The position numbers and the translations under genes are program-made. 32,459 nt of DNA from contig JACQQI010000001.1 of the NCBI GenBank assembly GCA_016207115.1, forward strand, positions 1 through 32,459, read 5' to 3'. Numbering within the stretch: position 1 is the stretch's first letter; the number at the start of each line of letters is the position of its first letter. The notes under the pieces are model-generated. The model was not told the origin of the DNA. It did no database searches and saw only the letters and a list, made by a program, of their open reading frames with translations. Source of the stretch: Candidatus Nealsoniibacteriota bacterium. Its GTDB lineage: Bacteria; Patescibacteriota; Minisyncoccia; Minisyncoccales; GWA2-46-15. This document shows, in pieces, positions 1-32,459 of the stretch.

Positions 1-93
1 AATCATTTGGCTGCCTCAGTCCAGACTGATTCAGCGCGCCGCTCGGCTCGTTCGAAGCTTCACCGCACAATGATTATCTCAAACTCACTCCAC

Positions 94-120
94 TAAAAAA
101 TCGCCTCTTTGGCGATTGGT
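94..120 (-). terminator. Rho-independent terminator downstream of the 154..432 ORF
   Basis: On the minus strand AATCGCC-AAAGA-GGCGATT followed by TTTT. Confidence 0.6.
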
Positions 121-153
121 TCTCGAAACTTATGTCTGAAAGCTATGGGGAGT

Positions 154-432
154 TTAATACTCCAGCTTAATGCCCAGTTTTTCCGCCACCAAGTGGAGCC
201 ATTTTTCGTGACGATTGACCTGGTTCGTCATCGCCGCGTATTCGATTTTCAGATCACTCACCGCGCCCACGAGCTTATCTACGGAAACAGTCAGGGCCTG
301 GATAGATTCGCGCAGACCGTTGACATCTTGCCTTAAATCTCTGATTTCCTCTTGTAAGTTAATGAACTTGGCGTCGATCACGCCGAATTTCTGGTCTAAA
401 TACTGCACCAATCCCGAAAATTCTTTATCCAT
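154..432 (-). CDS. Hypothetical small coiled-coil protein (92 aa)
   Basis: ORF with heptad-like pattern (LQEEIRDLRQDVNGLRESIQALTVSVDKLVGAVSDLK) and a terminator just downstream. Confidence 0.6.
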   Translation of the reverse strand: MDKEFSGLVQYLDQKFGVIDAKFINLQEEIRDLRQDVNGLRESIQALTVSVDKLVGAVSDLKIEYAAMTNQVNRHEKWLHLVAEKLGIKLEY

Positions 433-496
433 ACAACTTCATGATATCTTTTTTGATTATCTTGTCAAACCGGCGAGAGACGATTCGAACTAGGCT

Positions 497-1183
497 TCAC
501 CGCACGACTCGATTCGCCTCTTCCATGATTTCGAGACTGAAGCTGGTGCCGATGAGATTGGCCCCGGCTTCTTTCATCATCTGATAGTCGGCGTAAGACC
601 GAATGCCGCCGGCCGCCTTGACCAAAAGACCGGGCGCCGCTTCCCTCATAATCTTTAAGTGTTTGGCTTTCTCGGTCAGCTCCGAATGGCCCAGGGGGTC
701 TTTTTCGGTGGCCGTCTTGACGCAGATGGCGCCGGACTGCTTGACCAATTCCGAAGCCTTTTTCACCTCCGGGTCGGTCAGGTAGCCCGAACCAATGATG
801 ACTTTGGTCGGGCAAAGCTGGGCAATGGCCTTCAGATCCCCGAGAATTTCCAGATAGCGCTCGTACTTCAGATCGACCAGGTTCATGACTACGTCGAGTT
901 CGTCGGCGCCGTCGATCTTGGCCTTTTCGCATTCCTGAATCCGCAGGCGATGAGGACTGACGCCCAGGGGCGGGTCGATCAAGCAAATGACTTTAATGTC
1001 TTTTCCAGCCAATTCTTCTTTGGCCAGCCTGACCCAGCGCGGATTGACGCAGACGCCGCGGAAATTATAATCCCGGGCCTCCTGACAGGTTTTTTTGATG
1101 TCGTCGGCGTTGGCGTCCCGACGGATGTTGGTGTGGTCGATGGATTTGGCGATCTCCTCGAGAATGTCTTTTTTCAGAGGCAT
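497..1183 (-). CDS. deoC: Deoxyribose-phosphate aldolase
   Basis: DeoC-like motifs: GVCVNPRWV, DELDVVMN, CVKTATEKDP, VKAAGGIRS. Confidence 0.88.
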   Translation of the reverse strand: MPLKKDILEEIAKSIDHTNIRRDANADDIKKTCQEARDYNFRGVCVNPRWVRLAKEELAGKDIKVICLIDPPLGVSPHRLRIQECEKAKIDGADELDVVMNLVDLKYERYLEILGDLKAIAQLCPTKVIIGSGYLTDPEVKKASELVKQSGAICVKTATEKDPLGHSELTEKAKHLKIMREAAPGLLVKAAGGIRSYADYQMMKEAGANLIGTSFSLEIMEEANRVVR

Positions 1184-1185
1184 AC

Positions 1186-1827
1186 TTAATTCAGAAGAGT
1201 TTTCCTGACTATTTTCTTAACTTTCTCGAAAGTCTTTTCGGCCGTCCCGCGGCTCTCAATAATCTGGACATTTCTATGCTTAAATTTCTTGGCCAATTTC
1301 TCATAATTTTTCCAGACCTCGACGAGCAAATCCTCCTTTTCGAAGAGGGTCAATTCATAGCGGGATTGCGTCATTCTCTCAACGCAGATTTTGGGAGGAA
1401 CTTTTAAAAAGATTGTCAGATCGGGAAATAAAAAGTTCTTTTGTAAAGATAAAAGCCAATTAAAGTCTTTAATCTCCAAAGAACCGTAGGCCAGCGCGGA
1501 AAAGGCATAGCGATCACAAATGACGGCAACGCCCCTCTCCAGAAGGGGGATAATTTCCCTTTCCAGATGATGAGCACGATCGGCCGAGAATAAAAGTTGA
1601 AGGCATTCAGGACCCGATTTCCACTCATGGCTCAGTTGCCCACGGATCAACCCACCGACTAAACCGGGGGTTGGCTCTTTCGTCAGATGAACTCCGGTGT
1701 GGCCGAAAAGACGTTTTTGCTGAGGTTCTCGTAGAAAATCCGAAAGCTTGGCGGCCTGAGTTGACTGACCGGATCCATCCAAACTGTCAAAGACGATAAA
1801 TCGGCCGGGGTGAGGATTTTTAATCAT
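1186..1827 (-). CDS. tmk: Thymidylate kinase
   Basis: P-loop-like [32 protein letters not shown]; overlaps the rplK end. Confidence 0.85.
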
Positions 1828-2246
1828 ACAATTTCAATGCCCGTGCCCTTGGCCGTGCCCTCAATAACTTTCTCGGCGGCCTCGAGGGTGTCGCAATTCA
1901 AATCCGGCAATTTTGTCTGGGCAATTTCGCGAAGCTGGGTCCGAGTGATCTTGCCGACTTTCGTCGTTTTGGGATTTCCCGAACCCTTTTCAATTCCGGC
2001 CGCTCTTTTCAGAAGAGCCGTGACCAACGGTGTTTTGGCCTTGAGAATGTAGCTGCGGTCTTCGAAAACCGTCACCTCCACCGGCAACTTCCAACCGATT
2101 TGGGCCTTGGTTTGTTCATTGAACTTCTGACAGAATTCGGCGATATTAACGCCTTGCTGGGCCAGCGCCGGTCCAACGGGAGGGGCCGGAGTGGCCTGCC
2201 CGGCCGGAATCTGTAATTTAATAATCGCTTTGATCTTTTTTGCCAT
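1824..2246 (-). CDS. rplK: 50S ribosomal protein L11
   Basis: [38 protein letters not shown] is diagnostic of L11. Confidence 0.98.
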
Positions 2247-2249
2247 AGG

Positions 2250-2795
2250 TTAAACTTTTTTAATTTGCAGCGAATCCAGTTCGACGGGGGTGTCGCGACC
2301 GAACATATTGATCAAGACCTTGAGCTTGCCCCTTTCCTCGTCGATCTCGGAAATCTTGCCGTCGAAATCTTTGAAGGGGCCGTCGGTGATCTTAACCAAA
2401 TCATTGACTTTGGCGTCGATCTTGAAACGCGGTTCGGCCTCGCCCATCCTCTTTTTTAAATTGTCCACTTCCTGGGGCGAAACCGGGATGGGCGTGGTGC
2501 CGGCGCCGACAAAACCCGTGACGTTGGGAGTATTGCGCACAACGTACCACGAATCATCGGTGACGATCATTTCTACCAAGACGTAGCCGGGATAGATTTT
2601 CTCTTCGGCCGTCCGCCTCTTGCCGTTTTTGATCTTGATCTTCTTTTCTTTGGGCACGATGACATTAAAAATCTTGTCTTCCATGCCCAAAGACTCAATC
2701 CTCTGTTTCAAATTCCGGGCCACGGCGTCTTCGTAACCGGAATAGGTGTGGATGACGTACCAATTCTTTTGCTGGGGTAGTTTTTGTTTTGCCAT
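2250..2795 (-). CDS. nusG: Transcription termination/antitermination protein NusG
   Basis: WYVIHTYSGYEDAVARNLKQRI, KIYPGYVLVEM, VTGFVGAG, KOW region GPFKDFDGKI. Confidence 0.97.
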   Translation of the reverse strand: MAKQKLPQQKNWYVIHTYSGYEDAVARNLKQRIESLGMEDKIFNVIVPKEKKIKIKNGKRRTAEEKIYPGYVLVEMIVTDDSWYVVRNTPNVTGFVGAGTTPIPVSPQEVDNLKKRMGEAEPRFKIDAKVNDLVKITDGPFKDFDGKISEIDEERGKLKVLINMFGRDTPVELDSLQIKKV

Positions 2796-2989
2796 TATCT
2801 TAATATAGCCCGGTTTAGCAGCGTCGTAAACACGAAGTCTACGCCGCCCAAGAAAATCGCCAGAGCCACGGAAACGCCGATGACGAGCAACGTGTAGCGC
2901 AAAACTTCTTTCTGGGTCGGCCAGTTGACTTTTTTAGTTTCGAGCCCCACCTCCTTGAGGAAAACGGTCAGACGATTAAGGATGTCCAT
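2795..2989 (-). CDS. secE: Preprotein translocase subunit SecE
   Basis: 64 aa, LKEVGLETKKVNWPTQKEVLRYT plus one TM helix; upstream of nusG. Confidence 0.92.
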   Translation of the reverse strand: MDILNRLTVFLKEVGLETKKVNWPTQKEVLRYTLLVIGVSVALAIFLGGVDFVFTTLLNRAILR

Positions 2990-3036
2990 GTTTGTTCAGC
3001 TTTACTTTTTTGTGGAACAAAAAGGCTCAGCTTCGC

Positions 3037-5091
<2,055 letters not shown>

Positions 5092-7125
5092 CTATTGTCG
5101 AATCAGCCAATCGCGAGACTGGCATTTTTCGATTATCTTATTTAAAACGTCTTCCACTTCTTGGGCCGAAAGAGTCTTTTCGGCCGACTGAAAAGTCAAG
5201 CGGAAAGAAAGACTCTTCTTCTGCGTGGGTAGTTCTTCCCCCTGGTAAACATTGACTAATTCCAGCTTTTTCAAAAGGGTAATTTTCAAAGACTGGATCA
5301 AGGAAACGACGTCCTCGGCGCCGGTTTTTTCAGAAACGAGCAGCGTCAAGTCTCTTTTCGCTTCCGGATGCTTGGATAGAGGACGATAAACTTTCTGATC
5401 AGAAAAATCGGAAGAAAGCTTTTCGAAATTCATCTCGAGGGCGTAAAGGGGCGAACTAATTTTGAAGCCGGTGGCGATTTCTTCCTTGACCTGGCCCAGA
5501 CGGCCGACTATTTTTCGGCCAACCCGAACCCGGAAAAATCCCTGGGAGTCAAAAACACTCTCTCCCCGGCCCTTTTCGTAAGTCGGAGTCACTCCCACTT
5601 CTTTAAAGAAAAAGTCTAATCCCTCCTTTAAGTCCGTCCAGCCCGCTTGGCTGCGGCCCCAGGCCACGGCGGCAATCCGCCTTTCTTCGGTCGGAGAAGA
5701 GTCGGGGTTTCTCAGGAAAGCTTTCCCGAGCTCGAAGATCCTAACTGCGTCAAAATTCTTTGAATTAGAAGCGATGTTCAAAAAGAGGTTGGGCAAGAGC
5801 GAGCCAACGAGATAGGGCCGGCTTTGATCCAAAGGATTCTTTAACTCCACCAGTTGTTCGGTTTTGAAGCCGAATGTCTGCGCGTCATCTTTCCTCAAAA
5901 AAGAATAATTCCAAACTTCGGAAAAACCCGCTTCTTTCCAGAGATCCCGGCTTTTTTCCTCCCAGAAGATATCGCGGTTCTCTGTTGGCAACGAGAGAAT
6001 AACCTGGGGCAGCTTGGCGGGAATTTTCTGGTAACCGTAGATCCGGCCGATTTCTTCGACCAAGTTTTCCGGAATAAGAACATCGGTTCTGACTGTCGGC
6101 ACCTCGACAGAAAAACAACCTTTCTCTGCCCGTACTCCAAAGCCCAAGGACGTCAAGATGCCTCGGACTCGGCTCGGGGGAATTTTGATGCCGAGCAAGT
6201 CCTCAATCAGGCTTTCCTCCAGTTTGATCCGAAGCGGTTTTCTCTTGACCGGGTAAAAGTCGACGGCTCCCTTGAAGATCCTTCCACCGGCGATTTCTTG
6301 AATTAGCCCGGCGGCTCTCGCCAGGGCGGTTTCGGTGAGATTAGGATCTAGGCCGTGTTCGAATCTCCAAGAAGCATCTGTCTTTAAATTGAGCTTTTGA
6401 GAAGCCCGCCGGATGATGAGATGATTAAAATTCGCTCCTTCTAGGACAACGGTTCTGGTCGATTTCTCAACGCCCGAGCGGCGGCCGCCCTTGATGCCGG
6501 CGATCCCCAAGGGTTCTTCGTTGTTGGCGATGACCAAAACGCCCTGGCCCAGCTCATAGGTTTTATCGTCGAGGGCGAGGAGCTTTTCTCCGGATCCGGA
6601 AAGCCGGACGACGATTGTTTTCCGGCCTTCTTCCGTGGAAATTTTGTCCCAGTCAAAGGCGTGCAGAGGCTGATTGGTCTCCAGCATGACGTAGTTAGCG
6701 ATATCGACAACGTTATTGATCGATTGCAAGCCACAGGTCTCGAGCCTTTCCCTCAGCCACCGCGGCGAAGGACCAACTTTGACTCCGCTAATGACCCGAG
6801 CGGTGTAGCGCGGACAGGCTTTCCGGTCTTTGACTTCCACCCTGACCAATCTATCCGCCCTCGTCTTCTCGTCTTCTTTGAGTCGTACTTGAGGCAAGCT
6901 TAAGGGCAATTTCAGAATGGCGGCCATTTCCCGGGCCACGCCCCAGTGGCCAAAACAATCGCCGGCCCGATTGGGTCGAACCTCGATGTCCAATAGGAAG
7001 TCTTTACCATGTTTCTTTACCTCTTCGACGTTGGCAAAATGATCGGACAAAAAGCCGGCCAGCTGAGAGGGCGGCGGCAATTTATCTTTGAAATAGGATT
7101 GGAGCCAGGAGTAGCTAAATTTCAT
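5092..7125 (-). CDS. pheT: Phenylalanyl-tRNA synthetase beta subunit
   Basis: 677 aa; B3/B4, B5 and FDX-ACB features (DIEVRPNRAGDCFGHWGVARE, VVDIANYVMLETNQPLHAFD); paired with pheS. Confidence 0.96.
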   Translation of the reverse strand: MKFSYSWLQSYFKDKLPPPSQLAGFLSDHFANVEEVKKHGKDFLLDIEVRPNRAGDCFGHWGVAREMAAILKLPLSLPQVRLKEDEKTRADRLVRVEVKDRKACPRYTARVISGVKVGPSPRWLRERLETCGLQSINNVVDIANYVMLETNQPLHAFDWDKISTEEGRKTIVVRLSGSGEKLLALDDKTYELGQGVLVIANNEEPLGIAGIKGGRRSGVEKSTRTVVLEGANFNHLIIRRASQKLNLKTDASWRFEHGLDPNLTETALARAAGLIQEIAGGRIFKGAVDFYPVKRKPLRIKLEESLIEDLLGIKIPPSRVRGILTSLGFGVRAEKGCFSVEVPTVRTDVLIPENLVEEIGRIYGYQKIPAKLPQVILSLPTENRDIFWEEKSRDLWKEAGFSEVWNYSFLRKDDAQTFGFKTEQLVELKNPLDQSRPYLVGSLLPNLFLNIASNSKNFDAVRIFELGKAFLRNPDSSPTEERRIAAVAWGRSQAGWTDLKEGLDFFFKEVGVTPTYEKGRGESVFDSQGFFRVRVGRKIVGRLGQVKEEIATGFKISSPLYALEMNFEKLSSDFSDQKVYRPLSKHPEAKRDLTLLVSEKTGAEDVVSLIQSLKITLLKKLELVNVYQGEELPTQKKSLSFRLTFQSAEKTLSAQEVEDVLNKIIEKCQSRDWLIRQ

Positions 7126-7131
7126 TGTGGC

Positions 7132-8169
7132 TCAGAACTGTTCCAAAAATCTTAAGTTGCCCGAGTTGAAAAGGCGGATGTCGTCGATTTTATACTTCAT
7201 CATGGCCAGCCGGTCCCAACCAAAGCCGAAAGCCCAGCCCTGCCACTTTTCCGGATTCAGGCCGGAGAATCGCAAAACATTGGGGTGGACCAAACCCGCC
7301 CCGGCCACTTCCAACCAGCCCGTCTTCTTGCAGACCGGACAGCCCCGGCCCGAACAGGTCAGGCAGGTCATGGCCACGTCAAAAGAGGGCTCGGTGAAAG
7401 GGAAAAAGTCGGGCCGCAGCCTGAATTCCAGGTTCTTCCCGAAGAACCTTTTCATGAATTCGGCGATGACGGCTTTAAAGCTGGCGGCGGAAACTTTTTT
7501 GTCTACCATCAGTCCTTCGAGCTGATAAAACTGAGATTCGTGAGAAGCATCGGTTGCTTCGTAACGGAAAACCTTGCCCGGAACGATGATTCTTAAGGGC
7601 GGCGGGTGTGCTTCCAGATACCGCGCCTGCACCGGGCTCGTGTGGGTTCTCAAGAGCAGTTTGGTGGATTCCGGACTTTTGATCCAGATGGTGCTCCAGG
7701 CGTCTCGCGCCGGATGATCTTTGGGAATGTTCAGGGCGTCAAAGTTATACCATTCGTTCTCCATCTCCGGACCCGCAGCAACAACAAAGCCCATCGAAGC
7801 GAAGATGGCCATGATTTCCCTTTTTGTTTGAGTCAGGGGGTGCAGGTGGCCAATCTCGGGTTTCCGCCCCGGCCGATCCAGATCGAATCGGCTCGGTTCC
7901 GCCTTCTTTGCTCCACCTTTTACCCGAGCCAAGATGGATTTCTTTTGAGTCAGAATCTTTTCTAAATATTTTTTCAACTCGTTCATCTTTTGGCCCATTC
8001 CTCTTCTCTGTTCTTCGGACAAGTCCTTTAATTCTTTAAAGAGCAAAGCGATCTGGCCTCGTTTACCCAGGTAAGAATGAAAAATCCGCTCCAGATCGGC
8101 ACGATTTTGGGCGGCCCGAATTTCTTTTTCTGCCTTTTCTCGAACTATTTTGAGGTCAATTTCGGTCAT
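7132..8169 (-). CDS. pheS: Phenylalanyl-tRNA synthetase alpha subunit
   Basis: HPLTQTKREIMAIFASMGF, TEPSFDVAMTCLTCSGRGCPVCKKTGWLEVAGAGLVHPNVL, GFGWDRLAMMKYKIDDIR. Confidence 0.97.
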   Translation of the reverse strand: MTEIDLKIVREKAEKEIRAAQNRADLERIFHSYLGKRGQIALLFKELKDLSEEQRRGMGQKMNELKKYLEKILTQKKSILARVKGGAKKAEPSRFDLDRPGRKPEIGHLHPLTQTKREIMAIFASMGFVVAAGPEMENEWYNFDALNIPKDHPARDAWSTIWIKSPESTKLLLRTHTSPVQARYLEAHPPPLRIIVPGKVFRYEATDASHESQFYQLEGLMVDKKVSAASFKAVIAEFMKRFFGKNLEFRLRPDFFPFTEPSFDVAMTCLTCSGRGCPVCKKTGWLEVAGAGLVHPNVLRFSGLNPEKWQGWAFGFGWDRLAMMKYKIDDIRLFNSGNLRFLEQF

Positions 8170-8231
8170 CTTTCTGTAGCTTCATTTTACCTTAAAATGA
8201 ACGGGAGGGCAACTGTGGAAAACCTCCCAAA

Positions 8232-8259
8232 TTGATGCTTCGACTTCGCTCAGCATCAA
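8232..8259. repeat. Inverted repeat TTGATGCT-N12-AGCATCAA with TTCGACTTCGCTC loop
   Basis: Perfect 8-bp stem in the pheS/tRNA intergenic region; resembles common dispersed CTTCGACTTCGCTCAG-type hairpins. Confidence 0.5.
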
Positions 8260-8285
8260 TCCTGAGCCCGTTGAACGGATTGAAC

Positions 8286-8309
8286 GGAAAAAGCTGGTTG
8301 AAACCAGCT
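8286..8309 (-). terminator. Terminator of the tRNA cluster
   Basis: On the minus strand AGCTGGTT-TC-AACCAGCT followed by TTTT, immediately 3' of tRNA-Asp. Confidence 0.75.
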
Positions 8310-8317
8310 CTCCTTGG

Positions 8318-8391
8318 CGCGGCCGACCGGGCTCGAACCGGCAACCTCCGCCGTGACAGGGCGGCGATCTGGCCAATTGATCTACGGCCGC
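8318..8391 (-). tRNA. tRNA-Asp(GTC)
   Basis: Cloverleaf: GCGGCCG/CGGCCGC acceptor, D arm GATC-AATTGGCCA-GATC, anticodon arm CCGCC-CTGTCAC-GGCGG, T arm GCCGG-TTCGAGC-CCGGT. Confidence 0.93.
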
Positions 8392-8408
8392 AGAATCATT
8401 CCCGAATG

Positions 8409-8479
8409 TGCCGGGGGCAGGAATCGAACCTACGTTGATCGCTTATGAAACGACCCTAGACGCCAATCTACTCCCCGGC
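8409..8479 (-). tRNA. tRNA with CAT anticodon (elongator Met or Ile2)
   Basis: GCCGGGG/CCCCGGC acceptor, anticodon arm GTCGT-TTCATAA-GCGAT, T arm GTAGG-TTCGATT-CCTGC; short 71-nt body. Confidence 0.8.
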
Positions 8480-8496
8480 CCGTGTTAAATTGAATG

Positions 8497-8568
8497 TTGC
8501 GGGGGACCGAATTGCACGGTCGATCTCCAGCTTATGAGGCTGGCGAGATACTACTTCTCTACCCCGCG
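8497..8568 (-). tRNA. Initiator-like tRNA-Met(CAT)
   Basis: CGCGGGG...CCCCGCAA gives the C1xA72 mismatch typical of bacterial initiators; D stem GAGA/TCTC with A11:U24; anticodon arm CCAGC-CTCATAA-GCTGG. Confidence 0.8.
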
Positions 8569-8571
8569 ATA

Positions 8572-9081
8572 TTAAAGCGCGTCGAGTTCGCGCAAAGACC
8601 TTTCATAAACGCCGAGGGTTCGGCTGGCTTCTTCAAAATCCAGGCGGTAATCCGGATCGTGAACGATATTCTGTCGAACCTGGTGGGCTTGGATCAAATC
8701 GTTCAAGCTGGGCAATTGAGACGGGCTTATTTTTTTTAACCGGTCGCCAAAAGTTTCTCCGCCGAAGCCCATTCGGGTCAAAATCTCTTCGGTCAGGGTT
8801 TCGGCTTCGATGACGGCGAGTTTCCAATCGGCCGCATTGGGCGCTTCCAACCGCTTGGTAATCCCAAGCCATTTTTTCTCCACCTTGCCCGCTCCATAAG
8901 CTTTTTGATTCTTGAGCTCGATCATATCCTGCCAAAAACCCATTTGGATGAAGGTGCTTTTCTTCAAGGAAAGAATGTTCACGCCCAAGAAGAAGAGAAA
9001 AACAATGGGGCCAACCACCTTGGCCAGAAAAATTAAGAACTGAACCGTCGATGACTCAAAAATGAAATTAATCAGTTCCAT
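8572..9081 (-). CDS. Hypothetical membrane-anchored protein (169 aa)
   Basis: N-terminal hydrophobic segment (FLIFLAKVVGPIVFLFFLGVNIL) and charged helical C-terminal part. Confidence 0.6.
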   Translation of the reverse strand: MELINFIFESSTVQFLIFLAKVVGPIVFLFFLGVNILSLKKSTFIQMGFWQDMIELKNQKAYGAGKVEKKWLGITKRLEAPNAADWKLAVIEAETLTEEILTRMGFGGETFGDRLKKISPSQLPSLNDLIQAHQVRQNIVHDPDYRLDFEEASRTLGVYERSLRELDAL

Positions 9082-9142
9082 GAACCCATATTAACAGAAA
9101 AACTCTTGAAAATCAACTCGCAAAAGGCTAAACTAAATTAGT

Positions 9143-9430
9143 ATGGAACTGACGATCGAAGAGGTGAAACACGTGGCTCGGCTAGGCCGGATCGGCCTGA
9201 CGGAAAAGGAGTTGGAGAAATTTCAAAACCAACTTTCGTCCATTTTGGATTTCGTCAGCCAACTCCAAAAAGTGGACACGGCCAAAACCAAACCACTGAG
9301 CCAGACCACCGGACTAAAGAACGTCTGGAGAGAGGATGTCGTCACGCCCTCTCTTTCCCAGGACGAAGCCCTGCAGAATGCCCCGGAGAAATTCAAGGGC
9401 TATTTTAAGACTAAAGCCACTTTAAAATGA
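9143..9430 (+). CDS. gatC: Asp/Glu-tRNA amidotransferase subunit C
   Basis: VKHVARLGRIGLTEKELEKFQNQLSSILDFVSQLQKVDT; overlaps gatA start. Confidence 0.95.
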   Translation: MELTIEEVKHVARLGRIGLTEKELEKFQNQLSSILDFVSQLQKVDTAKTKPLSQTTGLKNVWREDVVTPSLSQDEALQNAPEKFKGYFKTKATLK

Positions 9431-10893
9431 AGGACTTATCCGATCTAACCCTGAAAAAAGCGCGAGCCGGACTGGAAAACAAAGATTTTTCGGCTAAAGA
9501 GCTGGTTTCGGCTACCCTGGAAAGGATCCAAAAGCTGGATCCGAAAATCTCCGCCTTCCTGACCGTTTGCGCCGAATCCGCCTTAAAGCAGGCGGCGGCG
9601 GCGGACGAAATGATCGCCCGAGGTAAAAAACTCCAGGCCCTGGGCGGCATTCCTTTTTCTGCTAAAGATGTTTTTTCGACGCGAGGAATTAAGACGACGG
9701 CGGCTTCGAAAATCCTGGAGAACTATATCCCCGTCTATGACGCCACAGCCATCAAAAGGCTGGGGGCAGCCGGCGGCATCCTCATCGGCAAAACCAATCA
9801 CGACGCTTTCGGGTTTGGGTCTTCAACCGAAAATTCTGACTTTCAAGTCACTCACAATCCCTGGAACCGAGACAAGGTGCCGGGCGGATCCTCGGGTGGA
9901 TCGGCGGCGGCCGTGGCCTCAAGCCTGGGCTTCTTCTCTTTGGCCGAAGACACGGGCGGATCGATCAGGCAGCCGGCTTGTTTCTGCGGCGTGACCGGGC
10001 TCAAGGTAACCTACGGCCGCGTTTCCCGGTACGGCGTGATTGCTTACGGATCTTCGCTGGATACGATCGGACTGATCACTCAGTCCGTCGAAGACGCCGC
10101 CCTTCTCTTGGGAATAATCGCCGGCCAGGACCCCCTGGACGCCACGACTCTGCCGGACCCCGTACCCGATTACTCCCAATCCTTGAAGCAAGGAGCGAGC
10201 GAACTGAAAATCGGCTTACCTCAAGAATATTTCATCACCGGTATCGATCCCGAGGTAAAACAATCTCTCGATGAGGCAGTAAAAAAGTTTGAGGAGTTGG
10301 GGGCAAAAATAGAATCGGTTTCCTTGCCCCACACCCCCGACGCCATCCCGGCCTACTACCTCTCGGGCATCAGCGAAGTCAGTGCCAACCTGGCCCGTTA
10401 TGACGGAATCCGATTCGGCCATTCCAGCTCAGAAGCACGGAAACTGGAAGACCTCTATCTGGAATCGCGCGCCCAGGGCTTCGGCCCCGAAGTCAAACGC
10501 CGGATCATGCTGGGAACCTATGCCTTGTCGGCGGGCTATTACGACGCCTTTTACAAGAAAGCGCAACAGGTTCGCCACTTGATCAAACAGGATTTCGATC
10601 GGGCTTTTCAGAAAATCGACTTGCTCTTGGCGCCGGTCTCCCCTTTCCCGCCCTTCGGGATCGGCGAGAAAGCCGAAGACCCGTTGCAAATGTGGCTGGC
10701 CGACATTTTCACTGTGACCATCAATCCGGCCGGCGTGCCGGGCCTGGCCCTGCCCTGCGGCTTCACCAAAAACAATCTGCCCATCGGCCTCCAGCTGATC
10801 GGGCCCCAGCTCTCCGAACCGACTCTCTTCCGGGCCGGCCAGGCTTTTCAAGTCGCCACGGACTGGCACCAGAAAAAACCAAACTTGGAATAA
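9427..10893 (+). CDS. gatA: Asp/Glu-tRNA amidotransferase subunit A
   Basis: Amidase signature GGSSGGSAAAVASSLGFFSLAEDTGGSIRQPA, GVTGLKVTYGRVSRYG. Confidence 0.98.
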   Translation: MKDLSDLTLKKARAGLENKDFSAKELVSATLERIQKLDPKISAFLTVCAESALKQAAAADEMIARGKKLQALGGIPFSAKDVFSTRGIKTTAASKILENYIPVYDATAIKRLGAAGGILIGKTNHDAFGFGSSTENSDFQVTHNPWNRDKVPGGSSGGSAAAVASSLGFFSLAEDTGGSIRQPACFCGVTGLKVTYGRVSRYGVIAYGSSLDTIGLITQSVEDAALLLGIIAGQDPLDATTLPDPVPDYSQSLKQGASELKIGLPQEYFITGIDPEVKQSLDEAVKKFEELGAKIESVSLPHTPDAIPAYYLSGISEVSANLARYDGIRFGHSSSEARKLEDLYLESRAQGFGPEVKRRIMLGTYALSAGYYDAFYKKAQQVRHLIKQDFDRAFQKIDLLLAPVSPFPPFGIGEKAEDPLQMWLADIFTVTINPAGVPGLALPCGFTKNNLPIGLQLIGPQLSEPTLFRAGQAFQVATDWHQKKPNLE

Positions 10894-10929
10894 GCGAAGC
10901 TTAGCCTTCTCGCTTCGCTCGAAGGTAAT

Positions 10930-12282
10930 ATGTCATTTCTTATCAAAGACGCCCGAAACTTTGTCGGCCAGGAAGTCGAAATCCACGGCTGGGTTTTTAA
11001 TAAGAGATCTTCGGGCTCCGTCATCTTTTTGCAACTGAGAGACGGCTCAGGTTTCATCCAGGCCGTCGTCTCCAAGAATGAAGTCTCTCCGGAAGTCTTT
11101 GCGACCGCCCAAGAAACCAGAGATGAGTCAACCGTCGTCGTGGCGGGCCACCTCAAAGAAGAACCAAGATCCCCTTTTAGCTTCGAGATCCAGACCCGGA
11201 ACCTGAAGATTGTCTCTCTGGCCCAGACGGATTTTCCCATCTCGGCCAAAGAACACGGTGTTGATTTTCTGCTCGGCCAGCGCCATCTCTGGCTTCGCTT
11301 TCCCCGCCAGTGGGCGATTTTGAGAATCCGCGACCAGATCGCGTCTTCGATCAACCAATTTTTGCACCGAGAAGGTTACACCCGCTTGGACTCGCCCATT
11401 CTCACGCCTTCTGCCTGCGAAGGCACGACCACGCTTTTCCCCGTACCCTATCTGCCCGCTTGGCCAGACGTAACCGACCAAAGCGTGCCTTCTTGGCTGA
11501 ATCTGGACCAGGCTAAACCCTACGCCTATCTTTCCCAGTCGGGTCAACTCTATCTGGAAGCCGGAATCGCCAGCCTGGGGAAAGTCTACGACTTTGGCCC
11601 CACTTTCCGAGCGGAGAAAAGCAAAACCAAACGACACCTGACCGAATTCTGGATGATGGACGCCGAAGCCGCTTTCCTGGAATACGAGGGACTCCTGGAC
11701 TTTGAAGAAAAAATGGTCTTGGCCGTCATTCAAGACGTCTTGGCCGCCTGTCCGGCAGAATTCAAAACCCTGGAGCGAGACCCCGCCCCCCTGGCTCAAA
11801 TCAAATCTCCCTTCCCGAAACTGACCTATGAAGAAACTCTGAAAAAACTGCGGGAACTCGGTTCAGACATCAAAGACGGCGAAGACCTGGGCAATGACGA
11901 CGAAACTCGGCTCATGAATTATTTCCATCAACCCCTTTTTGTCATGAAGTTCCCGGCCACCTTCAAAGCTTTCTACTTTAAAAGAGATGAACAGCGACCG
12001 GAGTTGACGCTCTCGTCTGATCTGCTGGCGCCCGAAGGTTACGGCGAGATCATCGGCGGCGGCCAGAGGGAAGACGACTATGACACTCTGCTCAAAAGAA
12101 TGAAGGAGGCCGGCCTGAACACTCAGGACTATGAGTGGTATTTAGACCTGAGAAGATATGGCGCCTCTCCCCACTCGGGGTTCGGGTTGGGACTGGAAAG
12201 AATGGTGGCCTGGATCTGTAAATTGGAACACATCCGGGAAGCCATTCCCTTCCCCCGCACCATTTACCGCTTCACTCCCTAA
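10930..12282 (+). CDS. asnS: Class II asparaginyl-tRNA synthetase
   Basis: OB-fold VEIHGWVFNKRSSGSVIFLQLRDGSGFIQAVV, YLSQSGQLYLEAG, TFRAEKSKTKRHLTEFWMMDAE, GFGLGLERMVAWI. Confidence 0.88.
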   Translation: MSFLIKDARNFVGQEVEIHGWVFNKRSSGSVIFLQLRDGSGFIQAVVSKNEVSPEVFATAQETRDESTVVVAGHLKEEPRSPFSFEIQTRNLKIVSLAQTDFPISAKEHGVDFLLGQRHLWLRFPRQWAILRIRDQIASSINQFLHREGYTRLDSPILTPSACEGTTTLFPVPYLPAWPDVTDQSVPSWLNLDQAKPYAYLSQSGQLYLEAGIASLGKVYDFGPTFRAEKSKTKRHLTEFWMMDAEAAFLEYEGLLDFEEKMVLAVIQDVLAACPAEFKTLERDPAPLAQIKSPFPKLTYEETLKKLRELGSDIKDGEDLGNDDETRLMNYFHQPLFVMKFPATFKAFYFKRDEQRPELTLSSDLLAPEGYGEIIGGGQREDDYDTLLKRMKEAGLNTQDYEWYLDLRRYGASPHSGFGLGLERMVAWICKLEHIREAIPFPRTIYRFTP

Positions 12283-12291
12283 TTCGAAAAC

Positions 12292-13623
12292 ATGGAATTT
12301 AAACCCGTCATCGGCCTGGAGATCCACATCGAGCTGAAGACAAACAGCAAGATGTTTTGCGGTTGTTCGGCTCGGCACTTTGGCGAGGAGCCCAATACTC
12401 ACTGCTGCCCGGTCTGCCTGGGCCTACCCGGCGCTCTGCCTTTTCCCAATAAAAAAGCGATTGAGTGGACCATCCGGTTGGGACTGGTGCTGAACTGCCA
12501 GGTTTCCGAAGAGTCAAAGTTTGACCGGAAAAACTATTTCTATCCCGATCTCCCCAAGGGCTATCAGATATCGCAGTACGATCAACCCTTCTGCCGAGAG
12601 GGCAAGGTCACCCTCAAGGACGGTCGAGAGATCCGTCTCCGGAGAGTCCACCTCGAGGAAGACACCGGCAAATTGGTTCACCTCCGGATCGACGGCCAAG
12701 ACGCCAGCCTGGTTGATTTCAATCGTTCGGGCGTGCCCTTGGTGGAAGTTGTGACCGAACCCGATTTCCAAAACAGCGAAGAAGTGGATGAGTTCTTAAA
12801 AAGCCTGCAGAGAACGGTCAGATATCTGGACGTCTCTGACGCCGATATGGAAAAGGGATCGATGAGGCTGGAGCCCAACATTTCGCTTCAGCTCCCCGGC
12901 CAGAACGAACTGCCGGACTACAAGGTGGAGGTCAAGAACATCAACTCCTTTCGATTTGTCCGCAAGGCCATCGAGTATGAGATAGCCAGGCAGACCGGGG
13001 TTCTACAGAAAGGAGAAAAGTTGATTCAAGAAACTCGGGGTTGGAGCGAAAGCGAAAACAAGACCTTCTCCCAGAGAGAAAAAGAGGAAGCGCACGACTA
13101 CCGCTATTTCCCCGAGCCCGACATCCCGCCCTTGAGCTTTGGGCCGGAAGAAGTAGAAGAAATCCGTCAACAAATTCCGGAACTGCCCGAAGCCAAAAGA
13201 CAAAGGTTCCAGAGAGAATTCAAGCTCTCACCCTACCAGACCGATCGGCTGATTGAAACCAAAGAATTGGCCGATTACTACGAAGCGGCCCTTGGGGTCA
13301 ATGGCCAGATCGACGGCAAAAAGTATTCGAGCCCGAGCGAAGTGGCCAACTGGCTGATCAACAGGAAAATCGACATCAAAACCATTTCTCCGGAAAGGAT
13401 GATTAAAGACCTCATTGCTTCTAAGGAAGTGACGAGGTTGGGCGAAGGAGAAATGTCCCGCATTGTCAATGAAGTCTTAGCCGAAAACGCCCAAGCGGCT
13501 GAAGATTACAAAAAAGGTAAGACCGCCGTTCTCGGTTTTCTCATCGGCCAAGTCGTTAAGAAGATCGGCCCTCAGGCGGATCGGCAGGAGATAACTAGAA
13601 AGCTTCAGGAAAAACTTGGTTAA
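12292..13623 (+). CDS. gatB: Asp/Glu-tRNA amidotransferase subunit B
   Basis: IGLEIHIELKTNSKMFCGCS, CCPVCLGLPGALPFPN, FDRKNYFYPDLPKGYQISQYDQP. Confidence 0.98.
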   Translation: MEFKPVIGLEIHIELKTNSKMFCGCSARHFGEEPNTHCCPVCLGLPGALPFPNKKAIEWTIRLGLVLNCQVSEESKFDRKNYFYPDLPKGYQISQYDQPFCREGKVTLKDGREIRLRRVHLEEDTGKLVHLRIDGQDASLVDFNRSGVPLVEVVTEPDFQNSEEVDEFLKSLQRTVRYLDVSDADMEKGSMRLEPNISLQLPGQNELPDYKVEVKNINSFRFVRKAIEYEIARQTGVLQKGEKLIQETRGWSESENKTFSQREKEEAHDYRYFPEPDIPPLSFGPEEVEEIRQQIPELPEAKRQRFQREFKLSPYQTDRLIETKELADYYEAALGVNGQIDGKKYSSPSEVANWLINRKIDIKTISPERMIKDLIASKEVTRLGEGEMSRIVNEVLAENAQAAEDYKKGKTAVLGFLIGQVVKKIGPQADRQEITRKLQEKLG

Positions 13624-13638
13624 ACCACAGAGAAAATT

Positions 13639-13662
13639 AAACAGGGTGAAAGCCCTGTTTTT
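13639..13662 (+). terminator. Terminator downstream of gatB
   Basis: AAACAGGG-TGAAAG-CCCTGTTT then TT. Confidence 0.85.
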
Positions 13663-13665
13663 ACA

Positions 13666-13694
13666 TTGACGCTTTTTTCTTTTAAGGTTATAAA
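13666..13694 (+). promoter_or_regulatory. Sigma70-type promoter of candidate RNA 1
   Basis: TTGACG - 17 nt - TATAAA. Confidence 0.65.
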
Positions 13695-13700
13695 GGAAAT

Positions 13701-14089
13701 AGGCTGGCAAGAAGTTAGTTGGGCCAGCTCGCGACTCCACTTCGCTGGGGTTGCTTGTAGAAAGCGGTGTCTCTCATATCTCAAAGGAGGTGATGATCCC
13801 AATGAAGCGCAATTTGCGTTGTCAGGGTAACATTGTCGCGTAGAACATCGCCATCTTGCGCCGTCTCCTCCAAAAGGATGATGGCGCCCCACGGAGCCGG
13901 GCAGAGCTCCACTACTGCGCACCTTGACGCGCCTTGATCCCGTTCTACTCGTGCCCCTTGCCCGCACCCCATGCCGTAGCCGGGGCACACCTGTGCGGCG
14001 GACAGTCCCTGCCCGTCGCACACCGCTCTTTTTCTTCATCGTTCTTTCCTCCGAAAAGTCCTGACGCCGTCGTCAGGATTTTTCTTTTT
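13701..14089 (+). ncRNA. Candidate structured RNA 1 (~390 nt, unknown family)
   Basis: Bounded by promoter and terminator; nested helices, including 13763-13770/14020-14027 (AGCGGTGT/ACACCGCT), 13840-13846/13942-13948 (GTAGAAC/GTTCTAC), 13849-13855/13880-13886, 13951-13957/13982-13988; no convincing ORF. Confidence 0.6.
14059..14089 (+). terminator. Terminator of candidate RNA 1
   Basis: TCCTGACG-CCGT-CGTCAGGA followed by TTTTTCTTTTT. Confidence 0.85.
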
Positions 14090-14103
14090 GTGCACATTTG
14101 AAG

Positions 14104-14133
14104 TTGACATAACTTTTCGATAAGGGATATGAT
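14104..14133 (+). promoter_or_regulatory. Sigma70-type promoter of candidate RNA 2
   Basis: TTGACA - 18 nt - TATGAT. Confidence 0.7.
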
Positions 14134-14139
14134 GAATTT

Positions 14140-14334
14140 GAGGATGCCAGTCGCTGATTTTCAGTCGACAGAACATCCCCAGAAAGGAGGCACCTTAAGC
14201 GCTAGCCAAAACCAGAGACTATCAGTAGCAGTGCGGCAGGCATTATGCCCGCCGCACTCGCAATCATTGTTCTTTATTGTACTTCTCCCCTCTCGAAAAG
14301 ACCCCAACGACAACGCCGTCGATGGGGTTCTTTC
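14140..14334 (+). ncRNA. Candidate RNA 2 (~190 nt, unknown family)
   Basis: Promoter-to-terminator unit; hairpins GTCG-CTGA-TTT-TCAG-T-CGAC and GTGCGGC-A-GGCA-TTA-TGCC-C-GCCGCAC; AGAAAGGAGG at 14181-14190 with no start codon at usable spacing. Confidence 0.5.
14301..14334. terminator. Bidirectional terminator between candidate RNA 2 (+) and mreB (-)
   Basis: ACCCCAACGAC-AACGCC-GTCGATGGGGT with T-rich flanks on both strands. Confidence 0.8.
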
Positions 14335-14352
14335 ATTTGAGAAAGTTTTAGC

Positions 14353-15426
14353 CTACGAGAGCGGCTCCAGTCCTTCGGTTTCCACTAAGACCTCGGCCAG
14401 ATCGTCCAGATTTTCCAAAACCATGCCCGCGCCCCGGGCCACGGTTGTCATCGGGTCTTCGACGACCCGGGTCTTGATCTTTGTTTCTTTGCTGATCAGG
14501 GTGTCCAAGCCCCGGAGCTGCGACCCGCCGCCGGAGAGCCAGATGCCCTTGGCCATAATGTCGGCCAAGAGCTCGGGCGGCGTCTCTTCAATCGTCGTCT
14601 TAATGGTGTTGATGATCTGCCGCACCGATTTTTCCAGAGCGCGGCGAGTGTCTTCTTCGCTGATGATGATTTCTTCGGGCAGGCCCGTGACCAGGTTCCG
14701 GCCCCGCAAGGGCGCGGCTCTTTTTTCCTTTTCTTTTTGCGGATAGGCGGAGCCGATGGCGATCTTGATTTCTTCGGCCGTCTGCTCGCCGATCAAGAGC
14801 TTGAATTCTTCCTGGGCAAAGTGGATGATATCTTCGTTGAGTTTATCCCCGGCCACTCTCAGGCTGCGGGCGATGACGACGCCGCCCAAAGAGATGACGG
14901 CCACTTCGGTCGTGCCGCCCCCGATGTCGACGATAAAGTTCCCGCCGGCTTCCTGGACTTCGAGCCTCGCCCCGATGGCCGCGGCCATGGGTTCTTCGAT
15001 GAGAAAAACCTGCCCTGCCCCGGCGTTGCGGGCCGCGTCCCGGACCGCTTTCTTTTCCACTTCGGTCACGCCCCAGGGGATGCCAATGATCACCCTCGGC
15101 CGGATGCCCAGGTGGAACTTTTCTTTCTGGGCCTTATCAATGAAATAGCGCAGCATCTGCTCGGTCACCTCAAAATCAGAAATGACTCCTTTGACCAGAG
15201 GCCGGGTGGCGACGATGTGGCTGGGAGTCCGCCCCACCATTTTCTTTGCTTCTTCGCCGATGGCCAAAACCTGGCCCGTCTTTTGGTTGATGGCGACGAC
15301 CGAGGGCTCGGTCATGACGATGCCGCTGCCCCGAACGTAAACCAAAGAATTGGCCGTGCCGAGGTCAATGGCAATGTCTTGAGAAAAACGGTGCAGAATT
15401 TTGTCGAGAGCCTTTTTGATCGTCAT
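14353..15426 (-). CDS. mreB: Rod shape-determining protein MreB (copy 1)
   Basis: DIAIDLGTANSLVYVRGSGIVMTEPSVVAI, FIVDIGGGTTEVAVISLGG, IWLSGGGSQLRGLD; start set at MTIKKALDK, avoiding the overlap with proS. Confidence 0.96.
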   Translation of the reverse strand: MTIKKALDKILHRFSQDIAIDLGTANSLVYVRGSGIVMTEPSVVAINQKTGQVLAIGEEAKKMVGRTPSHIVATRPLVKGVISDFEVTEQMLRYFIDKAQKEKFHLGIRPRVIIGIPWGVTEVEKKAVRDAARNAGAGQVFLIEEPMAAAIGARLEVQEAGGNFIVDIGGGTTEVAVISLGGVVIARSLRVAGDKLNEDIIHFAQEEFKLLIGEQTAEEIKIAIGSAYPQKEKEKRAAPLRGRNLVTGLPEEIIISEEDTRRALEKSVRQIINTIKTTIEETPPELLADIMAKGIWLSGGGSQLRGLDTLISKETKIKTRVVEDPMTTVARGAGMVLENLDDLAEVLVETEGLEPLS

Positions 15427-15440
15427 CGATCTTTTTACAT

Positions 15441-16874
15441 TTAATAAGATTGGGCGAAGAGCCAACGCTTTTGGGCCGGTTTTTGACAATAGACGCATTC
15501 ACCCTTTTCTTCGGGGGCTCGAATCGGCAAGCAGCGCGTTGAGGCCTTGGTTTCTTCTTTGATCTTGGTCTCACAGAGAGGATCCCCGCACCAGAAAGCC
15601 GAAATGAAACCCTTTTTTGTTCTCATGATCTCTTTGAATTCGGTCAGAGAAGAAACTGACCGTGTGTTGTCTTGGGTGAATTTCTGATGGTTGAGAAAAA
15701 TGTTCTTCTGGATCTCCGCCAGAATTTCCTTTATCCTCCGGGTCGAACCGGCTAGTTTAATCATTTCCTTTTGGCCGTTGTCGCGCCGAACCAGGGTCAG
15801 ATTTGAAGAGGCCGTTTCTTTCTCCCCGACTTCAATTCTCAGGGGCACGCCTCTCAACTCCCATTTGTTAAATTTGAATCCAGCCGTTTCCCCTTCTCTC
15901 AAATCCAACTCCAGACGGAAATCCGTCAATTCGTCCTTGATTTTCTGACAAAAGTTAAGAACCTTTTCCTCGCTCCCTTTTTTGAGAACCGGGACGATAA
16001 CCAGTTGAGTTGGCGCCACGCGAGGCGGCAGAACCAGGCCCTTGTCGTCGCCGCAAACCAAGATCAGGCCGCCGATTGAGCGCGTAGAAAAGCCCCAACT
16101 GTTCTGCCAAGGATAGAATTTGCCCCCATCTTTGCCCTGGACTTGCCAATCAAAGGCGCGGGCAAAGTTTTGTCCCAGATCGTGAGAAGTACAGGCCTGT
16201 AGAGCTTTGCCGTCGGGCATCAATATCTCGTAGCTGAAAGTCTGGACCGCGCCGGCGAACTTCTCCGTCTCTGATTTTATTCCGGCGATGCCGTAGAGAG
16301 AAAGCAGCTCGTTATAGGTCTTCTGGTAGATTCCGAGCGCCCAATCCACCGTGGCCAGCGATTCTTCGTGTGTCGCGTGGGCGCAATGCCCTTCCTGCCA
16401 GAGAAACTCAGAGCTGCGCAGAAAGAGATAGGTTCTCTTCTCCCAGCGCACGACGTTATTCCACTGGTTGATCAGGATCGGCAGATCGCGCCAGGACCTC
16501 GTCCAATCTTTATACATCGCGTACATGATCGTTTCGGAAGTCGGCCGGACGACCAGCTTTTCTTTCAATTCTTCGCCCCCGGCGATGGTCACCACGGCCA
16601 TTTGCGGAGAAAAGCCTTGGACGTGCTCTTTTTCTTTTTTCAGATAACTCTCGGGGATAAAAAGCGGAAAGTAGGCGTTTTTGACTCCTCTCGCCTTGAT
16701 CAATCCATCCAAGAAGGCTTGGATTTTTTCCCAAATGGCAAAGCCGTAGGGCCGAAAAACCATCGAGCCCTTGACGGGCGAATAATCAGCCAGCTCCGAA
16801 CGCAAAACCACGTCGTTGTACCACTGACTGATATTTTCCGACTTCTTGGTAATGGTGAACCGAAGGTTCGACAT
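15441..16874 (-). CDS. proS: Prolyl-tRNA synthetase, short archaeal/eukaryotic type
   Basis: ISQWYNDVVLRSELADYSPVKGSMVFRPYGFAIWE, VVRPTSETIMYAMY, FLWQEGHCAHAT; no bacterial-type inserted editing domain. Confidence 0.94.
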   Translation of the reverse strand: MSNLRFTITKKSENISQWYNDVVLRSELADYSPVKGSMVFRPYGFAIWEKIQAFLDGLIKARGVKNAYFPLFIPESYLKKEKEHVQGFSPQMAVVTIAGGEELKEKLVVRPTSETIMYAMYKDWTRSWRDLPILINQWNNVVRWEKRTYLFLRSSEFLWQEGHCAHATHEESLATVDWALGIYQKTYNELLSLYGIAGIKSETEKFAGAVQTFSYEILMPDGKALQACTSHDLGQNFARAFDWQVQGKDGGKFYPWQNSWGFSTRSIGGLILVCGDDKGLVLPPRVAPTQLVIVPVLKKGSEEKVLNFCQKIKDELTDFRLELDLREGETAGFKFNKWELRGVPLRIEVGEKETASSNLTLVRRDNGQKEMIKLAGSTRRIKEILAEIQKNIFLNHQKFTQDNTRSVSSLTEFKEIMRTKKGFISAFWCGDPLCETKIKEETKASTRCLPIRAPEEKGECVYCQKPAQKRWLFAQSY

Positions 16875-16905
16875 ATCGTTGGGCGCTACGAATTCGGTCG
16901 TCTTT

Positions 16906-17979
16906 CTAAAGAAAGGAACGAATATCTTTAATCGTGACGAAAACCATCAAAATGATCAACAGGGCGAAAAAGACGGTGGTGATTCTTTCTTCCAGCTGTC
17001 GGGGAACCGGCTTTTTCCGGATCGCCTCGAGTCCCAAAAACATCAATTTGCCGCCGTCAAAAGCCGGAATGGGCAGGAGATTCAGAATGGCCACGTTGAT
17101 GGAAAGGAAACCGATCATCTGCAGAAAATAGCTCAGACCCATGCCCCAGCCCTGGCTCAGGATCCCGACGATGCCCACCGGCCCCATCAATTCCAGTCCC
17201 GAGGGGGCTCCCTGGAAAATCCGCGCCAGGCTCGTGAAGTAAGCCGAAATGATCATCCCGGTCAGGCTGAAGGTGTTCTTTATCCCTTGTAGTCCGGCCA
17301 GATACCAGGGATAGGTTTTCAACCCGGTCCGGACCAGAGAGACGCCCAAGGGCGCCTGGCCGGCCGGCGGCGAGAGGCGCGGCCAGGCGCTCAATTCGAA
17401 AACCAAACCGCCCCTCTTGACGGTCAAGATCACTTCTTTCCCTCGGTTTTCGCCGATAAAATCTTGCAGTTCCTTGACCTTGTTGATGCTTTGGGTTTGA
17501 GAATCTGGGCCCTGAACTTTTGTGACAATATCCCCCACTTTCAAACCGGCCAGCTCGGCCGGACTGCCCGGAGACACGGCGCTGATCTGAACCTTGAGGT
17601 TAGCCAAACCGGTTTCGCTGTCGTCCACCATGGTCGGAGAACCGATTAAGAAAACTAAAGAAAAGATGACCATCCCGATCAGCCAGAAAGAAAGGGCGCC
17701 GTTGAGGATGATCAAGCTCCTCTGCCACAAGGGCTTATTGGAAAAAGAAGAAGGACTGTCGTCGGCCTCTTCGGGTATCCGGACAAAAGCACCAAAGGGC
17801 AGAAGATTGATCGAATAGAGCGTGCCGCGGAATTTCCTGCCCAAAAGCCGCGGCGGATAGCCCAGGCCGAATTCCTCCACCCGGACGCCGAACTTCTTGG
17901 CCGTAAAAAAATGGCCCAGTTCGTGCAGACTGACTAGGATGAGCAAACTCGTCAAAGCGATGAGAATGGTAAAAAACAT
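16906..17979 (-). CDS. rseP: Site-2 protease family zinc metalloprotease
   Basis: HELGHFFTAKKFGV zinc motif, PDZ domain region, LNLLPIPAFDGGKL. Confidence 0.93.
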   Translation of the reverse strand: MFFTILIALTSLLILVSLHELGHFFTAKKFGVRVEEFGLGYPPRLLGRKFRGTLYSINLLPFGAFVRIPEEADDSPSSFSNKPLWQRSLIILNGALSFWLIGMVIFSLVFLIGSPTMVDDSETGLANLKVQISAVSPGSPAELAGLKVGDIVTKVQGPDSQTQSINKVKELQDFIGENRGKEVILTVKRGGLVFELSAWPRLSPPAGQAPLGVSLVRTGLKTYPWYLAGLQGIKNTFSLTGMIISAYFTSLARIFQGAPSGLELMGPVGIVGILSQGWGMGLSYFLQMIGFLSINVAILNLLPIPAFDGGKLMFLGLEAIRKKPVPRQLEERITTVFFALLIILMVFVTIKDIRSFL

Positions 17980-17983
17980 AATA

Positions 17984-18541
17984 TTACTCCATGACTTCTT
18001 TCTTTTTCTTCTCGGCCATTTCTTCGATTTTTTCGTTATACTTTTTGACTAACTTGTCCAGTTCTTCTTTGCCCCGGAACTTATCGTCTTCGCGAATCGA
18101 ACCCTCTTTTTCTCCCGCCTGAATCTCTTTCCAAATCCGTTCGCGGATTTTTCGGATCACGACTCTCTGTTCCTCTGTTTTTTCCGAAAGAATCCTCAAA
18201 AAGTTCTTGCGATATTCCTCCGTCAACGGCGGCAGGGAAAGACGAATCAAATTCTTTTCCGCGCTCAGGCCCGAACCCAACGAAGAGCGGGACAAAGAAG
18301 ACAGAATGGGTTCCAGGTAAGAAACGTCCCACGGTTGAATCAGGATTTCTTTTTGCCCCGAGGCAGAAACCACGGCCAGCTGCTTTAGGGGAAACTCCTG
18401 GCCGAAGCAGTTCACCTTGATGTCGGCGATCAGAGACGGGTCGGCTCGGCCGGTTCTCATTTTGATCATCTCCGCGCTGAGGCGGCTGATCAGCTCTTCC
18501 AGCTCCGGCGTTACCCTTTTAATGATGTCTTGATAAGTCAT
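17984..18541 (-). CDS. frr: Ribosome recycling factor
   Basis: LSAEMIKMRTGRADPSLI, IQPWDVSYLEPI, LPPLTEEYRKNF, VVIRKIRERIWKEI. Confidence 0.96.
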   Translation of the reverse strand: MTYQDIIKRVTPELEELISRLSAEMIKMRTGRADPSLIADIKVNCFGQEFPLKQLAVVSASGQKEILIQPWDVSYLEPILSSLSRSSLGSGLSAEKNLIRLSLPPLTEEYRKNFLRILSEKTEEQRVVIRKIRERIWKEIQAGEKEGSIREDDKFRGKEELDKLVKKYNEKIEEMAEKKKKEVME

Positions 18542-18577
18542 AGCGAGGACGATATATCGGGCGTTCCGCCCGTTATG
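18539..18577. repeat. Family A palindromic repeat, frr 5' edge
   Basis: CATAGCGAGGACGATATATCGGGCGTTCCGCCCGTTATG; CAT is the frr start codon. Confidence 0.85.
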
Positions 18578-18584
18578 GTCACAA

Positions 18585-19556
18585 TTAAAATAATTTTAAA
18601 ACGGCGTTCTCGATGGCCAGCCGCGGATTGGTATTGGTTCTCGATAAAAGATAATTTGTCTCCGCCAGAGAAAAAAGGAAATCCTTGATCCTAAAAAGAG
18701 GAATCTCGGCGGCCGAGCTCAAGAGTTTTCTCTCGGTCGCGGCCAAGCTCTCTTTCTGGATCGCGCCCAGCTTGACCAAAAAGATTAGGCGCAGAGTGTC
18801 CAGCCAAAGCGCTAAATCCGTGTTCAAGTCGTCGTTTTCTTTGACCAGGGTTTCGATTTCACGAAACCAACCGGGTAAATCGTGGCCGAGCCGAGCCGCT
18901 AGCCTTTCAATCTTTTCTTCCGCTTTTTTCAGCTGTTCGGGTTCGAGTAACTGGAGAGCCCGAGTCGGCCGACCGAAAGAAAGACGGTAAATTCTTTCGG
19001 CTAAAGAAGCGACCGCGCCCCGCGAGATCAGGAGATCAATCATTTCTGGCCGCGGCCAAGGGTAAAATCTGATCCCCTGAAGACGGGAAAGAATGGTCGA
19101 AGTTAACAACTCGGGATAATCGCTGATGAGAATCAGGACGGCTTCCCCCCGCGGCTCCTCCAGGGTTTTTAAGAGAGCGGATTGGGCGGGCAGAGAAAGC
19201 CCCTGGAACTGATCGATGATGAGCACCCTGAATTTACCCAGTCCGGGCTTCAAGCTTAACCAGCGGCCCACGTCGCGGATCAGATTAATCTCAGCCTCCT
19301 CGGCCTCGCCCAGGCCATCGATCAAAAAAAGATCGGGGTGCGTCTTCTTGGCTATCTCCTGGCAAGAGAGACAATGACCGCAGGGCCTCTGTTCAAAGTC
19401 GCGGGCCTGGCAGTTTAACAAACGGGCAAACTCCAGGGCCACTTCTTTCTTGCCTAATCCGCGGGGGCCGGCAAATAAATAAGCATGGCTGACTTGGCCC
19501 GATTGAACGGATTTTCTCAGGAACTGCCACTGTTTTCGCTGCTCCCAGATTGTCAC
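18585..19556 (-). CDS. holB: DNA polymerase III delta'/clamp-loader-type ATPase
   Basis: FAGPRGLGKKEVALEFARLL, zinc module CQARDFEQRPCGHCLSC, ALLKTLEEPRGEAVLILIS; GTG start overlapping the mreB TGA (GTGA) is preferred over the longer ORF. Confidence 0.88.
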   Translation of the reverse strand: MTIWEQRKQWQFLRKSVQSGQVSHAYLFAGPRGLGKKEVALEFARLLNCQARDFEQRPCGHCLSCQEIAKKTHPDLFLIDGLGEAEEAEINLIRDVGRWLSLKPGLGKFRVLIIDQFQGLSLPAQSALLKTLEEPRGEAVLILISDYPELLTSTILSRLQGIRFYPWPRPEMIDLLISRGAVASLAERIYRLSFGRPTRALQLLEPEQLKKAEEKIERLAARLGHDLPGWFREIETLVKENDDLNTDLALWLDTLRLIFLVKLGAIQKESLAATERKLLSSAAEIPLFRIKDFLFSLAETNYLLSRTNTNPRLAIENAVLKLF

Positions 19557-20563
19557 TTTTTCGTCATTAAACTTTTCTTGTAAACTTCCAGGTTCTCGGC
19601 GACCACGCCCGTGCCCCGCGCCACGCACAAGAGAGGCTCGTCGGCAACCAGACAAGGCACGCCGATGGAACGTTCAATCAGCTGGTCGAAATTGCGCAGC
19701 AAGGCTCCCCCGCCGGACAAGACGATGCCCTTATCAATGACGTCGGCCGACAACTCGGGCGGAGTTTCTCTCAAAACCTGCTTGATCGTCTGGATAATCT
19801 CCATCAAGACGTCGCTGATGGCCGCGCAGACTTCATTGGAAGAAATCTTGACGGTTTTGGGCAATCCCAGGATGAGATCTCGGCCCCGGATCTGCATTAT
19901 CTTTTCCTCTTTTTCTGGCAAGGCGGTAGCAATGTTGATTTTGATTTCTTCGGCCGTTTGTTCGCCGATGGCCAGATTGTGTTTTTCTTTGATGTAATTC
20001 GCGATGGCTTCATCGATCTTGTCCCCGGCCAGACGGATGGATCCCCAGTTGACGATCCCGCCCAGGGAGATGACGGCCATTTCCGCCGTTCCCCCACCGA
20101 TGTCCACGATCATGTGGCCCGAAGAAGTGCCGATGGGAATCCCGGCGCCGATAGCCGCCAAAATCGGTTCCTTGGCGACATAGACTCCTTTGGCACCGGC
20201 GTTGTTGCCGGCTTCCACCACGGCTCTTCTCTCGGTCGAAGTCACGCCCGCGGGCACACCGATGATCAGTTCGGGTTTGAAAAAACGCGCCATCCGGCTG
20301 GTCCTGTCAATGAAATATTTCAGCATGGCCTGAGTCACCCGAAAATCGGCGATGACCCCGTCTTTGAGTGGCCGGTAGACCTTCAGGGTGTCTGGGGTTT
20401 TGCCGAGCATTTCTTTAGCTTCACGGCCCACGGCCAAAATCCGGTTCTCCAGCAAAGAAACGGCGACGACCGAGGGTTCTTGTAAAATCACCCCTTTGGG
20501 CGGGACAAAAACCACGGAATTACAAGTGCCTAAATCGATGCCGATTTTTCGAACTAGAAACAT
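19553..20563 (-). CDS. mreB: Rod shape-determining protein MreB (copy 2)
   Basis: KIGIDLGTCNSVVFVPPKGVILQEPSVVAV, MIVDIGGGTAEMAVISLGG, GIVLSGGGALLRNFDQL. Confidence 0.95.
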   Translation of the reverse strand: MFLVRKIGIDLGTCNSVVFVPPKGVILQEPSVVAVSLLENRILAVGREAKEMLGKTPDTLKVYRPLKDGVIADFRVTQAMLKYFIDRTSRMARFFKPELIIGVPAGVTSTERRAVVEAGNNAGAKGVYVAKEPILAAIGAGIPIGTSSGHMIVDIGGGTAEMAVISLGGIVNWGSIRLAGDKIDEAIANYIKEKHNLAIGEQTAEEIKINIATALPEKEEKIMQIRGRDLILGLPKTVKISSNEVCAAISDVLMEIIQTIKQVLRETPPELSADVIDKGIVLSGGGALLRNFDQLIERSIGVPCLVADEPLLCVARGTGVVAENLEVYKKSLMTKK

Positions 20564-20630
20564 CTTGGCTGGAATTAAATTCTTTCTGACGTTCTCATCT
20601 TATCTGAAAACCGAGCGGACGTCAAAGCTA

Positions 20631-20661
20631 TTGACAAATAGAACATTTGTACTATTATAAT
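20631..20661 (+). promoter_or_regulatory. Promoter of the 53-aa ORF
   Basis: TTGACA and TATAAT with 19-nt spacing (or TATTAT with 16-nt spacing). Confidence 0.65.
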
Positions 20662-20692
20662 AAATCCCGAACTATTTAGATATGGAGGAAAT

Positions 20693-20854
20693 ATGCTAAG
20701 AGATAAACTGGTCGAAATCCTCAGCCTGCCCCCGGCTGAGATCGAGGCGGCGCTGGAAAAACTAGCCATCGAGGAAGGAACTACGGTGGGAATACTGAGG
20801 GCGCAGCTCTGGGAGGCAGCCGAGGAGGCGCTGAATCCCAAGGAAGAGGAATAA
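20693..20854 (+). CDS. Small orphan acidic protein (53 aa)
   Basis: MLRDKLVEILSLPPAEIEAALEKLAIEEGTTVGILRAQLWEAAEEALNPKEEE; GGAGG 5 nt before ATG; own promoter and terminator. Absent from the supplied ORF track because of its size. Confidence 0.75.
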   Translation: MLRDKLVEILSLPPAEIEAALEKLAIEEGTTVGILRAQLWEAAEEALNPKEEE

Positions 20855-20870
20855 TCTCCAACCCAAAGAA

Positions 20871-20902
20871 GAGCGCCATCCATTGAGATGACGCTCCTTT
20901 AT
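20871..20902 (+). terminator. Terminator of the 53-aa ORF
   Basis: GAGCGCCATC-CATTGA-GATGACGCTC with one C.A mismatch, then CTTTATTTG. Confidence 0.65.
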
Positions 20903-20975
20903 TTGTAGTCTCCGTGTCCGAACCAAGACCCATCTTGCTAAAAGGCAGACCTCAATCTAAAATAAACATTGAACC

Positions 20976-21013
20976 CATAGCGAGCGAAGCTCGATATATC
21001 GCTTTGCGTTATG
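20976..21013. repeat. Family A palindromic repeat, PEGA gene 5' edge
   Basis: CATAGCGAGCGAAGCTCGATATATCGCTTTGCGTTATG; terminal ATG is the start codon. Confidence 0.85.
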
Positions 21014-22408
21014 ACCAAAAGAACTCGAACCCTTCTTTTTTTCTTTTGCTCTTTCTGTTTTCTCATCATCACGCCCTTGGTCGTTTTTTACAACCAAGGC
21101 TATCGTTTTGACCTGACCACTTACCGGATAACCAAAACCGGCGCTCTTTACTTCCGCGTCTCGCCCCGCGACAGCGAAGTTCTGCTCGACGGCCGATTGA
21201 TGAAGAAGACCGATTTCTTCTTTGGCTCGGCCTTGATCGAAAATTTGCTGCCCGGAAACTATTCAGTCGAGATCAGGAAAGAGGGCTATTCCCCTTGGCG
21301 GAAAAACTTGGAAGTCAAAGCCATGGCCGTAACCGAAGCTAATAACGTCGTCCTTTTCCCGGAAAAAAATGATTTCGCCATCTTCGCCAAAGGAGTTGAA
21401 AAGTTCTTTCCCTCTCCTTCGGGTCGGAAAACAATCTTGCAGAAAAGAGACTCTCAGGGACAATACCTGACTCTCTTCGACGCGCAAAGCAACATCGAAA
21501 AAATCTTTCTTCGAGACCGCAGTTTCGCTTCAAAGGCGGCGGCCGTTTCCTTCCTCGATCTGCAGTGGTCGGCCGATTCCCAAAAAATCCTGATCCGAAC
21601 CGTCGTCAATGAAGGAGAAAGACTCTTTTGGGCGGACACGCAGGCCGATCCGGCCAGCCCCGTTGCCTTGGACCTTCTCAATGGTTTCGAAAAAGTCAGC
21701 TTCTCCACCGGCTCTAATCCGGGCCGCCAATTCCTGGGCCTCAAAGAACAAGCTCTTTTCTTTGCCGATCTCGATTCCCGAAAAACCCAAAAAATCATGG
21801 ACCACGTTCTAGCCTTTCAATCCTTCGAGGGCAAAATCTATCTCTTAGATAATACGGGGATCGTTTCCCGCCTCGACAATCCCTTGGCCACGGAAAAACA
21901 GCCCCTGAGCGACACCCCTTTTCCGACCCGGAGCGAGGTTCCCCTGGAACTGCTGGTTTCCCCCTCAAACCTCTTTCTCCGAGAAGAAAACAGCCTCTAT
22001 CGCCTCGATGAGAAAACCCGGTCCTTGGTCAAAATCGTTGATTCCCTCAACGATTTCCAGGTTTCTCCCGACGGAGAGAAATTAGTCTACCTCAACCACG
22101 GCGAAATCTCAGTCTATTTTCTCAAAGAAAAAACCGACCAGCCGCAGAAAAAAGCCGGGGAGAGAATTTTGCTTGCCCGTTTTTCCCAGGACATCGACCG
22201 AGCCTATTGGCTCAATAATAATTATCTCATCTTTAGCGTCGGCGAAAGCCTCAGGATTGGCGAGATCGACGACCGCCCAGCTCTCAACGTCAGGGAAATT
22301 GCCCAGTTCAAAAACCCTCTCCTCTTTTTTCAAAAGAGCGGCGATAATAAAAAAGCTTCGGTTCTCACCGAAGGCAACTTTCTTCTCTCCGCGAATCTCC
22401 TGCCCTGA
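21011..22408 (+). CDS. Membrane-anchored PEGA-domain protein with propeller-like C-terminal region
   Basis: N-terminal TM helix; SPRDSEVLLDGRLMKKTDFFFGSALIENLLPGNYSVEIRKEGYSPWRKNLEV is PEGA-like; WSADSQKIL and VSPDGEKLVYL repeats. Confidence 0.8.
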   Translation: MTKRTRTLLFFFCSFCFLIITPLVVFYNQGYRFDLTTYRITKTGALYFRVSPRDSEVLLDGRLMKKTDFFFGSALIENLLPGNYSVEIRKEGYSPWRKNLEVKAMAVTEANNVVLFPEKNDFAIFAKGVEKFFPSPSGRKTILQKRDSQGQYLTLFDAQSNIEKIFLRDRSFASKAAAVSFLDLQWSADSQKILIRTVVNEGERLFWADTQADPASPVALDLLNGFEKVSFSTGSNPGRQFLGLKEQALFFADLDSRKTQKIMDHVLAFQSFEGKIYLLDNTGIVSRLDNPLATEKQPLSDTPFPTRSEVPLELLVSPSNLFLREENSLYRLDEKTRSLVKIVDSLNDFQVSPDGEKLVYLNHGEISVYFLKEKTDQPQKKAGERILLARFSQDIDRAYWLNNNYLIFSVGESLRIGEIDDRPALNVREIAQFKNPLLFFQKSGDNKKASVLTEGNFLLSANLLP

Positions 22409-22413
22409 CACTC

Positions 22414-23109
22414 TTAAAGAAGCGGCCTTTGGGAGCTCAGCTTCTTTTTGAATTCCGACCAACTCATCTCGTTCGCCGAGGCTTGGCCGCAAATCTCACG
22501 GAATTGGCAAAATTGACATTCTTTGTTACTGGGGAAATCGGCCAGGCGCGCCGGAATGACGTTGCCGTCGATCTTTGTTTTTAGTGCCTGCAAGTCCTGG
22601 AGAAGCTTTTCGGCCCGGGCACGGTCAGAAATGACGACAAACTCCTTTAATTCCTGGGTATCTTTATTGACGTAGAGTAGGATGCCTTTTTGAATGTTGA
22701 AGAAATGGAGGTAGAGCTGGATCTGGTCCAGATTCTCTTCCTTGGGCTGAAGGAGATTCTTGAAGAGGAAACTATTGATGCTCTTGATGTCTAAAACGTA
22801 GAGCTCGTTTTCCCAGGTCAGGATGGCGTCGGCCCGGCCGGAGATGATCTGCTGGGTCGGGACGTTGATTTCCGAAGCTCTCACCAGGCCCAGGCTGAAG
22901 AGCGTGCTCAGAATCAGGCGGTGGATGTAGTCGCCGTGTTCGAACATGCGCAGAACCCGGGCCTCCATTTCTCCCCGCGGCGCCTTCTTGAACTTAAAAA
23001 AAACGGCCCGGGCGCACTTCCCGGCGTCGGTAACGTAAAACCTCGTCTGCTCTCTCTCCTTGCCTTTCTCTCGATCAAGATAAAATTTATCGATCAGCTC
23101 TTTGAGCAT
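22414..23109 (-). CDS. PD-(D/E)XK nuclease, Cas4/RecB-like with Fe-S cysteines
   Basis: GRADAILTWENELYVLDIKS nuclease motif; cysteines at DAGKCARAVF and ECQFCQFREIC. Confidence 0.8.
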   Translation of the reverse strand: MLKELIDKFYLDREKGKEREQTRFYVTDAGKCARAVFFKFKKAPRGEMEARVLRMFEHGDYIHRLILSTLFSLGLVRASEINVPTQQIISGRADAILTWENELYVLDIKSINSFLFKNLLQPKEENLDQIQLYLHFFNIQKGILLYVNKDTQELKEFVVISDRARAEKLLQDLQALKTKIDGNVIPARLADFPSNKECQFCQFREICGQASANEMSWSEFKKKLSSQRPLL

Positions 23110-23143
23110 AGCGATTACGATATATCGGGCTTCGCCCGTTATG
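23107..23143. repeat. Family A palindromic repeat, nuclease gene 5' edge
   Basis: CATAGCGATTACGATATATCGGGCTTCGCCCGTTATG; CAT is the start codon. Confidence 0.85.
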
Positions 23144-23148
23144 AGGGT

Positions 23149-23325
23149 TTAAGGACTGACCGTGTATCTCTGCAAGAAAAGAATGATGATGATAAAAATA
23201 AGGACGCCAATCATCGCCGTCATCCCGAATTCCATCTGCGCGCACTGACCGCCGAAGCGGCAGACGATATAGCCTAGGGCTAAGCAGATGAAAAAGGCAA
23301 TGATGACGAAAATGGGTCCGAACAT
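23149..23325 (-). CDS. Small membrane protein (58 aa)
   Basis: MFGPIFVIIAFFICLALGYIVCRFGGQCAQMEFGMTAMIGVLIFIIIILFLQRYTVSP; two predicted TM helices; not in supplied ORF track. Confidence 0.6.
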   Translation of the reverse strand: MFGPIFVIIAFFICLALGYIVCRFGGQCAQMEFGMTAMIGVLIFIIIILFLQRYTVSP

Positions 23326-23329
23326 GTTT

Positions 23330-23824
23330 TTATCTTTTTTGCCACTGCGGGGCCTTGCGAGCTCTTTTCAAGCCAAATTTCTTTCTTTCTCTCATGCGAG
23401 GATCCCGCGTCAAATAGCCCAATTTCCTCAGCCTCTTGTCAGACTCCGGGACTAATCCCACCAGAATCCGGCTGATTCCCAGACGAACGGCTTCGGCCTG
23501 AGCGTTGATGCCGCCGCCCCGGACGATGATTTCCACGCCCGCTTTCTCCGCCAAACTTTCTTTAAAGAGAACGTCGAAAGCCAACTGCTGTAAAGCCGGG
23601 CTGGGAAAATATTGGCGATAGTCTTTCTGGTTGACCAAAAACTTTTCTTCGCCTTGCGGAAACAAGCGGACTCGAGCCACGGCCGTCTTGCGACGACCGA
23701 TGCTTTCAATGTAACGAGGCTGAGCGGAAAGAGACTCCTTCTTTGTCTTCGCCTTGACCGTTTTCTTTTCGACGGCGGCCTCTTTCTTCGGTTGATTTTT
23801 AGTTTTTGTCTTTTCTTTAACCAT
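23330..23824 (-). CDS. rpsI: 30S ribosomal protein S9
   Basis: YIESIGRRKTAVARVRLFP, C-terminal RDPRMRERKKFGLKRARKAPQWQKR; long Lys-rich N-terminal extension. Confidence 0.98.
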   Translation of the reverse strand: MVKEKTKTKNQPKKEAAVEKKTVKAKTKKESLSAQPRYIESIGRRKTAVARVRLFPQGEEKFLVNQKDYRQYFPSPALQQLAFDVLFKESLAEKAGVEIIVRGGGINAQAEAVRLGISRILVGLVPESDKRLRKLGYLTRDPRMRERKKFGLKRARKAPQWQKR

Positions 23825-24182
23825 TTTGCTGCTTCTTGAATTTCAAATTACGGATAATCTTCTGGCTCAATTTATTGTGAGGCAGCATCCCCAAAACCGC
23901 CCTTCGTAAAACTTCTTCTGGACGGGTCTTCAGGATCTTTTTGACGGGGATGTGTCTTTCCCCTCGGGGATAGCCCGAATGAGAAAAGTATTCTTTCTGG
24001 CTTTCTTTCTTGCCCGTCAAAACCATCTGAGCCACGTTTTCGACAATGACCACTTCCCCACTTTCTTTATAGGGAAGGAAATTGGGGCTTTGCTTTCCCC
24101 TCAAGAGTTGGGCGACCTGGCTGGCCAATCTTCCCAGAGATCGTCCTTGAGCGTTGATGATGTGTGGCTGTGTTTTGATCAT
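23817..24182 (-). CDS. rplM: 50S ribosomal protein L13
   Basis: AQGRSLGRLASQVAQLLRGK, RRAVLGMLPHNKLSQKI. Confidence 0.98.
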   Translation of the reverse strand: MIKTQPHIINAQGRSLGRLASQVAQLLRGKQSPNFLPYKESGEVVIVENVAQMVLTGKKESQKEYFSHSGYPRGERHIPVKKILKTRPEEVLRRAVLGMLPHNKLSQKIIRNLKFKKQQNG

Positions 24183-24529
24183 TTAACCAGTTCGACAATC
24201 GTCATGGCGGCGGCGTCCGAGCTCCGTGGGCCGAGTTTTAAAATTCTCGAATAACCACCTTGTCTCTGTTGATAGCGCGGGCCCAATTCCTTGATCAGCT
24301 TGGTAACGACCCGTTCGGAAAAAAGACGCTGCAAGGCCCGGTGAGAATTGAGGCTCTGTTTTTTGGCCAGGGTAATGGCTTTTTCGACAAAAGGCGCCGT
24401 CTCTTTGGCCCGAGCCCGGGTCGTCTTGATTCTTTCTCTCAAAATCAGATTGGTCGCCAAAATCTTCAGCAAGGCCCGGCGCTGATCTCTTTGTCTGGAT
24501 AATTTTCGTCCTTTCTTGAGTTTATTCAT
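24179..24529 (-). CDS. rplQ: 50S ribosomal protein L17
   Basis: GRKLSRQRDQRRALLKILATNLILRERIKTTRARAKE. Confidence 0.98.
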   Translation of the reverse strand: MNKLKKGRKLSRQRDQRRALLKILATNLILRERIKTTRARAKETAPFVEKAITLAKKQSLNSHRALQRLFSERVVTKLIKELGPRYQQRQGGYSRILKLGPRSSDAAAMTIVELVK

Positions 24530-24540
24530 ATCGCTGACTA

Positions 24541-24603
24541 CCTTCGAGCGAAGCGAGAAGGCTAGGCTTCACTCACCTTCTTCGAAAGGCTAAGCTTTGC
24601 TTA
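24541..24603. repeat. Family B stop-codon-anchored repeats, two copies
   Basis: Minus strand TAAGCAAAGCTTAGCCTTTCGAAGAAGG then TGAGTGAAGCCTAGCCTTCTCGCTTCGCTCGAAGG; first TAA is the rpoA stop. Confidence 0.8.
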
Positions 24604-25377
24604 CTTTTTCGCTTTCTTGGGTTTAGCCTTGGCCGCTTTCTTCGAGGATCTGGGTTTAACTGGTTTTTTCTTCTTGGTCTCGGTCTTTTCTTCGATTACC
24701 AATCCCTGTCCAACTAAGGAAAAATGCTCCACCAGGATTTGCGCGGCCTGACGAACCGCCTCCACCGGCGTCAGGGTCCCGTCGGTTTCCACCTCCAGGC
24801 GTAATTTATCAAAATCGGTTCTCTCGCCCACGCGCATATTCTCCACCTGATAGCCGACTTTGCGAACCGGAGTGAAAATGGCATCGACGAGGATTTCGCC
24901 GATATTCAGCTTCCCTCTTTTCCTTTTTTCTCGAGGCAAATAACCAATCCCTTTTTCCACTTCGATCTCAATTTCCAAATCAGCGGATTTGCTGGTCAAG
25001 CTGGCGAGGTGCTCGTCTTTATTGACCAACTCCAGCTGCGAGGGCAGATTAAAGTCTTTTCCCTTAACCTCTTTTTCTCCCTTGACTCGCAGGGTAGCTT
25101 TTTGCGGTTCATCCGAAAAGACTTTAAACCTCAATTTCTTCAAATTGAGCATGATCTGGATGACGTCTTCCATGACGCCGGGCAGGGTAGAAAATTCATG
25201 GGAAACCCCCTTGATCTTCATTTTGGTGACGGCCGCGCCCGGCAAGGAAGAAATGAGAACCCGCCTCAGACTGTTGCCGACGGTCACGCCGTAACCTGGA
25301 TAGAGGGCTTCGACCTCGAAGACGGCTTGATTATCCTTTTCCGCGACGACTTTGGGCTGAGAAAACAAAGGAATCAT
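24601..25377 (-). CDS. rpoA: RNA polymerase alpha subunit, N-terminal domain only
   Basis: LYPGYGVTVGNSLRRVLISSLPGAAVT, ILVEHFSLVGQG; then Lys-rich tail instead of alpha-CTD. Confidence 0.97.
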   Translation of the reverse strand: MIPLFSQPKVVAEKDNQAVFEVEALYPGYGVTVGNSLRRVLISSLPGAAVTKMKIKGVSHEFSTLPGVMEDVIQIMLNLKKLRFKVFSDEPQKATLRVKGEKEVKGKDFNLPSQLELVNKDEHLASLTSKSADLEIEIEVEKGIGYLPREKRKRGKLNIGEILVDAIFTPVRKVGYQVENMRVGERTDFDKLRLEVETDGTLTPVEAVRQAAQILVEHFSLVGQGLVIEEKTETKKKKPVKPRSSKKAAKAKPKKAKK

Positions 25378-25423
25378 ATTGTTAAGTTAATGATTATCTC
25401 GCTCTAGCGAGACTAAGCTTGGC

Positions 25424-26071
25424 TTATCTCGAATAAAACTCAAAAATGGTTGGGATTTCCGCCGGCAAGCTGCCCAGATCGAGAACCGGATCAGACAAAA
25501 CTTTGGCCGAGAGAGTCTGGGGGTTGACCTGCAACCACTCCGGCGCCTTCTGTTTTTTGATCAGCTGAGCGACATTTTGGAAAACCTTCTTGACGACTTT
25601 CTGTGGTTTGAGAGAAATCTCATCACCTTTCTTCACTTGATAGGAAGGCACATCGACATTGCGATTATTGACTCGGAAATAGCCGTGCGAGACCAACTGC
25701 CGGGCCAAGGCGCGAGAATTGACCAGACCCATCCGGAAGACAACGTTGTCGAGGCGGGATTCCAATCTCTTGACCAGAAGCAAGGTGGCGTCCTCTTCTT
25801 TTCCTTTCTGGGCGCTCTTGGTTTTATTCAGGATCTCTTTGACGTATTTCTTGAATTGTTTTTCTCCCAAGCCGTACCACGCCTTGAGTTTTTGCTTCTC
25901 CTTCAATTCTTTGCCGTATTCCGAGACCGAACCCCGCCGCCTTTTTTTCTTCATCCCGGGCGGGACCGGCCTTTTAATCATGGCGCATTTCGGAGAAAAA
26001 CAACGTTCACCTCTCAAAAAGAGTTTAGCGCCTTGCCTCCGACAAATTTTACACTTGGCGTCTAATGGCAT
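25424..26071 (-). CDS. rpsD: 30S ribosomal protein S4
   Basis: CKICRRQGAKLFLRGERCFSPKCAM, LESRLDNVVFRMGLVNSRALARQLVSHGYFRVN; start set at MPLDAKC. Confidence 0.97.
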   Translation of the reverse strand: MPLDAKCKICRRQGAKLFLRGERCFSPKCAMIKRPVPPGMKKKRRRGSVSEYGKELKEKQKLKAWYGLGEKQFKKYVKEILNKTKSAQKGKEEDATLLLVKRLESRLDNVVFRMGLVNSRALARQLVSHGYFRVNNRNVDVPSYQVKKGDEISLKPQKVVKKVFQNVAQLIKKQKAPEWLQVNPQTLSAKVLSDPVLDLGSLPAEIPTIFEFYSR

Positions 26072-26081
26072 GTTTTTGGCT

Positions 26082-26528
26082 TTAAACTCGCCGGACCTTG
26101 GGCGGACGGCAACCATTGTGGGGAACGGGGGTCGCGTCCTTGATAGAAAGAATTTCTAATCCGCGACCGGCCAAAGACCGCAGGGCCGACTCTCTGCCCG
26201 AACCGATTCCTTTAATAATGATCCAAACCTTGCCCACGCCAATCTTCTTGGCTCTTTCGGCCAGGGCCTCGGCCACCTTCGAAGCGGCGAAGGGGGTTGA
26301 TTTCTTGGTTCCTTTAAAGCCCAGGTTGCCGGCGCTGACCCAAGTCAAAACGTTGCCCCTCAGATCAGTCAGGGTAAGGATGGTATTGTTGTAAGTCGAA
26401 TTGACGTAAACCAATCCTTCGTCAATGCCCAAACTCGCCTTTTGAGATAGGGCGGCTTCTTCTTTCTGGCCGGCGGCCGCGGCTCCGATCGCCGGTTCAG
26501 CTTTGGTGATAATGCGTTTCTTACCCAT
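26082..26528 (-). CDS. rpsK: 30S ribosomal protein S11
   Basis: [58 protein letters not shown]. Confidence 0.98.
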
Positions 26529-26536
26529 GTTCTAAA

Positions 26537-26926
26537 TTAAGTTGGTTCGGCGGCTGGTTTGCGGCCGGAACCAACGGTTTTGCGGACGTTGCCTCGAACC
26601 GTGCGCGTGTTAGTCTTGGTCCTCTGGCCTCGAACCGGCAGCTTTTTGGCGTGCCTCAGGCCGCGCCAAGCGCCGATATCCTTTAGGCGCTTGATGTTCG
26701 TCATAACCTGACGACGCAAATCGCCTTCGGTCTTGTAATTTTTCTCGATCAGTTCTTTCAAGCGATTCAACTCGGCGGGGGTCAAATCGGCCGCTTTTTT
26801 ATCCAAGGGGATTCCCGCCTCTCGCAAAGTCTTCCGACTCAAAGACCGACCGATGCCGTAGATATAGGTCAGAGCGATCTCGATATGTTTTTGTTCTGGA
26901 ATATTGATCCCGAGCAGACGCGGCAT
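26537..26926 (-). CDS. rpsM: 30S ribosomal protein S13
   Basis: GINIPEQKHIEIALTYIYGIGRSLS, GAWRGLRHAKKLPVRGQRTKTNTRT. Confidence 0.98.
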   Translation of the reverse strand: MPRLLGINIPEQKHIEIALTYIYGIGRSLSRKTLREAGIPLDKKAADLTPAELNRLKELIEKNYKTEGDLRRQVMTNIKRLKDIGAWRGLRHAKKLPVRGQRTKTNTRTVRGNVRKTVGSGRKPAAEPT

Positions 26927-26931
26927 GGTTG

Positions 26932-27045
26932 TTACCCTTGTCTCATCTTATGTTTCGGATTCTGGCAAATTAAATAGACTCTCCTTTTCCGGCGAATTAT
27001 TTTACAGTGATTGCAAATTTTCTTGACCGATGGTTTGATTTTCAT
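26932..27045 (-). CDS. rpmJ: 50S ribosomal protein L36
   Basis: [37 protein letters not shown]. Confidence 0.97.
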
Positions 27046-27046
27046 T

Positions 27047-27316
27047 TTATCGCCTCCGATTGTAATTCCGCACCGAACCCGTAAAGGTCGATTCCCGATA
27101 GACGATGCGGCCCTTTTTCTCGTCATAGGGGCTCGTTTCCACCTGGACGTTATCGCCCACCAAGATTTTGATCCGGTTTATCCTCAGTTTGCCCGAAAGA
27201 TGGGCTAAGATTTCCAGCCCATCCTCCAGCTGAACTCGAAAATGAGTACTAGGCAGGGCCTCGAGGACAACTCCTTTCTTTCTTATCCTTGGAATTATTT
27301 TTGGACTCTGAATCAT
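27047..27316 (-). CDS. infA: Translation initiation factor IF-1
   Basis: [51 protein letters not shown]; upstream of rpmJ. Confidence 0.94.
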
Positions 27317-27400
27317 TAAGGACCAGAATTAACTCCCCCGATGGGGAGTACGCTTCGTCAATCATATAGGAAGCGGAGCTCGATATGCCGTATCCGTTAT

Positions 27401-27429
27401 AATATAGCAGAGAAGCCTGCCGGGGTCAA
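27401..27429 (-). promoter_or_regulatory. Promoter of the infA-rpmJ-rpsM-rpsK-rpsD-rpoA operon
   Basis: Minus strand TTGACC - 17 nt - TATATT, upstream of infA. Confidence 0.65.
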
Positions 27430-27432
27430 CCC

Positions 27433-28788
27433 TCATTCAAAGCTAATCTTTAACTCAATCTTATCCAGATCCCGCGGCAGATTTTTGAAGAAAGAGGGAA
27501 AGATCTTGATCTTGGCCTGAGAAACCTGGGACAGGTCCTGAAAGCTGCGCTGGACTTCCTGAATCGATTTTCCGCTCAGTTGTTTCTTCAGCGCCTCCGA
27601 TTCAAGGTTGTTGTAAACTTTGACGGAAATTTGCAGAGAGACCTGGCCTTTTTCGTCGGCGGCTTCGAGGCTGACCAAGGCCGGATTAATTTTGAGGCTT
27701 TCGGGCAAGAATCTCTGATCCTCGCTCAAACGAGAGACCAGAGACGCCTGAGCCAGCACCTTTAAATCATCTTCACTCAAGAGAATCGTCTCCTTTCTGG
27801 CGCGAACCTGGTAATTGAAATTCTTCACGGCCTCCCCGACCTTGGCCGTCGGGCCCTGTTCCAGAATGTTGAGGGGAACGTCTTGTTCGACCAAGAGAAG
27901 CCCGGGCAGCATGCGGTTCTTTAGGATGTTGTTGATCTTTTCCGTAATCTTCGCCCGGGTGGTTTGACCGGCTTTTTCCAAATCCTCGGCCGAAACAATG
28001 GCCGTCTCTCCCTTGAAACCGCCCTTCATGGCCGAAAACGACTTGGCGTAGAAAGAGGTGTATTTGGGCGTTCCGGCAAATCCGGGAATGGAAAAGCTCG
28101 AAGTTCCAATATTATAATCCTGGCCCGGGGCGTCGGCTCGAACTAAAGCGTCCACCGTGCCCGGAACGAGCTTGCCCTTTTCCAGCGTCTGCCCCGGAAC
28201 CATGACCCTTTCGACTAAACGAAAGAGTTTACCCTCGCTCGAAACAAAGCGCGTCGTGGCGACCAGAGACTGGCTGGTCGTGGAATAGTCGTTGAAGATG
28301 CGGATGATCCCTTCGGCTCTTTCTTCGCGAACAGCCTTACCCATCGAAGAAAACTCCTGGGACAGAAATTGTTCTTCGCTGACTACTTTGCCGGGCAAGA
28401 GGCCCCGCTCCAGATTGACCGACTTTACTTCTTTACTGACTTCGGCCGGAATCGTAAAAGTCAGGTTTTCCGTCTTCAACCAGACGTCGATGGTCACAAT
28501 GGGTAGCTTGAGATAGGCCAAACCCCCCATCGAAATCAAAAAGATCAGGGCGGTTGAAAAGGTTAAAACCTTGGCCCGTGGCCAGGAGATTTTTCGAGGG
28601 ATCAAGTCGCTCGAGTCAGTTTCTTCCTCTCCGACCGCCACCGGAGGAATCGGGACCGATGGCTTGATCGGCGCCGGCCTTTTTTCGGGCTTTCTTACCG
28701 GCTTCGATTCCGCTTTCTTTTCCGGTTCTCCGGACGGCTCCTTGACTCTTTCGGGCGGAATGATGTCAAAGAATTTTTTATCCTCCAT
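27433..28788 (-). CDS. Membrane-anchored protein with possible baseplate J-like extracellular region
   Basis: Pro/Lys-rich cytoplasmic N-terminus, one TM helix (VLTFSTALIFLISMGGLAYL), then large extracellular region with VDALVRADAPGQDYNIGTSSFSIPGFAGTP. Confidence 0.55.
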   Translation of the reverse strand: MEDKKFFDIIPPERVKEPSGEPEKKAESKPVRKPEKRPAPIKPSVPIPPVAVGEEETDSSDLIPRKISWPRAKVLTFSTALIFLISMGGLAYLKLPIVTIDVWLKTENLTFTIPAEVSKEVKSVNLERGLLPGKVVSEEQFLSQEFSSMGKAVREERAEGIIRIFNDYSTTSQSLVATTRFVSSEGKLFRLVERVMVPGQTLEKGKLVPGTVDALVRADAPGQDYNIGTSSFSIPGFAGTPKYTSFYAKSFSAMKGGFKGETAIVSAEDLEKAGQTTRAKITEKINNILKNRMLPGLLLVEQDVPLNILEQGPTAKVGEAVKNFNYQVRARKETILLSEDDLKVLAQASLVSRLSEDQRFLPESLKINPALVSLEAADEKGQVSLQISVKVYNNLESEALKKQLSGKSIQEVQRSFQDLSQVSQAKIKIFPSFFKNLPRDLDKIELKISFE

Positions 28789-30580
28789 TTTCTAAAATCG
28801 CCTTAATTCTCCTGATACCTTGCGCAACGGCTTCTTCTTTTATAATTCTAAACCTTCCCAGCTCTTTCGTCGAGGCAACGTGAGGGCCGCCGCAGATTTC
28901 CCGACTAAAATCACCAATTGAGTAAACTTTCACCTTCTCCGGATATTTCTCCCGGAAAAAAGCTCGCGCGCCGGAAGCCAATGCCTGAGACAAGTCCTGG
29001 ACCGTTTCGGTCACCTCGAGCTGCTTGGCGATCTGTTCGTTGACCAGGTCGGCGGTCTTTTTCAGTTCTTCCGCCGTCAGCTTGGTCGGCTGGCGAAAGT
29101 CAAATCTCAATCTTTCAGCGGTAATGTTGCTGCCTTCCTGCCGGACGTGGCTGCCCAACACCCTTCTCAAAGCCTCGTGTAACAAGTGCGTCGCCGTGTG
29201 CAGCTTGGTCACTTCGTAGCTTTGATCGGCCAGGCCGCCGCGAAACAGGTTTTCGGCGCCCTGCCGGGATAGGACTTGGTGTTTCTCGATCTCCTTTTGA
29301 AAATCCTCTTTCTTTATTACCTGTCCCCTTTCCCGGGCGATTTCTTCAGTAATCTCAAAGGGTAGGCCAAAGCTCTCGAGAAGGTAAAAGGCGGTCTGGG
29401 CGTCAATCCGGGAAGTCTTATCAATTTCTTTAATTCCGCTTTTTAAAACTTTATCAAAACGGTCAGCTTCTTCTTGGAACGCGTCGGCGATTTGCACTTT
29501 CTTCTCTTTCAAATCCGGGAAGATGTCGTCGTAGGAGTCGGCCAGGATTGAAATGAACCCAGGGAAATAGTCCCCGCCCGTCTCAAAATTCAACTTTTTA
29601 GTGAAGAGAAAAGCTCGGCGCAAAAGCCGGCGTAGAACGTACCCTTGAGCCTTATTCGAGGGGAGAATCGAATCGCGAGCGATCATGATGGCCGCCCGCA
29701 AATGATCGGCGATGATCCTCATTGCCCGCGTCGTTTCCGGATCCTGGCCGTAAGACTTTCCCGAAAGCTTTTCCAGAGATTTAATGAGCGGCCAGAAAAG
29801 ATCGATCAAAAAAATGTCCGGATCATTACTGATGGCGGCGGAAAGTCTTTCCAATCCTCCGCCAAAATCCACGTTCTTCTGCGGCAGCTCTTTTAAGGAC
29901 CCGTCGGCCTGTTTTTGGTATTGGATAAAGACCGAGTTGCCGATTTCCAGAAACCTCCCGCAGTCGCAATTGGGGTGGCATTCTTGGCCGAACTTCGGGT
30001 CGTGATGAACTTCGGTGAATTCATAGAAAACTTCGGAGTCCGGCCCGCCGATCTCTCCCGTCGGCATCAAGCTGGGCTCGCCGCTCCTCGACCACCAGTT
30101 CTTTTTGACATCGTAAAAAAAGATTCTTTCTTTGGAGATGCCCAGTTTCTGCCAGACAGCCAATGATTCTTCGTCGCGGGGAACGCCGGTGCTTTTGTCT
30201 CCTTCAAAAACCGAAACCCATAGCCTCGCCTTATCCAGGCCCAGTTCTTTGGTCAGAAACTCCAGAAACCAGGGTAGTTGTTCCACCTTAAAATAGTCTC
30301 CCAATGACCAGTTGCCGAGCATTTCAAAGAAGGTGGTGTGGCGGTTGTCCCCGACTTCCTCCACGTCCCCCAACCTCAAAGAAGGCTGGGAATCAACCAG
30401 TCTTTTGGACCCAGAAGGATGCGGTTCACCGAGAAGGTATGGAATCAAGGGCTGCATGCCCGAAGAGGTGAAAAGCGTTGTCGGGTCCTCGGCCAAAACC
30501 AAAGGCGCCGATGGGATTATCTCGTGCCCCCTGGCCTTGAAAAACTCGAGGTATTTTCGCCGAATCTCGCTTGAAGTCAT
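28778..30580 (-). CDS. alaS: Alanyl-tRNA synthetase, short form
   Basis: TSSEIRRKYLEFFKARGHEIIPSAPLV, FTSSGMQPLIPYLLG, FFEMLGNWSLGDYFK, THTATHLLHEALRRVLG-type editing motif, ICGGPHVAST; start set at MTSSEIRR. Confidence 0.96.
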   Translation of the reverse strand: MTSSEIRRKYLEFFKARGHEIIPSAPLVLAEDPTTLFTSSGMQPLIPYLLGEPHPSGSKRLVDSQPSLRLGDVEEVGDNRHTTFFEMLGNWSLGDYFKVEQLPWFLEFLTKELGLDKARLWVSVFEGDKSTGVPRDEESLAVWQKLGISKERIFFYDVKKNWWSRSGEPSLMPTGEIGGPDSEVFYEFTEVHHDPKFGQECHPNCDCGRFLEIGNSVFIQYQKQADGSLKELPQKNVDFGGGLERLSAAISNDPDIFLIDLFWPLIKSLEKLSGKSYGQDPETTRAMRIIADHLRAAIMIARDSILPSNKAQGYVLRRLLRRAFLFTKKLNFETGGDYFPGFISILADSYDDIFPDLKEKKVQIADAFQEEADRFDKVLKSGIKEIDKTSRIDAQTAFYLLESFGLPFEITEEIARERGQVIKKEDFQKEIEKHQVLSRQGAENLFRGGLADQSYEVTKLHTATHLLHEALRRVLGSHVRQEGSNITAERLRFDFRQPTKLTAEELKKTADLVNEQIAKQLEVTETVQDLSQALASGARAFFREKYPEKVKVYSIGDFSREICGGPHVASTKELGRFRIIKEEAVAQGIRRIKAILENGG

Positions 30581-30703
30581 AGCGTGAAGCGATATATCGG
30601 GCGGAGTACCGCCCACTATAGCGAGTACGATATATCGGGCTACTGCCCGTTATAGCATAATTATAACTCGAAGCGATATATCGGGCTACTGCCCGCTATA
30701 TCA
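30578..30703. repeat. Three tandem family A repeats filling the mnmA-alaS gap
   Basis: Three GATATATCGGGC...GCCC units between the mnmA stop (TCA at 30701-30703) and alaS start (CAT at 30578-30580). Confidence 0.88.
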
Positions 30704-31777
30704 AACGATGACTCCTCCGCCCAGCACTTCTTCTCCTTTATAAAACACCGCGGACTGGCCGGGGGTGACGGCGCGCTCGGCCCGAGCGAGTTTCACCAAA
30801 ATCTGATTAGACTTTTTTGTCTTACAAAGAGTGGCCGGTACTTCCTTCTGCCGCGAGCGGATTTTGACTTTAACCTTCAAGGGAAACTCGTGCTTAACTA
30901 AGTTAAGCACGAAATTGACATCAGACACTTTGAATTCTTCGGTTAACAAATCTTTCTCGTTTTTCGTCACCACCAAAAGATTTTTCCGGCGGTCTTTTCT
31001 CAGGACGTAGTAAGGGCCTTGGCTCTGCCGGCTCGCTTCAAGCCAGCGACCAATCCCCCATCTTTGTCCCAGGGTAAAAAACCCCAGTCCCGGATGACGG
31101 CCCAGAACGGTTCCCGCAACGTCGACGATCCGGCCGGGTTTGGATTTTAAATTCAACTTAAGAAAATCATCGACGCCGTTGGCCAAAAAGCACAAGTTCT
31201 GGCTTTCCTCGGTCTGGGCCGTACTCAAGTGGTATCTTGCGGCCATCGCTCTCACTTCCTTTTTGGTGTAGCCGCCCACCGGAAACAAGACCCGCCTCAG
31301 TTGTTTGGACTTTAAACGCCAGAGGAAATAAGACTGGTCTTTCTCTTTGTCTGTTCCCTTAAGCAACCGGCCCTGTTTGATTCTGGCGTAATGCCCAGTC
31401 GCCATAAAGTCGGCTCCTTGAGATAAGGCTCTTTCTAGAAACAGACCGAATTTGATCTCCTGATTACAGATGACGCAGGGATTGGGGGTTAATCCCTGTT
31501 TTGTCTGTTTGAGAAAATAATCAACAATCTTTCTCTTGAATTCTCTCCTGAGGTCTAAAACGTAAAAGGGAATCTTTAGTTGGCGCGCCAGAATCCTGGC
31601 CCTTCTCTCCGCTTCTATCGAACAGCAGGGGTTTTCCCGGGAAACCCGGGGATCGGACCAGAATTTCATAAAGCAACCCGTGACTTCATAGCCGGCTTCC
31701 CGAAGCAAAAAAGCGGCGACCGAAGAATCAACTCCGCCCGAGAGAGCGACCAGAACTTTGGGTTTCTTCGTTATCAT
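30701..31777 (-). CDS. mnmA: tRNA-specific 2-thiouridylase MnmA
   Basis: VLVALSGGVDSSVAAFLL, CVICNQEIKFGLFL, FMATGHYAR, DKDQSYFLW-like KEKDQSYFLW; start set at MITKKPKV. Confidence 0.95.
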   Translation of the reverse strand: MITKKPKVLVALSGGVDSSVAAFLLREAGYEVTGCFMKFWSDPRVSRENPCCSIEAERRARILARQLKIPFYVLDLRREFKRKIVDYFLKQTKQGLTPNPCVICNQEIKFGLFLERALSQGADFMATGHYARIKQGRLLKGTDKEKDQSYFLWRLKSKQLRRVLFPVGGYTKKEVRAMAARYHLSTAQTEESQNLCFLANGVDDFLKLNLKSKPGRIVDVAGTVLGRHPGLGFFTLGQRWGIGRWLEASRQSQGPYYVLRKDRRKNLLVVTKNEKDLLTEEFKVSDVNFVLNLVKHEFPLKVKVKIRSRQKEVPATLCKTKKSNQILVKLARAERAVTPGQSAVFYKGEEVLGGGVIV

Positions 31778-31807
31778 AACGCGAAGCGATATATCGTACT
31801 CGTTATT
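31775..31807. repeat. Family A repeat, mnmA 5' edge
   Basis: CATAACGCGAAGCGATATATCGTACTCGTTATT; CAT is the mnmA start codon. Confidence 0.8.
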
Positions 31808-32360
31808 TGCTGTAACGGTCGGCCACGCTGGAAGCGGCAAAAGACTCGGGTTTGAGCTTGGGCTCAAAACCATTGCCGCGGATGATACCCACCACCTCTC
31901 TGATCATTTCGCGAGTGCTGCCGTTTTCGCCCACGTCCGCGTGGATATAACGGAATTGGTAAGAGAAATTTTCATTTAAGGCTTCGATGCGGCCGATCAG
32001 CTCTTCTCTCAAACTCAGCGCCAGCTCGCACGAAAGCAAAACTTCTTCCAGGATCCTCGTCTTCCAGTGATAGAATTTCTTGTTCTGGTAGGTGATCTTT
32101 TTCAAGAAAAACCGCCCGCCCTCCCCGGTTCGCAAGACGACCACGGCCAGAGGGAATTCTGGCGAATCCGAAGAAGAAGAATCGCAGCCGACGATGATGT
32201 CGTAGAACTTTTCGGGTTTCTCCTTGAGGTAAGCAATGATCTCCCGGATCATTTCCTCAAAGGAAAGCTGGCCCCGGGAGGGGTTATAGAAAGAACTTTG
32301 AGTGAAAGAAAAATTTTCCGGTTCGTTTTCGGCTACCATCTTTTCATTTCGGCTTAGCAA
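31803..32360 (-). CDS. DUF458/YkuK-type RNase H-like protein
   Basis: DIIVGCDSSSSD, YHWKTRILEEVLLSCELA, IHADVGENGSTREMIREVVGIIRGNGFEPKLKPESFAASSVADRYSK. Confidence 0.8.
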   Translation of the reverse strand: MLSRNEKMVAENEPENFSFTQSSFYNPSRGQLSFEEMIREIIAYLKEKPEKFYDIIVGCDSSSSDSPEFPLAVVVLRTGEGGRFFLKKITYQNKKFYHWKTRILEEVLLSCELALSLREELIGRIEALNENFSYQFRYIHADVGENGSTREMIREVVGIIRGNGFEPKLKPESFAASSVADRYSK

Positions 32361-32375
32361 AAATTAAGAGAAAAA

Positions 32376-32459
32376 TCAACCTCGCTCGCAGGCCCGCAAT
32401 AGTCGGAGAAAGCGGGATGAATTCAAGGAAGCCTGGCCGACGAGAAAACCATCCATCCC
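32376..32459 (-). CDS. tpiA: Triosephosphate isomerase, C-terminal fragment cut by window edge
   Basis: Minus-strand translation GMDGFLVGQASLNSSRFLRLLRACERG* resembles the TIM phosphate-binding C-terminus. Confidence 0.6.
   Translation of the reverse strand, partial: GMDGFLVGQASLNSSRFLRLLRACERG

Follow-up and report, generated by a model that had tools for sequence, protein, structure and literature searches.

An A18:G55 exchange in the elbow of the initiator tRNA of a Patescibacteria genome and its relatives

In descriptions of tRNAs, G18 and U55 (the latter as Psi) count as near-universal, and TruB is described as near-universal in life. The window analysed here, a whole stretch of 32 459 nt forming one 32-kb contig of a Candidatus Nealsoniibacteriota genome, contains a tRNA-Met gene that carries marks of an initiator, and has A18, G55 and an anticodon stem without its three consecutive G:C pairs (3GC). 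Two questions are raised by this locus: whether the gene is a genuine initiator, and whether the contact between its D- and T-loops (the elbow) has been lost or replaced.

Identity and setting of the initiator gene

Read 5' to 3' from position 8568, the gene is composed of CGCGGGG UA GAGA AGUAGUA UCUC G CCAGC CUCAUAA GCUGG AGAUC GACCG UGCAAUU CGGUC CCCCGC A A (table 1). Both ARAGORN, which calls tRNA-Met(CAT) at 8496-8568 (-), and Rfam RF00005 (56.3 bits, E 9e-10) recognize a tRNA. The gene scores 95.6 bits with a covariance model of our own, run on relatives and on the phylum, for which initiators lie mostly above 69 bits and elongator Met tRNAs below 67. It belongs to a cluster ordered tRNA-fMet, tRNA-Met, tRNA-Asp, pheS, in a 476-kb genome assembled in 27 contigs and 87% complete; the closest relative of PheS is found in Ca. 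Wildermuthbacteria (70% identity), which assigns this ultra-small bacterium to Parcubacteria (Patescibacteria).

Table 1. Coordinates of the initiator tRNA gene, its altered parts and the neighbouring genes in the window.
Feature	Position	Strand	Description	Evidence
Initiator tRNA gene	8497..8568	(-)	C1 = 8568, A73 = 8497, CCA not encoded	sequence, ARAGORN, Rfam, covariance model
Initiator D-loop	8549..8555	(-)	AGUAGUA, 7 nt (A14 G15 U16 A18 G19 U20 A21)	sequence; conserved among relatives
Initiator T-loop	8510..8516	(-)	UGCAAUU (U54 G55 C56 A57 A58 U59 U60), GNRA-like GCAA replacing UNR	sequence
Initiator anticodon arm	8527..8543	(-)	CCAGC CUCAUAA GCUGG, 3GC changed to A:U / G:C / C:G	sequence; phylum tabulation
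Elongator-type tRNA-Met(CAU)	8409..8479	(-)	adjoining initiator; A8, 6-nt D-loop with GG, UUC T-loop	ARAGORN; Rfam 37 bits
tRNA-Asp(GUC)	8318..8391	(-)	canonical elbow	ARAGORN, Rfam
pheS	7132..8169	(-)	downstream of tRNA cluster	Pfam PF01409 E 3e-92

The two initiator marks named in the initial annotation were confirmed by direct reading of the sequence: the end of the acceptor stem has no Watson-Crick pair (C1xA72), and purine 11 faces pyrimidine 24 (A11:U24). Among the 139 Patescibacteria initiators that were tabulated (129 of them distinct), C:A is the commonest state at 1:72 (62/139) and A11:U24 is found in 124. No second initiator was detected in the genome at its 87% completeness, which holds only two CAT tRNAs; likewise, the covariance model retrieved a single initiator per genome in 50 of the 60 genomes of the order sample. 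In two of the remaining 10 (G008 and G023), the initiator is split by a group I intron. These introns (Rfam RF00028; L372 230-429 and L373 1343-1570) lie inside the anticodon loop of an A18:G55 initiator, and the genes that they interrupt were overlooked by the tRNA finder.

As its stems are fully paired and it is conserved across dozens of families, the gene is not considered a pseudogene. The incompleteness of the assembly would leave room for a canonical initiator within the missing 13%, the present gene then being a degenerate extra copy; we hold this to be very improbable, given the complete pairing of the stems, the 56 bits obtained with RF00005, and the occurrence of the same elbow in the sole initiator of near-complete sister genomes such as G001. 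The gene is thus predicted to be the single functional initiator tRNA of this Parcubacteria (Patescibacteria) genome, and would be active in initiation.

The formyltransferase domain (PF00551) was not found in the genome (87% complete). It is present in sisters G001, G002 and G005 and in 28/60 genomes across the order sample, where it accompanies 15/26 C1 initiators versus 6/24 others (p = 0.025), a suggestive indication that position 1 may be tied to the presence of formyltransferase. As a separate observation, U33, a near-universal residue, is replaced by C33 (loop CCCAUAA) in 33 of the 139 phylum initiators.

Anticodon stem, IF3 and 16S rRNA

The anticodon stem CCAGC/GCUGG had been annotated as lacking 3GC at 29-31:39-41, and indeed it presents A:U at 29:41, G:C at 30:40 and C:G at 31:39. 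The accompanying statement that such variants are rare does not hold in this phylum: 3GC is missing in 119/139 initiators and intact in just 20/139, and is therefore not a defining character of Patescibacteria initiators. The alteration is unequally distributed among the three pairs, 29:41 being A:U or U:A in 105 initiators and 31:39 other than G:C in 40, while G30:C40 is kept in 138/139.

IF3 was detected in 58/60 genomes of the order sample, and most relatives with a complete 16S gene have conserved strings near 790 and 1338/1339. Together with the tabulated stems and general knowledge of the P site, this suggests that the ribosome of these bacteria reads chiefly G30:C40. Initiator identity would then depend on three features, namely the lack of pairing at 1:72, A11:U24 and the retained central G30:C40; IF3 and the unaltered 16S positions around 790 and 1338/1339 would read them. 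The two flanking pairs, 29:41 and 31:39, would be dispensable in this phylum, over much of which 3GC is reduced to the single pair G30:C40. Elsewhere in the 16S rRNA, h31 positions 966-967 are [GA]A in 11/11 relatives (L302-L312), with A966 in sisters G001 and G005.

Plastid and mycoplasma initiators are also 3GC variants. Initiator-like tRNAs of phages and rhizobial plasmids share A29:U41 and a non-canonical 31:39 with the present gene, and those of a Shinella plasmid and of Vibrio phage D69 have an identical CCAGC/GCUGG stem. However, the six phage and plasmid tRNAs that were read all differ from it in their unchanged elbow, with GG in the D-loop and UUC (TTC in the gene) in the T-loop. Since the same stem occurs with a normal elbow, the loss of 3GC and the change of the elbow are separable.

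Compared with the canonical bacterial tRNA-fMet (E. coli / B. subtilis), the gene shares the unpaired 1:72, A11:U24, the CAU anticodon and G30:C40, together with U54, C56, A58, G19 and G15:C48. In contrast, G18 is replaced by A and U55 by G, the D-loop has 7 nt, 3GC is cut to G30:C40, and CCA is not encoded.

Positions 18 and 55 of the elbow

In published reviews, G18 and U55/Psi55 are presented as conserved residues, or as universally conserved ones (PMC4810234, PMC7912444). The D-loop without GG and the G at position 55, both noted in the initial annotation, are indeed present in the sequence. When aligned with the shortest canonical layout, which it matches, the D-loop shows a single changed contact residue, number 18, and on the T-loop side of the elbow residue 55 alone differs. 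G19 still faces C56, a combination also retained in relatives with the same change, and A14 and G15 (partner C48) are kept. Because only residues 18 and 55 differ, the change amounts to the exchange of one tertiary pair, G18:U55 for A18:G55.

This exchange is widespread and always complete. Indeed, the 139 initiators divide into 68 with A18 and G55, 71 with G18 and U55, and none with a mixed state (raw counts, kinship ignored). The swapped form represents 45/50 initiators of the same order and 21/85 in the phylum sample, again as raw counts in which kinship is ignored, and swapped and canonical initiators coexist within single families (e.g. f2 and f90). A57 accompanies the swap in 68/68 cases, versus 16/71 of the unswapped initiators. 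Chance, a sequencing error (raised in the initial annotation) and an assembly error can practically be dismissed, given the frequency of the swapped form in the order and the recurrence of the same loops in dozens of independent assemblies. A blastn search with the tRNA overlooked same-genus initiators that the covariance model recovered, so that absence in blastn reflects its sensitivity.

Outside the phylum, the swap was absent from the initiators that were read in a small outgroup sample (Bacilli, Anaeroplasma, a deltaproteobacterial MAG and an Omnitrophus SAG), all of them GG/TTC. A literature search, with most subscription journals outside its scope, returned nothing on A18/G55, on a T-loop purine trap or on the initiator tRNA of Patescibacteria/CPR, which gives a weak indication that the swap may be new to the literature.

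A18 and G55 each disrupt the textbook G18-Psi55 contact, and the initial annotation had accordingly seen a correlated loss of both sides of the elbow. The loops could then be out of contact, as in some mitochondrial tRNAs, with a ribosome that tolerates a loose initiator. The correlation is upheld by the tabulation, but outright loss is not: had the contact been lost, each position would be free to vary on its own, whereas 18 and 55 change jointly without exception, and G19/C56, A14, G15/C48 and U54/A58 are retained in nearly all 68 swapped initiators. A true loss of the elbow therefore seems unlikely. Instead, a compensatory double switch, in a sole functional initiator whose loops dock via an alternative A18:G55 pair, is in our judgement the likely explanation of the whole, and the swap can be regarded as a naturally occurring form of the tRNA elbow that is putatively compensated.

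According to this explanation, A18:G55 would take the place of G18:U55, with G19:C56, G15:C48 and U54:A58 unchanged. We infer this docking geometry from the linkage of positions 18 and 55 alone. The UNR turn of the T-loop (U55-C56-R57) would become GNRA-like (G55-C56-A57-A58), by which the same sharp backbone turn may be achieved, and A18, devoid of the 2-amino group of G, could make room for the larger G55 in the gap that separates residues 57 and 58. The canonical elbow (G18-Psi55 and G19-C56; PMC4810234, PMC7912444) thus has in common with the one proposed here its interloop pairs, G19:C56, and a purine 18 that could insert between residues 57 and 58; it differs in that 18:55 is here A:G and in that the turn is GNRA-like. 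Psi55 is impossible in this tRNA, since position 55 is not a uridine.

Initiators are not alone in carrying the exchange. In the same genome, three elongators also combine A18 with G55, namely those for Cys, Gly(GCC) and Pro(UGG); in the remaining tRNAs G18 goes with U55, except for two Val tRNAs that have C55. Sister genome G001, read almost whole, has the same combination in tRNA-Cys, His and Pro(GGG), and it reappears in the elongator Met of G020 and in Thr(UGU) of G024. Seven kinds of elongator tRNAs are thereby concerned, with both bases changed every time and no G55 elongator lacking A18. Because the divergence of these tRNA types is ancient, several origins of the joint change have to be assumed, and this recurrence supports a real pair more firmly than counts within one gene tree. 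The second elbow pair is itself exchanged in G001, as C19 with G56 in Leu(UAA) and A19 with U56 in Asp. These same-genus variants, like the C55 tRNAs, are also compensated or relaxed, but at 19:56 or at 55 alone.

The distribution among elongators also bears on the idea that A18:G55 is a mark of initiator identity, barring the tRNA from elongation or suiting altered contacts with IF2, the ribosome or RNase P. The idea is consistent with the frequency of the swap among initiators of the order when most elongators are canonical, and the 18-55 pair of the P-site tRNA reportedly matters for translocation (Pan et al. 2006, cited in PMC4810234). However, the swap is shared by Cys, Gly, Pro, His, Thr and elongator Met tRNAs, and initiators with a normal elbow are interspersed among relatives. 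We consequently abandoned an initiator-specific mark as the main reading and give it a rather low probability. The compensatory double switch would rather be a route that every kind of tRNA in these bacteria can take; it would have become fixed in the initiator throughout most of the order, with scattered occurrences in other cases.

TruB and the spread of the exchange

TruB, the Psi55 synthase, was found in 14/14 control genomes and 125/193 genomes of the phylum sample, versus 11/60 relatives from the order; it is missing in the other 49/60, including several listed as 100% complete. For the genome studied here, 87% complete, the gene could sit in the missing part. In the genomes sampled, elongators with C55 or G55 (17, i.e. 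18 rows minus one misfiled initiator) all belong to TruB-less genomes, with 0/43 in genomes having TruB (p about 0.03, two sister genomes dominating this result). By contrast, the initiator swap shows no association with TruB absence genome by genome, either in the order (37/8 for swapped versus 4/1 for unswapped initiators, p = 1) or in the phylum (10/11 versus 22/42, p = 0.31). On these samples, the idea that TruB loss directly produced the swap in initiators was rejected. The presence of an association for elongators and its absence for initiators point to TruB loss as a permissive background rather than a cause: by relaxing the need for U55, it probably helps the swap without being required.

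Whether Patescibacteria have extensively and repeatedly replaced G18-Psi55 by a purine-purine A18:G55 pair and a GNRA-like turn, eased by the loss of TruB, appears to us an evenly balanced proposition on these comparative data. If true, it would constitute a natural demonstration that both sides of the elbow contact can be exchanged together, the initiator being the tRNA in which the exchange is most widely fixed. A large and mostly TruB-less clade that swaps its elbow would make the requirements for this contact in folding, P-site selection and translocation directly testable. Search models that expect GG/TTC under-score such genuine tRNAs.

Several other tRNA genes deserve mention. In L036 (G000:C1:2858-2934), the D and T arms are normal and ARAGORN reads no three-base anticodon from the anticodon arm. 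A tRNA-Ile with anticodon UAU, rare in bacteria, is present at L001 (G000:C10:7677-7749) and also in G001. Finally, the low-scoring tRNA-Met adjoining the initiator combines A8 with G9, a UAGA/UCUA D-stem and a D-loop devoid of A14, and similar genes exist in relatives G021 (L131), G054 (L140) and G016 (L149).
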